A stretch of DNA of 64,000 nucleotides, taken from Nitrospira sp. CG24A. Its GTDB lineage: Bacteria; Nitrospirota; Nitrospiria; Nitrospirales; Nitrospiraceae. Position 1 is the stretch's first letter. Every line of letters starts with the position of its first letter. The notes beneath the pieces are model-generated. The model was not told where the DNA came from and searched no databases. It worked only from the letters and a program-made list of their open reading frames with translations. This document shows, piece after piece, positions 1 through 64,000 of the stretch. The DNA lies in NCBI GenBank assembly GCA_002869925.2, contig NEWT02000028.1:1-64000 (forward strand). Direction: 5' to 3'. The position numbers and the translations under genes were made by a program.

Positions 1-27
1 GAGTCCCCCGAGCAGGAAGATCGCCAT
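1..27 (-). CDS. 5' end of an unidentified gene, cut by the window edge
   Basis: Only nine codons are visible (MAIFLLGGL). The ATG at 27 is preceded on the minus strand by a clear Shine-Dalgarno stretch, AAGGAG, about 5 bases upstream. The hydrophobic start fits a signal peptide or membrane segment. It lies downstream of the GH13 gene on the same strand, about 130 bases away, so the two may be co-transcribed. The product cannot be named. Confidence 0.45.
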
Positions 28-158
28 GGCTCTCCTTATGCCAGTGAGGCCCGATGCGCTCGTGCACTCAGATGTGAGAATGGAAAATACGTACATCCTA
101 CTGTTCAGTCGGTTGCAGTGGGAATTCGAAAAAGGCGACGACTCGCTGGCCGTGGGTG

Positions 159-2069
159 TCAACGCGCAAAGACGAGTAGGCTGTTTGCCGGAAGCACGAG
201 AGCGGCTGAATGGCCGAGACCATGCAGCGGGTGTGGGTCGGCGACGACTCGCCCACCATTGCCGATCACGCCGGGATTGACCCAATTCTCGTACACGTCG
301 CTGTTGAAGACCTCGCGCCACTCCCCGCCGCCGGGGAAGCCGATGCGATAGCCGAACCGGTTGAAAGGCGCCAGATGCGCGACCACGATCACGTCGTGGC
401 CTGCCCCCTCCACCCAGCGATGAAACACCAGCACTCGGTTCTGATCGTGCGCGTGCACGGCGCGAAATCCCTGGCCGCGCAAGCCGGGAGTATTTCGACG
501 CATCGCGAGCAATTCTCGCGTGAACCGCACATGGTCGAGCATCTGCCTGTCGCCCCGGTCGAGACCCGCCCAGTTGAGCAGCAGATCGTGGTGCGACACA
601 AAATCGTCCGACCATTGCTTATCTTCTAGAAACTCCTGCCCCATGAACAGCATGGGAATGCCCGGTGCGGTGAAACTGAGCCCGGTCGCGACACGGGCAC
701 GGCTGCGGGCGAACCAGGAGCGGGGATTCGCCGGATCCCCGAGACGTGCGATACGCTGCTCCCGGCCGTGGTAGACGATGTCGTGATTTTCCGGCCCCTG
801 CACAAAGCGCCACTGCTCCCGGAAGCCCTCAGGCCAGAGGTTCCGAGCCAGGCCCGTCATGTTGAGGGGGCGCTCGTCGGGGGCGCTCGCGTTGCCGATG
901 ACGTCGCGGATCGCCACGCGCAAGCCGTCGGTCAAAGTCGTGTCGAAGCCGGCCCCGTCCGGCGGTGCCTTCACCACGTACGGATTCACATTCCAATATT
1001 CAGCATGGTGCAACGCCTCGGGCCGGTGTGCATGCAACGTGGCGGTGAGGTCCTGGCAAAACCGCCATCCGTGCGGCGCACCGTCGTGATCGATGACGCT
1101 CACCTGGTCGTAACGGAATCCATCGACACGGTATTCATCGAGAAAGAATGTGGCGTTCTGGATGAGGAAATCCCGCACCTCCGGCTTAGCGAAGTCGAAG
1201 ACAAGGCCGCCGGCATGGCCCTTGTCCGTGAAATAGAGGGAGTTCCCCTGCCCGCCGGCGGGAGATTGGCGGTCGAAGAAATACAGGCTCTGGTCGCCGA
1301 ACTCGCCGCCCGCATGGTTGTAGACCACGTCGAGGATCACAGCCAGGCCGTGGAGATGACAGAGATCCACCAGCGCCTTGAGTTGATTCATTTCTCCGCG
1401 CAGATCCTCCGTCCGGTAACGGCGCAGGCCCTTCGCGTCAAGGAGACCGTTCACTTTGGCGACGTATGGAGACAAGTCGTCATTCGCCACCGCAAAATCC
1501 ATCTCAGGCGAAAAATAATCGGTGCCGTTGTAGCCGAGGCTGAAGCTGGTTTGGAATTCCTGAATAGGCAGGAGCTGCAGCGCCGTGACTCCCAACTCGG
1601 CCAAATACGGCAGCTTGCACGCGACATCGAGAAACGTGCCGCCTTTGTGCGGCAGATTCGGGGTGAAGAAGGTGCCGACGTGGAGCTGATAGAGGACGAA
1701 CTCATGAAAGGGCGGCGCGATATACCCGCTCTCGTGCCAGGAAAAGTCGGTCTTGCGGATGATGCACTCGCTGGGAAAGGGCGCTTCGAGCTCTCGGGCG
1801 TAGGGATCTCGCTTCAGCCCCTCGCTCCCTTCCCCGACAACATAGAACATGTAGCGCTCGCGGTCCCGGACGCCTGGAATGAAGCCTCGCCAATGGCCAA
1901 ACTCGTCGCGCGTGAGCAGACTCGCGTGGTTGCGCACCCGATGGTTGAAGTCGCCGATCACATACACCGCCCGGGCCTGCAGCGCCCAGACGCGAAAGGT
2001 TGCGCCGTCGGCGATCAGATTGGCCCCCATCGGGGTACCGGGATGGATGTGGCTGAGAGACGCAGGCAT
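159..2069 (-). CDS. GH13 (alpha-amylase family) alpha-glucan enzyme with N-terminal CBM48-like domain
   Basis: A 636-residue protein that should act on alpha-1,4/1,6-glucans or malto-oligosaccharides in the cytoplasm; no signal peptide is seen. An N-terminal beta-sandwich of the CBM48/branching-enzyme type (about residues 10-110) is followed by the (beta/alpha)8 barrel. The four GH13 motifs are visible: DVVYNH (about 247), GFRYD with the presumed nucleophile D321, HAEYWN with acid/base E357, and ENHD with D430. The segment YQLHVGTF resembles malto-oligosyltrehalose trehalohydrolases, whereas the N-terminus looks like branching enzymes, so substrate specificity is open. An upstream in-frame TTG at 2087 exists, but the ATG at 2069 has GAGGGG at good spacing. 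No glycogen or trehalose genes are adjacent. Confidence 0.85.
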   Translation of the reverse strand: MPASLSHIHPGTPMGANLIADGATFRVWALQARAVYVIGDFNHRVRNHASLLTRDEFGHWRGFIPGVRDRERYMFYVVGEGSEGLKRDPYARELEAPFPSECIIRKTDFSWHESGYIAPPFHEFVLYQLHVGTFFTPNLPHKGGTFLDVACKLPYLAELGVTALQLLPIQEFQTSFSLGYNGTDYFSPEMDFAVANDDLSPYVAKVNGLLDAKGLRRYRTEDLRGEMNQLKALVDLCHLHGLAVILDVVYNHAGGEFGDQSLYFFDRQSPAGGQGNSLYFTDKGHAGGLVFDFAKPEVRDFLIQNATFFLDEYRVDGFRYDQVSVIDHDGAPHGWRFCQDLTATLHAHRPEALHHAEYWNVNPYVVKAPPDGAGFDTTLTDGLRVAIRDVIGNASAPDERPLNMTGLARNLWPEGFREQWRFVQGPENHDIVYHGREQRIARLGDPANPRSWFARSRARVATGLSFTAPGIPMLFMGQEFLEDKQWSDDFVSHHDLLLNWAGLDRGDRQMLDHVRFTRELLAMRRNTPGLRGQGFRAVHAHDQNRVLVFHRWVEGAGHDVIVVAHLAPFNRFGYRIGFPGGGEWREVFNSDVYENWVNPGVIGNGGRVVADPHPLHGLGHSAALVLPANSLLVFAR

Positions 2070-2127
2070 GGCAGTCCCCTCGGACAACGATCCTACACGT
2101 TCGTGCTACACGACCAGCCGATCCTAA

Positions 2128-2309
2128 CAGGATGCTGAAAAAGTCCGCCAGCGTCGTTCTCGCATCGCTCAGAGACTCAGAAGCACTGGAAGGTATTTTC
2201 CGCTCGCCAAGATTTATTCTACGGGCGAACGGCCACACAAAGTGCGGATGGTACCTCCTCGCTTCTTCGCTCGCTGCGGCCTTGCTGGACAGCCTTTTTG
2301 AGCATCCTG
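2128..2309. repeat. Family A interspersed hairpin repeat, copy 1
   Basis: The left arm begins CAGGATGCTGAAAAAGTCC and the right arm ends CTTTTTGAGCATCCTG, so the ends form an imperfect terminal inverted repeat. The variable centre is about 130 bases. The same arms recur at 4273, 45132 and 56280. This copy lies between the divergent GH13 and transglycosylase genes. No ORF is evident inside, so it is MITE-like or REP-like. Confidence 0.8.
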
Positions 2310-2499
2310 AGACTGTTGTGATGTCGGTGCCATAGGGAACATTCCAACGCCATTTTGTTCATCATCTTGGTTTTCTCGCAGCCTGCTAACGCCACACACG
2401 ACGGTGGCATGGTCTTGTTAGATGATTGCGATGAGAATCAACGACAGGCTACGACTCGGCGACAGTATGTGTCAACTCAGCGAGATAGAAAAAACATCC

Positions 2500-2693
2500 A
2501 TTGCGAATGCTCGTATACAACGAGAGGAGTCCGCGACCGCGCGTTGCGCAAGCACAGATCTATATGCTCCTTCCAAGCTCGCTTGTTCCCTCTTTAGGGA
2601 TGGGGCCTGATTGATCTTCTACTGCGCGCGTCCAACGAGGGTCTTCTCAGACCGCGCGTTGCGCGAGCACAGAAGATCAACAGCCTCCATCCC
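2500..2693. repeat. Family B hairpin repeat, copy 1, with a partial unit in tandem
   Basis: Bases 2597-2693 form a unit with complementary ends: GGGATGGGGCCTGAT plus GATCTTC on the left, GAAGATC plus CAGCCTCCATCCC on the right. A GC-rich core contains GCGCGTCCAACGAGG and CCGCGCGTTGCGCGAGCAC. Bases about 2500-2560 hold a partial core (ACAACGAGAGGAGTCCGCGACCGCGCGTTGCGC split over two stretches), as if one unit had landed in another. A second complete copy is at 8785-8881. In the remaining gap (2310-2500) I see nothing recognisable. Confidence 0.75.
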
Positions 2694-2708
2694 CTTCTTT
2701 TTTTGGGT

Positions 2709-2714
2709 TATAGT
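2709..2714 (+). promoter_or_regulatory. Likely -10 element (TATAGT) for a leaderless start at 2721
   Basis: TATAGT ends 6 bases before the ATG at 2721, and no Shine-Dalgarno sequence is present. A transcript starting at the usual distance would begin at or next to the A of the start codon. No convincing -35 is seen. The element lies just past the right end of repeat B copy 1. Confidence 0.4.
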
Positions 2715-2720
2715 ATCTCC

Positions 2721-3590
2721 ATGCCTCCTCGATCCAATCACCGCACCCCCAAGCGTCCTCGCTACCGCAAGCGGCGCATGCGCAGGATGAAGATCGCCGC
2801 CCTCAGGCGTTTCATACGCGCGCGTTGGCGTATGTTCCGTGCAGCCAAGAGAGCCGTGCTCGCTTCACCGCTGGCCGTACGCACTGTCGTGATCGTATCG
2901 GGCACCCTGCTCCTCTGGTTCGGCGTCAACTGGGGCTATCACGCATTCAACAAACCGACCGAAGTTCTCTTTCCCTTAGAGCACTCACTCAACAAAAACC
3001 CCTCCAAGACGTGGAAGCAGTACGGCTCGCTCTTCCGTAAACATGCAACATCGGTCATCACGCCCGAGCTGCTGGCGGCGCTGGCGCAGGTTGAGGGCGG
3101 AGGGAATCCTGTGGCACGGACTTACTGGCGGTGGCATCTGACGTGGAACCCCTTGGAGGTCTACCGCCCGGCATCGAGCGCGGTGGGCATGTATCAGATT
3201 ACGGACGGGACGTTCCAGGAAGCCACGCGTTACTGCATCCATAACCATCGTGTGGTCGAGGACGGCCCGTGGCACAACCCGGATTCCTGTTGGTTCAATA
3301 GCCTCTACAGCCGCGTCGTCCCGAGCCATGCCATCCAACTGACCTCGGCGCTATTGGATCGAGGCGTCGCGAGTGCCGTAGGACCTCGACGGATCGGCAC
3401 AGTCACACTCCGGCAAAAGCAGAATCTGGCCGCCGTGATCCACCTGTGCGGAGCTGGAGCCGGCCACGCCTATGCCTCGCGCGGCTTCCGGCTGACCCAC
3501 CGCCAACGGTGCGGCGACCACGATGTGCGGGATTATCTCGCACGAGTCGACGCGATGACATATCAGTTTGCCCGACTAGCGGCCAGCTGA
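2721..3590 (+). CDS. Membrane-anchored lytic transglycosylase-like protein (SLT fold)
   Basis: A 289-residue protein. A very basic cytoplasmic N-terminus (RYRKRRMRRMK) precedes one membrane segment at about residues 54-75, so the catalytic part should be periplasmic. The segment ALAQVEGGGNP places a candidate catalytic glutamate at E125. GMYQITDGTF matches the GLMQ-type motif of SLT domains, and HLCGAGAGHAYA fits the AYNAG-type region. It should cleave or remodel peptidoglycan; the domain is divergent from classical Slt. The ATG is chosen over the in-frame TTG at 2703 because of the -10-like box just upstream. Family A lies just after the next gene, not after this one. Confidence 0.7.
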   Translation: MPPRSNHRTPKRPRYRKRRMRRMKIAALRRFIRARWRMFRAAKRAVLASPLAVRTVVIVSGTLLLWFGVNWGYHAFNKPTEVLFPLEHSLNKNPSKTWKQYGSLFRKHATSVITPELLAALAQVEGGGNPVARTYWRWHLTWNPLEVYRPASSAVGMYQITDGTFQEATRYCIHNHRVVEDGPWHNPDSCWFNSLYSRVVPSHAIQLTSALLDRGVASAVGPRRIGTVTLRQKQNLAAVIHLCGAGAGHAYASRGFRLTHRQRCGDHDVRDYLARVDAMTYQFARLAAS

Positions 3591-3818
3591 GTAATGAGAC
3601 CGGAAAGTGCTGAGTGCTGAGCATGACAGATGCTGTCACTTCGCGCCTATGTCATGAATACGGTGCTGTAGATAGAAGATCCTGCCTCACTTTGCTATCC
3701 TCACGCGATCGAGATACGAAGAATCGATCTGCAGGTTGTGAAAAACAATAGGGACAGGCCAAAACTGCTGGCCCGCATGTCTTGGACAAGAGGAGAGCAT
3801 TCTGCTGGAACACCGTTC

Positions 3819-4271
3819 ATGATTCACATCCGCCCCGCCACCGAAACGGATTTTCCTGCCCTGCTTCATGTGCAGCAAACTGCCTTTGGAGAGTACGCCA
3901 ACGTCTATACTGTGAGCGGATGGACCACAGAAACGCTCGACAGCCTGAGGGAAGATGCTAAGGAGAAACATATCTTCGTGGCCGAGGCGGAGGGAGCGGT
4001 GGTGGGATCGGTGCGCTTTTGGACCGTAGCCGGGGTGTGCATCATCCGGCTCTTATCCGTGAGTCCTGCCCACCAGGGCCATGGGGTGGCCAAATCGTTG
4101 ATACGTGAGATCGAACGGGTCGCAACCGATACCCATAAGTTCTTTGCCTGCACGATGCTGCGGACAGGCAGGAACATCCACCTGTTCATGAGTCTCGGCT
4201 ACAAGGCCGAAACGATTCTCCCCGATCACTACGACCATCTGGATCTGATCTGTTTCGCCAAGTACCGCTGA
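3819..4271 (+). CDS. GNAT family N-acetyltransferase
   Basis: A 150-residue acetyl-CoA-dependent transferase of unknown acceptor. The N-terminal MIHIRPATETDFPALLHV is the usual beta1-alpha1 of the GNAT fold. VVGSVRF is beta3-4, and SVSPAHQGHGVAKSLI is the acetyl-CoA-binding motif A (Q/RxxGxG/A). LFMSLGYK near the end is the typical final beta-hairpin. In-frame GTG at 3738 and ATG at 3777 would add a non-homologous leader, so the ATG at 3819 is preferred although its ribosome site is weak. The stop codon is followed after one base by repeat A copy 2. Confidence 0.85.
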   Translation: MIHIRPATETDFPALLHVQQTAFGEYANVYTVSGWTTETLDSLREDAKEKHIFVAEAEGAVVGSVRFWTVAGVCIIRLLSVSPAHQGHGVAKSLIREIERVATDTHKFFACTMLRTGRNIHLFMSLGYKAETILPDHYDHLDLICFAKYR

Positions 4272-4272
4272 A

Positions 4273-4396
4273 CAGGCTGCTGAAAAAGCCCGCCAGCTTC
4301 GTTCTCACCTCGAAAGCGTCCTCAACGTAGCCCGAGGCTACGCCTCCGGTGCTTTCATCGGCTGCGGCCTTGCTGGCAGCCTTTTTGAGCAGCCTG
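4273..4396. repeat. Family A interspersed hairpin repeat, copy 2
   Basis: Ends CAGGCTGCTGAAAAAGCCC and CTTTTTGAGCAGCCTG. Compared with copies 1 and 4, the fifth base pair of the outer stem changes on both sides (A:T to C:G), preserving pairing. An internal inverted repeat (GTAGCCCGAGGCTAC) lies mid-element. The copy sits one base after the acetyltransferase stop codon and downstream of the convergent haloperoxidase gene, a place where a bidirectional terminator would be expected. Confidence 0.85.
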
Positions 4397-4545
4397 CATG
4401 ATGTGAACCTATGTCCTATGTGTTGGAGCCAAGGGCTGCTGGCACACAGGAAGAACGTGAAGCGTCGTGAGTGAAGCGGTTTGACGTTTTGCCGAGATAC
4501 GAGCCACGAGATACGAAGCCTAATCGACAAGGTATGCGGTGGGCC

Positions 4546-6141
4546 TTACCGCCGACGCTGCGGTTCCAATATGTTCATGAACACGTAGTCGGCCACGCGG
4601 TTTCCCTGCTTAATCCCCTCGATCGAGTCGAACGCCCAATGGATGCCGAGGTAGATGCGGCTCTGGCCATTTTCTTTCTCCGCCTGCGAGAGGGAGGAGA
4701 AACTCCGCGTGACAAGCGGGCGTACATTCCCCTGATTGTCTTTCGTCACACCGTTGAATTCGTCCGAGACGAAGGTGAATGGGACGCGATCAGTTCGATA
4801 GTAGTTGCGCAGCATCTCGAAAAGCGCCCCGCCGAACCCGGCATGGCCGGAGGGATAGGCAGGAAACGGCGGGGTAAAATTCGGTCCCGTAAGATTGCTG
4901 GCCTGCGCTCCAAGCGGCGTAAAGTTTGCGTCTCCAACCGTCTGAGGATTGCCATCTCCAAGCCCGGTCGGACCGGTCCCCTCCCCTGCCTCTCGAATCC
5001 CGGTGACTGGCCGCCAGACCTGATACTGGTACTTGGATTCCCACACAGCTATGCCGGTGTCCGCCATGGCGACGTTCACCAGCGCCAGGAGCCTGGCCAA
5101 CTCCACCTCGTCGGTGTCCGTCCCCATCTTGTGCGCAATTCGCATGGCAATCTGATTGTAAAGCCGTGGCGGAACCCCCAGGCCTGGAGTCCCATCGTAG
5201 CCCCAGTAGATGCCGATCTCGGTCTGTCCCGGGGTGCGGTCTGTCGGCGTCGGGTGGCCGTCAGGACCACCCGGGCAATCAGTGGGATCGAACCCGCAGC
5301 CGCCAAGGCGCTTCACCTCTCTATACGCAGCCGCATACTCAGGACTGACCAGGGCAGGCGGAGGCGGCACCCTGAACTGGTCGCCGGATTTGAGAGCAAA
5401 CGGCTTGACCTTTCCCCAGTGTGCGCCCATTGCAATGGGGACCCGGCTGATTGGGTCTTGGCGCCACTTCCCAGGGGCATCACTGGGAATGAAATCGGTG
5501 CCGAGCAGCGGCTCCTCATAGTCAGCGGGATAGCCATCGTCGGCCCTGAGGGCAAGTATCGCAACGGCGGCGTGACGCCCTAACTCGATCCCGTCAGATT
5601 TTGCCTGGCCGTTGGGAATCGGATCGAGGGCCTGAGCCAACGAGAGGTCAAACCTTGCCGCCTGCGACGGATAGAGGAACAGCAGCGTATCGTGTGCTGC
5701 CTGTGCGATCGCTGCTCTGGTGGACGTGACGGAGCGGGCGCGGTTCACCTTGCTGTAGCTTTCGTAACTGCCGGCGATCGCGTTCACCGCGTCGAAGATC
5801 GCGATGTGGACGATGGCCAGCGCACGGCTGGTGCGCACCGGCCCGAGCTGTTCCCCATAGACACGGGTCTCCGGAGCAACTGCTTGCGTATGGTCGAGCA
5901 CACTGGCATCAAGAGCGATCTGGTTCCAATAGCTCACGGCGACGGCCCGGGTCCGATCAGGCCCTGGATACGGGCGATGCTTCACATCCGGTGGAGCCGA
6001 TCGAGAATCTGAATGGATGTGCGGGCCGAACGCGTCATCGAATCCGCCACGCATTCGCTCGGCAGACACACCCTGCGGGGTCGCCAGCATCAACAACGCT
6101 GCAAAGAGAACCAAGACCTTACCGGATTGAGGCGTCATCAT
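4546..6141 (-). CDS. Exported vanadium-dependent haloperoxidase / PAP2-like protein
   Basis: A 531-residue protein with a signal peptide (about residues 1-27, ending GVSA). The vanadate/phosphate pocket of the haloperoxidase-PAP2 superfamily is intact: K370 with six residues then RP (KYQYQVWRP), PSGHAG at 430-435, and SRIYLGIHWAFD with R495 and H501. This order and spacing fit bacterial vanadium haloperoxidases better than acid phosphatases. The likely reaction is peroxide-dependent halide oxidation outside the cytoplasm; phosphatase activity cannot be excluded from sequence. AGAGGAG precedes the double ATG. A possible cytochrome remnant lies just upstream. Confidence 0.8.
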   Translation of the reverse strand: MMTPQSGKVLVLFAALLMLATPQGVSAERMRGGFDDAFGPHIHSDSRSAPPDVKHRPYPGPDRTRAVAVSYWNQIALDASVLDHTQAVAPETRVYGEQLGPVRTSRALAIVHIAIFDAVNAIAGSYESYSKVNRARSVTSTRAAIAQAAHDTLLFLYPSQAARFDLSLAQALDPIPNGQAKSDGIELGRHAAVAILALRADDGYPADYEEPLLGTDFIPSDAPGKWRQDPISRVPIAMGAHWGKVKPFALKSGDQFRVPPPPALVSPEYAAAYREVKRLGGCGFDPTDCPGGPDGHPTPTDRTPGQTEIGIYWGYDGTPGLGVPPRLYNQIAMRIAHKMGTDTDEVELARLLALVNVAMADTGIAVWESKYQYQVWRPVTGIREAGEGTGPTGLGDGNPQTVGDANFTPLGAQASNLTGPNFTPPFPAYPSGHAGFGGALFEMLRNYYRTDRVPFTFVSDEFNGVTKDNQGNVRPLVTRSFSSLSQAEKENGQSRIYLGIHWAFDSIEGIKQGNRVADYVFMNILEPQRRR

Positions 6142-6214
6142 ATTTCTCCTCTTCCCACCTACATCATACGTTCAGATAGAGACGCGACAACGGCACACAC
6201 TCATCCGCCATGGC

Positions 6215-6330
6215 TCACAAGGCACGAAGGAAGTTCAGCATATCCTGCTTATCGATCTCGTTGAGTCGATTGAACTGCCCGACGACTTGATTCGCTTCCG
6301 ACGGCAGGTACCGCCCGCCACCGTCAATAC
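6215..6330 (-). pseudogene. Possible C-terminal remnant of a di-haem cytochrome/oxidoreductase
   Basis: The last 30 or so codons read through FNRLNEIDKQDMLNFLRAL, which resembles the conserved C-terminus of bacterial di-haem peroxidase-like proteins. Upstream there is no CxxCH motif and no extended frame, so at most a fragment remains. It is on the same strand as, and upstream of, the haloperoxidase gene. The similarity is short and judged by eye only. Confidence 0.35.
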
Positions 6331-6769
6331 GATGCCTCCAAATCTCATGCTGTATGCACGAGGAGTCATGTTGATCTATCCTTTCTCCGTATCCCGCTGT
6401 CAAATGGTTCAAATTCTCCCGCAGGAATCGAGACAGTGCATAGGCTATGCCCTATGCACTTAGATTCCGAGACCTTCCTAATTCATTGAGATTCCCGCTG
6501 TTCCACGAGGCGCATGCAGGGTCTCGCATACAGGTGTCGAAAAGAAATATTGTAATTAGGAGTAGGAATCTCCCTACGGGCAAGATGAGGCGCGCGCCTG
6601 CCGTCTTAACGCCCGACCGATGGTGCTCCTCTTCCCGGCAGCGCCGTGCAATCAACAGGTCGAGTGAAAATGTAATGTATGTAACGGTGGATTCAAAAAA
6701 CAGAGAGCATCGGGGGAAGGTGACGAGCAGGAGGCTGGAACAAAAGCTGATAGCTCCGGTGCATCTACG
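6331..6769. other. Non-coding stretch without recognisable features
   Basis: About 440 bases between the cytochrome-like remnant and the 3' end of the MFS gene. Short ORFs here have no recognisable domain and no ribosome site. I see no convincing repeat, RNA or terminator. Confidence 0.5.
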
Positions 6770-8011
6770 TCACGTCTTGTGCGTAACCCGCGTCGCCCGC
6801 CAGGCAATCGCAATTCCCACAAACAATAAAAAGGACGCCAATAGAAACGGCGCACCGGGGAGATGCCAACCGGCTTGTGCGCCAATAAAGAGCGCGAAGG
6901 CTTGGGTGAAAAGGCCCGGCCCAATGAGGCCGGCGATGCCGGAAAGCCCTGCAATGGCCCCTTGGAGCTGCCCCTGTTCGGAGCTGCTCACGCGGCGGGA
7001 CATGAACGCTTGCGCGGACGGACCGGCGAGCCCCCAGAAGGCCATGACGGGAATCCCCGCGCAATAGATCCATCCGTCGGTTGCCACACCGTAAACCGCA
7101 AAGCCCAGCGCACCGCTGAGCAATCCGGTGAGGAGGGTCTTCCGTTCTCCAAAGCGGGCGATGAGCGGACGCATCAGCAGCCCTTGCACAACCATAGCGG
7201 TGACGCCGGCGCCGGCCAGCATGAAGCCGACCGCCTTCGTGTCCCACCCGTAACGATAGCCGACATAGAGCACGGCCACACTCGGCAAGACGGCATGCCC
7301 GAGGTACCCGAGAAACACCACCGCCGCAAGACTGAGGAGTTCGCGATGCGACCGTAACAGCCTGAACGAGCCGATCGGATTGGCCCGTTTCCAGGAAAAA
7401 TTCATGCGCTTCTCGCGCGAGAGCGACTCCGGCAGAACAAAGAATCCGTAACAGGCGTTCATGAGACTCGTCGCAGCCGCGCCCCAGAACGGAAGTCGTG
7501 GGTCGACCACGCCGAGCAACCCTCCCAGCGCCGGACCGAGTATGAAGCCTAAACCGAACGCCGCGCCGATCATCCCGAAGCTGGCGGCCCGCTTCTCCGG
7601 CGGCGTGACATCGGCAATGTACGCGCCTGCCGTACTGAAGCTGGACGCCGCAATGCCTGAGATAATGCGTCCCACGAAGAGCCACGTGATGCTGGGCGCG
7701 AGCGCCATGAAGATGTAGTCGACGCCTAAGCCGATATTGGACAGCAGCACAATCGGCCGACGTCCGAAGCGATCCGACAGCGCGCCTTGAATAGGCGAGC
7801 AGACAAACTGCATGAGTGCCCAGGCCATGCCCATGAAGCCGTAGATTGAGGCGGCCTGCGCCGTGTCACCGGACAGGAAGTCTTCGACGAGTTTCGGTAA
7901 CACGGGAATGATGATGCCGAACGAGAGCACGTCGAGCACGACGGTCATGAAAATGAAGCGGATCGCCGCCTGCCGCGGCTGCGTGGATGTAGACGCTGAA
8001 GCGATCGTCAC
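6770..8011 (-). CDS. MFS drug/proton antiporter, TetA-like
   Basis: A 413-residue, 12-helix major facilitator. The loop 2-3 signature is present as GALSDRFGRRP (about residue 78 onwards). The motif-C-like GAAFGLGFILGPALGG lies in helix 5, as in the 12-TMS antiporters of the TetA/Bcr group. Likely proton-driven efflux; substrate unknown. The GTG start overlaps the stop of the upstream SDR gene by four bases (GTGA), so the two are translationally coupled. Whether the SDR acts on the exported compound is inference. Confidence 0.85.
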   Translation of the reverse strand: MTIASASTSTQPRQAAIRFIFMTVVLDVLSFGIIIPVLPKLVEDFLSGDTAQAASIYGFMGMAWALMQFVCSPIQGALSDRFGRRPIVLLSNIGLGVDYIFMALAPSITWLFVGRIISGIAASSFSTAGAYIADVTPPEKRAASFGMIGAAFGLGFILGPALGGLLGVVDPRLPFWGAAATSLMNACYGFFVLPESLSREKRMNFSWKRANPIGSFRLLRSHRELLSLAAVVFLGYLGHAVLPSVAVLYVGYRYGWDTKAVGFMLAGAGVTAMVVQGLLMRPLIARFGERKTLLTGLLSGALGFAVYGVATDGWIYCAGIPVMAFWGLAGPSAQAFMSRRVSSSEQGQLQGAIAGLSGIAGLIGPGLFTQAFALFIGAQAGWHLPGAPFLLASFLLFVGIAIAWRATRVTHKT

Positions 8012-8727
8012 CAGTCTGCGCCCAATCGATCAATGACGATCTGATGCACCACTGAGTATCGTCCCAGGGTCGCAAGATACACGGCGGTTTCCGCCACATC
8101 GAACGGATCGATCTTCTCGCTGCGGAGAATGTCTTCCGGCGAGGCATCGACCAATTCATCTGCCACTGCTCCCGGACAGATGGCGCTTACTTTTATGTGA
8201 TGCGGGCGGCCTTCGTCGGCCAGTGATTTCGTCAACGCCATAATGCCATGCTTCGACGCGCTGTAGACACCCGTGCCTGCCCAAGCCTGTACGCCAGCCA
8301 CGCTCGACATGTTCATGATCGTCCCGCCGCCTTGTTTCTTCATCTGTCTGAACCCCGCCCGGCAACAGAAGAACGTCCCTCGCACATTCACATTCATGAC
8401 TTCGTCAAACGAGTGTGTCGTCGTCTCGGCAAGCCGCCCACCTGCAACAACGCCCGCATTGTTCACAAGAATGTCCAGCCGCCCATAGTATGCGACCGTC
8501 TGTTCGATCAATCGTTCCACCTGACGTTCATCGCGTACATCAGTTTGAATGGCCCACGCCTCGCCGCCCTCTTTCACAATCTGTGCGACGGTCTGTTCAC
8601 AGAGCGCCATCCGCCTAGCCGTGACAACGACGTGTGCGCCTTCAGCCCCAAACCGCAGCGCAATCGCCTTACCGATGCCGCTACTGCTCCCCGTCACAAT
8701 CGCGACTTTATTTATAAGTCGTTGCAT
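8008..8727 (-). CDS. SDR family NAD(P)-dependent oxidoreductase
   Basis: A 239-residue classical short-chain dehydrogenase. It has the TGSSSGIG nucleotide-binding motif at about residue 12, NNAG near 89, a catalytic serine in MSSVAG, and the YSASK pair near 150. R in TARR after beta2 suggests preference for NADPH. Substrate unknown. It overlaps the MFS gene by four bases and is first in the two-gene operon; repeat B copy 2 lies just upstream of its start. Confidence 0.88.
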   Translation of the reverse strand: MQRLINKVAIVTGSSSGIGKAIALRFGAEGAHVVVTARRMALCEQTVAQIVKEGGEAWAIQTDVRDERQVERLIEQTVAYYGRLDILVNNAGVVAGGRLAETTTHSFDEVMNVNVRGTFFCCRAGFRQMKKQGGGTIMNMSSVAGVQAWAGTGVYSASKHGIMALTKSLADEGRPHHIKVSAICPGAVADELVDASPEDILRSEKIDPFDVAETAVYLATLGRYSVVHQIVIDRLGADW

Positions 8728-8751
8728 GGAATCACATTAACAGGAGATATG

Positions 8752-8884
8752 AATGCTCCCTCCAAGCTTGCTCGTTGGCTCTTAGGGATGGGGGCTGATT
8801 GGTCTTCCATTGCGCGCGTCCAACGAGGGGAGTCCACGACCGCGCGTTGCGCGAGCACAGAAGACCATCAGCCCCCATCCCCTC
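8752..8884. repeat. Family B hairpin repeat, copy 2
   Basis: The core hairpin is 8785-8881. The left arm is GGGATGGGGGCTGAT plus GGTCTTC, the right arm GAAGACC plus ATCAGCCCCCATCCC, so over 20 bases pair almost perfectly. Relative to copy 1, an inner stem pair changed on both sides (GATCTTC/GAAGATC to GGTCTTC/GAAGACC). The outer flank (ATGCTCCCTCCAAGCTTGC) also matches the flank at about 2565. The right arm overlaps the last codons of the flavoprotein gene on the minus strand. Confidence 0.8.
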
Positions 8885-9599
8885 CTCCGTCGTAATATTT
8901 TTCGCGGTAGATAGGGCACAAGCCTTTTTTCTGAAGCAACGATGTGGCATCAGCGATCATCGCGCTATTCCCGCAGAGATACACGGCCAAATTCTTGACT
9001 GAGGTGACCCGCTCCTCAATCAGACGGAGCACGCGGCCCGACTCACCGGACCAACCTGGATCAGGGCGGGAAAGCGTGGTGACAGCCGTGAGGGTCGGCG
9101 TTCGTTTGGTCAATTCAGCCAGTTCCTCCTGATCATACAAATCCTGCTGGCTGCGCAAGCCCCAGAACAGCATCGCCGGTCTCGGATTGTGACATTCCGC
9201 GTTTGCCAACAGCATGGATCGGATCGGCGCGATGCCGGTTCCGCTGGCGACAAACAGCAGTTCTCGCTCCGGATCGTCTCGCAGATAGAAATGCCCCGCC
9301 GGTCCTTTGAAGTGTGTTTTCTCTCCTGCCTTGAGATGGAAGAGAAAGCCGGAGCCAGGACCACCCGATACCAGATTGAACAAGAGCGTGATCACGCCCG
9401 CACGGCTCGGTTGGGACGCAATGGAGTAGGCCCGCGTGAGGAGGCGGCCGGTCTGCGGATCCGGCATTTCGAATGAGATAAACTGGCCGGGCTTGAACGT
9501 GATCGTCCTCGGCTCGATCAGACATAGATCGATCTGGCGCACGTCATGCGTAAGATTCTTGATCGACTCAACTTGTGCGGTGAACATTTCGATCGGCAT
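8868..9599 (-). CDS. Ferredoxin/flavodoxin-NADP+ reductase-type FAD oxidoreductase
   Basis: A 243-residue flavoprotein. RAYSIAS is the FAD-binding RxYS motif, GPAGHFYL follows in the FAD domain, and FVASGTGIAPIRSML is the NAD(P)-binding segment. YLCGNSAMI is the C-terminal CGxxxM motif. It should move electrons between NAD(P)H and a ferredoxin-like or haem partner. ATG 9599 starts at MPIEMF; an alternative start nine codons upstream (9626) is less likely. The last residues (GGGDGG) and the stop codon are supplied by repeat B, so the original C-terminus probably ended near REKYYD. Confidence 0.85.
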   Translation of the reverse strand: MPIEMFTAQVESIKNLTHDVRQIDLCLIEPRTITFKPGQFISFEMPDPQTGRLLTRAYSIASQPSRAGVITLLFNLVSGGPGSGFLFHLKAGEKTHFKGPAGHFYLRDDPERELLFVASGTGIAPIRSMLLANAECHNPRPAMLFWGLRSQQDLYDQEELAELTKRTPTLTAVTTLSRPDPGWSGESGRVLRLIEERVTSVKNLAVYLCGNSAMIADATSLLQKKGLCPIYREKYYDGGGDGG

Positions 9600-9611
9600 G
9601 GCGAGCGATTC

Positions 9612-9690
9612 TAGCAGAACACTCAAAAAGTCCGCCAGCGGGGAAGAAAGACGGCCCCGTGAGTCCCCTGTGCTTGCGCAACCGCTCCTC
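9612..9690. repeat. Degenerate fragments of family A and family B repeats
   Basis: CAGAACACTCAAAAAGTCC followed by GCCAGC resembles a family A arm, joined directly to sequence whose reverse complement (GGTTGCGCAAGCACAG) resembles the family B core. It lies between the flavoprotein start and the DUF6714 stop. No full hairpin is preserved. Confidence 0.45.
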
Positions 9691-9695
9691 CTCTC

Positions 9696-10340
9696 TTACC
9701 CATTCGCGCCACCCCCAATATCTCTCAGGTATTCAGCTTCTTCGTGACGATACTGTCGAATGGCCTGATGCGTCGGCCCGTTCACAGCCCGGTCCCGCCA
9801 GAAGCAGTCGAGCGCGGCCTTGATCGCTTCCGTGTTGAGCTTGTGAGAATCCGCATCCCGTTTGTATTCCAGATAGGCCACGATGGCTTGCGCTTCCTCT
9901 CTCGTAAATACGGAAAGGCGGCAACGCGCATGATCGTGCCAGGTCATCGCTCCGTATCGGCGTGGATTGATGAATGCCGATTTGCCGATCGTCTTTTCAT
10001 GGATCCGTTTCCCAGCGGGAATCTTGACAACCTTGTCTATGAATCCATTTGTGAGATGGAATACCGGATCGGCGGTGTGCAGCTGGTCCTTGAGGTCGGC
10101 AATCACATAGGCAGGAAGGAAATACCGGAAGCCTCCTTCGGAAAAGAAACTCAGTGCATCGTAGCTGCCGTCAAGAACCACAGGGGCGAGTTGCGACCAA
10201 TCGGTAACACCGATGAACGGTGCGACCGACTCCCCCGGCTCACAGCCCTCGTGGCTTCCCTGCACAAACGCATCGCCAGGATGCTCCGTGTCGTGAAAGG
10301 CCTGCCGAATGTGCTCAATGACTCGCTGCGCGTCTTGCAT
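9696..10340 (-). CDS. DUF6714-like protein of unknown function
   Basis: A 214-residue soluble protein. The run IEHIRQAF, then a W in VTDWSQLAP, then DALSFFSEGGFRYFLPAYVI is the pattern I associate with DUF6714, annotated in many bacteria without known function. The assignment is from memory of the pattern, not a search. ATG 10340 has AAGGGGAG upstream and is preferred over the longer frame starting at 10394. It is divergent from the TetR gene, with about 260 bases between the starts. Confidence 0.65.
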   Translation of the reverse strand: MQDAQRVIEHIRQAFHDTEHPGDAFVQGSHEGCEPGESVAPFIGVTDWSQLAPVVLDGSYDALSFFSEGGFRYFLPAYVIADLKDQLHTADPVFHLTNGFIDKVVKIPAGKRIHEKTIGKSAFINPRRYGAMTWHDHARCRLSVFTREEAQAIVAYLEYKRDADSHKLNTEAIKAALDCFWRDRAVNGPTHQAIRQYRHEEAEYLRDIGGGANG

Positions 10341-10603
10341 CACTCCCCTTGCATGCCGATTGAAACCGCATTCGCGCCGCGACACCGAAATCATACAGTC
10401 GAATGTTGGATTCGGAAATACCCTCGTCTGTCGATATCGGCGAGCGGAAATACTGATCCTACCCCCAACCCTGGAATCGAGGCAACCAACTTGGCAAACA
10501 CGCCGTCGCTCTCATCAAGGGCGACACCGGAAGATTTATACTTGATCGATCGTTCCAGTATTTGATAGTTTCCCCACCGAGCCGGAACATATGGTGAGCT
10601 CAG

Positions 10604-11230
10604 ATGCCCCGCCCGAAGGAATTCAACCCAGACGATGCCATTGAGAAGGCCATGCAGGTCTTCTGGCACAAAGGCTATGAAGCCACCTCGATGGAAGATT
10701 TGCTGAGCGCGATGGATCTGAATCGCGGTTCGCTCTACGACACGTTCGGAGACAAACGCCAACTGTTCCTCAAGGTGATGGATCGGTACTGCACCAACTT
10801 TGTCGGACTGAAATTCTCCCTCCTTAACCAACCAGGGCCGGCAATCCCGGCACTCCGTCGATTTATTCATGGCATGATCGAGAGTAGCCTAGGCGACCCG
10901 CAGCGCCGAGGCTGCTTGATCGCCAACACGGTCATGGAACTGGCGCCGCACGAGAACGAGATTGCAGGCACACTCCGCCAGGCGTTGAAGATGGCTGAAG
11001 ATACATTCTTCCAAGTCTTGGCCCGCGCCAAACAGCAGGGCGAATTAATGGAGAATAAAGATCCGCGCGCACTGGCGCGCTTTCTCACAACGATGCTGCA
11101 AGGAACCATTGTGATGATCAAGTCCGGAGCATCGGCTGACGCGGTGAAACAGACAGTGGAGACCGCCCTCTCAATTTTAGACTCAGCCGATATGTTCCGA
11201 CCGAGCATTGAACGTTCGTTCGATACTTGA
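10604..11230 (+). CDS. TetR/AcrR family transcriptional regulator
   Basis: A 208-residue repressor-type protein. The N-terminal helix-turn-helix reads AMQVFWHKGYEATSMEDLLSAM followed by NRGSLYDTFGDKRQLF, the classic TetR pattern at about residues 16-56. The C-terminal domain (about 75-200) should bind an inducer; its RGCLI segment places it with the YcdC/AcuR-like group whose members often sense electrophiles or alkyl compounds. It heads a run of same-strand small genes and is divergent from the DUF6714 gene, so either or both may be its targets. I could not identify an operator palindrome with confidence. Confidence 0.9.
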   Translation: MPRPKEFNPDDAIEKAMQVFWHKGYEATSMEDLLSAMDLNRGSLYDTFGDKRQLFLKVMDRYCTNFVGLKFSLLNQPGPAIPALRRFIHGMIESSLGDPQRRGCLIANTVMELAPHENEIAGTLRQALKMAEDTFFQVLARAKQQGELMENKDPRALARFLTTMLQGTIVMIKSGASADAVKQTVETALSILDSADMFRPSIERSFDT

Positions 11231-11264
11231 ACCAGCCGAGGATGTTGAAACAAGGAGGTGCCCC

Positions 11265-11477
11265 ATGACATGCCGCCGCTGCAATGGGTTGATGGTTCAA
11301 GAACGGTATGACGATCTTGGATTGGGCTCTGCGGGATATGAAACCTCCGGCTGGCGCTGCCTGAATTGTGGTGCGATCGTCGATGCCTCAATTGCGACTC
11401 ATCACCACTCCACCCACAAGACCGAGCCGAACCAGCTCTTGAAGCAACGGCTGAAGAAACTGGTGAAGATTCCATAA
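11265..11477 (+). CDS. Small zinc-ribbon protein
   Basis: A 70-residue protein with two CxxC pairs, CRRC near the start and CLNC about 33 residues later, the usual four-cysteine zinc ribbon. MTCRRCNGLMVQER and a following WRC are typical of small zinc-ribbon proteins. The start is fixed by a near-perfect AAGGAGGT upstream. Function unknown. It follows the TetR gene by about 35 bases and is probably in the same transcript. Confidence 0.75.
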   Translation: MTCRRCNGLMVQERYDDLGLGSAGYETSGWRCLNCGAIVDASIATHHHSTHKTEPNQLLKQRLKKLVKIP

Positions 11478-11608
11478 GAGACTCATCGCCATGTATCGCG
11501 TCGAGGATAGAGAGAAAAGGACGCGCCCTCACACGGATTCATTCAGGCAATGTGGACAATGCATCGAGTCCCGTACGCCATCATCTGTCAACCAAGGAGG
11601 ATCTCATC

Positions 11609-11998
11609 ATGACGACCATCGAAATCGGAAAAGAAGTGGCGGCTCTGTGCAAGCAGGGCAAGAATCAGGAGGCGATCGATCGTTTTTATTCGCCGAATAT
11701 CGAGAGCGTGGAGGCCTGCGCTATGCCTGGAATGGATCAGACCCAAAATGGCATCCAGGCCATTAAAGGGAAGAATCAGTGGTGGGTCGATAATCATCAA
11801 ATCCACGGCAGCACGGTTGATGGGCCTTATCCCAACGGCGACCGCTTCATTCTGCATTTCAAGTATGACGTCACACCGAAGCACACAGGGAAACGCATGA
11901 CTTTGGATGAAACGGGTCTCTATACAGTTCACAGTGGAAAAATCGTCAAGGAGGAGTTCTTCTACTCCATGTCAAAGCCGGAGGGCGGGCAATGTTGA
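11609..11998 (+). CDS. SnoaL-like / NTF2-fold protein
   Basis: A 129-residue soluble protein with the compact alpha+beta layout of the SnoaL-like/NTF2 superfamily: helices at the start (VAALCKQGKNQEAIDRFYS), then strands including DRFILHFKYDVT and GLYTVHSGKIVKEEFFY. Members are isomerases, cyclases or binding proteins; no specific activity can be read here. AAGGAGG lies nine bases upstream of the ATG. Part of the run downstream of the TetR gene. Confidence 0.7.
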   Translation: MTTIEIGKEVAALCKQGKNQEAIDRFYSPNIESVEACAMPGMDQTQNGIQAIKGKNQWWVDNHQIHGSTVDGPYPNGDRFILHFKYDVTPKHTGKRMTLDETGLYTVHSGKIVKEEFFYSMSKPEGGQC

Positions 11999-12058
11999 CC
12001 TGAGTTGGAGAACGTGCTTGACTACAAAAACCGCACGGCGTATCTACGGAGGTCTGCC

Positions 12059-12562
12059 ATGAAATGGTTGATCACCCTTTCTCTTATCCTCTATGCTTTC
12101 GCAGTACCGCTCCAACCGGTGCAAGCCGATAGCTCGACCGCGCCCAACTTCGGCCCCTTGGCCTCGCTCGTTGGCGAATGGCAAGGCAAGGACCCGGAGG
12201 GGAAGCCGATGACCGCATCGTATCAGTGGACCGGCAGTGGCACGACCCTCGTCGAGACGATGACGAAGGCTCAGAAACCGATGATGATGACGATGTACCA
12301 TGCCCACAAAACAGGCCTGATGCTGACCCATTACTGTAAGCTCGGCAACCAGCCGCGTATGCGAGCCGATCTGCCCGGGAGCGACGCGAAGACGCTGTCC
12401 TTTCACTTCATTGACATCACGAATCTCGCCAACCCAACGGACGCACATATGCACAAAGTCTCGTTTACCTTTCAGGATCAGGATCATTTCACCCAGGAAT
12501 GGATACTCAGCAAGGATGGGAAGGAACTGCCGCATCGGTTTGAATATACTCGTGCGAAGTAG
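12059..12562 (+). CDS. Exported DUF1579-like protein
   Basis: A 167-residue protein with a signal peptide (about 1-22, ending VQA). The mature part begins LASLVGEWQGKDPEGKPM, a pattern shared with DUF1579 and related lipocalin-like beta-barrel proteins, and ends EWILSKDGKELPHRFEYTR. Likely periplasmic, ligand unknown. GGAGGT precedes the ATG. It follows the SnoaL-like gene on the same strand. Confidence 0.65.
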   Translation: MKWLITLSLILYAFAVPLQPVQADSSTAPNFGPLASLVGEWQGKDPEGKPMTASYQWTGSGTTLVETMTKAQKPMMMTMYHAHKTGLMLTHYCKLGNQPRMRADLPGSDAKTLSFHFIDITNLANPTDAHMHKVSFTFQDQDHFTQEWILSKDGKELPHRFEYTRAK

Positions 12563-12601
12563 AGCTCCATCATTCATCTAACCACACAGGAGGAGAAGAC
12601 C

Positions 12602-12808
12602 ATGGCGACGAAACCATACAAGCAACTCGGATGTCTGGATGTCCAACCGGCAGGCGGCTGCGGATTCCAGGTGCGGGCTGAGACGGAGGCGGAACTGATG
12701 CAGTTGGTGGCCACCCACGCCAAGCAGTGCCATAAGCTGGAATCAATCCCGCAGGAAATGGCGGCCCAGGTGAAGGCGGCGATTAAGACCGTGACCGTCA
12801 CGGTCTAA
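12602..12808 (+). CDS. DUF1059 family small protein
   Basis: A 68-residue protein. GCLDVQPAGGCGFQVRAETEAELMQLVATHAKQCH has the DUF1059 arrangement: a CGF/AET strand followed by a helix with a histidine and a terminal cysteine. Function unknown in the family. GGAGGAG is upstream. The 3' end encodes VTVTV over the palindrome GACCGTGAC-C-GTCACGGTC, followed by a second hairpin after the stop. Confidence 0.8.
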   Translation: MATKPYKQLGCLDVQPAGGCGFQVRAETEAELMQLVATHAKQCHKLESIPQEMAAQVKAAIKTVTVTV

Positions 12809-12827
12809 ACGATCTCTTGACTGGGGA

Positions 12828-12860
12828 GCCGTTCCCTGAGCGATGAACTCAGGGAACGGC
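12828..12860 (+). terminator. Perfect 13-bp stem-loop between the DUF1059 and lipoprotein genes
   Basis: GCCGTTCCCTGAG pairs fully with CTCAGGGAACGGC across a 7-base loop. No T-tract follows, so it is either an attenuating or RNA-stabilising hairpin or a factor-assisted terminator. Confidence 0.55.
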
Positions 12861-12883
12861 CCTTCACAATACAGGAGGCTCCA

Positions 12884-13318
12884 ATGCACCGCTTAATCGG
12901 AACCCTCACCCTTTCAATGTTGCTGCTCGGGCTCTCCGGTTGCAGCTATCTATTCTATCCCCGCGCAAGTGACTACGCGACACAGGCAAAGGGCGCAAGC
13001 GTGGTCGAGACGATGATCAACCTGACGCACATGATGGAGGCATCGGCGAACAAGGCCAAAGGCGGCAAGGGCGTCGATACCGCCTTCGACGATTTTCACA
13101 ACCAACTGCACGCCTTGCTGGACTCCTATGGCGACGTCACGAAGGAACAGGCCAAGACTCCGGCCTATGATCTCGCGGTGACGCACAAGAAGGAACTCAC
13201 GGCGATCTTTTGGCGGTTATGGAAATTTAAGGACGATCAACCACAGCGCGATCAACACCTGGATCTCTCCATCGCCGAGCTGAAGGAACTGCGCGACACA
13301 TTGAAGACAATCAACTAA
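12884..13318 (+). CDS. Small lipoprotein of unknown function
   Basis: A 144-residue protein with a lipoprotein signal (LLLGLSGC, lipid-modified cysteine at residue 20). The mature part is helical and charged, with a segment MINLTHMMEASANKAKG and the C-terminal LSIAELKELRDTLKTI. No family is recognised. AGGAGG precedes the ATG. It is the last of the small-protein run and is followed after 21 bases by the methyltransferase. Confidence 0.7.
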   Translation: MHRLIGTLTLSMLLLGLSGCSYLFYPRASDYATQAKGASVVETMINLTHMMEASANKAKGGKGVDTAFDDFHNQLHALLDSYGDVTKEQAKTPAYDLAVTHKKELTAIFWRLWKFKDDQPQRDQHLDLSIAELKELRDTLKTIN

Positions 13319-13339
13319 CCTGCCGGAAGGATAGAGACC

Positions 13340-14194
13340 ATGGGACAGACACCGGAACAGATCATCGAAGGCCAACGGCAGGACTGGAACCGGGTCGCCG
13401 GGGGCTGGGAAAAGTGGGATCGATTCTTCGACGAGCAGATGGCGTTTTTGAATCACCGACTCGTGGGTGATGCCCGGCTGCGAGCCGGGATGAGCGTGCT
13501 CGATCTCGGTTCAGGGACCGGCTATCCCGCCCTGCTCGGCGCTCAAACCGTTGGGCCGAACGGAAGCGTGACAGGACTAGATCTCGCCGAGCAGATGCTT
13601 GCCGCTGCACGACGCAAGGCTACAACACTGGGCCTCACGAATGTGACGTTCCGTACCGGGGACGTGACCGCACTTCCATTTGAGGCTGACTCGTTCGATG
13701 CCATCACGAGCCGCTTCTGCTTGATGTTTCTTCCGGAAATTCCGAAAGCCGCCGCTGAGATCGCGCGCGTGCTGAAGCCCGGTGCTTGGCTGGCTGCAGC
13801 TGTCTGGTCGGCTCCGGATAAGAACCCCTATCTGATGATTCCGATTACCGTCATTAAGCAATTCCTCGATCTACCGCCACCAGACCCAACCGCACCGGGA
13901 ATTTTCCGGCTTGCGAAGCCAGGCGATTTGGCGGGAATGCTACAACAGGCAGGGCTCACAAACCTATTCGAAGAAGAATTCGTCGCCGATGTGAAATTTC
14001 CATCAGGAGAAGAATATTACGCCAGTGTCATGGACATCGCCGCGCCGATTCAAAACCTGTTCGCCAAACTGTCCGATGAACAGAAAGCAGACGCGCGTGG
14101 CCGCATCATCACCTCTGCCAACCAACACCGCCGAACAGATGGCATTGCACTCCCCATTGCTGTACGGATGGTCGCGGGGCGCAAGCCGCTCTGA
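13340..14194 (+). CDS. Class I SAM-dependent methyltransferase
   Basis: A 284-residue methyltransferase of the UbiE/methyltransferase-11 type. LDLGSGTGYPAL is motif I (about residue 55), GLDLAEQMLAAAR is the acidic post-I loop, and FDAITSRFCLMFLPE is motif II. ARVLKPGAWLAAAVW is the post-II strand. The acceptor is unknown. The C-terminal region after about 170 is helical and variable. Seven bases separate its stop from the TfoX-N gene, suggesting coupling. Confidence 0.85.
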   Translation: MGQTPEQIIEGQRQDWNRVAGGWEKWDRFFDEQMAFLNHRLVGDARLRAGMSVLDLGSGTGYPALLGAQTVGPNGSVTGLDLAEQMLAAARRKATTLGLTNVTFRTGDVTALPFEADSFDAITSRFCLMFLPEIPKAAAEIARVLKPGAWLAAAVWSAPDKNPYLMIPITVIKQFLDLPPPDPTAPGIFRLAKPGDLAGMLQQAGLTNLFEEEFVADVKFPSGEEYYASVMDIAAPIQNLFAKLSDEQKADARGRIITSANQHRRTDGIALPIAVRMVAGRKPL

Positions 14195-14201
14195 TGCACC
14201 G

Positions 14202-14513
14202 ATGGCAACCAAACAGGATGGTTTCAAAGACTATGTGCTGGATCAACTAGCCGATCTGCGCGGCGTCACCTGCCGCGCGATGTTCGGCGGATACGGGCTG
14301 TACCAACATGACACCTTCTTCGGTATCATCCATAAAGGCCGGCTCTACTTTAAGACTGATCGGATCACCGCAGCTCGTTACCGCGACCGAGGCATGAAAC
14401 CCTTCAAGCCCTCAGCCGCTCAGACGCTCAAAAATTATTATGAGGTTCCCGTCGAAGTTCTGGAAGTTGCAGACGACCTCACCGCATGGGCTTCTCAGGC
14501 CACACAACGATGA
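14202..14513 (+). CDS. TfoX N-terminal domain protein
   Basis: A 103-residue protein consisting only of the TfoX-N domain: GVTCRAMFGGYGLYQHDTFFGII followed by LYFKTD and YYEVPVEVLE. In Haemophilus the full TfoX/Sxy is a competence activator with an extra C-terminal domain. Single-domain versions are widespread and of unknown role, so no competence function is implied. The start at 14202 excludes a long non-homologous in-frame extension overlapping the methyltransferase. Confidence 0.85.
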   Translation: MATKQDGFKDYVLDQLADLRGVTCRAMFGGYGLYQHDTFFGIIHKGRLYFKTDRITAARYRDRGMKPFKPSAAQTLKNYYEVPVEVLEVADDLTAWASQATQR

Positions 14514-14764
14514 AGATCCTGTTACTTCACAGGATGGGCCGTTCAATGACCGAACTGTTTTCTGTGTAGGCTGCGCCCTCCACTTTCTCTTCCTGCAACG
14601 GGATTTCTTTTCCATTCATCGCGATCCATTGAGCGTCAACCTGAAAAACTATTGGATATTGCAGGGGAATCCAAACAATTTTCCCGAGCGATACCGGTCC
14701 ATGGGAAAGGCATCCCCCTTGCTCTTCGGGATCGTCACACACCGTGAAGCACTAGGAGAGTTGC

Positions 14765-16177
14765 ATGGAACCGACTACACTGATTCTACAATTGCCAACA
14801 GGTGATAGAACACATCGCCTTTCTTTCCTTCGCTCAAGCACAATGGTCCTCTTTTTTTTCATCACTGCGCTTGGAACCTCTTCGACCGTAATGGGCGCAT
14901 CGACGCCGCCCCAGATACCGCTCTTTGCAGATGCACCAAGCGTAGCGCCTCCGGCAATCGCCCAGGCATTGCCGGCGCCCCAGACACTCAAGCGATGGGT
15001 ACGGCAGCAGCGCACCATCGCACTCAATCCCACAGCACTGGACGTTATGAATCGTCCTCGTACCGAGGCTCACCCCGACGTGACGCTGAACCTTTTTGAT
15101 AATGGGCCTCGAACGCTCGACCTTGACCAGCCCAGCACACATCCCAATAAGACAAAGGTCTGGCGCGGACGGCTGCGTGGAGAAGTAGCAAGCGACGTGA
15201 CCTTGGTGGTTCACGGCACGACCATGGTGGGAACGATTCTGTCGAACCAACGCCTCTACAAGATCGAGTCAACCGGCGGAAATCTTCACCGCCTCATAGA
15301 AATAGACGAGGAAGCCTTGCCCCCTGATGACCACCCCCTTGTGGTAACCGACAAAGATCCCGTTGCCACCCCTCCCGCGAGTGGGACCTCACAACAGTCT
15401 GATACCACTACCGCAGCAACTGGCGACTCGATCGTCGATCTGTTGGTCGTCTACACGTCAACGGCGAAGACCAAGGAAGGCGGCCGGGCTGCGATGGAAG
15501 CGTTGATCACTTTGGGGGTCGATTCAGCCAATCAAGCTTACGGTAACAGTCAAATCGCGATGCAGCTCCGGCTCGTCCGTATGGCCGAGGTGACCTATAC
15601 GGAGTCGGGCAATATGAACACGGATCTCACCCGCTTGCAGAATACCACCGACGGAATCCTGGATCAGGTTCATCAGTTGCGAGACCAGCACAAAGCCGAT
15701 CTCGTCGCGTTGATCGTGGACAATGGAGGCAACTCTTGCGGCATCGCGTACGTGATGACAAACGGGCCGAGTGCCAGCTTCACGAGTTACGCATTCAGCG
15801 TGACGGCGCGTGATTGCATCGCGAACAGTACCCTCGCCCACGAATTGGGACATAACATGGGCAACGCACATGATCGAACCACGGGTGGAACGGGCGTCTA
15901 TCCTTACTCCTATGGGTATCGGGACGAAGTCGGAAAATTCCGGACGATCATGGCCTATGGCTGCCCGACCGTCTCTTGCCCGCGCGTGAAGTATTTCTCC
16001 AATCCACGGCTTCTCTACAACGGACGCCGGCTCGGGATCGATCACACCACCAATCCAGCAAACTCCGCGGACAACGCGCGTTCCATGAACGATGTGCGTC
16101 ACATCGTCGCGGCATGGCGTGCAGCGACCACAGACGTGACGCCTCCGGCTGCACCAACAGGCATCCAGATTCGGTAG
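14765..16177 (+). CDS. Exported M12-like zinc metalloprotease (reprolysin-type)
   Basis: A 470-residue protein with a hydrophobic N-terminal segment (about 26-45) as signal or anchor. A pro-region (about 75-195) ends in LIEIDEEALPPDD. The catalytic domain starts near SIVDLLVVYTSTAK and contains the extended zinc site HELGHNMGNAHD (H359, E360, H363, H369) with the Met-turn TIMAYG (M396). Metzincins of this kind cleave proteins outside the cell. Two cysteines near GCPTVSC may form a disulfide. AGGAG precedes the ATG. The gene directly downstream repeats only its pro-region. Confidence 0.85.
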   Translation: MEPTTLILQLPTGDRTHRLSFLRSSTMVLFFFITALGTSSTVMGASTPPQIPLFADAPSVAPPAIAQALPAPQTLKRWVRQQRTIALNPTALDVMNRPRTEAHPDVTLNLFDNGPRTLDLDQPSTHPNKTKVWRGRLRGEVASDVTLVVHGTTMVGTILSNQRLYKIESTGGNLHRLIEIDEEALPPDDHPLVVTDKDPVATPPASGTSQQSDTTTAATGDSIVDLLVVYTSTAKTKEGGRAAMEALITLGVDSANQAYGNSQIAMQLRLVRMAEVTYTESGNMNTDLTRLQNTTDGILDQVHQLRDQHKADLVALIVDNGGNSCGIAYVMTNGPSASFTSYAFSVTARDCIANSTLAHELGHNMGNAHDRTTGGTGVYPYSYGYRDEVGKFRTIMAYGCPTVSCPRVKYFSNPRLLYNGRRLGIDHTTNPANSADNARSMNDVRHIVAAWRAATTDVTPPAAPTGIQIR

Positions 16178-16300
16178 TGTCTTGACCGGAATGATTCAGA
16201 CACAATCGGCGCCTCTCCATGATTTCATGATCGCGCTAAGCCGCACCCCTCTATATAATGAGGCCAACGACTGCGACCTCATGGATACGAAAGCCTCTCT

Positions 16301-16795
16301 ATGGTCCGCCAATTCACCTCTATTTTTCTCGCTGCCGTGCTGGGCTGTGTCTTCTTCAACCAGATCGTATGGGCTGATGAGCGCCCGATGCCGAAGAGTT
16401 TGTGGCAGACAGTCCTGACTCCTCCCGCCGCAGATCAGCCGCCGACGCCGCGAAGGCCTTGGGTGCTCCGAGATCGAGAGATTGCTCTCGATCTCTCACT
16501 CCTTCACGTCTTGAAGGACGCTGGAGCCAGACCCCATCCTAGGATGACAATTGATCTCTTCGATCGCACCAACCATGAGTTGGATGTCATGTCGACGGTC
16601 TCCCGCAGCAACGATACCGCCATCATCCGCGGTACATTCAAGCCCCCTTCGAGGGGAGACTTTACCTTTGTCGCCAGCGGCAATCTCCTTATCGGAACCA
16701 TACAGATGGGTGATCGTCTCTATAAGACTGAGCACATCGCCAACGGTCGGCTGCGACTGCTCGAAATCGATCCCGAAAAATTGCCACCGGATTGA
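16301..16795 (+). CDS. Truncated paralogue of the metalloprotease pro-region
   Basis: A 164-residue protein with a signal peptide (about 1-25, ending VWA). It aligns by eye with the N-terminal part of the preceding protease: REIALDLSLLHVL, HPRMTIDLFDR, RGTFKPPSRGDFTFVASG, LIGTIQMGDRLYKTE and LLEIDPEKLPPD each match an equivalent segment. It stops exactly where the protease continues LPPDDHPLVV. Just past the stop, another frame reads QPVAMPP, like DPVATPP in the protease. It is therefore probably a frameshifted and shortened duplicate; expression as a free pro-peptide is possible but unproven. Confidence 0.6.
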   Translation: MVRQFTSIFLAAVLGCVFFNQIVWADERPMPKSLWQTVLTPPAADQPPTPRRPWVLRDREIALDLSLLHVLKDAGARPHPRMTIDLFDRTNHELDVMSTVSRSNDTAIIRGTFKPPSRGDFTFVASGNLLIGTIQMGDRLYKTEHIANGRLRLLEIDPEKLPPD

Positions 16796-16996
16796 TCTTC
16801 ACTCCTCCCAGCCCGTGGCGATGCCACCGCTCGCTGATCGCCGATGCGCTGGTCACGCGTGGCTGAAAGGTCAGGCATATCTTTTCGCAAGCCAAGACAG
16901 ACGAACATCGTTTGACGCGGTTTGCGATCATCGACGATGCTACACTCGTCTATCCTCAACCAATCGACCCTCTTCAACTTCCCCGACTCTTCTGAC

Positions 16997-17380
16997 ATGA
17001 TGTGGCACTTATGGCTTGCCGACCTGGTCCTGTGCATTCATGTCGGCTTTGTCTTCTTCGTGATCTTTGGTGGACTACTTGTGCTCAAGTGGCGATGGAT
17101 TGCATGGCTGCACCTGCCGGCTGCTGTCTGGGGCGCGGCCGTCGAATTCACCGGCTGGATCTGCCCACTCACTCCGTTGGAGAATTGGTTGCGCGAACAA
17201 GGTGGAGCGGCCTCCTATCGTTCCGACTTCATCGCACAGTATCTGCTGCCGGTGCTCTACCCTGAGGGCCTGACACACAACGTACAGTTGCTGTTCGGCA
17301 CAGGAGTGGTCGTTCTCAATGCCGCTGTCTATTGGGGGCTCTGGAAAATGCAGATGCGTGGGGTTTCTCGAAATAGGTAG
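16997..17380 (+). CDS. DUF2784 membrane protein
   Basis: A 127-residue protein with about four membrane segments. The pattern LVLCIHVGFVFFVIFGG, then ICPLTPLENWLREQGG, then SDFIAQYLLPVLYPEGL is characteristic of DUF2784. Its function is unknown. Two adjacent ATGs (16997, 17000) are possible starts; neither has a strong ribosome site. A decayed copy of the same gene lies at about 21752-21887, on the other side of the lipid operon. Confidence 0.85.
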   Translation: MMWHLWLADLVLCIHVGFVFFVIFGGLLVLKWRWIAWLHLPAAVWGAAVEFTGWICPLTPLENWLREQGGAASYRSDFIAQYLLPVLYPEGLTHNVQLLFGTGVVVLNAAVYWGLWKMQMRGVSRNR

Positions 17381-18092
17381 GGTACCCGCCTTTAGTCTGT
17401 TCTATCTTTTGGGCCATGCCCTGCACTATCGCTGTTGACAAATACCTGATGCCGCAATAAACTGCGGCCCGTGCTGGTCCTCTGGACATTCTCAGAGAGT
17501 AAGAGGGAACCTGGCGAAAGCCGAAATGCTCGCGAGCCTGAAGACCTTCCAGCATCCGGCATGGGAGAGACAACCTGCGCCGGTTCGACCTGGAAATCTC
17601 GAGGGAGGTCTGTAGGTCTGAGCTGGTTCGGATTCAGTCTCCTCTCTCCGTTCTCGTTCACGACCAATTCTCTTACATGGTTTTGATGTCATCCGTGGGA
17701 GTGGAGGTCGGTTCGAGATACGCATGCGAATTCACGCGCATCTAGACCGTCATCTTTTCCTCTCGGGCTACGCGAAGGATAATTCCCTTTGCCTAACCCG
17801 TCGCAGGAGCAGCCTGTGTATGCCCAGTGAACCTGTCGAGAAAATGGCGAGTTCCGTTATCGGGCCAGAAGCCGGCCCGCCTCAAGATATCCCGACCCAC
17901 GACACCTGTCCGCAGCGAACCATGCGAGTGAGAACGCGCAAACTCGGCATGATCCCGGGTGAATGCCATCTCCACCGCAGGGAGGAGCATGGAGGCCGGT
18001 TGAGATGGATAATTTCTAACATATCAGGAACGCACGAGAGGCCACTCGCGGTGAGCCCTCGTGGCTTACGCTGAGGGCGCAGTGATATCTGT
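17381..18092. other. Long gap before the desaturase operon
   Basis: About 710 bases with several short overlapping frames on both strands (the longest 116 codons, plus strand, ending at 18074). None has a recognisable domain or a convincing start. No tRNA, repeat or terminator is recognised. The last part presumably contains the promoter of the desaturase operon. Confidence 0.5.
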
Positions 18093-19016
18093 ATGAACGG
18101 AATGGCCCAACAGACCGACAGTTCTATCATCGGTAGATCCTGGAAACGGCCTTCTCAGTACTGGGACTGGGATGCCATCCCATTTCTGACCATCCATCTG
18201 ATGTGCCTCTTGGCCTTTCTGACTGGAATTCGTTGGGAATGGGTCATACTGGCCATCGGCAGCTATTATCTGAGAATGGTTGCCGTCACGGCAGGATATC
18301 ACCGCTATTTTTCCCATCGCTCGTATAAGACCAGCAGACTATTCCAGTTTCTCTTGGCGTTCCTCGCGATGACATCTGCACAGAAAGGCGTGTTGTGGTG
18401 GGCTGCTCACCATCGGCACCACCATAAAAACTCAGACCAGGAAGAAGATATTCATTCCCCACTGCAACGAGGATTTTGGTTTTCTCACGTCGGATGGATC
18501 CTGTCGGCTCATTCTGTGCCAACCGACATGAATCTCGTGAAGGACTTTCGTCAATATCCTGAAATCTGCTTCCTGAACCGGTTCTACTTCATCCCGCCAC
18601 TCGTCTACGCGCTGCTGATCTACAGCCTATGGGGCTTTCCTGGCCTCATCTGGGGATTTTTTATTTCAACGACTGCGTTGTATCATTGTACATTCTTCAT
18701 CAATTCCCTTACCCACATGATCGGCCGAGTCAGGTACAAGTCCAACGACGGGAGTAAGAACAGTTTCATTCTTGCCATCCTCTGCTGTGGAGAAGGCTGG
18801 CACAACAATCACCATTACTATCAGTTGGCCGCAAGACAGGGATGGTTTTGGTGGGAAGTGGACCTGTCCTATTACATTTTGTCATTCTTGTCGTGGTTTG
18901 GAATCGTGTGGGACCTCAGAGTGCCTCCCGAACACATCAAAGCCAGAACCATCGCTGCCGAACGTGAAGCCCACATGGGCCAGACTCTGCCAGCTCATAG
19001 TACGGGACCGGAATAA
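18093..19016 (+). CDS. Acyl-CoA/acyl-lipid desaturase (membrane di-iron)
   Basis: A 307-residue membrane desaturase of the stearoyl-CoA delta-9 type. The three histidine boxes are intact: HRYFSH (70-75), HHRHH (106-110) and HNNHH (237-241). Four hydrophobic segments lie between them. It would insert a double bond in a saturated acyl chain; position (delta-9, delta-11 or other) cannot be read from sequence. First gene of a three-gene operon: 48 bases to the cyclopropane-synthase-type gene. Its product would be the substrate for that enzyme. Confidence 0.9.
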   Translation: MNGMAQQTDSSIIGRSWKRPSQYWDWDAIPFLTIHLMCLLAFLTGIRWEWVILAIGSYYLRMVAVTAGYHRYFSHRSYKTSRLFQFLLAFLAMTSAQKGVLWWAAHHRHHHKNSDQEEDIHSPLQRGFWFSHVGWILSAHSVPTDMNLVKDFRQYPEICFLNRFYFIPPLVYALLIYSLWGFPGLIWGFFISTTALYHCTFFINSLTHMIGRVRYKSNDGSKNSFILAILCCGEGWHNNHHYYQLAARQGWFWWEVDLSYYILSFLSWFGIVWDLRVPPEHIKARTIAAEREAHMGQTLPAHSTGPE

Positions 19017-19064
19017 TATTTTCACCGCATAGACCCCCTTGAAGGCAATAAAGATAGGCACGCG

Positions 19065-20174
19065 ATGAGCCACAAGCAGAGTATTCAGCGATTGCTCGAT
19101 AAGGCCCAGATCACAATCAATGGGACTCAGCCTGGAGATATCCAGGTCCATAATGAACAGCTCTACGGTCGTGTCCTGGCCGAGGGATCGTTAGGGCTTG
19201 GCGAGTCATACATGGATGGCTGGTGGGATTCCATCCAGCTGGACGAGTTCTTTGCAAAGGTCCATACCGTCCAGCTCGACAAAGACATCGTCGATAAGCG
19301 CCTCATCGTCAATGCCGTCAAAGCGCGCGTCTTCAATATGCAGAATAAACGACTCTCCAAGAGAGTGGCGCAAGAGCACTACAATTTGGACAATGACTTT
19401 TACGAAAAGATGCTGGACCCGCACATGCAATACACCTGCGCCTATTGGAAGGGGGTACAGACTCTCGAAGAGGCGCAAGAACAGAAGCTGGAGTTGATCT
19501 GCCGGAAGCTGCAGCTCCGCAAGGGCGACCGTATCCTCGAACTCGGGTGCGGATGGGGGGGCTTCGCCCAATATGCAGCCAGCAAGTACGGCTGTTCGGT
19601 GGTGGCCCATAATATTTCCTCGGAGCAAGTTGCCTTTGCCCGCCGATGGTGCGCAGGCCTTCCCGTTGAAGTGGTTCAGGGAGATTATCGGGAAGCAACC
19701 GGCGAATTCGACAAGGTCGCGGCCATCGGTCTGACGGAACACGTGGGATATAAGAATTACCGGACGTTGATGGAAACGGCCCATAGCCGATTGAAACCGC
19801 ACGGCCTCTTCTTGCTCCATACCATCGCGAACAATGCCTCAGTCACCACCTCCGATCCATGGTTTGACAAGTATATTTTCCCCGGTGGCATGCTGCCTTC
19901 TGTGGCCCAGCTCGGTGCCGCAATGGATGGGCTGCTGGTGATGGAGGATTGGCACAATTTCGGACCCGATTATGACAAAACGCTCGTGGCCTGGAAAAAC
20001 AATGTGGACAAACACCGGGATGAGTTTAAGTCGAAGTTCGACGAGCGCTTCCATCGAATGTGGCGCTACTATCTGTTATCCCTCGCAGGGGCATTCCGCG
20101 CTCGGAAGATTCACCTCTGGCAAATTGTGATGTCCAAGCAGGGCGTACTGGGTGGATATGAATCGGTGCGGTAA
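19065..20174 (+). CDS. cfa: Cyclopropane-fatty-acyl-phospholipid synthase-type methyltransferase
   Basis: A 369-residue protein close in length and motifs to E. coli Cfa. The N-terminal lipid-binding part carries EGSLGLGESYMDGWW, then HYNLDNDFYEKMLDP. MQYTCAYWKG holds the conserved C125, LGCGWGGFAQY (160-170) is the SAM site, and LTEHVG holds E225, equivalent to the bicarbonate-binding glutamate of Cfa. It adds a SAM methyl to the double bond of unsaturated phospholipid chains. Known products in the family are cyclopropanes or, where a partner reductase is present, methylene/methyl branches. Five bases separate it from a FAD reductase gene, which argues for the latter here (inference). Confidence 0.9.
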   Translation: MSHKQSIQRLLDKAQITINGTQPGDIQVHNEQLYGRVLAEGSLGLGESYMDGWWDSIQLDEFFAKVHTVQLDKDIVDKRLIVNAVKARVFNMQNKRLSKRVAQEHYNLDNDFYEKMLDPHMQYTCAYWKGVQTLEEAQEQKLELICRKLQLRKGDRILELGCGWGGFAQYAASKYGCSVVAHNISSEQVAFARRWCAGLPVEVVQGDYREATGEFDKVAAIGLTEHVGYKNYRTLMETAHSRLKPHGLFLLHTIANNASVTTSDPWFDKYIFPGGMLPSVAQLGAAMDGLLVMEDWHNFGPDYDKTLVAWKNNVDKHRDEFKSKFDERFHRMWRYYLLSLAGAFRARKIHLWQIVMSKQGVLGGYESVR

Positions 20175-20179
20175 CTGGC

Positions 20180-21523
20180 ATGATCTCGCAGCAGGAATAC
20201 GCCGGCAAACGAGCACGAGCGGTGACAGCCCTTCGCTCGATGAACGTGGCCGATCCGCTCGCGCTTGAAAAAACCACATCCAATCTATTCCGGCAGCGCG
20301 CGCAAGCGCGCGTGCATCGGCTCGACCTGCGAGATTTCAACCATGTGATCCACGTGGATGAACAGGCGCAGCTTGCCGAGGTCGAGGGCTTGACGACCTA
20401 TGAAGAGCTGGTGCGAGAAACACTCCCGTTCCAGCTGATGCCCACCGTCGTGCCCCAACTCAAATCGATCACCATTGGGGGAGCCATCGCCGGCATCGGG
20501 ATCGAATCGTCTTCATTCAAATATGGCTTTGTGCACGAAACAGTGCAGGAACTCGAAATTCTTCTTTCCGATGGACAAGTGGTTGTGGCGACGAACACGA
20601 ATGAGTACAGCGACTTATTTTTCGGTTTCCCCAACTCCTATGGCACGCTGGGGTATGTGTTGAAGCTGAAAGTGAAGCTCATTCCCATCAAGCCATATGT
20701 CAAACTGACACACCACCGATACTCAGACTGGGAACAGTATTTCCGTGAGATCGGGCGATTGTGCAGCGAGCGGTCTGTGGATTTCATCGACGGGGCGATG
20801 TTTCACGACAAGGAACTCTATATCACGACGGGGGAGTTCATCGACCACGCCGAATGGGTCAGCGACTATACCTACCGGCAAATGTACTATCAATCGATCC
20901 AGCACAAAAAAACGGACTATCTCACCGCGCATGACTATCTCTGGCGGTGGGACACCGATTGGTTCTGGTGCTCCAAACAATTTTTCCTGCAGTACTCCGT
21001 GATGCGGTGGCTCTGGGGAAAAGAACGTCTTAATTCCACAACGTATTGGAAGGTCTTGAAGTGGTTCCGTCACTCACGCGCTGCGCAATGGGTGGCCAGG
21101 ACAATGCGGGGGCGGCAAGAAGCCGTAATCCAGGACGTCGAAATCCCGATCGAACATGCGCCTGATTTCGCGCAGTTCTTCCATGAGGAGATTGGAGTCA
21201 AGCCGGTCTGGGTCTGTCCTGTGACTGCCTATGACCCATCTATCTCGTATTCGTTGTATTCCATGAAACCTCACAAGTTGTACGTCAATTTTGGATTCTG
21301 GGACGCGGTCAAGACCGAGCACGAAGAGGGGTATTTCAATAAAGCCATCGAAGCCAAGGTGCGACAGCTCCATGGCCAAAAGTCCCTCTATTCGACTTCG
21401 TTCTACTCCCGAAAAGAATTTGGAGAGTTGTACAACGAAGGAGGCTATCGCCAGCTTAAGATGCGATACGATTCCGCGGGCAAACTCAACAATCTTTATG
21501 AAAAATGTGTATTGAAGAAGTAG
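20180..21523 (+). CDS. FAD-binding oxidoreductase (DWARF1/DHCR24- and TmsA-like), candidate methylene-acyl reductase
   Basis: A 447-residue flavoprotein of the VAO/FAD-binding-4 type. LDLRDFNHVIHVDEQAQLAEVEG and LPFQLMPTVVPQLKSITIGGAIAGIGIESSSFKYG form the FAD domain, with GFVHETV following. The C-terminal half, with SLYSMKPHKLYVNFGFWD, resembles the sterol delta-24 reductase branch. In actinobacteria a member of this branch (TmsA/BfaA) reduces 10-methylene acyl chains made by a Cfa-like enzyme (TmsB/BfaB). The adjacent Cfa-type gene and upstream desaturase suggest the same chemistry here. This is a context-based assignment; other alkene reductions are possible. Confidence 0.75.
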   Translation: MISQQEYAGKRARAVTALRSMNVADPLALEKTTSNLFRQRAQARVHRLDLRDFNHVIHVDEQAQLAEVEGLTTYEELVRETLPFQLMPTVVPQLKSITIGGAIAGIGIESSSFKYGFVHETVQELEILLSDGQVVVATNTNEYSDLFFGFPNSYGTLGYVLKLKVKLIPIKPYVKLTHHRYSDWEQYFREIGRLCSERSVDFIDGAMFHDKELYITTGEFIDHAEWVSDYTYRQMYYQSIQHKKTDYLTAHDYLWRWDTDWFWCSKQFFLQYSVMRWLWGKERLNSTTYWKVLKWFRHSRAAQWVARTMRGRQEAVIQDVEIPIEHAPDFAQFFHEEIGVKPVWVCPVTAYDPSISYSLYSMKPHKLYVNFGFWDAVKTEHEEGYFNKAIEAKVRQLHGQKSLYSTSFYSRKEFGELYNEGGYRQLKMRYDSAGKLNNLYEKCVLKK

Positions 21524-21751
21524 CCTACTTTCACAATCCGGACGAGGCCAGACTGTTGCCAATCAGTGTTGAAACGGCAACGGAGAATCTGATTTTTTAG
21601 ATTGACCCGATAATGGACTTGAGGTCGGCGTGGCAAGAACCGCCGTGCCACTCAACACATCATTGGGTTCGCTGGGTCCATTGAATCGCTCGTATACGGC
21701 CTATCCCCCCCCCCGGACCATCCTCTCGAGTCGGAATGCCGCGCTCTTCAA

Positions 21752-21887
21752 TCAATCTGCCCGCTTACGCCGCTGGAGAATTCGTTGTACGTGCAGGGCG
21801 GCAAGACTGTCTATATCTTCCGACTTCATCGCACCGTATCTACTGCCCGTACTCTACCCTGAGGGCCTAACACGTGAGCTTCAATAG
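21752..21887 (+). pseudogene. Decayed C-terminal fragment of a second DUF2784 gene
   Basis: ICPLTPLENSLYVQGG in one frame is followed, after a frameshift, by SDFIAPYLLPVLYPEGLTRELQ in another. Both match the intact DUF2784 protein at 16997-17380, and the nucleotide sequence is also similar. The N-terminal half is absent. Same orientation as the intact gene. Confidence 0.8.
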
Positions 21888-22089
21888 AAGAAGTTTCTAC
21901 CGTGATCCCTTGTATGACATCGAAGCTGTAAGATAGGCTGTATATCAAGGACTCACAATTGGGCCAGTGTGAGTGACTCTGCTCTCCCCTCCATGTTCTG
22001 GGGAACCTGAGGGGAAACAGAATTGACGTACCGGCTGGGAGTTGATACATGCACAGGCCTACATCTGTGCAATCGTCTGTGAGGATACT
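21888..22089. other. Intergenic region upstream of arsM
   Basis: About 200 bases between the DUF2784 remnant and the arsM start. It presumably carries the promoter for the arsenic operon. I could not see an unambiguous promoter or ArsR-type operator. Confidence 0.4.
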
Positions 22090-23277
22090 GTGACACTAGA
22101 TCAGATTACCCAAAAAGTCAGCGAACGATATGCGCGTGCTGCGTCAACGGGCGAACAGATGTGCTGTCCGACCAGTTACGACATGGCCGAGCTTCAATCC
22201 TTCATCCCGGAAGAAGTGCTGAAGATTTCATACGGCTGCGGGACACCGGCTGGGCTCAAGACCGTCTCCTCTGGGGAAACGGTACTGGATATCGGTTCAG
22301 GCGGCGGCATTGATTGCTTTGAAGCCTCTCGGCTCGTGGGCCCCACTGGCCACGTCATCGGGATCGACATGACCGACACGATGCTGGCCATCGCCCGAAC
22401 GCATGCCCCCGTCGTCGCAGCTAACCTTGGATATGCTTCCTCCAACGTCGAGTTTCGCAAAGGGATGGCAGACGCGATGCCTGTCAGCGATGGTACCGTC
22501 GATCTGATCATCTCCAACTGTGTGATCAATCTGGCGCCGGACAAACACAAGGTTTTCCGAGAAATGTATCGCGTCGCCAAACAGGGAGGGCGATTTACGA
22601 TTTCGGATATCGTGGCCGATCAACCGGTTCCACAATACTTGGTCCAGGACGCTGACAAGTGGGGTGACTGCCTCTCCGGAGCGTTGACACTCACCGGCTA
22701 TATTGCGGGAATGGCGGGGGCCGGCTTCTTAGGCATTCACCTGGTCAAAGCCTCACCCTGGCAGGTCATCGACGGCATCCATTTCTTTTCCGTCACCTTG
22801 ACGGGATATAAGCTTCCCACACGCTCTCCTCAACCGGATATGCAATATGCCACCCTTCGAGGGCCGTTCAGTCGAGTGGTTGATGAACTGGGCACGACTC
22901 ATCTTCGAGGCATTCCTCAGCTGATGACTCCCGACGCTGTGTGTCTGTTGAGCCAGACCTCGTTGGCAGCTCATTTCGTCCTATCCTCCGAGCCTCTCTG
23001 GCTGGATCAAACCGACGACCGATGGACCGCCATATACCCGGCAGACGCTCCATGTACCTGGCAAGGGCACTTTGCCATGCTCGCCGGACCCTTCGTCGAA
23101 GCTGCCGATGACGATCACCATGTGTATCGCCGAGGCGAACCGGTGGAAATCTGTTCGAAGACTCTACACGTAATAGAAACTGACGGCTACGCTCCCCATT
23201 TTGCGATCATTAACCGTGCAGGCCAACATGTCAGCGGTGAGGCCGTCACCTGCGCCCCCAATAGGAGTTGCTGCTGA
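22090..23277 (+). CDS. arsM: Arsenite S-adenosylmethyltransferase with C-terminal extension
   Basis: A 395-residue protein. The first 265 residues have the ArsM layout: CCPTSYD (C25, C26), SYGCGTPAGL (C50), VLDIGSGGGIDCF (SAM site 66-77), GIDMTDTML, ISNCVINLAPDK (C144) and WGDCLSGALT (C194). The cysteines coordinate As(III). A further 130 residues of unknown fold end in a CC pair, which might bind arsenic. The GTG at 22090 with GAGGA four bases upstream is preferred over the TTG at 22042. It lies 80 bases before arsS, the usual partner in arsenosugar synthesis. Confidence 0.85.
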   Translation: MTLDQITQKVSERYARAASTGEQMCCPTSYDMAELQSFIPEEVLKISYGCGTPAGLKTVSSGETVLDIGSGGGIDCFEASRLVGPTGHVIGIDMTDTMLAIARTHAPVVAANLGYASSNVEFRKGMADAMPVSDGTVDLIISNCVINLAPDKHKVFREMYRVAKQGGRFTISDIVADQPVPQYLVQDADKWGDCLSGALTLTGYIAGMAGAGFLGIHLVKASPWQVIDGIHFFSVTLTGYKLPTRSPQPDMQYATLRGPFSRVVDELGTTHLRGIPQLMTPDAVCLLSQTSLAAHFVLSSEPLWLDQTDDRWTAIYPADAPCTWQGHFAMLAGPFVEAADDDHHVYRRGEPVEICSKTLHVIETDGYAPHFAIINRAGQHVSGEAVTCAPNRSCC

Positions 23278-23356
23278 TGCGTGGTGACGCTGAGTCAGGC
23301 AGAAGATCTCGGTGAGTCGGTCTCGAAACGGGCCATGCCATTGTGACTAAAACCCT

Positions 23357-24397
<1,041 letters not shown>

Positions 24398-24408
24398 GAT
24401 TACGGATA

Positions 24409-25542
24409 ATGGAAATTTCGCTGCTGGCCTTCGCCCTCGCTTTTGGTCTCGCCTTCGCAAATGGAACCAACGACGTCTCCAAAGCGATCGCGACTTTAGT
24501 CGGCAGCGAGGTCACCAATTATCGGTCGGCTATCGTTTGGGGAACGGTCTGGACTGTGGTCGGAGCAGGGTTGGCGGCCTATGTCGCAAGTGCGATGATC
24601 AAGACGTTCAGCCATGGCCTCGTCCAAACCGGCACAATCATCGGACCGACCGTCACCTTAGCTGTCTTAACAGGGGCGATTGCGTGGATACTCTTCGCCT
24701 CACGCACAGGCCTCCCTGTTTCAACGACTCACGCGCTCACTGGAGCCATCGTCGGCGCCGGCTTCGTCGCCTTCGCCGGAGAGGGATTGGTCTGGTCCGC
24801 GATCGGAAAAAAGATTGCGCTTCCGTTATTGCTCAGTCCGTTCCTCGCTTTCACGGTCTCACTCCTCATCCATCCCGCTGTTCGCACACTCGCGAAAAAA
24901 TGGGAGGGGGCTTGTCTGTGCGTGATGCCGGCCTCGCGGGCGCTGGTGGCGATCGATACGAATGGCAGCACCAAAACTCTGTTTCAAGCCACGAGTTTGA
25001 GCCAGCCGATCATGGCAATACCGTCGCAATGCGGCCGCGCAGGCTTACAGGGGCTGGTTGTGGGGCTCGATACGATTCACTGGATCTCCAGCGGCCTTGC
25101 GTCGTTTGCCCGCGGTACGAACGATGCCCCGAAAATCGTCGCCATGCTCTTGCTCGGCAGCACGACCGCTGCGTGGCCCAGCATGTCGTCCCAGCTCACC
25201 GCCTTCGGGGGTGTGGCCATTGCGATGGGGCTCGGTAGCTACTTTGGGGGGCTTCGCGTGACCAAAGTCCTCGCTGAGAACGTCACGAAGATGAATCACG
25301 CGGAAGGGCTGTCTGCAAACCTGACGACATCGGCCCTGGTCCTCGCCTCCGGTTCTTTCGGATTGCCGGTCTCGACCACCCATATCAGCAGCTCGGCCAT
25401 TATCGGAATTGGTCTCCTCAAAGGCTGGAAGAGCGTGCGCTGGACAACCGTGCGTGACATGGCCTTAGCTTGGGTGGTGACGTTGCCGGCATCGGCTCTC
25501 CTCGCTGGTATCGCCTACCTCATCCTCACCAGAATTCTGTAG
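24409..25542 (+). CDS. pit: PiT family inorganic phosphate transporter
   Basis: A 377-residue membrane protein with about ten helices in two homologous halves. Both PiT signatures are present: FANGTNDVSKAIATLVGS near residue 15 and FARGTNDAPKIVAMLL in the second half, each followed later by GLPVSTTH. It should import phosphate with a cation; arsenate commonly enters by the same route. It follows arsS closely, so phosphate/arsenate uptake and arsenic methylation may be co-expressed. An in-frame extension upstream of 24409 overlaps arsS and has no homology. Confidence 0.88.
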   Translation: MEISLLAFALAFGLAFANGTNDVSKAIATLVGSEVTNYRSAIVWGTVWTVVGAGLAAYVASAMIKTFSHGLVQTGTIIGPTVTLAVLTGAIAWILFASRTGLPVSTTHALTGAIVGAGFVAFAGEGLVWSAIGKKIALPLLLSPFLAFTVSLLIHPAVRTLAKKWEGACLCVMPASRALVAIDTNGSTKTLFQATSLSQPIMAIPSQCGRAGLQGLVVGLDTIHWISSGLASFARGTNDAPKIVAMLLLGSTTAAWPSMSSQLTAFGGVAIAMGLGSYFGGLRVTKVLAENVTKMNHAEGLSANLTTSALVLASGSFGLPVSTTHISSSAIIGIGLLKGWKSVRWTTVRDMALAWVVTLPASALLAGIAYLILTRIL

Positions 25543-25803
25543 CCGGGGACCTCAAAAATCCGCCTGCGTAATGGAGCGATTACAGCCGTGGCCTTGCTTG
25601 GGGCAGGATCATCCCATCAACAAAAACGAGGAAGAGTTCAGCCGGTTACCTCGCTTTTCCCGACAAACAGGTATCCCTTCATACACACCAAGAGGGCATG
25701 AGAGACCCTCTGCGGATTATCATGATTGCGTCGCGTCTAGGCAGTCTGCTAAGGTGACTTGGTTAGAGATCATTCGCTATCATAACATCGGTTGATGATT
25801 TAT

Positions 25804-26859
25804 ATGGTCTGGGACCCTAAAGATCCTTGGAGCAAGAAAAGCGACCCGCTTGAGGATGCCCTTAGGCAGGCCCAATCGCAGTTTCAGAATCTGCTGCCCT
25901 CATTCAAGAATCTGATGCCCTCGAGCGGTTTCAGAAACGTCGCCTTGGCAGGGCTGGTCATCTTTCTTGCCTGGAATAGTGCCTTTATCGTCGCCCCGGA
26001 TGAGGAGGGCGTCGTCAAGCGATTTGGCACCCCTGTCCGAACCGTGGGACCTGGCCCTCACGCGAAGATCCCCTTTGTCGAAACCGTCCTGCAGCCAAAG
26101 GTCCAAAAACTCCACCGCATCGAGGTCGGCTTCCGCACAGATCGGCAAGGCCGCCAACAGATGCTCGCGCAGGAAGCCTTGATGCTCACCGGCGACATGA
26201 ACATCTTGGCCATCGAATTCATCGTGCAATACAAGATTAAAGAGTCTGCCAACTATCTTTTTAACGTCGCACAAATCGATGAGACGATCGGGAAAGCTGC
26301 CGAGGCCTCTATGCGGGAAGTGGTCGGTAAGGGCAAAATCGACGAGGCGTTGACGACCGGCAAGGCCCAGATCCAGCAAGATACTCAGATACTCCTGCAA
26401 TCGCTTCTCGACCAGTATCAAGGCGGCGTCCAGATCGCCGCTATCCAACTACAGGACGTCAGTCCTCCCGAAGCCGTGGCCGCCGCCTTTAAGGATGTGA
26501 CGAACGCGAAAGAAGATCGAGAGAAACTCATCAACCAGTCTCAGAGCTATCGCAACGACATTCTCCCCAAAGCCCAAGGCGAAGCCGCCCAGGTGGTAAA
26601 CCAGGCCAAGGGCAATGCTCAGGCGCGTGTTGATCGCGCCCAGGGTGAAGCCAACCGGTTTTCGGCAACGTTGAAAGAATATAATCAAGCAAAAGACATC
26701 ATCAGCAAGCGGATCTATATCGAAACCATGGAAGAAATCCTCCCGAACGTCGAGAAAATCATCATTGATGGCAAGGCAGCCGATCGTATGCTTCCGTACC
26801 TTCCGCTCGATCGGCACAAGCCTATGCCCAGCGCCACCAATGAGGATCGGAAATCATGA
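25804..26859 (+). CDS. hflK: FtsH protease modulator HflK
   Basis: A 351-residue SPFH/prohibitin-family protein. One membrane segment at about 43-60 (FRNVALAGLVIFLAWNSAFIV) is followed by the SPFH domain starting APDEEGVVKRFGT and a coiled-coil region. With HflC it forms a periplasmic cage around FtsH that modulates membrane-protein degradation. MVWDPKDPW is the usual N-terminus; ATG 25795 is an alternative. Neither has a ribosome site, but a TATCAT box lies at 25778-25783. The stop overlaps the hflC start by four bases (ATGA). Confidence 0.88.
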   Translation: MVWDPKDPWSKKSDPLEDALRQAQSQFQNLLPSFKNLMPSSGFRNVALAGLVIFLAWNSAFIVAPDEEGVVKRFGTPVRTVGPGPHAKIPFVETVLQPKVQKLHRIEVGFRTDRQGRQQMLAQEALMLTGDMNILAIEFIVQYKIKESANYLFNVAQIDETIGKAAEASMREVVGKGKIDEALTTGKAQIQQDTQILLQSLLDQYQGGVQIAAIQLQDVSPPEAVAAAFKDVTNAKEDREKLINQSQSYRNDILPKAQGEAAQVVNQAKGNAQARVDRAQGEANRFSATLKEYNQAKDIISKRIYIETMEEILPNVEKIIIDGKAADRMLPYLPLDRHKPMPSATNEDRKS

Positions 26860-27716
26860 CCAAGCAGGGACTGATCATTGCACTGCTCGTGGTTGTCGCC
26901 GGGTTGTTTTTCCTGGGAGCCTCACCGATTTTCGTCGTCGACATCATTCAGAATGCGATCGTGGTTCAACTCGGAAAGCCCGTCCGCAATATCACGGAAC
27001 CGGGGCTCTATGTGAAAATACCGTTTATTCAGGAGGTCACCTACTTTGATAAACGCCTATTGGACTACGACTCAGATGCGCAAGATGTGATCACACAAGA
27101 CAAGAAAACTCTCCTGCTTGACAACTACGCCAAGTGGCGGATTGTCGATCCACTAAAAGTTTACCAGAACTTTCAAACCCAACGGGGAGCGCTGCAACGG
27201 CTCAACGACATTATTTATTCTGAACTTCGAGTCGAACTTGGGCGTCATGACCTTCTTGAGATCGTCGCGGATCACCGCGCTGACCTCATGAAAATCGTGA
27301 CCCAGCGATCGCATGAAAAAGCATCGGCGTATGGAATCGAGATTCAGGATGTAAGAATCAAGCGCGCCGACCTCCCTGAACAAAACGAGAAAGCCGTGTT
27401 CGCCCGGATGCAAGCAGAGCGGGAGCGGCAGGCCAAACAGTACCGAGCAGAAGGCGCTGAAGAGGCGCAGAAGATCCGCTCAGAAGCGGAAAAGGATCGC
27501 GAAATTATTCTGGCACAGGCGTATAAGGAGTCGGAGGAACTTCGAGGAGCGGGGGATGCAAAAGCCTTCAAAGTCTATGCGGACGCCTACCGGCAGGATC
27601 CTCAATTTTTTGAATTTACTCGCTCGATGGAGGCCTACAAGAAGACTTTCAAAGACAAGTCTACGCTGGTGGTCAGCCCAGACTCAGAATTCTTCCGCTA
27701 TCTTAAACAGCGCTAG
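26856..27716 (+). CDS. hflC: FtsH protease modulator HflC
   Basis: A 286-residue partner of HflK. The N-terminal membrane segment (about 5-25) precedes the SPFH domain with VQLGKPVRNITEPGLYVKIPF. The helical stalk RMQAERERQAKQYRAEGAEEAQKIRSEAEKDRE follows. FFEFTRSMEAYKKTF is the typical HflC C-terminal region. Translation is probably coupled to hflK through the ATGA overlap. Its stop lies three bases from the stop of the convergent fhs gene, leaving no room for separate terminators. Confidence 0.9.
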   Translation: MTKQGLIIALLVVVAGLFFLGASPIFVVDIIQNAIVVQLGKPVRNITEPGLYVKIPFIQEVTYFDKRLLDYDSDAQDVITQDKKTLLLDNYAKWRIVDPLKVYQNFQTQRGALQRLNDIIYSELRVELGRHDLLEIVADHRADLMKIVTQRSHEKASAYGIEIQDVRIKRADLPEQNEKAVFARMQAERERQAKQYRAEGAEEAQKIRSEAEKDREIILAQAYKESEELRGAGDAKAFKVYADAYRQDPQFFEFTRSMEAYKKTFKDKSTLVVSPDSEFFRYLKQR

Positions 27717-27719
27717 CCG

Positions 27720-29402
27720 TTAGGACAGCCCCACAATCTCGCCAGTGCCTGGATCAATCCCGATACGTTCTCCTGCCGGATTTTTTGGCAACCCTGGCAT
27801 GAGTTGAATGCCTGAGCAGACAGCCGTCAGAAACCCAGCTCCTGCGAGAATTCTTACTTCTTTAATCGGCAGCGTAAACTCTGACGGGCGCCCCTTCAAC
27901 CCAGGATCGTGCGACAGCGACAACGGCGTCTTGGCCATACAGATGGGCAACTGATCGAGTCTGAGCTGCTGCACGACTTCGATATCTCGCTCAGCTTGTG
28001 CATCGAACGACACAGCTGAAGCCCCATACATCTGCGTGGCAATGGTGTGAATTTTCTTCTTAATGGGCCAGCCGACGTCATATAAATGCTTGAACATAGA
28101 CGTTGTCTCTGTGGCCCTAACTACCGTCTTCGCCAGCTTTTCAGCCCCTTTCCCACCATCGGCCCAATGTGTTGAGACTGCGGCATCCAGCGCGCCAACC
28201 TCGCGAGCCCGTTTTCGCACCCATTCCAGCTCAGCCACCGAGTCATCGACAAACGCATTGACCGCGACCACCACAGGCACCCCATGGGCTTTCACGTTCG
28301 CAATATGCTGCTCCAGGTTCGCAAAGCCTTTGACCAATGCCTCCTGATTAGGCCCAGTAAGCCCCACTGGAAGCGTGGCTCCAACCTTGACAGTTCCTCC
28401 ACCACCATGAAGCTTGAGTGCACGAAGCGTTGCAACCACCACAGCGGCTGCCGGCTTGATTCCTGAGAGGCGGCACTTGATATTGAAAAATTTCTCGGCT
28501 CCAAGGTCGCTCCCGAATCCAGCCTCGGTGACGACATAGTCTGCACAACGCAAGGCGATGGCATCGGAAAGGATCGAACAATTCCCGTGGGCAATATTCC
28601 CGAACGGACCAGTATGCACAAACGCTGGCGTCCCCTCCAGAGTCTGAACCAAATTCGGCAATAACGCTTCTCTGAGCAAGACTGCCATGGACCCGGCACA
28701 TCCAAACTCTTCTGCCCGCACTGGCTTACCATCCACTGTAAACCCAACGAGGATCTGTCCAAGCCTGTGTCGCAGGTCGGCTTGACTCGATGCCAATGCG
28801 AGCATCGCCATGACCTCGGACGCTTCGGTAATCACAAACTGACCCCGGCGACCCGCAGCCCCTTCTCCCAGCGAGATCTGGCGTAACGCCCGATCACTGA
28901 CTCCCAAGGTCCGTGGCCAAGTGATCCGATTTAGATCTACCTGAAGCTTATTCCCGTGAAACAGATGATTATCAACAAATGCCGACAAGAGATTGTGACT
29001 GGCCGATACCGCATGGGCATCACCGGTCAAATGAAGATTGATGTCTTCCATCGGAAGGACTTGCGCCCTTCCTCCTCCAGTTCCTCCACCTTTAATCCCA
29101 AATACTGGCCCCAACGAAGGCTGGCGAAGCGTGACGGCCGTTCGATGGCCTAGCCGTGAGAGACCCATGGCAAGCCCGATAGATGTAGTAGTCTTGCCTT
29201 CCCCAAGTGGGGTCGGATTGATGGCGGTCACGAGGACATACTTGCCGAGCGGCGCAGCATGGAGCCGTTCCAGCACGTCGAGCGAGACCTTCGCTTTCAA
29301 CTTTCCATACGGAAATAGCTCGTTGGCCTGGATGCCAAGCTGATCGGCGACATCCTGAATTGGGCGCGCCTTCACGGACCGGTTAATTTCAATATCTGTC
29401 AT
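27720..29402 (-). CDS. fhs: Formate-tetrahydrofolate ligase
   Basis: A 560-residue enzyme of normal family length, making 10-formyl-THF from formate, THF and ATP. PTPLGEGKTTTSIG (about 63-76) is the P-loop, followed by RQPSLGPVFGIKGGGTGGG. The C-terminus LMPGLPKNPAGERIGID is characteristic. It feeds C1 units into purine and serine/glycine metabolism and may serve formate assimilation. Monocistronic by spacing: about 125 bases to the next gene upstream. Confidence 0.95.
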   Translation of the reverse strand: MTDIEINRSVKARPIQDVADQLGIQANELFPYGKLKAKVSLDVLERLHAAPLGKYVLVTAINPTPLGEGKTTTSIGLAMGLSRLGHRTAVTLRQPSLGPVFGIKGGGTGGGRAQVLPMEDINLHLTGDAHAVSASHNLLSAFVDNHLFHGNKLQVDLNRITWPRTLGVSDRALRQISLGEGAAGRRGQFVITEASEVMAMLALASSQADLRHRLGQILVGFTVDGKPVRAEEFGCAGSMAVLLREALLPNLVQTLEGTPAFVHTGPFGNIAHGNCSILSDAIALRCADYVVTEAGFGSDLGAEKFFNIKCRLSGIKPAAAVVVATLRALKLHGGGGTVKVGATLPVGLTGPNQEALVKGFANLEQHIANVKAHGVPVVVAVNAFVDDSVAELEWVRKRAREVGALDAAVSTHWADGGKGAEKLAKTVVRATETTSMFKHLYDVGWPIKKKIHTIATQMYGASAVSFDAQAERDIEVVQQLRLDQLPICMAKTPLSLSHDPGLKGRPSEFTLPIKEVRILAGAGFLTAVCSGIQLMPGLPKNPAGERIGIDPGTGEIVGLS

Positions 29403-29526
29403 AGGCAGAGTAACGGCATGGCCTCGACGACCGTATGAGCACGGCAGTATAGCATAGGATGTAGGGGGATTCGGTAGATTGCGCGGGTATGGGAACGATG
29501 AGTGAAGAAGCGAGGAGTCTAACGAG

Positions 29527-30573
29527 CTAGTCGAGGATATACTTTACGGGATCTAGCGCTTGGCCATTCACTTTCACCATGTAGTGTAAGTGAGGACCTG
29601 TGGCTAATCCGGTACTACCGACCAATGCAATGGCTTCTCCACGTTTTACACGCTGCCCTTCTTTGACTAACGACTTTGCGAGGTGCCCGTAGATCGTTTC
29701 GATTCCGAACCCATGGTCAAGTTTTACAAGAATTCCCAACTTAGGATCGAAGCCGACTGCGGTGACACGTCCTTGAGCCGGAGCCTGAATCGGCGCATTG
29801 GCCGCAGCTCCAATATCCAACCCGTCATGCCACGCCGGTTTCTCTGTAAATGGAGAAACCCTGGGCCCGAACCCGGAGGTCACCCAACCCTTCACCGGCC
29901 AAATGGATGGAGTTGCTGCCCATCGAGAAGATTTTTTTTCAGCAGCCAACGAGAGCTCTTGAAGCGACTGTTCCTGAATTGTGGCTTCTTTTGACAGCCA
30001 ATCTATACCATCCCTGATTGAGGCTATCATGTCCTGCTCACTGAGTCCGTTTGAACCGGCCGATACGCTCATTGGGCTGGACAAAATACCTTGGCTTGAT
30101 TCCAGCGAACTGGAGGATTGATTCTCCGTACTATTTTTGAGAGTCTTTTCAGGGGTAGGAAGAGTATTGCCATCCGGAATGGGGGTATCCTCACCGCCTC
30201 GACCGTTCGTCACATCCCCTGGTTTAGGATTCTCGATACCCAGCATGACACGAAGCCGTTGGTTGACCTCTTTCATGGCTGTTAACCGCTTCTTCAAATC
30301 ATCGACAGCACTAGAAAAGGTCCCCGTCTGCTCCCGTGCACTCATAGCTTCTGCACGGAATGCTGAAAGCTCCAAGACTTCATTGGTCCTCATGACATAG
30401 TGCCCAATGACAAGTACGTTCACAAGGGCTAAGACGGCTCCGACAATCAATAGCCTACTGACAAGCTTACGAGGAAAACTATACCGCAGTGGTTTGGCTG
30501 TTGCGCCACGAAAGACCACGATAGTATAGGAGTCGCTGTCTTCGGCGCCGTTCGTCTGTCCCATAACCTTCAT
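29527..30573 (-). CDS. Membrane-anchored M23 family metallopeptidase
   Basis: A 348-residue protein. A short cytoplasmic N-terminus precedes a membrane segment (about 37-60), then a coiled coil (ALEL to LRVM, about 68-115) and a Ser/Asn-rich linker. The LytM/M23 domain at about 230-345 has zinc ligands in WHDGLDIG and in GPHLHYMVK. Both ligand motifs are intact, so it may be an active peptidoglycan endopeptidase rather than an EnvC-type activator. ATG 30564 is an alternative start; neither has a clear ribosome site. Confidence 0.85.
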   Translation of the reverse strand: MKVMGQTNGAEDSDSYTIVVFRGATAKPLRYSFPRKLVSRLLIVGAVLALVNVLVIGHYVMRTNEVLELSAFRAEAMSAREQTGTFSSAVDDLKKRLTAMKEVNQRLRVMLGIENPKPGDVTNGRGGEDTPIPDGNTLPTPEKTLKNSTENQSSSSLESSQGILSSPMSVSAGSNGLSEQDMIASIRDGIDWLSKEATIQEQSLQELSLAAEKKSSRWAATPSIWPVKGWVTSGFGPRVSPFTEKPAWHDGLDIGAAANAPIQAPAQGRVTAVGFDPKLGILVKLDHGFGIETIYGHLAKSLVKEGQRVKRGEAIALVGSTGLATGPHLHYMVKVNGQALDPVKYILD

Positions 30574-30688
30574 CCCCCGCTGAGTGGGCTATCCTAATCC
30601 CACCAGTAATCAATCACTGGCAAGTGTATCGACAGAAATTGCTTCCGTCAACCCCTTAACTTGTGTAAATGTCCCCTTCACCGAACAA

Positions 30689-31042
30689 TTAACCGTGGGT
30701 CTCACTCCGCACCCACCGAACATATGCCGCAAAGCCTTTTGTCACTGGCAACGCGATAACTTCAGGAACCTCATAGGTGTGCATCGTTGTGATTGCTTTC
30801 TCGAGCGCACGATACCGTGGTGGAGTCGACTTCAATATGACCAGCGCTTCCTGTGCCTTGGCAACCTTTCCCTTCCAACGATAAATCGATTGAATCCCTG
30901 GAATGACATTCGCACAAGCAGCGAGTTTCATATGTACCATTTTCTCGCCAATCCTTATAGCTTCTTTCAGATTTTTCACCGTCACCATGACAACAAGCAC
31001 CTGCCCTGTTGGTTTTTTTCTTCTGGCTATGGCCATTTTCAT
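30689..31042 (-). CDS. cutA: Divalent-cation tolerance protein CutA
   Basis: A 117-residue protein. VVMVTVKNLKEAIRIGEKMV, LAACANVIPGIQSIYRWKGKV and ALVILKSTPPRY followed by VPEVIALPV are the CutA1 signature. CutA forms PII-like trimers; its role in metal tolerance is historical and not settled. GGAGAGG four bases before ATG 31042 fixes the start and excludes a longer frame up to 31117. Confidence 0.92.
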   Translation of the reverse strand: MKMAIARRKKPTGQVLVVMVTVKNLKEAIRIGEKMVHMKLAACANVIPGIQSIYRWKGKVAKAQEALVILKSTPPRYRALEKAITTMHTYEVPEVIALPVTKGFAAYVRWVRSETHG

Positions 31043-31413
31043 GCAACCTCTCCGACCTTTCCTGGCCTGCCACGTTCTCTCTTGAAATAAAGCAATTTCT
31101 GGGCCCAACCCACGCATGTGCGCAAATGATTGTCACAACCAATCAATATCTTATACATAAGCTAGCGAACAGCCTCACCTTGGGCAGCTGGCGTCATATT
31201 AAAACTGATCTGCTATGAATCTCTATGCAGACATACGCTGACAAAAATGTGCGGTATGTCCAACTACCCTCCCCATGAAGAGAGGAGAACTCAGGGCTCG
31301 GCAAGTTGACGAATATCTATACGAACAATACAGACCGGATGGCATCATCGGTCTCATTGACAAGCTTTTCTCCGCTCACTTATTATTAACGACACAAGTA
31401 AGGAGGGCTCCCT
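31043..31413. other. Divergent intergenic region
   Basis: About 370 bases between the cutA and rhodanese starts, AT-richer than its neighbours. It presumably holds two promoters. A 60-codon frame at 31275-31457 lacks a ribosome site and is rejected. No RNA or repeat is recognised. Confidence 0.5.
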
Positions 31414-31734
31414 ATGGGCTTCGTCATTTCCCCGAAAGAACTGAAGGCACGCCTTGATAAAGGCGACAAATTGGTGCTGCTTGATGTGAGAGAGGACTGG
31501 GAATATTCCCTCGCAAAATTGGATGGCTCAACGCTCATTCCTCTCGGAACGCTCCCTCAATCGCTCTCTCAATTGAGCCACGACTCAGAAATCATCGCCA
31601 TCTGCCACCATGGCATGAGAAGCGCCGATGCCACGAATTTCCTGCTTCAACAAGGCTTCCCAAATGTGAAGAATTTGGTAGGAGGAATCGACGCCTGGTC
31701 AACCCAGGTAGACGGAACCGTTCCTCGATATTGA
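31414..31734 (+). CDS. Rhodanese-like domain protein
   Basis: A 106-residue single rhodanese domain. LLDVREDWEY is the CH2A-type segment; CHHGMRS carries the catalytic cysteine (about 72) in a six-residue active loop; LVGGIDAWS is the C-terminal signature. Single-domain rhodaneses of this kind transfer sulfane sulfur in the cytoplasm. AAGGAGG precedes the ATG. Convergent with the epimerase gene. Confidence 0.9.
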   Translation: MGFVISPKELKARLDKGDKLVLLDVREDWEYSLAKLDGSTLIPLGTLPQSLSQLSHDSEIIAICHHGMRSADATNFLLQQGFPNVKNLVGGIDAWSTQVDGTVPRY

Positions 31735-31794
31735 CCCAACCTGATCACGGCACGTGGGACGCGTGCGTGCCTCACCATGAACAAGGCGTCAGGC

Positions 31795-32718
31795 CTAGCC
31801 CATGCGTTCGCGGAAATAGTCGACGGTGCGCTTGAGCCCTTCACTGAGTTCGGTTCTTGACTCCCAGGATAATTCTTGCCGGAGCTTCCCTGAATCAATG
31901 ACGCTCCGTGCCTGCTCGCCACCTTTGGCCGGCCCATGAACTTCCTTGCATGTCGAATTCGTATGGCGGACTAAAATTCCGAGCAAATCATTGACGGAGG
32001 TCTCTTCCCCTGTTCCAACATTATACGTCCCTTGTATATCCTGCCCCATCGCCGCAAGGTTGGCTTCAACGACATCTTCGACATACACAAAGTCTCGCGT
32101 TTGCCGTCCATTCCCATTGACGATCGCCTGCTCGTTGTTCAATAGCTTCTGAATAAAAATCGCAACTACCCCTGCCTCTCCCTCAGGATCTTGCCGTGGA
32201 CCATACACATTGGCATAACGCAAGCTTACGATTTGAAGTCCGTTCACTCGTTGATAGTAGGAAAGATACTGCTCCCCGCACAGTTTACTGACACCGTATG
32301 GGGACAGTGGTCTCGTGACATGGGACTCAGGGGCCGGATAGATCTCTTGCTCGCCGTAGATAGCCCCACCTGATGACGAGAACACCACTTTCCGCACGCC
32401 ATGTTTGATCGATTGCTGCAGGACGTTCAGTGTCCCAAGAACATTCACCTGGGCATCAAACATTGGATCTTCCACAGATTTTCGGACATCCATCTGCGCA
32501 GCAAGGTGCATGACCATATGAGGTCTTTCGTTGCGAAGCACCCGCTCAAGTCCCGAGCTCTGGATATCAAGCTTAAAGAACCGGGCAGCGCGATTGAGAT
32601 TTCGCCGTTTTCCAGTGGACAGATTATCCACCACAACAACCTCATGCCCTTCCTGGACCAGTCGATCGACTAAGTGCGAACCGATAAAACCAGCGCCTCC
32701 GGTCACAAGTACTTTCAT
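31795..32718 (-). CDS. NAD-dependent sugar-nucleotide epimerase/dehydratase (GalE-like)
   Basis: A 307-residue extended-SDR protein. TGGAGFIGSHLVDRL is the NAD site, and the catalytic pair is in SPYGVSKLCGEQYL. SLRYANVYGPRQDPEGEAGVVAIF is the sugar-nucleotide-binding region. It most resembles UDP-glucose 4-epimerases and related WbpP-type enzymes for surface polysaccharide precursors. Exact substrate is open. ATG 32718 with GGAGG upstream is preferred over the start four codons earlier. Confidence 0.88.
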   Translation of the reverse strand: MKVLVTGGAGFIGSHLVDRLVQEGHEVVVVDNLSTGKRRNLNRAARFFKLDIQSSGLERVLRNERPHMVMHLAAQMDVRKSVEDPMFDAQVNVLGTLNVLQQSIKHGVRKVVFSSSGGAIYGEQEIYPAPESHVTRPLSPYGVSKLCGEQYLSYYQRVNGLQIVSLRYANVYGPRQDPEGEAGVVAIFIQKLLNNEQAIVNGNGRQTRDFVYVEDVVEANLAAMGQDIQGTYNVGTGEETSVNDLLGILVRHTNSTCKEVHGPAKGGEQARSVIDSGKLRQELSWESRTELSEGLKRTVDYFRERMG

Positions 32719-32772
32719 GCATGCCTCCATTGCCTATGAATCCGCATCATCGTCTATCCATCATGTGTCTAG

Positions 32773-33531
32773 TCAGGCTGTAATCGTGCGCGTAAAACCA
32801 ACAAGAATTTCCCGGTTCCCTTTCCGCCCAATCACAGGAGAGTCGAGCACACCTTTCAGCTGAAGTCCCAACTGCATGGCACAGTGAATAACCTTCTCAG
32901 TCACCGCCTCACGCTGTACATCATCGCGCACGATCCCCCCTCGCCCCACCTGGCCCTTACCGACTTCAAATTGCGGCTTCACTAACGCCACGATCACCGC
33001 TGCGCTATTGAGTAGGTGAATGACCGCAGGCAAGACCAGTGTCAGAGAGATAAAGGACACATCGATCACCGCCAGATCGATCGGCTCAGGAACCGCTGTA
33101 CGGTCAACATACCGAATGTTGGTTCGTTCGAGCAAGACAACACGTGAATCTTGACGAAGCCTCCACTCAAACTGCCCGTACCCCACATCGACGGCATAAA
33201 TACGAGTGGCCCCTCGCTGCAGCAAACAATCGGTAAATCCACCCGTCGAACAGCCTACGTCCAAACCGATTGTCCCCTTCGGGTCGATCTGAAAGGCATC
33301 AAGGGCTGCGGCGAGTTTGTCACCAGATCGACTGACGTACAAGGCAGGCTGCACAACCTGGATCTGCGCATCCAACGGCACCAACTTCGCAGGCTTATCC
33401 ACCACGACCCCATCGACGGATACCCCTCCTGCCAAGATAGCTCTCGTTGCAGCTTCCCGACTCGGCACCAAACCCTGGGCTGCAAGCACACGGTCCAACC
33501 GTTCTTTGTGAACACGCGGGGGGGAGGCCAT
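32773..33531 (-). CDS. tlyA: TlyA family rRNA 2'-O-methyltransferase
   Basis: A 252-residue protein. The N-terminal S4 RNA-binding domain (RLDRVLAAQGLVPSREAATRAI) is followed by an FtsJ-like methyltransferase domain with LDVGCSTGGFTDCLL (SAM site) and ALVKPQFEVGKGQVGRGGIVRD. TlyA in mycobacteria methylates 16S and 23S rRNA cytidines. The family was formerly annotated as haemolysin A. It clusters with xseB and xseA on the same strand, a common arrangement. Confidence 0.92.
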   Translation of the reverse strand: MASPPRVHKERLDRVLAAQGLVPSREAATRAILAGGVSVDGVVVDKPAKLVPLDAQIQVVQPALYVSRSGDKLAAALDAFQIDPKGTIGLDVGCSTGGFTDCLLQRGATRIYAVDVGYGQFEWRLRQDSRVVLLERTNIRYVDRTAVPEPIDLAVIDVSFISLTLVLPAVIHLLNSAAVIVALVKPQFEVGKGQVGRGGIVRDDVQREAVTEKVIHCAMQLGLQLKGVLDSPVIGRKGNREILVGFTRTITA

Positions 33532-33591
33532 AACGACTAGGGAGACCACGCATCAAAACATGAACGGGAATAGAAGCCTGTGCAAGGAACG

Positions 33592-33840
33592 CTAGGAGGA
33601 CGGTTCATCAGCTGCGTCGCCTGAGGAGTAGGCGTGAATTCGTTTCTTGCCGTTCTTATCTTGCACGAGCACTTCCACTTTATGCTCGGCCTCTTCTAAA
33701 ATCTTGAGACAATTCTTTGAGAGACGGATACCCTCTTCAAAAATCTTGAGCGATTCGTCCAACGGAAGGTCGTTTTTCTCCAACTCGCCAACGATGGCTT
33801 CCAATCGTGCCATTGCTTGTTCAAATTTCACTGCTGCCAC
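33592..33840 (-). CDS. xseB: Exodeoxyribonuclease VII small subunit
   Basis: An 82-residue protein. FEQAMARLEAIVGELEKNDLPLDESLKIFEEGIRLSKNC is the family signature, and the tail forms a coiled coil with acidic residues. It pairs with XseA, encoded 55 bases upstream, to degrade single-stranded DNA. The start is GTG. Confidence 0.95.
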   Translation of the reverse strand: MAAVKFEQAMARLEAIVGELEKNDLPLDESLKIFEEGIRLSKNCLKILEEAEHKVEVLVQDKNGKKRIHAYSSGDAADEPSS

Positions 33841-33895
33841 AACACGCCTCGCGATCTATGGATGAAGGCTCATTATACTGGACCGCCCCGAGATT

Positions 33896-35224
33896 TCAAA
33901 CTGTGGAATTGTCACACGCACGCGTCACCGTGCAACTCAATCGCCCACGTGACAATTGCGCGTCCAATTCCTGCCCAACCTCCACATCACTCGCGTGACG
34001 AACAATCTGACCAGCTGGAACTGTGTGAAGAATACTATAGCCGCGTCCCAGAATCGCCAGGGGGCTTAAGGTATTGAGCTGCGCCAGCATCGCGTGGGTC
34101 CGGTGACGATGCTGCGCCAGCCTGACTCCCATCTGCCCTTCAAGGCGCTTCGAGAATTGCGGAACTGTCGCGAGCCCTTGCTTGATCGTGAGAATAGGAT
34201 TGAGACCCGACAGATCGCGCTGCGCCTCATGAACCCGTGTATGCCCACCAGTAAGCAATCGTTGGATCAGTTCACGCAATCGATCGACAAGATCATCGGT
34301 CCGCTGTGCTGATTCCTGGAGACGAAAGCGTACATCCGTCAGCCCTCCAATGCCGCCTTCGAGCCGCTGCCGCTCGAAGGCACAATGCCGGAGCATCACC
34401 TGCCCCGCACGGACTGTCAACTCCCGCAATCGCTCAACGACCTCAGCCAATACCGGAACCACCGCCTCCGCTGCTGCCGACGGCGTCGGCGCCCGGAGAT
34501 CGGCAACGAAGTCAGCAAGCGTCACATCGGTTTCATGCCCAACAGCCGATACAACCGGCACGCGGGATGCGGCAATCGCGCGCACCACAATCTCTTCGTT
34601 GAAACTCCAGAGATCCTCCAGGGATCCTCCGCCGCGCCCGACAATGATGACATCGACAGAACCCCAGTCGTTCAAATCAGTCAGCGCCTCAGCGATTTGA
34701 CGCCCCGCAGCCTCCCCCTGGACTTGAACCGGGGCAATAAGAATATGGAGTGTCGGCCAACGTCGACGAAGAACAGCCAGAATATCTCGAATGGCTGCCC
34801 CAGTCAGTGAAGTCACCACACCCACAGTCCGGGGAAACACGGGGAGTGGCCTCTTTCTCTCCTGGTCGAACACCCCCTCCGCTGCCAATCGTGTTTTCAA
34901 CTGCTCGACTGCCAGCTGTAGCGCACCAACTCCCTTCGGCTCTACCGTGTCGAGCACGATCTGGTATTCTCCGCGCGGTTCGTACACCGTGAGTCGTCCC
35001 CGCACGATGACTTGGAGCCCCTCTTGCAGAGCAAAGCGCAGCCGAACTGCGCTGGACCTGAACAACACGGCCCGAATTTGGCTCGCCTTGTCCTTGAGTG
35101 TGCAATAGACGTGTCCCGAACCGGGGGCGCGAAGATTCGAGAGTTCACCCTCCAACCAGATGTCGGAAAATTGTTCTTCGATCGACGCACGGAGCAGCCC
35201 CGTCAACTCCGAAACCGTGAACAC
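33896..35224 (-). CDS. xseA: Exodeoxyribonuclease VII large subunit
   Basis: A 442-residue protein. The N-terminal OB fold (FSDIWLEGELSNLRAPGSGHVYCTLKD) binds DNA. The catalytic core has VGVVTSLTGAAIRDI and DVIIVGRGGGSLEDLWSFNEE, followed by SAVGHETDVTLADFVADLRAPTPSAAAE. A long helical C-terminus follows. With XseB it forms the mismatch-repair and damage-processing exonuclease VII. Confidence 0.96.
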   Translation of the reverse strand: MFTVSELTGLLRASIEEQFSDIWLEGELSNLRAPGSGHVYCTLKDKASQIRAVLFRSSAVRLRFALQEGLQVIVRGRLTVYEPRGEYQIVLDTVEPKGVGALQLAVEQLKTRLAAEGVFDQERKRPLPVFPRTVGVVTSLTGAAIRDILAVLRRRWPTLHILIAPVQVQGEAAGRQIAEALTDLNDWGSVDVIIVGRGGGSLEDLWSFNEEIVVRAIAASRVPVVSAVGHETDVTLADFVADLRAPTPSAAAEAVVPVLAEVVERLRELTVRAGQVMLRHCAFERQRLEGGIGGLTDVRFRLQESAQRTDDLVDRLRELIQRLLTGGHTRVHEAQRDLSGLNPILTIKQGLATVPQFSKRLEGQMGVRLAQHRHRTHAMLAQLNTLSPLAILGRGYSILHTVPAGQIVRHASDVEVGQELDAQLSRGRLSCTVTRACDNSTV

Positions 35225-35290
35225 CCGATTCGGGAGAGCAGTCTGAGAAATGGAAGTGGCAAAACCAGGAAGGTTCGTGGTGAGCCTCCT

Positions 35291-36070
35291 TCAGTCGATG
35301 ATGCGAATTCGTTCGATCGACAACGCCTTACCAAGACGCGCATCGAGTTCAAGCAACACCGCGCAAAAGACGGAAGGACCCGAGGCCACTTCGAAGCGTC
35401 GTGGCATCCCGGTCAGAAACTTTTCGATCGCTAACTCTTTCTTTACCCCGATGACGGAATGAAGCGGACCAGTCATCCCGATATCCGTCAGATACGCCGT
35501 GCCTTTCGGGAGGATCTGATCATCAGCCGTCTGTACATGTGTATGAGTGCCAACGACAGCAACAACCTCTCCATCCAGGTAGTGCCCCATCGCCATTTTC
35601 TCTGATGTGGCCTCCGCATGCATATCGACAATCACGGCCGCCGTTCGCTTCTTTAGTGCGGCCAATTCTTTCTTTGCTACCTGGAACGGACAGTCCAATG
35701 TCGGCATGTAGGCTCGCCCCATCAGCTGAAGAACGCCGAGTTGCTCCCCGCCGGCCGACTCGACTACTACACTTCCGTTACCTGGCACACCGCTCGGATA
35801 ATTGGCCGGACGAAGGAGCCGTGGCTCCCGGGGAAAGTAGTCGAGAATCTCCTTTTTATCCCAGGCATGATTCCCGGTCGTAATCACCGACAAGCCAAGA
35901 TCAAATAACTCTTCTGCCAACTCCGGGGTGATACCGAACCCTCCGGCGGCATTCTCGCCGTTCCCGATCACAATATCGATCTGCCGCTGAGCCACAAGTC
36001 TTGGCACAGCCCTGGCCAACGCACGACGCCCTGGCTCTCCAAAAATATCGCCGATGAACAGAACCTTCAC
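35291..36070 (-). CDS. YmdB-type metallophosphoesterase (TIGR00282 family)
   Basis: A 259-residue protein. MKVLFIGDIFGEPGRRAL, GNGENAAGG, TTGNHAWDKKE and THTHVQTADD supply the metal ligands of the calcineurin-like phosphoesterase fold. In Bacillus, YmdB hydrolyses cyclic nucleotides and affects development. It overlaps the end of rny by four bases, a neighbourhood conserved in many phyla. Confidence 0.92.
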   Translation of the reverse strand: MKVLFIGDIFGEPGRRALARAVPRLVAQRQIDIVIGNGENAAGGFGITPELAEELFDLGLSVITTGNHAWDKKEILDYFPREPRLLRPANYPSGVPGNGSVVVESAGGEQLGVLQLMGRAYMPTLDCPFQVAKKELAALKKRTAAVIVDMHAEATSEKMAMGHYLDGEVVAVVGTHTHVQTADDQILPKGTAYLTDIGMTGPLHSVIGVKKELAIEKFLTGMPRRFEVASGPSVFCAVLLELDARLGKALSIERIRIID

Positions 36071-37635
36071 TTGGCATACTCCACATACCGGCTCTCACGA
36101 ATCACTGTCACTCGTATCGTACCGGGATAGGTCAGCTCCTGCTCAATCTTCTTCGCAAGATCCCGAGACAGCTGGAACGACTCGGCATCAGTGATATCTT
36201 CCTGTCGAACAATGACACGGATCTCTCTGCCTGCTTGAATGGCATAGGCCTTCTGCACCCCTTTAATCGTTGTGGCAAGCGATTCCAATTTCTCCAGCCG
36301 CTTCACATAGGTCTCCAAGGCTTCCCGTCTCGCCCCAGGCCTGGCTGCAGACAACGCTTCAGCCGCAGCAACCAACACTGATTCCGGGCAGATCGGCGGG
36401 ACTTGCTCGTGGTGTCCCGCTATGGCATTCACAATTTTTTCGCTCTCACCGTACTTCTTGGCAATTTCAGCACCCAACATGGCATGCGGCCCCTCTTCTT
36501 CGTGGCTGACGGCTTTCCCGATATCGTGCAGCAACGCTCCCCGCCTCGCCAATTTCACATCGAGACCTAGCTCCGACGCCATGATGCCGCAAATGTACGA
36601 CGCTTCCCGCGAATGATAGAGATTGTTCTGCCCGTAGCTGGTCCGATACTTGAGCCGACCCAGCACCTTGATGAGCTCCGGGTGGAAATCCGAAAGCCCC
36701 AACTCAAAGATGATTTTCTCGGCCTCTTCATACATAAGTTTGTCGATATCGACCTTGACCTTTTCAACGATCTCTTCAATCCGCGTCGGATGGATACGTC
36801 CGTCATGCATCAACCGTTCAAGCGAGACCTTGGCGATTTCACGGCGTAATGGATCGAAGCCCGACACAATGACAGCTTCAGGCGTTTCATCGATGATCAG
36901 GTCGATCCCAGTTGCGGCTTCGATTGCACGGATATTGCGCCCTTCCCGCCCGATGATCCGTCCCTTCATGGCATCATTTGGAATTGGCACGACAGAAATC
37001 GTGGACTCGGACACGTAATCACGCACCACACGTTGAATCGAATTGGTAATGATTTCGCGCGCTTCCCGCTCCGCATTCTCCCGCGCTTCTTCTATCGTCC
37101 GCTTGGCATGACCAACGGCTTCGAGTCGCGCCTGGCTTTCCATTTCCTGAATAAGCTGCTTCTTCGCCTCTTCAGCCGTGATTCCCGCAATGCGCTCCAA
37201 CGCCTCACGATGTTCTTTCTCCACACGAGCACAGGCCGCTTCTTTAATTTGCAGCTTCTCGTCTCGCCTCGCGAGGTCTTGATCTCGCTTCTGCACTTCA
37301 CTATCCCGCTTGTCGATCACACTGATTCGTTTCTCGATGGTTTCATCCCGCTGAATCAATCGTTTTTCGACAGTCGCGAACTCGGCCATCTTGACCTTTT
37401 GGTCTTTCTCCAATTCTTCTTTCGATTGCAACAGAAGATCTTTTGCTTCTAACTTCGCCTCTTTGACAATGTTCTCCGCCTCCCGCTGAGCGTTTTGTAT
37501 AGCCTGTCTGGCCTGGTCCTCTTCCTGTACCTTTTTCTTCGCGCCCGATGAGCGGCGGATCAGCTCGAAAATACCAATTCCGAGCAGCCCTCCTATGAGT
37601 CCAGTCAACAGATAGGCAAAAATTGAGGTTGACAT
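36067..37635 (-). CDS. rny: Ribonuclease Y
   Basis: A 522-residue endoribonuclease. An N-terminal membrane anchor (about 3-24) is followed by a long coiled coil to about residue 200. The KH domain has VPIPNDAMKGRIIGREGRNIRAIE, and the HD domain has LLHDIGKAVSHEEEGPHAMLG and AIAGHHEQ. It initiates mRNA decay at the membrane. The stop overlaps the ymdB-like start. About 190 bases upstream is the predicted 6S RNA. Confidence 0.96.
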   Translation of the reverse strand: MSTSIFAYLLTGLIGGLLGIGIFELIRRSSGAKKKVQEEDQARQAIQNAQREAENIVKEAKLEAKDLLLQSKEELEKDQKVKMAEFATVEKRLIQRDETIEKRISVIDKRDSEVQKRDQDLARRDEKLQIKEAACARVEKEHREALERIAGITAEEAKKQLIQEMESQARLEAVGHAKRTIEEARENAEREAREIITNSIQRVVRDYVSESTISVVPIPNDAMKGRIIGREGRNIRAIEAATGIDLIIDETPEAVIVSGFDPLRREIAKVSLERLMHDGRIHPTRIEEIVEKVKVDIDKLMYEEAEKIIFELGLSDFHPELIKVLGRLKYRTSYGQNNLYHSREASYICGIMASELGLDVKLARRGALLHDIGKAVSHEEEGPHAMLGAEIAKKYGESEKIVNAIAGHHEQVPPICPESVLVAAAEALSAARPGARREALETYVKRLEKLESLATTIKGVQKAYAIQAGREIRVIVRQEDITDAESFQLSRDLAKKIEQELTYPGTIRVTVIRESRYVEYAK

Positions 37636-37821
37636 GTAGACTCCCCCCTTACAGTCGCGAGGCGAGAAGAATCCTGCTTCTGCGCCTCGTGCGATACGGA
37701 ATTATTGAACGGTCTTGAATGCGGGGGCCGCAATGGAGAGACGAGGGACGAAAGGAGGACGGCTGGAAACGCGGTCTACGGATCTACTCCGAGTACGGGT
37801 TCGATGGGAATGGGAGCTTTG

Positions 37822-38006
37822 CTGGATTGAGATGCCGGGTATGTCCTGTGCGAGATGGTTCCCAGGTAGTTCCTTGACGTCGGTGAGATATCCTCCGTAG
37901 GGGAGGATTAAGTACGCGAACTGGAATTAGCTGCTGGCTATTTCCCCAGACTGTACTCCTCGACGGCCACATGAACTCCATCACCTTGCCCAACATCTCC
38001 AAGAGG
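37822..38006 (-). ncRNA. ssrS: Candidate 6S RNA
   Basis: On the minus strand GAGATGTTGGG (37989-37999) can pair along all eleven positions, with two G-U pairs, with CCCGGCATCTC (37829-37839). This closes a molecule of about 185 nucleotides, the normal 6S length. The outer helix reproduces the GAGAUGUU/GGCAUCUC closing stem of E. coli 6S RNA, and GGGCAAGG follows like the GCAAGCGG of E. coli. It lies between zapA and rny on their strand; ssrS next to zapA is a widely conserved arrangement. Ends are approximate. The rest of the 37636-38221 gap shows no ORF of interest. Confidence 0.7.
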
Positions 38007-38221
38007 TTATACATTACGTATAGGAACCCTTGTGCACACTCTAACTGCATGAGTTTCGCCAGCATCAAAAACCCAAATCCATTCCGCAGTAACTTCATCG
38101 TATCCCCGGATCACTCAACCGGTTCGAGCATGACCTCATCATAATCCCTAATCGTGAAACTACAGCACCCACAACGCACATACGCACGATAACAAAGAGG
38201 AACATCCTTTGCAAGTTGAAT

Positions 38222-38518
38222 CTAGCGAAAGAGCGAGGTCGGCACCTGCTCCTCGATTGATTCCATAAGTGATTTCATACGTCGCTCGATATCCGCTTCA
38301 CCCTGAGCACGCTTTCGTTCGAGCTCAAACAACTGATGGGCTAAATTGAGGGCTGTCAGTACAGCGAGTTTGGACGGGGTCGTCGTATTCATCCCTTCAG
38401 CGAGATGGCGCATTTGGCCATCGACAAAGCTCGCGAGCCGCCGGACCTCCCCTTCGTCCGCCTCACCACGGATCGTGTACCGTTGGCCGTAGATTTCCAC
38501 GTCAATGGTCTTAGTCAT
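38222..38518 (-). CDS. zapA: Cell division protein ZapA
   Basis: A 98-residue protein. VEIYGQRYTIRGEADEGEVRRLASFVDGQM is the ZapA N-terminal signature, followed by a helical C-terminus with KLAVLTALNLAHQLFELERKR. ZapA crosslinks FtsZ filaments at midcell. It overlaps the upstream coiled-coil gene by eight bases and precedes the predicted 6S RNA. Confidence 0.92.
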   Translation of the reverse strand: MTKTIDVEIYGQRYTIRGEADEGEVRRLASFVDGQMRHLAEGMNTTTPSKLAVLTALNLAHQLFELERKRAQGEADIERRMKSLMESIEEQVPTSLFR

Positions 38519-38765
38519 GGGCCACCTCCTTGCGTTCTTCTAGGCACTCCAACAATTCGATGTCGTTGAGCACTCGTTCGATGCGCGACTTGATATCGAC
38601 ACGCTCTTGCTCCCACCGTCGATTCGCCTCATCCTTCTCTGCAAATCGTCGTCGAGCAATCTTTAATTCTTCTTCAATGGCTGCATTCTTTTTCTTCAGC
38701 TCTTGAACGAGCTTCACCAGGTCCCTAATACGACTTTCAAACGCGTCCAGTCGATCAAGCGCCAT
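38511..38765 (-). CDS. Short coiled-coil protein, ZapB-like
   Basis: An 84-residue, almost entirely coiled-coil protein (LDAFESRIRDLVKLVQELKKKNAAIEEELK, later VDIKSRIERVLNDIELLE). Size, composition and the overlap with zapA fit the cell-division cofactor ZapB, which binds ZapA in E. coli. Sequence identity to ZapB cannot be judged in coiled coils, so the name rests mainly on context. Confidence 0.7.
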   Translation of the reverse strand: MALDRLDAFESRIRDLVKLVQELKKKNAAIEEELKIARRRFAEKDEANRRWEQERVDIKSRIERVLNDIELLECLEERKEVAHD

Positions 38766-38845
38766 CCACTCACACTCTCCCTGAAGACCACAATAGGTTG
38801 GGGGGCACTATAGAAACTTGTCTAAATCTTGTCAAGGAATAGCCG

Positions 38846-41128
38846 TCAGGAGGCTTTGTCAAGCCGAATATATTCTCGGTAACTTCGCAGAACGCGCTTC
38901 ACATATTGCCGCGTTTCTTGATACGGAATTAATTCGACGAACTCATCCTGACTTCGTCCTGGATGCAGCGCAACCCAGTTTCCAACGACGAGTGGCCCTG
39001 CATTGTATGACGCGATGGTCAACGCGACATTTCCTGAAAATTGTTCAAGTAACTGCTCGACGTAGTGGACCCCAATCTGAATATTGGTCTCTTGATCGAA
39101 AAGGTCATCTCGTCCAACGGCAGGAAGTCCAAGCCGTTGCGCGACAGTATGTGCAGTTCCGGGCATCACCTGCATCAAGCCAATCGCACCAACACGCGAC
39201 ACAGCTTGCCAATCGTACTGGCTTTCTTCTCGAATGATCGCCGCCACCAGATACGGGTCAACGCCCTTGGCCCCCTGGCTCTTGATAGTGGGAAGTAGCC
39301 CGGTCGGATAGGCCACCTTCCACAGTGACGGATCGACGATCCCGTTGGTTCGCTCCAATTTATCACGGAACCTCGCCCTCGCGAGCCGGAGCGCGTGATG
39401 GTAGGCGCCCACCTCGTTCAACATCGCGGCAAGCGCCATGAGCACATCGGGGTCTTGGTTATAGCGATCAGTTAATCCAGCCAACTCACGCGTTGCATCC
39501 AAGTCTAACCCGAGTGTCTTGAGCTCAAGCGCTCGACGGTATGCCGGCTGCTGCCCGATTTCGGCCCTGGCAGTCACTGAACGAGGAGCTTCACCGTTCG
39601 CTGGCATGCCACCGTTCACCAAGGGAATTGCCGCAATCGCTTCTGCCGCATGAGATTCCGCTCGCGTGAGATCGGTCCGTTCGCGAGCCAGTTGGCAGTA
39701 ATAGGTATAGACGTATCGTTGACAGAGTTGCGAATACAGCTCACGGGCATGAGGCTGCTGGCTCAATTCGGCTGCACGTCCCATCCAATAGAGCGCCTGT
39801 GGCTCAAAATCGTAGTCATGCTGATCGATGAGCGGGCGAAGCTCGTCACCCGCCTCACGGTACCGAGCCATACGGTAGTACACCCATCCAACGCGCCAAC
39901 GCGCCTCGGCACGCTGGGACGCCGGTTCTCCATTCATGGCTACGTGCCGATACCGCACAATCGCGTCGTCGAAACGACCCTGATCCTCCAACCACATTCC
40001 GGCAAACAAGGTGATCTGCCCTCTCTGCTCGGCAGAGAGCGGAGCAGTCGGCATCGTCTTAGCAAAATCCAACAACTTGTCTCCCTGTCCTTGCCGAAGA
40101 TAGACACGAGCCAGCCAGACCGACGCTTCATGGGATTCCGCCCCTCCGTCTTTCACTAATGCACGAAATGTCTCCCGGGCTTCGTCATACTGTTTCAGCC
40201 GCACCTGTGCGATCCCGAGCTTCAGCTTTGCCTCAGTCCGCCTCGGCGACTTCGGTTCCGCCGCAAGAAACTTTCGAAGCTCCTCAATCGCTTCGACATG
40301 GAAAGATTGTCCAAGATACGCTTGGGCTCGCGCCAGTCGCTCACTCGACTGAACCACCCACGGCTCCCCGCCAAGGTTCGAAGCCAATAACGCTTCGGCT
40401 TCCTTGGCTTGCGCGCTATAGGCAAATCGAACCCAGAGCCGCATCAACGTGTCACGGCCTTCCCGTACATTGTTCTCCCGCAGTTGGCACACGCCCCGTC
40501 GAAGAAGCGCCAAGGGAGCCTCCGGCTCCTTATCGTTCAGCTCCACTGCTTTGATAAACCATGTTGTCGCTTCAGGACAACTCGATGCCTGATACCACGC
40601 TTCCCCTGCTCGATAGGCGGCCTTCGTCAATAAGTAAGAATCCGGCACCGCTTGTCGAATGCTTTCGAACGTGCCTGCCGCCTGCTTGGGGTCGCCAAGG
40701 TTCAACAGCGCGTCCCCTGTCCAGAATCGGATATAGTCATCCAAGATCGGAAAGTCTTGCTGTGCCGCACGAAGAAATTGAATCGCCACGGCAGGATTTC
40801 GTTCAAGGGACAACACACCGGACAGTAACCCGGCGCGTTTAGCCCACACGGTGGCGGGGAAACGTTCCATCAGACGTTGCAGCCGATCGAGTTTGAGCAA
40901 CAACACTTGCTCTTTCGTGAGTGTCTTCCCGAACCTCTCCCTCGGCAACGCTGCGGATTGAAAGCAATCTTCCACCCTCTCACAGGCATCAGTACTGCTC
41001 GACCCCGACGGTGAAGGAGCAGGAGAATCGGCGGACGCCTGGCTGAGGGAAAGGCCAAACCAACAGAGACCAATGGACATGCCAAGGAGCAGATGTCGTC
41101 TGATCCGTTGATATAGAGTGTCGCGCAC
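38846..41128 (-). CDS. slt: Soluble lytic murein transglycosylase with TPR-like superhelix
   Basis: About 760 residues. A signal peptide (LLLGMSIGLCWFGLSLSQASA) is followed by some 500 residues of TPR-like helical repeats, e.g. LLNLGDPKQAAGTFESI and LKLGIAQVRLKQYDEARETF. A C-terminal SLT domain contains IIREESQYDWQAVSRVGAIGLMQVMPGTA (catalytic Glu in REES) and IASYNAGPLVVGNW. It cleaves peptidoglycan to 1,6-anhydromuropeptides. GTG 41128 has GAGGGAG eight bases upstream; ATG 41155 (nine codons earlier) and 41287 are alternatives. Divergent from rlmN. Confidence 0.88.
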   Translation of the reverse strand: MRDTLYQRIRRHLLLGMSIGLCWFGLSLSQASADSPAPSPSGSSSTDACERVEDCFQSAALPRERFGKTLTKEQVLLLKLDRLQRLMERFPATVWAKRAGLLSGVLSLERNPAVAIQFLRAAQQDFPILDDYIRFWTGDALLNLGDPKQAAGTFESIRQAVPDSYLLTKAAYRAGEAWYQASSCPEATTWFIKAVELNDKEPEAPLALLRRGVCQLRENNVREGRDTLMRLWVRFAYSAQAKEAEALLASNLGGEPWVVQSSERLARAQAYLGQSFHVEAIEELRKFLAAEPKSPRRTEAKLKLGIAQVRLKQYDEARETFRALVKDGGAESHEASVWLARVYLRQGQGDKLLDFAKTMPTAPLSAEQRGQITLFAGMWLEDQGRFDDAIVRYRHVAMNGEPASQRAEARWRVGWVYYRMARYREAGDELRPLIDQHDYDFEPQALYWMGRAAELSQQPHARELYSQLCQRYVYTYYCQLARERTDLTRAESHAAEAIAAIPLVNGGMPANGEAPRSVTARAEIGQQPAYRRALELKTLGLDLDATRELAGLTDRYNQDPDVLMALAAMLNEVGAYHHALRLARARFRDKLERTNGIVDPSLWKVAYPTGLLPTIKSQGAKGVDPYLVAAIIREESQYDWQAVSRVGAIGLMQVMPGTAHTVAQRLGLPAVGRDDLFDQETNIQIGVHYVEQLLEQFSGNVALTIASYNAGPLVVGNWVALHPGRSQDEFVELIPYQETRQYVKRVLRSYREYIRLDKAS

Positions 41129-41207
41129 CGTTCGTCTCCCTCTTGATCTGTACATATATAACAGTGTGTCTTCGTTGTTGCCAGCAGAGCCGCATAAATC
41201 CTGTACC

Positions 41208-41235
41208 TTGTTCCACTTTTTGAGGCTGTGATAGG
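41208..41235 (+). promoter_or_regulatory. Possible promoter for rlmN
   Basis: TTGTTC (41208-41213) and GATAGG (41230-41235) with a 16-base spacer. The -10-like box ends eight bases before the rlmN ATG, and no Shine-Dalgarno is present, consistent with a very short or absent leader. The -10 match is weak. Confidence 0.3.
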
Positions 41236-41243
41236 CTGCACCC

Positions 41244-42350
41244 ATGCGGCAAGAAAAAGACGCCCTCCCATCACGCTCAGCTTCCACGAACCTCTTGGCC
41301 CTTGATGAAGAAGGGCTTGGCCGACTCGTGCATCAGTTCGGATGGCCCCGCTACAGGGCCGGTCAGATTTTGCGCTGGCTCTATCAACGTCGAGCCACAG
41401 ACATCAACCAGATGACAGACCTCGGGCAATTGGAGCGAACCGCGCTGGCTTCACACGCCACGATTCAGCGTACCGCAGGCTGCACCGTCTTCCGTTCGAT
41501 TGATCACACGAGGAAACTCATCCTCGTGCTCAGCGATGGACTCACCGTCGAAACTGTGCTGATTCCCGATGAGGACCGCTTAACCATCTGTGTGTCAACG
41601 CAGGTGGGCTGTACCCTGGATTGCGGATTCTGCCTGACCGGCACGATGGGATTGAAACGCAACTTGAAATCACACGAAATCGTGGAGCAAGTGCTGACCG
41701 CCCAAGATCATCTCGACCCTGGTGAACGGATTACCAACCTTGTCTTTATGGGAATGGGAGAACCGTTGGCCAATATGGAGGCTTTGTCAGAGGCCATCCG
41801 GCGACTCACCAATAAACTGTGGGGGCTCGGATGGTCGCCGAGACGCATAACAGTCTCCACTGCCGGCCTCGCCTCGCGATTGAAAGATATTGCACCGCTC
41901 GGCGTCAATCTCGCCATTTCGCTGAATGCCACAACGGACGACCAGCGCGCCAGCCTGATGCCGGCCGCCAATGGGATCGCCTCGCTCAAAACGTTGCTCG
42001 CCGCCTGTCGCCGCTATCCCTTGCCGCCGACCCGACGACTCACGTTTGAGTACGTCCTGTTAGCCGGCGTGAACGATCACGCCGACGACGCTCGCCGCCT
42101 CGCCAAACTCGTCCGCGGGATCGCATGCAAAATCAATCTAATCCCGTTCAATGAATTTCCCGGAAGCCCCTTCCTCCGCCCATCTGAACGCAATATTTCT
42201 GCCTTTCAAACCATCCTGCGACAGGCGGGCCTCGACGCGTTCGTGCGTAAAAGCCGGGGGCGCGACGTCCTTGGCGCCTGCGGCCAATTAGGGAATCTCT
42301 CCCCTGAATACACAGAACGTGCCTTGACACAAATTGAATCCCGTTGCTAG
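41244..42350 (+). CDS. rlmN: 23S rRNA (adenine-2503-C2)-methyltransferase / tRNA A37 methyltransferase RlmN
   Basis: A 368-residue radical SAM methyltransferase. CTLDCGFC (C123, C127, C130) binds the iron-sulfur cluster. FMGMGEPLANM is the SAM-binding GEP segment, and LGACGQL near the C-terminus carries the second catalytic cysteine; C123-preceding VSTQVG is typical. The N-terminal HhH-like domain has GWPRYRAGQILRWLYQR. Full-length and intact. Confidence 0.95.
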   Translation: MRQEKDALPSRSASTNLLALDEEGLGRLVHQFGWPRYRAGQILRWLYQRRATDINQMTDLGQLERTALASHATIQRTAGCTVFRSIDHTRKLILVLSDGLTVETVLIPDEDRLTICVSTQVGCTLDCGFCLTGTMGLKRNLKSHEIVEQVLTAQDHLDPGERITNLVFMGMGEPLANMEALSEAIRRLTNKLWGLGWSPRRITVSTAGLASRLKDIAPLGVNLAISLNATTDDQRASLMPAANGIASLKTLLAACRRYPLPPTRRLTFEYVLLAGVNDHADDARRLAKLVRGIACKINLIPFNEFPGSPFLRPSERNISAFQTILRQAGLDAFVRKSRGRDVLGACGQLGNLSPEYTERALTQIESRC

Positions 42351-42375
42351 CATACATGGTGCGTACCACCCAAAC

Positions 42376-43761
42376 ATGACCTGGCTGTATTTTCAATCCA
42401 TCATGCGATTATCGTGGCTGGCTGCTGCAGGGAGCCTTGTCTTCTTCCTCACATCACCCGCGTTTGCAGTGGGACCTCATGAGTTCATCCTCTCCAACGG
42501 AATGAAAGTCCTCTTAGTCGAAGTTCCCAAAGCTCCGGTTGCGACCGTCCAGGTCTGGTACAAAGTCGGTTCCCGAAACGAAGTGATGGGCCGCGCAGGA
42601 CTCTCCCACATGCTGGAGCATATGATGTTCAAGGGTACCGCCAAATACCCCAAGGGCGAATTTTCCCGACTGATTCGCAAGAACGGCGGGACAGACAACG
42701 CGTTCACAAGCCAAGACTTCACCGCATACTTTGAAAATCTCGCGGCCGACCGCGTCGAGCTGGCGCTGGAACTTGAGGCCGATCGCATGCAAGGACTCGT
42801 GCTCGACAGGCCCGAATTGACGACGGAACGAGAAGTCGTAAAGGAAGAACGGCGCCTTCGCACCGAGGACGACCCCCAAGGCGCACTGGTCGAAGCGCTC
42901 TTCGCGCAAGCCTATTTCAGCCATCCCTACCATTGGCCGGTGATCGGCTGGTTCGGCGACTTGGACGCCATGACGCTCGATGACTTGCAACGGCATTATG
43001 ACACCTACTACTCCCCCAACAATGCCACCCTCATCGTCGTGGGCGACATCAACGCCGACGGCTTGCTCCCTACGATCAAACAACTCTTCGAACCGATCCC
43101 GCGAGGGCCTGAACCTAAACCGATCGCCACCATTGAACCGGAGCAAAAAGGTGAACGCCGCTTTCTCCTGAAGCGAGAGGCACAAGTCCCCTTCGTCATG
43201 ATCGGCTATCGTGTGCCAAATTTTACGAGTGAAGACTCGTATGCACTCGACATCCTCGATTCAATTCTCTCGCACGGGAAAAGTGCGCGCTTGTACCAGA
43301 GCCTTGTCTACGAGCAAAAGTCGGCGTTGGCAGTCGGGTCAGAATACAGCTTGCTGCAGGCTGATCCAGGCCTTTTCTACTTCTATGCTCTCGTGAGCCC
43401 AGGCCAGAAGCCGGAATCGGTTGAGGATGCCCTTCATCAAGAGATCAAACGGCTCCAGACCGATCCACCGTCAGAGCAAGAACTACAACGAGCAAAGAAT
43501 CAAGTGGAAGCCACTCATGTGTTTGAACAGGACTCCAACTTCCGGCATGCCATGCTGCTGGGCCAAGCTGAATCTGTTGGTGCCGGGTGGCGGAAAATAG
43601 ACCAGTTTGTCGAACAGATCCGGGCGGTCACTCCTAAAGATATTCAGCGTGTCGCTCGTCAGTATTTAATTGAAGACAATCGGACCGTCGGCACATTGAT
43701 CCCCCTGCCTCCCAAACAACCAGAGACACCCTCCACCGCAACACAACAGGGAAAACCCTGA
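42376..43761 (+). CDS. M16 family zinc peptidase, catalytic subunit
   Basis: A 461-residue exported protein with a signal peptide (MRLSWLAAAGSLVFFLTSPAFA). The inverted zinc motif is intact: HMLEH (H78, E81, H82), with a distal glutamate in LALELEADRM. The second half repeats the fold in inactive form. It probably degrades small peptides in the periplasm as a heterodimer with the next gene product. ATG 42403 is an alternative start. Its stop overlaps the start of the partner gene (TGATG region). Confidence 0.9.
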   Translation: MTWLYFQSIMRLSWLAAAGSLVFFLTSPAFAVGPHEFILSNGMKVLLVEVPKAPVATVQVWYKVGSRNEVMGRAGLSHMLEHMMFKGTAKYPKGEFSRLIRKNGGTDNAFTSQDFTAYFENLAADRVELALELEADRMQGLVLDRPELTTEREVVKEERRLRTEDDPQGALVEALFAQAYFSHPYHWPVIGWFGDLDAMTLDDLQRHYDTYYSPNNATLIVVGDINADGLLPTIKQLFEPIPRGPEPKPIATIEPEQKGERRFLLKREAQVPFVMIGYRVPNFTSEDSYALDILDSILSHGKSARLYQSLVYEQKSALAVGSEYSLLQADPGLFYFYALVSPGQKPESVEDALHQEIKRLQTDPPSEQELQRAKNQVEATHVFEQDSNFRHAMLLGQAESVGAGWRKIDQFVEQIRAVTPKDIQRVARQYLIEDNRTVGTLIPLPPKQPETPSTATQQGKP

Positions 43762-45131
43762 TGATGCCGACGACAAAACAACGGCCCGGCGCGCCTCGAC
43801 GACAGATGGCTCTCACCCTCGTGGTGGGACTGTGTGCGCTCCTCCTGGCTAACGGCTCCAGTGGAGCGGCAGAGATCACGCCGACAAAATTTATCACGAC
43901 AAACGGCATCACCGTGCTCGTTCTCGAACAACATTTTCTCCCCATCGTTGAAATCCACGCGCTCATCAAAGCTGGCTCAGCTCAAGACCCGCCCGACAAA
44001 GCAGGACTCGCAAACCTCGTCGCCAGTCTTCTGGACGAAGGGACAACCACGCGCACATCGAGACAGCAAGCCGAGCAAATCGATTTCGTCGGTGGGGCCC
44101 TGGAAACCAAAGCCTCAGAGGACTACACCACTGTTTCCGCCCGCGTCCTCAAGAAAGACCTCGACCTCGGCTTTACCCTACTCGCTGACATGTTGCAACG
44201 GCCTGCGCTTCATAAGCCGGAATTCGAACGGATTCGCACCCAAATCCTTGGCGAGATGGCCAGCGACAATGACGACCCAGGCCACATCGCCATGAAGGCG
44301 TTCAATCAGCTCGTGTTCCACGGGCACCCTTACCGATGGCCAGTTAACGGAACAGAGGAGACGCTCGATAAAATTACTCTCGCCGACGTGCAAGCCTTCT
44401 ACGGAAAGGAATATTCCCCTTCCCAAGTTATCCTGACCATCGTCGGCGATATGACACTTGAACAGGCCACTGCACTCGTACAGACCCATTTTGGCGCTTG
44501 GAAAAAGGTGGCCTCGACAGCTCGGAATATGAAAAAGCCCTCGCAGGTCGAACGAAGAACAGTCCAACTTATCGAGAAAGATCTCACCCAATCTACGATT
44601 GTGCTTGGCCATGAGGGCATCCCGCGTATGCATCCGGATTATTATTCCGTGACAGTCATGAACTACATCCTTGGGGCCGGCGGATTTTCCTCGCGCTTAA
44701 TGGATTCGATTCGCGACAAGCAGGGATTAGTCTACGGGATCATGAGCCACTTCGATGCTCGGCTGATGCCCGGTTCTTTCTGGGTCAACCTTCAAACCAA
44801 GACGGAGACGACGAATCAAGCCATCACCAGCGTCCTGTCCGAGATCAAATCCATTCGCGATACTCCCGTATCCGACCAGGAGTTGGCCGAAGCGAAATCA
44901 TTTCTCGTGGGCAGCTTCCCCCTACGATTTGATTCCACGGGAAAACTCGCGCACGTGCTCGCTCAAGTGGAACTCTATGGCTTGGGATTCGAATATTTTT
45001 CGGACTACCCAAAATGGATAGACCGGGTCACGAAAGAAGATGTCCAACGCGTTGCCAAACAATATCTGGATCCTAAACGATACGCGTTAGTGGTGGTAGG
45101 CGACCTCGCCAAAGCGAAGGTCAAATTCTAG
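43761..45131 (+). CDS. M16 family protein, non-catalytic partner
   Basis: A 456-residue exported paralogue of the preceding peptidase with a signal peptide ending SGAAE. At the position of HxxEH it reads NLVASLLDEGT, so the zinc ligands are missing. The C-terminal domain keeps the glycine-rich ILGAGGFSSRLMDSIRDKQGLVYG segment. Active/inactive M16 pairs form heterodimers in which the partner shapes the chamber. Family A copy 3 begins immediately after the stop codon. Confidence 0.9.
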   Translation: MMPTTKQRPGAPRRQMALTLVVGLCALLLANGSSGAAEITPTKFITTNGITVLVLEQHFLPIVEIHALIKAGSAQDPPDKAGLANLVASLLDEGTTTRTSRQQAEQIDFVGGALETKASEDYTTVSARVLKKDLDLGFTLLADMLQRPALHKPEFERIRTQILGEMASDNDDPGHIAMKAFNQLVFHGHPYRWPVNGTEETLDKITLADVQAFYGKEYSPSQVILTIVGDMTLEQATALVQTHFGAWKKVASTARNMKKPSQVERRTVQLIEKDLTQSTIVLGHEGIPRMHPDYYSVTVMNYILGAGGFSSRLMDSIRDKQGLVYGIMSHFDARLMPGSFWVNLQTKTETTNQAITSVLSEIKSIRDTPVSDQELAEAKSFLVGSFPLRFDSTGKLAHVLAQVELYGLGFEYFSDYPKWIDRVTKEDVQRVAKQYLDPKRYALVVVGDLAKAKVKF

Positions 45132-45286
45132 CAAGATGCTGAAAAAGCCCGCCAGCATATGAAGATCGTTACGCGTGAGACGTGAAAGGTGAAACGTAGG
45201 ATCGCCGAAGATTTTTCTTCTGAAACCTTTCACCTCTTACGTTTCACCTTTCACGAACGACAAGACTGGACTTTTTGAGCATCCTG
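45132..45286. repeat. Family A interspersed hairpin repeat, copy 3, with a nested palindrome
   Basis: Left end CAAGATGCTGAAAAAGCCC and right end CTTTTTGAGCATCCTG. Inside lies a perfect 18-base inverted repeat, CGTGAAAGGTGAAACGTA at 45181-45198 and its complement at 45238-45255, absent from the other copies. The repeat begins on the base after the M16 stop codon. Confidence 0.85.
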
Positions 45287-45390
45287 CGTGGAACTCTCTT
45301 GTTATTCCGGTCGCGCCAATCAATGATGTACTACAGTCCATACATGGTTTTCCCGCAGCCTGCTAGGCGCAACGCTAGGGATACGTATCC

Positions 45391-46200
45391 ATGATGACCG
45401 ACTCCCTCCATATCAAACTCACGACGCTCCGCCACGTCATCTCGGACATGCAGTCAGTCCTGGTTGCCTATTCCGGCGGGATCGACAGCACCGTCGTCTT
45501 AAAGATCGCCCATGAACAACTCGGCGAACAGGCGCTGGGCCTCACCGCTGTCTCCCCAACGTTTCCCATGATCGAACTCGACGGAGCGAAACAGGTGGCG
45601 CGAGAGATCGGTGCGCGGCATGAGCTGGTCCACACCGATCAGCTGGAGATTCCCGCCTTCGTGCAGAACGATGCGGCCCGCTGCTTCCATTGCAAAACCG
45701 ATCTCTATCAATTGTTGGACGGGCTGCGGAAACCGCGCGCGAGCAAATGGATTGCAGACGGGACAAACCTTGATGACCTCGGAGACGATCGGCCGGGAAT
45801 CAAGGCGGCACGAGAGTGGGGTATTCGAAGCCCGCTCGTCGAAGCCTCCCTCTCCAAATCTGACGTGCGGGCTCTGGCCCAAATGTTGGGACTCTCAAAT
45901 TGGAATAAGCCGGCGGCAGCCTGCCTCTCTTCCAGAATCCCTCGCGGCGTCCCGATCACGATCGAGAAGCTCCGTCGAGTGGAAGAGGCAGAAGACATTC
46001 TGCATGCTGAAGGATTTCACCATATGCGAGTACGGGAGCATGGAGAGGTCGCGCGAATCGAGGTCGGAGCGGATGATTTTTCCCGGTTGAATCAACCGGA
46101 CTTGCGTGCACACATCAGCGCCCGCCTACGCAAAGTAGGGTTTCGCTTTATCTGTGTGGATTTAGAAGGATATAGACCGGGCGGGGTCAGCCTAGGCTGA
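45391..46200 (+). CDS. larE: ATP-dependent sacrificial sulfur transferase LarE
   Basis: A 269-residue PP-loop protein. AYSGGIDSTVV (27-36) is the ATP-pyrophosphatase loop; KPAAACLSSRIPRG carries C178 at the position of the sacrificial cysteine of Lactobacillus LarE. ARCFHCKTDLY adds a CxxC-like pair. LarE adds sulfur to the nickel-pincer cofactor precursor. larB, larC and a racemase are not adjacent, so the pathway is either encoded elsewhere or the protein serves another sulfur transfer. The stop lies within a large palindrome. Confidence 0.88.
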   Translation: MMTDSLHIKLTTLRHVISDMQSVLVAYSGGIDSTVVLKIAHEQLGEQALGLTAVSPTFPMIELDGAKQVAREIGARHELVHTDQLEIPAFVQNDAARCFHCKTDLYQLLDGLRKPRASKWIADGTNLDDLGDDRPGIKAAREWGIRSPLVEASLSKSDVRALAQMLGLSNWNKPAAACLSSRIPRGVPITIEKLRRVEEAEDILHAEGFHHMRVREHGEVARIEVGADDFSRLNQPDLRAHISARLRKVGFRFICVDLEGYRPGGVSLG

Positions 46201-46207
46201 CCCCGCC
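46180..46207. terminator. Perfect 28-bp palindrome between convergent larE and atpF
   Basis: GGCGGGGTCAGCCT followed by its exact complement. It includes the last codons (GGVSLG) and TGA of larE, and lies 12 bases from the atpF stop. It is GC-rich enough to fold in both transcripts. No long T-run follows. A bidirectional terminator is the simplest reading. Confidence 0.6.
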
Positions 46208-46218
46208 AGATCCAAGCA

Positions 46219-46725
46219 TTATCGCTGATAAGACTTTGACAGCGCCTCAAGCGCCTCATCTGCAAATTTTCGGTGGTCCGCTTCGTTCAGGCTCCGCTGC
46301 ACGACTTTCTCCGCAACCATCAAAGCCAGGTCAGTAGTTTGAGCGCGAATATCCTGAATCGCCTTGCGACGCTCATGATCGATTTCACGCGTCGCGTCAC
46401 CTTTGATCCGCTCGGCTTCGATCGTCATCCGCTGCTCATTTTCCTCCATGAGCCGCTGCGCTCGTTCTTTTGCGGCAGTCAGAACCCCCTCGGCCTCTTT
46501 CGCAGCCATGTTCAGCTTAGCCTCGTACTCCTTGAGTTTCCGCTCAGCCTCAGACCGGTGATGCTCAGCTTGATCCAGACTATCCTTAATTTTCTTTTCC
46601 CGCTCTTCCAACACACTCAAGATGCCGGGAAAGGCAAACTTGTAGAGCACGAAGAGGAGAATCGCGAACGACACGATTTCCCAAAAAATGAGGGAAGAAA
46701 AAAAGTGAGATTCAAACTGCGGCAT
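46219..46725 (-). CDS. atpF: ATP synthase F0 subunit b
   Basis: A 168-residue protein. An N-terminal membrane helix (about 8-29, FWEIVSFAILLFVLYKFAFPGIL) is followed by a long charged helix typical of subunit b (REKKIKDSLDQAEHHRSEAERKL). It forms the peripheral stalk. Last gene of the F0 operon; atpH/A/G/D/C are not found in the window. Confidence 0.93.
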   Translation of the reverse strand: MPQFESHFFSSLIFWEIVSFAILLFVLYKFAFPGILSVLEEREKKIKDSLDQAEHHRSEAERKLKEYEAKLNMAAKEAEGVLTAAKERAQRLMEENEQRMTIEAERIKGDATREIDHERRKAIQDIRAQTTDLALMVAEKVVQRSLNEADHRKFADEALEALSKSYQR

Positions 46726-46788
46726 GTGAGCTCCCCCGAGTAGAGGTGTAAGGGGATATTGGAGTATCCATTTCTTTCGCTGACCTCG

Positions 46789-47022
46789 CTACCCCTTGCG
46801 GAGTCCCATAATGATAAACACCACGACCAGTCCATACAGCGCAATGGCTTCCACCAGTGCGAATCCGATCCACATATACTTTGTGACACGAGCTTCCGCT
46901 TCCGGCTGGCGCGCCACCACTTCAATCACTTTCCCGAAAATGTAGCCGATCCCTACACCGGCTCCGGCAAACCCTGCTGCGGCACAGCCCATGCCTATCA
47001 ACCCTGCTGCTCCTAAATCCAT
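46789..47022 (-). CDS. atpE: ATP synthase F0 subunit c
   Basis: A 77-residue two-helix proteolipid. The polar loop ARQPEAEARV joins helix 1 (GAGVGIGYIFGKVIE) and helix 2 (GFALVEAIALYGLVV), with the ion-binding glutamate in LVEAI. The position that is Gln in Na+-type rings is Ile (GIGY) and Glu is followed by Ala, so proton coupling is expected. AAGGAGG fixes ATG 47022. Confidence 0.94.
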   Translation of the reverse strand: MDLGAAGLIGMGCAAAGFAGAGVGIGYIFGKVIEVVARQPEAEARVTKYMWIGFALVEAIALYGLVVVFIIMGLRKG

Positions 47023-47189
47023 TGTTTGTCTATCCTCCTTTAATGAAAACTCACTGTACGCCCGAACAGACTGCTCAACATCTCCTCCCAGCAAGGCCGC
47101 AGGATGCGAATACCTTGAAGCGGACGATGAGAGATGTCCACGAGCAGACGTCGGTCGAGAACGCTCGGGAAGGCCTTTCAGCTGCCCTG

Positions 47190-47939
47190 TCAGTGCGCAT
47201 GCTCATCATGGCCATGCAAATGATATGCATCCCCAATGTAGACACAGGTCAATATGGTAAAAATATAGGCCTGAATGAACGCGATACCGACTTCCAATCC
47301 ATATATCGCAACCGTAAAGGCAAAGGGCAACCATCCAATCAACAATCCGCCGCTGATCGCCATGCCGAACAGGACTCCGAGAATCACGTGACCGGCCGTC
47401 ATATTCGCAAATAACCGAACGGCCAGTGAAATGGGCCTCGCCAACTGACTCATCAACTCGATCGGTATCATTAACGGCAATAGCCACCCTGGCGTACCGG
47501 GCGGGACGAGAATGCCTAGGAACTTGATTCCATGGATCAGAAATCCCATGACCAGACTGATCCCATACACCACGCAGGAGAACACAGCCGTTACAATAAT
47601 CTGACTCGTCACGGTGTAGCTGCCGGGGATCAACCCGAGAAGATTGCAGAAGAGAATAAACAGAAAGAGGGTGGCGATGAGCGGGAAAAATCGCATTCCC
47701 TCTTTGCCCATCGTATCGAGGATCATGCTGCGAATAAAGTCCACCATGAGCTCCGCTATGCTCTGTAACTTGCCGGGCACCAGTTTGCGCGCTGATCCTG
47801 CGATCACCATGAACACCGCCGCCAGGGAGACGACAACCCACATCATGACCACGGCCTTGTTGACGGAAATATCGAATCCGCCGAGCGAGATCGGGATCCA
47901 CTCGTGAAGTTCGAAGGGATGAAGCGGGCTTTCTTCCAT
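47190..47939 (-). CDS. atpB: ATP synthase F0 subunit a
   Basis: A 249-residue membrane protein with five to six helices. ELMSQLARPISLAVRLFANMTAGHVIL contains the essential arginine (in AVRLFAN), and GIAFIQAYIFTILTCVYIGDA is the conserved C-terminal helix. It forms the proton half-channels against the c-ring. The C-terminus ends in a His-rich HLHGHDEHAH tail. Confidence 0.95.
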   Translation of the reverse strand: MEESPLHPFELHEWIPISLGGFDISVNKAVVMMWVVVSLAAVFMVIAGSARKLVPGKLQSIAELMVDFIRSMILDTMGKEGMRFFPLIATLFLFILFCNLLGLIPGSYTVTSQIIVTAVFSCVVYGISLVMGFLIHGIKFLGILVPPGTPGWLLPLMIPIELMSQLARPISLAVRLFANMTAGHVILGVLFGMAISGGLLIGWLPFAFTVAIYGLEVGIAFIQAYIFTILTCVYIGDAYHLHGHDEHAH

Positions 47940-47971
47940 GGCGCTCTATCTGTATCGTCTCGTGAACATCG

Positions 47972-48193
47972 TTATGTCTTCGGCCACCGCTGCACCGACC
48001 GGTACGCATTCTTGATCCCGGCCACGCCTCCCAACATTAGGCCGACGACCATTCCCCAGGGGGAAGAATCAAAAAGGTATGTGTCGCACACCCACCCCAA
48101 CCCTCCTCCGACAATCAGCGCAGCGACCAGATCTGTTGCGATCCGGACCGCTTGGCCAAGCCCGGCGTACAATGGATCTTGTGAAGGGGGCAT
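47972..48193 (-). CDS. AtpZ/AtpI-type ATP synthase accessory protein
   Basis: A 73-residue protein with two membrane helices. The segment TDLVAALIVGGGLGWVCDTYL, then SSPWGMVVGLMLGGVAGIKNAYR matches the AtpZ/AtpI family (F0F1-ATPase gene 1 protein), implicated in c-ring assembly or Mg2+/Ca2+ handling. It is the first gene of the F0 operon, 32 bases before atpB. ATG 48193 is preferred to a start 14 codons earlier. Confidence 0.8.
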   Translation of the reverse strand: MPPSQDPLYAGLGQAVRIATDLVAALIVGGGLGWVCDTYLFDSSPWGMVVGLMLGGVAGIKNAYRSVQRWPKT

Positions 48194-48370
48194 GTCGTAC
48201 CCACGGAGGAGAGCGCACTGCAGCTGATGCCACAAAGACTCTGCCGATGGCGGGCTCGCAATTCAAGCAGAATCAATGTCAAATTGTCAAGCCGACCATG
48301 CACTGTGATGGGACCAGTGCCGTAGGGTATAGTGAAGGACACGCAGGGATAGAGCCATACACGTTCATCC

Positions 48371-49855
48371 ATGACCCATTTCTCTCAATCATCGTTCCTT
48401 GATGGACCTCCACAGCCCCTGGTCCTCGCGCTGGACAGACGCGGCAGAACACCTTTCGAGTTATACCGGCTGATTGCATCTCCCTCTCAGCCATCATTCC
48501 TCCTCGATAGCGGGAAACGGTCAAATCGCGGGCGCGACTATTCATTTCTGGGGAGCGATCCCTTTGCGGTGCTGATTGGGCGGCAAGGACAGACTGTTCT
48601 TCGCACCAACGAAGGAGACGAACACTCCTCACAAGATCCCTTTAGCAGCCTCAGTCGCCTCCTCGCCTACCCCCCGATAGCGCCTCTTCCAGGCCTGCCC
48701 CCTTTTTGGGGCGGAGCGGTCGGCTACTTAAGTTACGATCTCGTGCGTGAATTCGAAATACTTCCGTCCTTGGCCAAAGACGATCTGCAGCTGCCCTATC
48801 TGCAATTCGGTCTGTATGACATCGTCACCGTCATCGACCATCACACTGATTGTCTTCAGCTTATCTTTTTCCCGCCCATGGAACGGTTTTTGGGAGAGCC
48901 GCGCGAGACACTCTATCACGAGGGTATCGATCGTCTGACCGAGTGGGAAGCTCGATTGAGCCGAAGGCCTGTGCCCCTCAAGAGTTTCCCCTCCTTCGAT
49001 CAAAAGGCTTTTCATCCCGACCAAACGCGGGATGCCTACCTCAATCAAGTCCGGCACTGCCAAGAATATATTGCAGCCGGAGATATCTACCAAGCCAACT
49101 TGTCGCACCGGTTCACCTTGGATCCTCCTAACACCTACGACGAGAGAATAGATCGACAACCCTATGAACAGACACTCTATCGATGTCTCCAAGCCGTAAA
49201 CCCCTCGCCCTTCTCAGGGCTCATGCACTTCGATGACGTCACGTTGATCAGTTCCTCGCCCGAACGGCTCGTCCGTTTGCACAATGGGCAGGCAGACACA
49301 CGCCCGATTGCTGGAACCAGGCCACGTGGACTTGACCCTCACGACGATCAACGTCTCATTGGTGAACTGCTTGCCAATGAAAAAGAACGGGCGGAGCACC
49401 TCATGCTCGTCGATCTCGAGCGAAATGACCTGGGCCGTGTCTGCCGATTCGGCAGCGTGCGAGTTGACGAATTCATGGCGATCGAGCAGTATTCCCACGT
49501 CAGCCACATCGTATCTCATATCAGCGGCGTCTTGAAGCCGGATGCCACTCCCTTTGATCTGATTCGAGCGCTGTTCCCAGGGGGCACGATCACAGGCGTA
49601 CCAAAGATTCGCTGCATGGAGATTATCGAGGAACTAGAGCCGGTACGCCGGGGCCCCTACACCGGATCGTTCGGATACATCGGCTGGAACGGCAACCTCG
49701 ACCTCAATATCGTAATTCGAACGGTGGTATGGTGTGCAGGGAAGGGGTACTTGCAGGTCGGTGCAGGAATTGTCGCCGACTCCGATCCGGCCAAGGAATA
49801 CGAGGAAACGCTCCAGAAAGCCCAGGCGTTCTTCAGCGCACTGCAGCAGGAGTAA
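48371..49855 (+). CDS. pabB: Aminodeoxychorismate synthase component I
   Basis: A 494-residue chorismate-utilising enzyme. The C-terminal domain has GDIYQANLSHRF, SSSPERLV, PIAGTRPRG, HLMLVDLERNDLGRV, FPGGTITGVPKIRCMEII and QVGAGIVADSDPAKEYEET. PIAGT with alanine is also seen in TrpE, so the sequence alone does not fully separate PabB from anthranilate synthase. The directly following pabC gene decides for PabB. No glutamine amidotransferase subunit is adjacent. Confidence 0.85.
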   Translation: MTHFSQSSFLDGPPQPLVLALDRRGRTPFELYRLIASPSQPSFLLDSGKRSNRGRDYSFLGSDPFAVLIGRQGQTVLRTNEGDEHSSQDPFSSLSRLLAYPPIAPLPGLPPFWGGAVGYLSYDLVREFEILPSLAKDDLQLPYLQFGLYDIVTVIDHHTDCLQLIFFPPMERFLGEPRETLYHEGIDRLTEWEARLSRRPVPLKSFPSFDQKAFHPDQTRDAYLNQVRHCQEYIAAGDIYQANLSHRFTLDPPNTYDERIDRQPYEQTLYRCLQAVNPSPFSGLMHFDDVTLISSSPERLVRLHNGQADTRPIAGTRPRGLDPHDDQRLIGELLANEKERAEHLMLVDLERNDLGRVCRFGSVRVDEFMAIEQYSHVSHIVSHISGVLKPDATPFDLIRALFPGGTITGVPKIRCMEIIEELEPVRRGPYTGSFGYIGWNGNLDLNIVIRTVVWCAGKGYLQVGAGIVADSDPAKEYEETLQKAQAFFSALQQE

Positions 49856-49857
49856 CC

Positions 49858-50733
49858 ATGTGGATTTATCTCAATGATCGGTTTGTGAGAGAAGAGGAGG
49901 CCGTCATTTCCGTCTTCGATCATGGATTTCTCTATGGGGACGGCGTCTATGAAACGATTCGCTCCTACGGGAGGCGGATTTTCATGCCGGACCAACATCT
50001 TGTTCGGCTTCGCCGGTCTGCGGACGCCATCGGGCTGACGATCCCCATCCCCGCACACAAATGGCCGGCACTCCTCCACGAGGCGATGACACGGAACGAC
50101 GTCGGCCATGAACACACCGATGCGTACCTTCGCATCACCATCTCCCGAGGAGCCGGCGACATCGGCCTTGATCCAGCCCTGTGTCCAACTCCCACCGTGG
50201 TGGTCATGGCCAAACCGCTTCGCCCTCCCTCGCCAGAACAATACCGTCACGGCGTAAGCCTGATCGTCGCCCAAACGAGACGGAACCTACCCAGCGCTCT
50301 GTCCCCTCAGATCAAGGCCACAAACTTTTTGAACAATATCCTGGCCAAACGGGAAGCCATCGCGGCAGGTGCTTTTGATAGCATCCTCCTCAATTGGGAG
50401 TCACATCTGACGGAATGCACCGTCAGCAATCTCTTTTTCGTCCGAGCAGGCCGGCTCTGCACTCCAGCACTTGCGTGCGGCCTGTTGGATGGGATCACCC
50501 GCGGCATTGTCCTCGGCCTCGCGCAAGAATTGAAGATCCCCATAGATGAAGGACATTTTGGGGTCCAGGAAGTCTATAGCGCAGATGAGTGTTTTCTCAC
50601 TAACACGAGCATGGAGGTGATGCCCGTCACTATGGTGGATGGACATCCGATAGGGAAGGGAGCCCCGGGACTTCTCACCCTGCAGATCCATAGCCTATTT
50701 AGAGCCAACCGAACGCACTTCCTAGAACCATAG
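49858..50733 (+). CDS. pabC: Class IV aminotransferase, aminodeoxychorismate lyase
   Basis: A 291-residue PLP enzyme. YLNDRFVREEEAVISVFDHGFLYGDGVYETIRSY is the N-terminal signature; the PLP lysine is in LSPQIKATNFLNNILAK; LTECTVSNLFFVRAG and DECFLTNTSMEVMPV follow. It would release pyruvate from ADC to give 4-aminobenzoate for folate. Branched-chain or D-amino acid aminotransferases share the fold; the two-base gap to pabB favours PabC. It starts at ATG 49858. Confidence 0.85.
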   Translation: MWIYLNDRFVREEEAVISVFDHGFLYGDGVYETIRSYGRRIFMPDQHLVRLRRSADAIGLTIPIPAHKWPALLHEAMTRNDVGHEHTDAYLRITISRGAGDIGLDPALCPTPTVVVMAKPLRPPSPEQYRHGVSLIVAQTRRNLPSALSPQIKATNFLNNILAKREAIAAGAFDSILLNWESHLTECTVSNLFFVRAGRLCTPALACGLLDGITRGIVLGLAQELKIPIDEGHFGVQEVYSADECFLTNTSMEVMPVTMVDGHPIGKGAPGLLTLQIHSLFRANRTHFLEP

Positions 50734-50811
50734 CCGCTCGCACCCATCACAAAACCAATTGTTTTTCCTCACTATTTATTGCCGACCTCGAGGCATAAGA
50801 TCTGCATTTTC

Positions 50812-50839
50812 TTGACACCTGGCAGTAGACTGCTATCGT
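50812..50839 (+). promoter_or_regulatory. Sigma-70-type promoter for the transglycosylase at 50847
   Basis: TTGACA (50812-50817) and TATCGT (50834-50839), spacer 16. The -10 ends seven bases before the ATG, and there is no Shine-Dalgarno, so transcription would start at or next to the A of the start codon. Confidence 0.55.
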
Positions 50840-50846
50840 TGCAACC

Positions 50847-51557
50847 ATGCACAATGCTTTTTCTCTTCTCATGCGATCCCTCCATCGGCACGCAGCCATT
50901 GGACTCACCGCAACGGTCATCGTAGGAATCGGATCGCTGACCTGTGCCATCCCAACCACTACGGCAGAAATTTATCAGTTCATCGGACCCAACGGCTCAA
51001 TCTCACTCACCAATGTCCCTTCCGATTCTCGCTACCGGAAAATCGAGATTGAATCCAGCCGATTCCACTCCGCCTTGTCTGAGCAAGAACTCGAACCTGT
51101 CATTCGTCGGTATTCTTCCCAACACCGGCTCCATCCCGCATTGATCCGAGCGGTCATCAAAGCTGAATCGAACTTTGATCCTCGTGCAGTGTCTCGCGCT
51201 GGTGCGATCGGCCTCATGCAACTGATGCCCCAAACCGCCGTGCGCCTGGATGTGCGGGATATGTACGATCCGGATGATAATGTGGGCGGAGGCACGAAAT
51301 ACTTACGCCAACTGCTCGACCGATTCCACGGAAATTTACCGCTGGCCCTCGCGGCCTACAATGCCGGAGAGAATGCGGTTGACCATTATCAAGCGCTTCC
51401 TCCGTTCGATGAAACCAGACAGTACGTCAGGAAGGTGCTCCATTACTATCGCACGTTCCTCGTCCGTGACGGTGTCATCGTGGAACGCCCGGTCAACCGA
51501 TACGGCCCCCCAGAGACAGCAACAACCCCCGCGATTTCTGGGCGTTTCTCCCGGTAG
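50847..51557 (+). CDS. Exported lytic transglycosylase with DUF4124-like N-terminus
   Basis: A 236-residue protein. A signal region (about 15-40) leads to EIYQFIGPNGSISLTNVPSD, a DUF4124-like strand segment. The SLT domain has IRAVIKAESNFDPRAVSRAGAIGLMQLMP (catalytic E107), then LALAAYNAGENAV and YVRKVLHYY. It should cleave peptidoglycan in the periplasm. The 3' end overlaps the 3' end of convergent nadB by 65 bases. Confidence 0.88.
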   Translation: MHNAFSLLMRSLHRHAAIGLTATVIVGIGSLTCAIPTTTAEIYQFIGPNGSISLTNVPSDSRYRKIEIESSRFHSALSEQELEPVIRRYSSQHRLHPALIRAVIKAESNFDPRAVSRAGAIGLMQLMPQTAVRLDVRDMYDPDDNVGGGTKYLRQLLDRFHGNLPLALAAYNAGENAVDHYQALPPFDETRQYVRKVLHYYRTFLVRDGVIVERPVNRYGPPETATTPAISGRFSR

Positions 51558-53136
51558 TTACTTCCCCACTGACCAGGCGACTGTGTTGTTGCCATCCAAC
51601 CCGCTTCGCTTCTGGAAAATCAGACCGGTAATGGGCTCCGACACTGTTCTCCCGCCACAACGCCGCTTCCGCCACGCATTGCGCCACTTGCACCATATTT
51701 TTCACTTCCAGCGCGGCTCGGCTTTCAAACGGCTGGGTGATCAATTGGGCCCACCGTGAGAGTTGTGCACAAGCACGGATCAACGACTCTCCCGAGCGAA
51801 TGACGCCAACCTGCCCCCACATCGTACGCCTCAGGGAGCTTCGCAATTTTTCTGCATCCTCCAAGGCGCCGAATTGGCCTGCCTGGAGTGTGGCCTCCTG
51901 GGATGAGAGTGAGGGAGGCTTCTGTCGTCCGGCACACGCCACCGCTGCCGAAGCCGCGCGCGCGCCGAATACCAATCCTTCGAGCAAGGAATTGCTGGCT
52001 AGGCGATTTGCTCCATGCACGCCACTGCAGGCAACCTCCCCGGCAGCAAAAAGCCCTGGAACCGTCGTCGCACCATTCAGATCAGTCCAGACCCCACCCA
52101 TCATATAGTGCGCACTGGGAGACACCGGGATCCATTCTTCCGTGATGTCGATGTCATAGCGAAGACAGGTCGCATAAATAGTCGGAAAACGCCGCTTCAC
52201 GAACTCCGCTCCCAAGTGGGTGACATCAAGATAGACATGACGTGCTTTCGTCGCCGCCATTTCTGCCAAGATTGCCCGTGACACGATATCTCTCGGCGCT
52301 AACGCTCCCATGGGGTGGTATCGCTGCATGAACAGGGCTCCCTTATTGTTGCGAAGCTGCGCACCCTCACCTCGCATCGCTTCGGACAGCAAAAATGGCG
52401 GACTCGACGGCAAATACAATGCGGTAGGGTGGAATTGAACGAACTCCATATCTTGAAGCACCGCGCCTGCCCGTAGTGCCATCGCCATTCCATCGCCGGT
52501 CGCATTCGGGGGATTCGTCGTCCGCGCATAGATCTGACCGGCCCCGCCGGTCGTCAAGACAACCGCCCGAGCAGGTAGCACGAACTGACGGCCGGATGCT
52601 TCATCCAAGACAACTGCCCCGCAACAACGTCCGGCGTCAACAATGAGATCCACCGTAAAATGATGATCCAATCGCTGAATACGCTTCTGTCGGTTCACCT
52701 CGGCAATCAGCACCCGCACCATTTCGTTCCCCGTCGCGTCCCCCCGCGCGCGCAGGATACGGCTTCGACTGTGTGCAGCCTCCCGAGCAAATGCGAATTT
52801 ACCGCCGACTTTGTCGAACTTCGCCCCCCACCTGATCAATTCTTGAATTCGCTCAGGGCCTTCCTCCACAAGGACCCGCACCGCTTCTTTTTGGCAGAGG
52901 CCATGGCCTGCTTTGAGTGTATCGGTTAAATGGATGGCCACGTCGTCTTCTTCACTCATCGCCACCGCCACCCCGCCCTGCGCATGGATCGAACTACTTT
53001 GAAGCGGATGCCCTTTCGTCAGCACGATGACACGGCCGGCACGGCTTAATTCCAACGCCGCACGAAGACCCGCAACACCACTTCCAATGACAAGGAAATC
53101 AGCTTGTACCGGCGCAGAAGATCGGCGAGACGGCAT
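51493..53136 (-). CDS. nadB: L-aspartate oxidase
   Basis: A 547-residue flavoprotein of the succinate dehydrogenase/fumarate reductase family. GSGVAGLRAALEL is the FAD site; HPTAL, RGEGAQLRN and SPSAHYMMGGVWTDLNG match the active-site regions, with GEVACSGVHGANRLASNSLLEGLVFG following. It oxidises aspartate to iminoaspartate, the first step of NAD synthesis. The last 30 residues are variable and lie in the overlap with the transglycosylase gene. nadA and nadC are not in the window. Confidence 0.95.
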   Translation of the reverse strand: MPSRRSSAPVQADFLVIGSGVAGLRAALELSRAGRVIVLTKGHPLQSSSIHAQGGVAVAMSEEDDVAIHLTDTLKAGHGLCQKEAVRVLVEEGPERIQELIRWGAKFDKVGGKFAFAREAAHSRSRILRARGDATGNEMVRVLIAEVNRQKRIQRLDHHFTVDLIVDAGRCCGAVVLDEASGRQFVLPARAVVLTTGGAGQIYARTTNPPNATGDGMAMALRAGAVLQDMEFVQFHPTALYLPSSPPFLLSEAMRGEGAQLRNNKGALFMQRYHPMGALAPRDIVSRAILAEMAATKARHVYLDVTHLGAEFVKRRFPTIYATCLRYDIDITEEWIPVSPSAHYMMGGVWTDLNGATTVPGLFAAGEVACSGVHGANRLASNSLLEGLVFGARAASAAVACAGRQKPPSLSSQEATLQAGQFGALEDAEKLRSSLRRTMWGQVGVIRSGESLIRACAQLSRWAQLITQPFESRAALEVKNMVQVAQCVAEAALWRENSVGAHYRSDFPEAKRVGWQQHSRLVSGEVTTGRNAQKSRGLLLSLGGRIG

Positions 53137-53139
53137 GAA

Positions 53140-53646
53140 TTATTTCTTCATAGGAGAACGTGTGGGATCGATTGTGACCTGCCGCGCTTTCATCCCGAAT
53201 GGGGCATCGCCCTGAATCCCGCGCAAGAGAATCGCCTGAGTGCCGACCCACTGTAATTTCGTATGGCCCCGTTGCCGGAGCCCTGGATCGTCCGGATCTT
53301 TTTTCCACAGCCCCTGCCAATGCACAAAGACATCGACGTTGTCCCCTTCGATCATGATGCGTTCAATCGCAAAGTCCAACACGATGGCACTAAACGTCTC
53401 GAAATCGCTCTGGACTTCTTCTTTCAGCCGCTCGAGCTGATCAATCGGCATCATGAGTGACGCCAGATCCGACGAATCTTTCTTCACATACGCTTGGCGA
53501 AGCGATTCCACCGCCCGGTCGATACGGAGGTACCGTTCATGATCTTCGGGATGTTGAATCGTCTTGCCCCCGCACCCGACACCGATTAAGAGCATCGCAC
53601 CGAGAAGGAATAAGACGGAAAACCGTGGGGCGTTGTATCTACACAT
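53140..53646 (-). CDS. Lipoprotein of unknown function, nuclear-transport-factor-like size
   Basis: A 168-residue protein with a lipoprotein signal (LLIGVGCGG; modified cysteine about residue 25). A helical region AVESLRQAYVKKDSSDLASLMMP is followed by strands (IVLDFAIERIMIEGDNVDVFVHWQGLWKK). The helix-then-strands layout is reminiscent of NTF2-like proteins, but no family is assigned. It starts at ATG 53646 and ends three bases before the nadB start, so both may be co-transcribed. Confidence 0.7.
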   Translation of the reverse strand: MCRYNAPRFSVLFLLGAMLLIGVGCGGKTIQHPEDHERYLRIDRAVESLRQAYVKKDSSDLASLMMPIDQLERLKEEVQSDFETFSAIVLDFAIERIMIEGDNVDVFVHWQGLWKKDPDDPGLRQRGHTKLQWVGTQAILLRGIQGDAPFGMKARQVTIDPTRSPMKK

Positions 53647-53774
53647 GCTGATGGCAGTATAGAAACGAGTATCCGGCAGGTCAAGCCGCTCGTGAGCCCA
53701 CACGCACCGCATCGGAAGCCATCAGGGTGTTTAGCCTCGGCACAGTCATGATCAATGTGTTCTGTAGATGCGCT

Positions 53775-53803
53775 TGCAATTTGCCGTGGGAAATTCTACA
53801 CTC
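53775..53803 (+). promoter_or_regulatory. Sigma-70-type promoter for the small basic gene at 53827
   Basis: TTGCAA (53775-53780) and TACACT (53798-53803) with an ideal 17-base spacer. An AGGAGA ribosome site follows before the ATG at 53827. This leaves a leader of about 17 bases. Confidence 0.55.
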
Positions 53804-53826
53804 GCCACTTTGCAGGAGAGATATGC

Positions 53827-53922
53827 ATGTCCAGTGTGCTGAAAAAACGCCGTAAAAAAATGCGCAAGCACAAGTATAAAAAGCTGCGCCGGCGTCAAAA
53901 ATTTGAACGTCGTAAAAGTTAA
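53827..53922 (+). CDS. 31-residue basic protein, AURKAIP1/COX24 (mS38)-like
   Basis: The product begins MSSVLKKRRKKMRKHKYKK and ends FERRKS; over half of the residues are Lys or Arg. The KKRRKKMRKHKYKKL pattern matches the short bacterial proteins annotated as AURKAIP1/COX24-domain, related to mitoribosomal mS38 and probably ribosome-associated. AGGAGA precedes the ATG and a good promoter lies upstream. An out-of-frame ATG at 53823 is rejected. Confidence 0.8.
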   Translation: MSSVLKKRRKKMRKHKYKKLRRRQKFERRKS

Positions 53923-53952
53923 GCTTCACCCGAGACGGGGGAGGAGGGGTCA

Positions 53953-54171
53953 GTGCCTGAAGGCAAGAAAGTTCGCATCTGCGTCCGAACTGTAAGCTGC
54001 GTCTATGTCGGTGACTTTCTCATTCCCCCGATGCGCAATCGTGTGTCCGATGCGATTAACGAAGAACAACGCCTCTTTATCAGCCTCACCGATGTGGTGA
54101 TCAATGAAAAGGATCACTCGGATTTCGTGGCCATCAACAAGAATCTGATCGAGTCCGTCGTGGAACTGTAG
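53953..54171 (+). CDS. Small DUF6812-like protein
   Basis: A 72-residue protein from a GTG start with GAGGAGGGG upstream. The pattern KVRICVRTVSCVYVGDFLIPP, then RVSDAINEEQRLFISLTDVVI, then DFVAINKNLIESVVEL is one I associate with DUF6812, a small beta-rich domain of unknown function. The identification is from memory. It follows the basic gene by 30 bases and is probably in the same operon. Confidence 0.65.
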   Translation: MPEGKKVRICVRTVSCVYVGDFLIPPMRNRVSDAINEEQRLFISLTDVVINEKDHSDFVAINKNLIESVVEL

Positions 54172-54368
54172 CTGTCGAGAAGGCCCCCCGCCAGTATCCC
54201 CCTCTTCAAGTCCCTTCTGGCATTCTGCAGCCACCTCTTCTAGCTAGGACTGAACCTCCCGCAGCATGTTCAGGCACCGAGCAGACTCTCAGAGTGCAGG
54301 CTGTTGTACTCCATCGACGTTCACCCGTACCAACATAGTTCTTTCCTAGTCTGCTAAGATCGCTTTTC

Positions 54369-56099
54369 ATGTCTACTTTCTCACGATTTCTCCCATTCCT
54401 GAAGCCCTACCTGTCTCGCATGGTGTTGGCAGGTGTGCTGGTCATGGGCGTCGCTGCCATTAATCTGATGCTGCTGCGGCTGGCCGGCACCCTGTGGGAC
54501 ATCACGACCGTGCAGCGCGACCAACCCAAAATGACGAACATGATCCTTATCCTTCTTGGGCTCGTCATCCTGCAGGGGCTCTGCTCGATGGGCCATAGCT
54601 ATCTGACCGCATGGATCTCGCAGCGCATCATTGCTGACTTTCGCCGACATCTCTTCGGGCACCTGCATACGTTATCCGTGAGCTTTTTTGCCCGCCGACG
54701 AACAGGCGAGCTCCTTTCACGGCTCATGAACGACGTGACCGTCATTCAATCGGTCGTGACTGAAACACCGATCGACGGCGCGAAACAGATCGTGACGTTT
54801 GTGGGAGGCATCACATTTTTGTTGATCATGAATTGGCGGCTCTGCCTCTTGATCCTGATTCTGCTCCCATTGCTCGTTCTGGTGGCCAAGTTCTTCGGGC
54901 GAAAACTGAAATCCCTCTCGACCTCGATTCAGGACCACACCGCGGCAATGAGTACCCTGATCGAGGAAGTGATCTCCGGAATCCGGATCGTGAAATCCTT
55001 CGTCCAAACACAGCGCGAAGAAACCAGGTTTGCCCTACAGGTTGAACAAACCTTGGCGTTCACGATGCAGAAGGCCGGCGTCATGGCGGTGTTCATTCCC
55101 GTCATCAGCCTCCTCACCGCTGCTGCCGCCGCCGCCGTCTTGTGGTATGGGGGACAGCAGGTCATTGACGGGAGTGTGTCACCGGGCGACCTCTTTGCTT
55201 TCGTCCTTTTTGCTGGAATTCTGATCGGCCCTTTTAGTTCCGCCGCCCGCGTGTTTGCACAGATCAGGGAGGCACAGGGCGCCACCCAACGGGTGTTCGA
55301 AATTCTCGACACACGTTCCGAGGTGAGTGACTCCCCCACGGCCACGACGCTGTCCTCTGTCTCTGGACATATCCGGGCTGAGCATATCGGCTTTGCGTAC
55401 GATCCACGCCAACCGGTCTTGACGGATGTGTCGTTCGAAGCTAAGCCGGGGGAACTGGTCGCCATCGTCGGGCCCACCGGAGCCGGGAAAACGACCGTGA
55501 TGAACCTGCTCCATCGCTTCTACGACCCAACAGAAGGAACCATCACCATTGATGGGCAGGATCTCAGACACGTCACGATGGATAGTTGGTATCGGCAGAT
55601 CGCCTTGGTTCCGCAAGAGACGATCTTGTTCGGCGGGACAATTCTCGACAACATCCGCTATGGAAACGAGAAGGCGACTCAGGAAGAGGTGGTCGCCGCG
55701 AGCCGTGCCGCTCATGCTCACGACTTCATCATGAGTTTCCCGGACCAGTATCAAACCATCGTGGGGGAAAAAGGAATTAATGTATCGGGCGGACAGCGGC
55801 AGCGCATCGCTATCGCCAGAGCCATCGTGAAAAATCCACGGATCTTATTGTTAGATGAAGCCACTTCCGCCCTGGACGGTGAGTCCGAACGACTCGTCCA
55901 GGAGGCACTGGAGCAACTCATGAAAGGACGAACGACCTTTGTGATTGCTCACCGCTTGACGACGATTCAACGAGCCGATCGAATCCTCGTCTTCAACAAA
56001 GGCCGCCTCGTGGAAACCGGCACCCATGCCGAATTGATGGACCAGAAGGGGCTGTACCAGTACCTCTATACCCTACGGCTCATCGAACTCCCCTCCTAG
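54369..56099 (+). CDS. ABC transporter, MsbA/lipid-flippase type (fused permease and ATPase)
   Basis: A 576-residue half-transporter. Six membrane helices occupy about 1-310. The ATPase domain has GPTGAGKTT (Walker A), a Q-loop in LVPQETILFG, VSGGQRQRIAIARA (signature), ILLLDEATSALD (Walker B) and the H-loop IAHRLTTIQ. Closest in layout to MsbA-like lipid or multidrug exporters that work as homodimers. A TAAGAT box lies at 54355-54360, eight bases before the ATG, and no ribosome site is present. The stop codon lies inside an arm of repeat C. Confidence 0.9.
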   Translation: MSTFSRFLPFLKPYLSRMVLAGVLVMGVAAINLMLLRLAGTLWDITTVQRDQPKMTNMILILLGLVILQGLCSMGHSYLTAWISQRIIADFRRHLFGHLHTLSVSFFARRRTGELLSRLMNDVTVIQSVVTETPIDGAKQIVTFVGGITFLLIMNWRLCLLILILLPLLVLVAKFFGRKLKSLSTSIQDHTAAMSTLIEEVISGIRIVKSFVQTQREETRFALQVEQTLAFTMQKAGVMAVFIPVISLLTAAAAAAVLWYGGQQVIDGSVSPGDLFAFVLFAGILIGPFSSAARVFAQIREAQGATQRVFEILDTRSEVSDSPTATTLSSVSGHIRAEHIGFAYDPRQPVLTDVSFEAKPGELVAIVGPTGAGKTTVMNLLHRFYDPTEGTITIDGQDLRHVTMDSWYRQIALVPQETILFGGTILDNIRYGNEKATQEEVVAASRAAHAHDFIMSFPDQYQTIVGEKGINVSGGQRQRIAIARAIVKNPRILLLDEATSALDGESERLVQEALEQLMKGRTTFVIAHRLTTIQRADRILVFNKGRLVETGTHAELMDQKGLYQYLYTLRLIELPS

Positions 56100-56279
56100 C
56101 CCGCATTATTCATGACGCTTCTGCTGCAAGCGCGGATACGCGGCTGTGACGGGCAGTCTCGCCGCTCAGCCCTTCGACATACTGCACCAGTATGCCTCAG
56201 GGCTTCACGCCTCCGAGTACCCGTCTCGCATCGCGTCTGCGCGCTTTCGCAACGAACCTTCATGAATAATGCGGGCTAG
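56096..56279. repeat. Family C long palindromic element
   Basis: The ends are perfect 20-base inverted repeats: CTAGCCCGCATTATTCATGA at 56096-56115 and its complement at 56260-56279. The interior is also imperfectly self-complementary (GCGCGGATACGCGGC against GCATCGCGTCTGCGCGC). The apex is a hairpin, CATACTG-CAC-CAGTATG. No ORF inside. The left arm contains the TAG stop of the ABC transporter gene. The next base begins repeat A copy 4. Confidence 0.8.
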
Positions 56280-56404
56280 CAGGATGCTGAAAAAGCCCGC
56301 CAGCTTCGTTCTCGGCTCATCGAAATCCTCAACGTACCCCTGAGGGTACGCCTCTGGTTTCGACTCGCCTGCGGCCTTGCTGGACGGTCTTTTTGAGCAT
56401 CCTG
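56280..56404. repeat. Family A interspersed hairpin repeat, copy 4
   Basis: Ends CAGGATGCTGAAAAAGCCC and CTTTTTGAGCATCCTG; the internal inverted repeat GTACCCCTGAGGGTAC replaces the GTAGCCCGAGGCTAC of copy 2. This again preserves pairing while changing bases. It directly abuts repeat C and lies in the convergent gap between the ABC and aldo/keto reductase genes. Confidence 0.85.
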
Positions 56405-56478
56405 CTTGGCATTTTCATATTGCCATCGTGTTTCACAGCCCAGTCTAGCTTCATCCCGGAGTATTTCAGAACTAAAGC

Positions 56479-57318
56479 CTACATCCCGATCGTTTCAATC
56501 ACCTGCATATCTTCGTCGGTGAGAGTGAGCTGTTCTGCCTGGAAATCCTCTTTCATATGTTGTGAATTCGTCGTGCCAGTCAATGGGAGCATCCCAACCT
56601 GCATGGCAAAACGAAAAACGACTTGCGCAAGGCCGGCCCCTAACCGTTGAGCGATGGCCCGAATGGCTGACTCGGCAAAGACTCCTTGATTTGCCGTCAA
56701 CAGCGAAAAGCCTTGATAGATGATGTTATGCACCCGACAGATCTCCCGGACTTCTTTATCCCACCCAAGGGCGGCATAACAGCGGTTTTGTACCATCATC
56801 GGTTTCACCGCCGCCTGAGCACAGAGCTGTGTGAGTTGCTCAGCCGTAACATTGCTGATGCCGATCATCTTCGTTTTCCCGGATCGATAGAGCCCTTCAA
56901 TCGCGGCCCAGACCTCCCAGTCCGAAGCGCCCAATCCTTGCCGCTGATAGGGCCCATGCAAGACGTAGGAGTCAAGATAGTCGGTGTGCAGGTGGGCCAA
57001 CGAGCTGTCGAAAGACTGAGTCACTTGGGTCGTGAGATTGGCCGAGGCATCATACGGGGTGCGATGGTCTTGGCCATTCGTCGGCGTAAACTTGGTTTGA
57101 AGAAAGAGACGATCACGCGTGACCCCTTGCTGCGCGAGAGCCAGCAGGGCTTCCCCCACCAACGCTTCCTGGTAATGGATCAATTGGTTGGCCGTATCGA
57201 TAGCGGTGAAGCCCGCCCCGACGGCTAGCTGCACCAGTTGTGTCGTCGCCTCTTTTTTCCATGCCGTACCATACATGAATGAAGGAACCGGCACATGATT
57301 GTAGGTGGTCAAAGCCAT
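56479..57318 (-). CDS. Aldo/keto reductase
   Basis: A 279-residue (beta/alpha)8 oxidoreductase. AIDTANQLIHYQEALVGEAL is the active-site segment with D and Y, LQTKFTP supplies the lysine, and SYVLHGPY the histidine of the tetrad. IGISNVTAEQL follows. It reduces carbonyls with NADPH; substrate unknown. The DTANQ..HY spacing belongs to a common bacterial subgroup rather than the DTAxxYxN form. No operon partner is close on the same strand except the lipocalin 57 bases upstream. Confidence 0.85.
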   Translation of the reverse strand: MALTTYNHVPVPSFMYGTAWKKEATTQLVQLAVGAGFTAIDTANQLIHYQEALVGEALLALAQQGVTRDRLFLQTKFTPTNGQDHRTPYDASANLTTQVTQSFDSSLAHLHTDYLDSYVLHGPYQRQGLGASDWEVWAAIEGLYRSGKTKMIGISNVTAEQLTQLCAQAAVKPMMVQNRCYAALGWDKEVREICRVHNIIYQGFSLLTANQGVFAESAIRAIAQRLGAGLAQVVFRFAMQVGMLPLTGTTNSQHMKEDFQAEQLTLTDEDMQVIETIGM

Positions 57319-57375
57319 GCTGTGTTCTCCATGATAAGTGGACTATTGATGCCTGCGACGAGACGCGACAATCAG

Positions 57376-57981
57376 TCACGATGAGGCAGCGCGTCGAGCT
57401 TTGATGAGATCCGACACAGGGTACCCCAGTTGCCCGGCCCGTTCGACCAGACGCCGATAGGTGGCCTCATCCAGATGAGGGATCCGAGACAGGATCCAGA
57501 GATACCGACGATCCGGAGTCCCCACCATCGCAGTCCGATATTCCGGGTCAAGATCGAGGACCCAATAATTCCCGTCGCGAGATGAGCCAAACAACCGGGC
57601 GAACCAGTTGTCGAACGCGACAGTGAGTCGCGCATTCGTCTTGGGGTCGACCACCGTCGCCACTCCTTCTGCCTGCTCAACCCCACCGGATTCAGTTACA
57701 CATTCATTATGCACACCGACTAACCCGTCGGGCCGACTGGAATATATCGCCTTGGAGTCCACGCAGTGCCGCTGAAACCACATCGGGAGCCGCGCGATTT
57801 CATACCAGGTGCCGACGTAGCGCGAGAGATCCACAGATGTGACCGTCTGGAGATCACCCTTCGAACCGACTCCCGCGCAGGCCCCCAGCGTGACGCACAA
57901 AATCGCCAGTGCGAGGTGCAGGCTCACAGAGCCTGGACTGTCGACGCTATGTTGGAACAGCGACGGCCTCATCAACTTCAT
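57376..57981 (-). CDS. blc: Bacterial lipocalin, Blc-like lipoprotein
   Basis: A 201-residue protein. A lipoprotein signal (ILCVTLGAC, cysteine about 35) precedes the lipocalin domain: VDLSRYVGTWYEIARLPMWFQRHC is the first structurally conserved region, GNYWVLDLDPEYRTAMVGTPDRRYLWILSR the last. Blc of E. coli sits in the outer membrane and binds lysophospholipids or fatty acids. The final helix SDLIKAR is typical. Confidence 0.88.
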   Translation of the reverse strand: MKLMRPSLFQHSVDSPGSVSLHLALAILCVTLGACAGVGSKGDLQTVTSVDLSRYVGTWYEIARLPMWFQRHCVDSKAIYSSRPDGLVGVHNECVTESGGVEQAEGVATVVDPKTNARLTVAFDNWFARLFGSSRDGNYWVLDLDPEYRTAMVGTPDRRYLWILSRIPHLDEATYRRLVERAGQLGYPVSDLIKARRAASS

Positions 57982-58143
57982 ACGGCTATAGGGTAAGGGG
58001 ATTCCCGTGGGAGATCAATGGCCCATTGAGCAGACTACTGAAGAACCAAGTCGGCAACCCCACGCGTCGATAGCCGGCTGCCTCGAACGTTCAGAAGCAC
58101 TCTCCTTGAGGAGGCTCAAAAAGACATCCCCTCGTGTAGTAAT

Positions 58144-59260
58144 TCATGCTGGTCTTGTCTTATCCAGGGCAATCCTGGCCCGATTCACTTTCGCCAAGAT
58201 CTCCTGTGCCGTCTTGGTCCACACCAACGGTTTCGGCGAGACATTACGTTGGGTCATATACGCGTCAATGGCCGCAATCAGCTCGGGGACGCTGCAGAAT
58301 ACGCCGCGACGAATCTGTTTGGCCGTCAGGTCGCCAAAGACGCGTTCCACCAGATTGAGCCACGAACTACTCGTCGGGGTGAAGTGCATGTGGACGCGCG
58401 GGTGGCGCGTGAGCCATCGCTGAACCGTGAGGTGTTTGTGTGTGGCGTAGTTGTCGGCGATCAGATGCAGGGCCTTGCCCTGGGGTAATGTGGCGATCAA
58501 TCAGACGCAGGAACCGCAGCCATTCCTGATGCCGATGCCGCGGCAAGCAGGTGGAGAGGATGGAGCCTCCGCGACATTGAGAGCCGCGAAGAGCGTGGTG
58601 GTCCCATGGTGCTTGTGGTCATGTGTCATCGTGCCACACCGGCCCTTCCTCGTGGGTAAGCCGGCTGGGTGCGATCCAGCGCTTGGATCTGGCTTTTCTC
58701 ATCCACGCTGAGGACCACGGCATGCTCGGGCGGGTGCAGATACAGGCCCACCACATCCTCCAGCTTGTCCTGGAAGTGTGGATCCTGGCTGAGCTTGAAG
58801 GCCCGGACTCGGTGGGTGTGCAACCAATGGGCAGTCCAGACCCGCTGCACGAACGTAGGATTCGTCCACAGATGCCGAGCCAAGGTGCGGGTCAACCAGT
58901 GAGTGGCTCTGGGCGGGGTCGTTTGGGTCGTCGCCTTCAGGATATGTGCGATCAGCGCGTGGCGCGCCTTGGGAGGACGCCCGCCACGGGGCACATCTTG
59001 GACGAGGCCGGGCAGGCGCTGAGTAACAATGCGGTGCCGCCACAGGCCCACGGTTTACCGACTCGTGTCCAGGGCGTCGGCGATGTGCTGATTATCGTGG
59101 CCTTCGGCCGCCAACAGGGCAATTTTGGCGCGGAGTACGAGTCGCACAGGCGTCTGCCGGCCGCGAGCCCACTGCGTCAGTTGCTGGCGTTCGGGCGCTG
59201 TCAGCTGCAGGGACGGGGCGATGCGCGTGGTCAGGTGCTCTTCCTGGTGAGGAGTATACC
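58144..59260 (-). pseudogene. Broken IS630 family transposase
   Basis: Three pieces of one gene are readable on the minus strand. The N-terminal helix-turn-helix part (LTAPERQQLTQWARGRQTP, then NQHIADALDTSR) runs into an in-frame TAA at about 59055. The middle piece (TVGLWRHR to about 58626) contains [16 protein letters not shown] with the first catalytic Asp. A frameshift before 58500 separates the C-terminal DDE part, LHLIADNYATHKH and WLNLVERVFGDLTAKQIRRG. The element cannot make a full transposase. I could not define terminal inverted repeats. Confidence 0.85.
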
Positions 59261-59364
59261 CGTGCAGGATAATAAGTAAATCTATTTATGCTTCACCTCA
59301 CTAAGTTGGTAGGACGCGGCGGCTCAAACTGAGCACTGCGAGAGATGATTCGCTTCGAATCCAT

Positions 59365-60852
59365 TCATGGTCTCTGCGCCGCTACCATGAGCAGGTTACT
59401 CACGGATTCACGGATGAGCTGGATCAGCGGTTCTGGATAGACTCCTAGTACGAGGATGATCGATGCAACAAATCCGAGCGAGCATATGGCCGGCCAACTG
59501 AAGAACTCTGGTCTCTGCACAGTCTGTGCTTCAGGAAGCATTGCCGGTGCTGTTACCTCACCGAATAGGGTCACGAACAGTCGAAGGTAATAGTAGAGAC
59601 TCACGACGCTGTTCGCAATCAGTGCCAACACAAGCCACCACAAACCAGCATCAACACCGGCCGCGATTGCATAAAATTTCCCGATGAATCCCGCAGTCAC
59701 TGGGATGCCGGCCAACGACAACAGGCTCAGTGCCAACATGCCCGCGAGCCAAGGACGCGTCCAAAACAGGCCTTGATAGTCCTCGACACGGTCCTTGTCC
59801 CCTCCCTCGCTCGAGTAGACAGTCACCACACCAAAGGCACCCAAGGTCATGGCACAATAGACGATCACATAGAAGGTCACCGCTTCCGCAGCTGCGGGAC
59901 CACCGGCCAGCAGCGCAACCAATACATAGCCGAAGTGGGCGATCGACGAATAGGCCAGGAGTCGTTTCACATTCTGTTGCAAGAGCGCCAGCACATTCCC
60001 TGTGACCATCGAGACAACAGCCAGAAGGCTGAACAGATGCACAACGGGTGGCAGTTCCAATATCCCGACCTCAGTGGCAAGGCGGAGTAGCAGTGCCATC
60101 ACCGCTGCCTTGGAGACCGTCGCGATGTATGTCGTGATGGGAGTGGGGGCTCCCTGATACACATCGGGAATCCACATGTGAAACGGTGCGAGACCGAGCT
60201 TCAATGCGATGCCGACCAGGACCAGGATCAATCCTCCCAACCACAGTGCTGGGACCGTCTGCCACTGTTTCACACTCACTCCAACCTCGTGGAAGGTCAT
60301 GGCTCCGCTTTCGAAATACAGCAAGGCCAGGCCAAACAGAAGGAATGCTGATGCAGTGATGGAGAGCAGCAGGTACTTCACCGCAGCTTCGAGTGGGTTT
60401 CGTCGGGTTCGTAAATAACCGATCAGACTGCAGAGAGACAGCCCGAGGAGTTCGAACCCGAGAAAAAATGATACGAAATGCGCAGCTGTGGTCAGGACCA
60501 ATCCCCCGAACGTGGCAAGTAGCAGGAGCAGGTAATATTCCTCGACACCTTCTTGCTCATGAAACTGACAGTTCAGATATCGGTACGACAGTGCAATGAT
60601 GACCATCGTCGCACTCAATATGAGCCCCATATACAACAAAGCATGTCCATCCACGACCAGCAAGGTTGTCACGGCTCGTGGCGCGGCCGTGGCTGCCCAT
60701 GGCAACGTCGCGAGGGTGAACAGGCACGACATAAACGCACACACCGCAATCCTTGCATGATTCCGTCTGAAGGCAATCGCAAGCATCGTCACGAGGGAGA
60801 AAGCCCCGAGATCCAGAATGGGCGAAAGAGCGATGAAATCCTGGAGGATCAT
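59365..60852 (-). CDS. nuoN: NADH-quinone oxidoreductase subunit N
   Basis: A 495-residue antiporter-like membrane subunit with about 14 helices. ALKLGLAPFHMWIPDVYQGAPTPITTYIATVSKAA is the signature with the channel lysines, and LLAYSSIAHFGYVLVAL follows. Part of the proton-pumping arm of complex I. Its start overlaps the end of nuoM by four bases. Confidence 0.94.
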   Translation of the reverse strand: MILQDFIALSPILDLGAFSLVTMLAIAFRRNHARIAVCAFMSCLFTLATLPWAATAAPRAVTTLLVVDGHALLYMGLILSATMVIIALSYRYLNCQFHEQEGVEEYYLLLLLATFGGLVLTTAAHFVSFFLGFELLGLSLCSLIGYLRTRRNPLEAAVKYLLLSITASAFLLFGLALLYFESGAMTFHEVGVSVKQWQTVPALWLGGLILVLVGIALKLGLAPFHMWIPDVYQGAPTPITTYIATVSKAAVMALLLRLATEVGILELPPVVHLFSLLAVVSMVTGNVLALLQQNVKRLLAYSSIAHFGYVLVALLAGGPAAAEAVTFYVIVYCAMTLGAFGVVTVYSSEGGDKDRVEDYQGLFWTRPWLAGMLALSLLSLAGIPVTAGFIGKFYAIAAGVDAGLWWLVLALIANSVVSLYYYLRLFVTLFGEVTAPAMLPEAQTVQRPEFFSWPAICSLGFVASIILVLGVYPEPLIQLIRESVSNLLMVAAQRP

Positions 60853-62402
60853 GGGGTACTCCCCTGCGAGGTCACGATGTGGGACGACAGCAGGGGTTCT
60901 GATGGCAAGTGAGTCGGATTGGCAGACACCAGTGCATGCTGTACCAGTTGTTCCATGACCGGCTTCGTCGTGGTCAACACGGCCATCGGATAGAGCCCCA
61001 GCCAGATCTGCAGGCCTGCGATGAACAGTAAGGTTCCAAATGCGACATTCGACAGGTCTGGGGCTGTACGGGTGTCTTGTTGTCGGCCAAAGAACGTGCG
61101 TTGCATCATACCCAGGGAATAGATGGCCGCCATCACCATGCCGAGGGATGCCAGAATGATCATGACCGGTTGAGTCGCATAGGATCCAAATAGCACGAGG
61201 AACTCACCGATAAAATTCGCCAGCCCTGGCAACCCCAATGACGCGCAGGCAAAGAAAAGCGCCATCGTGGCAAGACGTGGCGTCACGCTCCAGAGTCCTC
61301 CCATCTGACGCATGTCCCTCGTCTGATACCGCTCCTCAAGTGCACCGGCCAGCAGGAAGAGGCCTCCCGTACTCAGCCCATGCGCCACCATCTGCATCAT
61401 CACTCCCTGCAATGCCAGCTCAGTCCCGGCGAAAGCGCCAAGCAGGATAAACCCCATGTGACTGATACTGCTGTACGCTACCAGCCGTTTGATATCTGTT
61501 TGGGCACAGGCCAATACTGCGGCATAGAGAATCCCGACCACACCGAGCCCCATGGCGATGGGCGCGAACTCGCTCAGGGCCTCGGGAAACAACGGAAGTG
61601 TGAATCGCAACAAACCATAGGCGCCCGTCTTCGCTAAGATCCCGGCGAGGATGATCGTGGCCCCGGTGGGAGCCTCTGCGTAGGTGTCCGGTAGCCACGT
61701 ATGAAAGGGAGGGGCCGGCAGCTTCACAAGAAAACCGATGAGAAATGCCAGCATGAGCCACCGGGCCATCTCACTGGTCAGGGTCAGTCCCATCAGGTCG
61801 GCATAGTCGAAACTCGGTCGCCCAGTGGCCTGTTGATGCAGGAGCGCGAGCGCCACAATCCCAACAAGCAGCACCAAGCTCCCAGCCTGCGTAAAGAGAA
61901 AGAACTTGAACGAGGCATGCCGGCGCGCTGCATGGCCCCAGATGACGATCAGGAGATACATGGGGATGAGCATGAGCTCCCAAAAGAAGAAAAACAGAAA
62001 CAAGTCGATGGCTAAGAACACCCCGATGACACCGCCCAGGGCGAACAGGACGTTACAGTGAAACAATCCGACGCGACTCTGGATTTCTGTCCAGGAGGCA
62101 ATCGTGGCCACAATCCCGACGAAGACCGTCAATAGAATAAGGACTACGCTCAGTCCATCGAGGCCAAGATGGAGACTGATGCCCCAACGGGGAATCCAAC
62201 TGGTGTGACTTTCTACAAGCCATGCCCCATGTCCTGAGGACTGTACTGTGGAATGTTGTCCTCCGAGCAGAAGCACCAGAACGAAATCAATAGCCAACGC
62301 CCCGAGTACGATCCAACGAGGCGCGTGACGAGACCATTGCTGTCCCATCCATGCGAGGGGCGCCGCGAGAATTGGGATGAGTATGAGTAGCCAAAGACCC
62401 AT
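60849..62402 (-). CDS. nuoM: NADH-quinone oxidoreductase subunit M
   Basis: A 517-residue antiporter-like subunit. FFFWELMLIPMYLLIVIWG carries the conserved helix-5 glutamate, KLPAPPFHTWLPDTYAEAPTGATIILAGILAKTGAYG the central lysine region, and RLVAYSSISHMGFILLG the next. ATG 62402 starts MGLWLLILIPIL and excludes an in-frame extension overlapping nuoL. It follows nuoL by five bases. Confidence 0.94.
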   Translation of the reverse strand: MGLWLLILIPILAAPLAWMGQQWSRHAPRWIVLGALAIDFVLVLLLGGQHSTVQSSGHGAWLVESHTSWIPRWGISLHLGLDGLSVVLILLTVFVGIVATIASWTEIQSRVGLFHCNVLFALGGVIGVFLAIDLFLFFFFWELMLIPMYLLIVIWGHAARRHASFKFFLFTQAGSLVLLVGIVALALLHQQATGRPSFDYADLMGLTLTSEMARWLMLAFLIGFLVKLPAPPFHTWLPDTYAEAPTGATIILAGILAKTGAYGLLRFTLPLFPEALSEFAPIAMGLGVVGILYAAVLACAQTDIKRLVAYSSISHMGFILLGAFAGTELALQGVMMQMVAHGLSTGGLFLLAGALEERYQTRDMRQMGGLWSVTPRLATMALFFACASLGLPGLANFIGEFLVLFGSYATQPVMIILASLGMVMAAIYSLGMMQRTFFGRQQDTRTAPDLSNVAFGTLLFIAGLQIWLGLYPMAVLTTTKPVMEQLVQHALVSANPTHLPSEPLLSSHIVTSQGSTP

Positions 62403-62407
62403 AGCAT

Positions 62408-64000
62408 TCACATCGCAAATAGACCAAGTAACATCAGCGTTCCGACTGCAATGGTGGCGGCATACCACCGGACATGCCCCGTCTGCGTGTGACTCAACCA
62501 GCCATGACAGGACTCGGCGCAGACGGCCAGCCACTCGTACCCGCGATCGAGCATGTCACTAGAATTTCTGGTTAAAGAAAACCAGTGCCGCACGAACAGA
62601 CGATCATACAGTCGATCGAACCCCCACCCTCCTTGCAGCAAGGTCATCGAAGGGTGAGTCGTGGATTGATCTGTCCCTCGCGCGCCAAAGAGGGAGCCAG
62701 GCAGGAACAGGAGCGCGGCAAGGCCGATCCCGAGTAGCGCCGCGACGGTGACGGCCAACTGTTCACGGGCCTCGCTCGATTCATCCATCCCAGGAAGCAG
62801 CGCTGTCGCCGGGAGCGCATGCGACAGGTAGTGGCTAAACAGAGTGACATTCCCGAGTGTGTGGGGCATCTCGAGAAAACCGACTGTGAGCGCCAAGAAC
62901 GCCAGCACCACAAGAGGCAGGCGCATGGCCAGACCTGATTCGCCGGTCGGTTGTGTACGAATCTCTCCGAAAAAGACCCGAAAGATCAGCCGGAAACTGT
63001 AGAGGCCAGTCAGCATGGCCCCGAGGAGTGCACCGAACCAGATCCACCGGTGGCTTAAAGGTGAAGACCACACCGACCACAGGATCCAGTCTTTGCTGTA
63101 AAACCCGGAGGTGATGAGGGGAACGCCGGACATTGCAGCGGCTCCGATGAGGAATGTCCAGAAAGTCCACGGCAGATGCCGCCGGAGCCCGCCCATCCGG
63201 AAAATGTTCTGCTCATGGTGGAGACTGTGAATGACAGATCCAGCCGCCAGGAAGAGCAAGGCTTTGAAGCAGGAATGGGTGAGAAAATGAAAGAGCGCAG
63301 CAGGCCAGGCTCCGACGCCGAGTGCCAGAAACATGTAGCCGATCTGGCTCATCGTCGAATACGCGAGCACCCGCTTAATGTCCTGCTGCACCAAGGCGCT
63401 GGTTGCTGCAAGCAGCAACGTCACGAGGCCAAGCACCGCAATAACCTCTTGCACCATCGGCGCGAGCTCAAACAGATGATGCATGCGGGCAATAAGGTAG
63501 ACACCTGCTGTCACCATCGTCGCCGCATGGATCAGCGCACTGACCGGAGTGGGGCCTGCCATCGCGTCCGGCAACCACACTTGAAGCGGCAATTGCGCTG
63601 ACTTTCCAACCGCCCCGATCAAGAAGAGCACGGCCACGATCATGGCAACGTTCGAGCCCACTGGCCAGGTCTCCGTCGCAAGACTCTGGACCTGTTGAAT
63701 CGACAAGGTTTTGAATTGCGTGAAGAGGATGAAGATCCCGATGGCGAACGCCGTATCTCCGATGCGAGTCACGATGAAGGCTTTCTGCGCGGCCGTGCCG
63801 TACTCGGGTTCGCGATACCAAAATCCGATCAACAGATAGCTGCAGAGTCCTACCCCTTCCCAGCCCAGATAGAGCAAAAGGAGATTGTCGGCCAACACCA
63901 GCGTCAGCATGGCGGCCACAAATAGATTCATGTAGGCGAAAAACCTGGCGTAGCCATCATCACGATAATGTGGGAGGAGGGACGAAATACTTACGCCTGT
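62408..64000 (-). CDS. nuoL: NADH-quinone oxidoreductase subunit L, N-terminus beyond the window
   Basis: About 530 residues are visible; the frame is open to the right edge, so roughly the first 80-100 residues are missing. NLLLLYLGWEGVGLCSYLLIGFWY carries the helix-5 glutamate, KSAQLPLQVWLPDAMAGPTPVSALIHAATMVTAGVYLIAR the central lysine and histidine region. The C-terminus keeps an extended tail (ESCHGWLSHTQTGH) and a final helix. First visible gene of nuoL-M-N; the remaining nuo genes lie outside. Confidence 0.93.
   Translation of the reverse strand, partial: TGVSISSLLPHYRDDGYARFFAYMNLFVAAMLTLVLADNLLLLYLGWEGVGLCSYLLIGFWYREPEYGTAAQKAFIVTRIGDTAFAIGIFILFTQFKTLSIQQVQSLATETWPVGSNVAMIVAVLFLIGAVGKSAQLPLQVWLPDAMAGPTPVSALIHAATMVTAGVYLIARMHHLFELAPMVQEVIAVLGLVTLLLAATSALVQQDIKRVLAYSTMSQIGYMFLALGVGAWPAALFHFLTHSCFKALLFLAAGSVIHSLHHEQNIFRMGGLRRHLPWTFWTFLIGAAAMSGVPLITSGFYSKDWILWSVWSSPLSHRWIWFGALLGAMLTGLYSFRLIFRVFFGEIRTQPTGESGLAMRLPLVVLAFLALTVGFLEMPHTLGNVTLFSHYLSHALPATALLPGMDESSEAREQLAVTVAALLGIGLAALLFLPGSLFGARGTDQSTTHPSMTLLQGGWGFDRLYDRLFVRHWFSLTRNSSDMLDRGYEWLAVCAESCHGWLSHTQTGHVRWYAATIAVGTLMLLGLFAM

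Follow-up and report, generated by a model that had tools for sequence, protein, structure and literature searches.

Three genes on one strand in a comammox Nitrospira

The window, by which we mean the whole stretch of 64,000 nucleotides that was analysed, contains three open reading frames that are intact, lie on one strand and are separated by 48 nt (desaturase to methyltransferase) and 5 nt (methyltransferase to flavoprotein). The genes, and the positions within them that matter below, are as follows.

18093..19016, + strand: membrane acyl desaturase (SCD/DesC1-like), P0001, 307 aa; FA_desaturase, three His boxes
19065..20174, + strand: Cfa-type SAM methyltransferase of an E. coli-like, BfaA-linked clade, P0002, 369 aa; CMAS, tree, AU tests, residues
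19611..19613, + strand: codon of Asn183 (Thr197 of E. coli Cfa), a signature residue; class-by-class residue counts
19734..19739, + strand: codons of Thr224 (Phe238 of E. coli Cfa) and of the catalytic Glu225 (Glu239); residue counts
20175..20179, + strand: 5-nt junction from the methyltransferase stop to the flavoprotein ATG; spacing kept in 26/29 locus records
20180..21523, + strand: BfaA/TmsA-family FAD-dependent oxidoreductase, P0003, 447 aa; PF01565, tree, alignment, fold search

The first-pass annotation had described three tightly spaced genes on the same strand, a desaturase with intact His boxes and a Cfa-like enzyme with intact catalytic residues, and our results corroborate all three points. 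The genome from which the window derives (3.36 Mb, 95% complete) encodes AMO (PF02461), which identifies the host as a comammox Nitrospira distinct from N. moscoviensis.

The desaturase matches FA_desaturase (1.6e-13) and has the boxes HRYFSH (70), HRHHH (107) and HNNHH (237), that is, the domain and the three motifs expected of an SCD/DesC acyl desaturase. Its best relatives of solved structure are stearoyl-CoA desaturases, which act on acyl-CoA, and its closest plasmid relatives are cyanobacterial DesC1-type acyl-CoA desaturases with 50-53% identity. Compared to the desaturases of other Nitrospiraceae trios the identity is 71-79% for most and 96-100% in the closest relatives, and two carriers, G036 and G362, have the methyltransferase-reductase pair with no desaturase beside it. 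Outside the Nitrospiraceae, a P0001-like desaturase lies nearby in only two Amycolatopsis loci among the neighbourhoods of the best 80 of at least 588 relatives. Within this sample, the built-in desaturase is particular to the Nitrospiraceae and found almost only there.

The arrangement is more than chance, as the conserved junction length and the dN/dS values demonstrate. The distance from the last sense codon of the Cfa gene to the ATG of the FAD gene is 8 nt in 26 of the 29 locus records from Nitrospiraceae, a set that includes some copies of one genome and in which protein identity goes down to 61-64%. The methyltransferase and the flavoprotein have pairwise dN/dS values of 0.06-0.17, i.e., both are under purifying selection. 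The 5-nt junction in the window likely reflects translational coupling of these two genes.

Four genera, all of the Nitrospiraceae, account for every BfaA found in the phylum (27/175 of the family genomes and 15/296 of the phylum genomes sampled). Among 81 relatives, 17 of the 18 genomes with BfaA also have a P0002-type gene, and the exception, G028, is a deletion remnant: this close relative of the window has lost the desaturase, the Cfa gene and codons 1-63 of the flavoprotein. Two further genomes share a locus in which G016 has no more than the complete desaturase and flavoprotein codons 360-447, and in G021 the desaturase alone remains. The flanks of the trio differ between lineages, and their comparison across lineages revealed no fourth conserved cassette gene. 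The trio is thus patchy in its distribution and decays by deletion, and the methyltransferase and the reductase have once been lost jointly. These losses fit a two-gene core of methyltransferase and reductase that is fed by a desaturase with a further use of its own.

A BfaA-family reductase with several classes of partner

The only family found in P0003 is FAD_binding_4 (PF01565). A fold search with its model (pLDDT 88.3) gave matches to cytokinin dehydrogenase and DprE1 (TM about 0.6), to which the sequence aligns around the FAD domain only. Over its full length, P0003 is 43-52% identical to actinobacterial BfaA members that are located next to BfaB, and full-length relatives at 43-49% occur in Nonomuraea, Nocardia, Tsukamurella, Prescottella and Variovorax. 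At least 588 relatives are present in other genomes, and the nearest family found is BfaA; 31 aligned rows from many phyla have invariant W-R-W-D-T-D-W-F-W-C-S and N-x-G-F-W residues in common. P0003 therefore combines the full-length homology to actinobacterial BfaA and the FAD_binding_4 domain that define the family with genetic linkage to a Cfa-superfamily methyltransferase, which is adjacent here and in most relatives. The Tsukamurella copy (L046) sits among recR, YbaB, amidase, SRPBCC, FAD oxidoreductase and SAM methyltransferase genes, which is the arrangement published for the surroundings of bfaAB (PMC5660069). E. coli and yeast that express bfaAB form 10-methylstearate (PMC5660069, PMC7791843), and the BfaA family has been characterised experimentally as a reductase in actinobacteria (PMC7791843). 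Because of the full-length BfaA relatives and this bfaAB-like neighbourhood, we treat P0003 as a methylene reductase of the BfaA family and infer its activity from that membership.

The reductase tree indicates one family with few changes of partner (8 label changes versus a shuffled mean of 41). A CMAS-type methyltransferase adjoins BfaA in most loci among the neighbourhoods of the best 80 of at least 588 relatives, and all nine genomes tested in which BfaA is unlinked encode a methyltransferase elsewhere. In the same neighbourhoods, the gene next to BfaA can be assigned to separate classes (METHYLTRANSFERASE). One consists of actinobacterial BfaB, with BfaA first in the gene order, and another of beta- and gammaproteobacterial methyltransferases. 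A third, E. coli-Cfa-like class comprises Nitrospiraceae, Acidobacteriota, a Verrucomicrobia MAG, a Myxococcota MAG and MAGs labelled Magasanikbacteria and Woesearchaeota, labels that may reflect binning errors, and the fourth is a Patescibacteria group with the reversed order. Distant phyla are under-sampled in this classification, given that the neighbourhoods outside the Nitrospiraceae are those of the best 80 of at least 588 matches.

P0002 matches CMAS (5e-76; model pLDDT 86.8), scores 544.2 bits against the NCBIfam cut-off of 400 for E. coli-type Cfa and keeps the bicarbonate-site residues C139, E239, H266, I268 and Y317 (E. coli numbering). By score and site it is an E. coli-type Cfa, and automatic annotation will therefore name it Cfa; it neither groups with the Cfas that are not linked to BfaA nor keeps Phe238 and Thr197. 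Compared to E. coli Cfa (a comparator taken by accession; blastn of the P0002 gene against E. coli genomes gave no match), it shares 50% identity over 361 aa and the five bicarbonate-site residues but differs in F238 to T, T197 to N and V196 to H, in its separate clade and in being paired with a reductase. In the tree, the Nitrospiraceae methyltransferases form one clade (support 100) that nests within an 18-member, entirely BfaA-linked clade (SH-aLRT 98) apart from ordinary Cfas. P0002 falls outside the BfaB clade, and the AU test of a common clade of Nitrospiraceae enzymes and BfaB (p 3.8e-11) rules out that P0002 is BfaB. A single clade for all BfaA-linked methyltransferases was likewise rejected (p 8e-59). 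These rejections, together with the single-family reductase tree, indicate that the methyltransferase was recruited separately and the reductase was not. On the tree evidence, P0002 belongs to an E. coli-Cfa-like clade that was joined to BfaA by separate recruitment. The earlier suggestion that this Cfa is closer to the E. coli type than to TmsB is borne out by the tree and the AU test, and the independent assembly of the pathway that was derived from it holds for the methyltransferase with its separate clade but not for the reductase, which is common to the actinobacterial pathway.

Residues beside the catalytic glutamate

The bicarbonate residues are retained in each class of BfaA-linked methyltransferase, and the classes differ beside them. 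Phe occupies position 238 (E. coli numbering) in 9 of the 11 control Cfas, the remaining two having V and I, and is found there in none of about 88 BfaA-linked enzymes, which have Cys/Thr (E. coli-like), Thr (BfaB), Leu (proteobacterial) or Met (Patescibacteria). At position 197, Asn is present in all linked enzymes of the E. coli-like (32/32) and proteobacterial (24/24) classes and Thr in all 11 controls. The unlinked Nitrospira methyltransferases nearest to the proteobacterial class keep Phe238. Among the nine genomes with unlinked BfaA, seven have an unlinked methyltransferase with Leu238, six of these also with Asn197, and in the other two the enzymes read, a part of the copies and fragments present, have Phe238.

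Part of the signature at 238 and 197 is phylogenetic, and that it influences the product is our hypothesis. Tentatively, and as a scenario that is possible while falling somewhat short of probable, the swap of Phe238, accompanied in two classes by Thr197 to Asn, would have made E. coli-type Cfas methylene-forming. Under the same scenario, similar changes would have occurred in several classes, each together with the same promiscuous BfaA, and the Nitrospiraceae would have added the desaturase, giving a portable cassette that is annotated as cyclopropane synthesis.

Predicted product and the marker lipid of N. moscoviensis

Taken together, the trio very probably forms a self-contained cassette that makes membrane fatty acids methyl-branched at mid-chain positions, the product being a prediction. 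This pathway reading follows from the BfaA-family reductase, the Cfa-type neighbour in most loci and the presence of such a methyltransferase in nine of nine unlinked genomes. The desaturase would set one cis double bond in a saturated acyl chain. The cation formed by the methyltransferase would then be deprotonated to an exo-methylene (or a shifted alkene), unlike the cyclopropane of Cfa, and the residue changes beside Glu239 may steer it away from ring closure. As expected from its BfaA-family membership, the flavoprotein would reduce the double bond to a saturated methyl branch. The class of pathway proposed at first pass, methylation followed by reduction by a flavoprotein, gains support from that membership.

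The closest known system is bfaAB/tmsAB of actinobacteria (Mycobacterium, Thermomonospora; PMC5660069, PMC7791843), which shares the FAD_binding_4 BfaA beside a Cfa-superfamily methyltransferase with its bicarbonate site kept and the chemistry proposed for it, in which a monounsaturated phospholipid chain is first methylated and then reduced. In contrast, P0002 is of the E. coli-Cfa-like clade, with 37% identity to BfaB over 270 aa, and the trio has the methyltransferase before the reductase and a desaturase gene in front. The tmpBA operon (Marinobacter, Desulfobacter; PMC7791843) likewise consists of a methyltransferase and a flavoprotein with the same predicted chemistry, but TmpA is geranylgeranyl-reductase-like and non-homologous to BfaA (PMC7791843). 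That P0003 is TmpA is ruled out by PF01565 as its only family and by the fold match to DprE1 and cytokinin dehydrogenase. The trio is a genuine cassette, kept by selection and with losses that are linked, and very probably a bfa-type pathway with an independently recruited methyltransferase and a built-in desaturase.

Several findings count against the cassette reading. P0002 has all bicarbonate-site residues and a Cfa-level score, and cyclopropane formation by it is compatible with the sequence; residue 238 varies by class and two of the eleven control Cfas also lack Phe; and the desaturase link is loose, as seen in G036 and G362. We nevertheless regard it as unlikely that P0002 is an ordinary cyclopropane synthase and the three genes mere neighbours, with the flavoprotein acting elsewhere, e.g., on a polyprenyl-sugar or another lipid. 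The complete bicarbonate site, the NCBIfam Cfa equivalog score of 544 and a flavoprotein fold like that of DprE1 and cytokinin dehydrogenase would agree with that, whereas the full-length relatives of the flavoprotein are BfaA proteins and DprE1 aligns at the FAD domain only, the cassette is kept without its flanks, the methyltransferase-reductase pair was lost jointly, and F238 and T197 are replaced in every member of the clade.

VAO-fold enzymes are frequently oxidases, which would suit a flavoprotein that acts as a dehydrogenase instead of a reductase, so that the products of the trio are unsaturated and methyl-branched, like the acid that UfaM forms from vaccenate with its methyl at C11. 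There is a precedent in the UfaM/UfaD/UfaO furan fatty acid pathway, where SAM methylation of a monounsaturated phospholipid chain is also followed by a flavoprotein and UfaD desaturates 11Me-12t-18:1 (PMC7380195). UfaD is, however, a NAD-FAD protein akin to phytoene desaturase (PMC7380195) and of a different family from the FAD_binding_4 (PF01565) protein P0003, which belongs to a family characterised as a reductase (PMC7791843), and other Nitrospira have separate clusters of amine-oxidase, DUF1365 and CMAS genes. Its family rules out that P0003 is UfaD, the cassette has no conserved fourth gene as the UfaMDO pathway with its UfaO would lead one to expect, and we consider the dehydrogenase explanation very unlikely.

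The trio very probably makes a saturated methyl-branched product, and the position of its branch can be considered from known enzymes. The bfa enzymes use delta-9 to delta-11 chains (PMC7791843), and vaccenate methylated by UfaM carries the new group at C11 (PMC7380195). Given the DesC1-like type of the desaturase, we predict 10-methyl-16:0 to be at least as likely as an 11-methyl product.

Mid-chain methyl-branched acids serve as lipid markers, e.g., in actinobacteria and Nitrospira, and the operon had been put forward as the route to the 11-methyl-16:0 of N. moscoviensis. No BfaA-family protein was found, even with a 30-sequence profile, in the genomes that we take to be N. moscoviensis (G360) and N. 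defluvii (G133), and no P0002-type methyltransferase was found in the former; the trio is present in two genomes that are presumably those of N. japonica (NJ1) and strain KM1. Published values for 11-methyl-16:0 are above 20% in three species (N. moscoviensis, N. bockiana, N. calida), and N. defluvii has no entry for this lipid (PMC3660363 Table 3). The correlation between trio and lipid across strains thus breaks at the type producer, and with neither BfaA nor a P0002-type gene in its genome we reject the trio as the N. moscoviensis route. That the trio is the source of the marker in N. moscoviensis and its relatives is highly improbable, even if N. defluvii lacks both trio and listed lipid, since N. 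moscoviensis has neither gene and carries instead two methyltransferases placed by the tree as sisters to the BfaB of actinobacteria. One of these lies in a desaturase-CMAS-CMAS run without a reductase (contig C1, about 4,143,676-4,147,028, minus strand), a locus that we regard as a lead, a candidate for the 11-methyl acid route; the second BfaB sister is encoded at about 2,514,480-2,515,790, also on the minus strand. The marker-lipid reading could still apply to the trio carriers themselves; our literature search found no fatty-acid data for N. japonica and KM1 and no paper tying Nitrospira, Cfa and desaturase together.

In conclusion, the trio is removed as an explanation of the N. moscoviensis marker, and a concrete candidate locus in that genome takes its place. 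If our reading is true, the BfaA pathway would extend to comammox Nitrospira, to Acidobacteriota, to beta- and gammaproteobacteria and to further groups, its swapped methyltransferases going under the name of cyclopropane synthase in databases. It would also provide a residue-level hypothesis for the choice of Cfa enzymes between ring and branch, and the range of possible sources for methyl-branched marker lipids would be wider.

Flanks of the trio

The desaturase, Cfa-type methyltransferase and BfaA-family flavoprotein genes (18093-21523, plus strand) have these neighbours:

14765-16177, Mep72-like metzincin protease
16301-16795, truncated paralogue of its N-terminal part
16922-17380, DUF2784 gene, intact copy, upstream of the trio
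21755-21884, DUF2784 gene, decayed remnant (80% identity over 121 nt), downstream of the trio
22042-24397, ArsM-like arsenite methyltransferase, then the arsenosugar radical SAM protein ArsS (TIGR04167, 452 bits)

With one DUF2784 copy intact upstream and the other decayed downstream, the trio is bracketed by an imperfect direct repeat.

Desaturase-containing loci outside Nitrospiraceae

A second desaturase-reductase-Cfa trio is found on a Streptomyces virginiae plasmid:

L179:919-3616, desaturase-reductase-Cfa trio

Here the trio has an F420H2-dependent quinone reductase-like protein, and it is possibly a parallel solution. In two Amycolatopsis loci (L091 and L097), bfaAB is followed about 0.5 kb further on by a desaturase like that of the window, a separate instance of desaturase proximity to bfaAB.

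Cfa-type (CMAS) genes in other genomes

L172:7217-8608, CMAS-type ORF of genome G230
L194:6246-13458 (also L196 and L168), cluster of amine-oxidase, DUF1365-like and CMAS genes in other Nitrospira
L166:7677-11029, N. moscoviensis, minus strand, run of three genes: a desaturase, a small CMAS and a large CMAS that is a sister of BfaB

In the G230 ORF, YRLWLD runs directly into HICRKL and the stretch bearing the catalytic Cys is missing; the product is probably inactive. The amine-oxidase cluster recalls neighbourhoods of the UfaD type, UfaD being the phytoene-desaturase-like flavoprotein of the furan fatty acid pathway. In the N. moscoviensis run, the desaturase and small CMAS genes overlap by 22 nt, and no reductase gene adjoins the run. 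This run is a candidate locus for the biosynthesis of 11-methyl-16:0, the marker lipid of N. moscoviensis.
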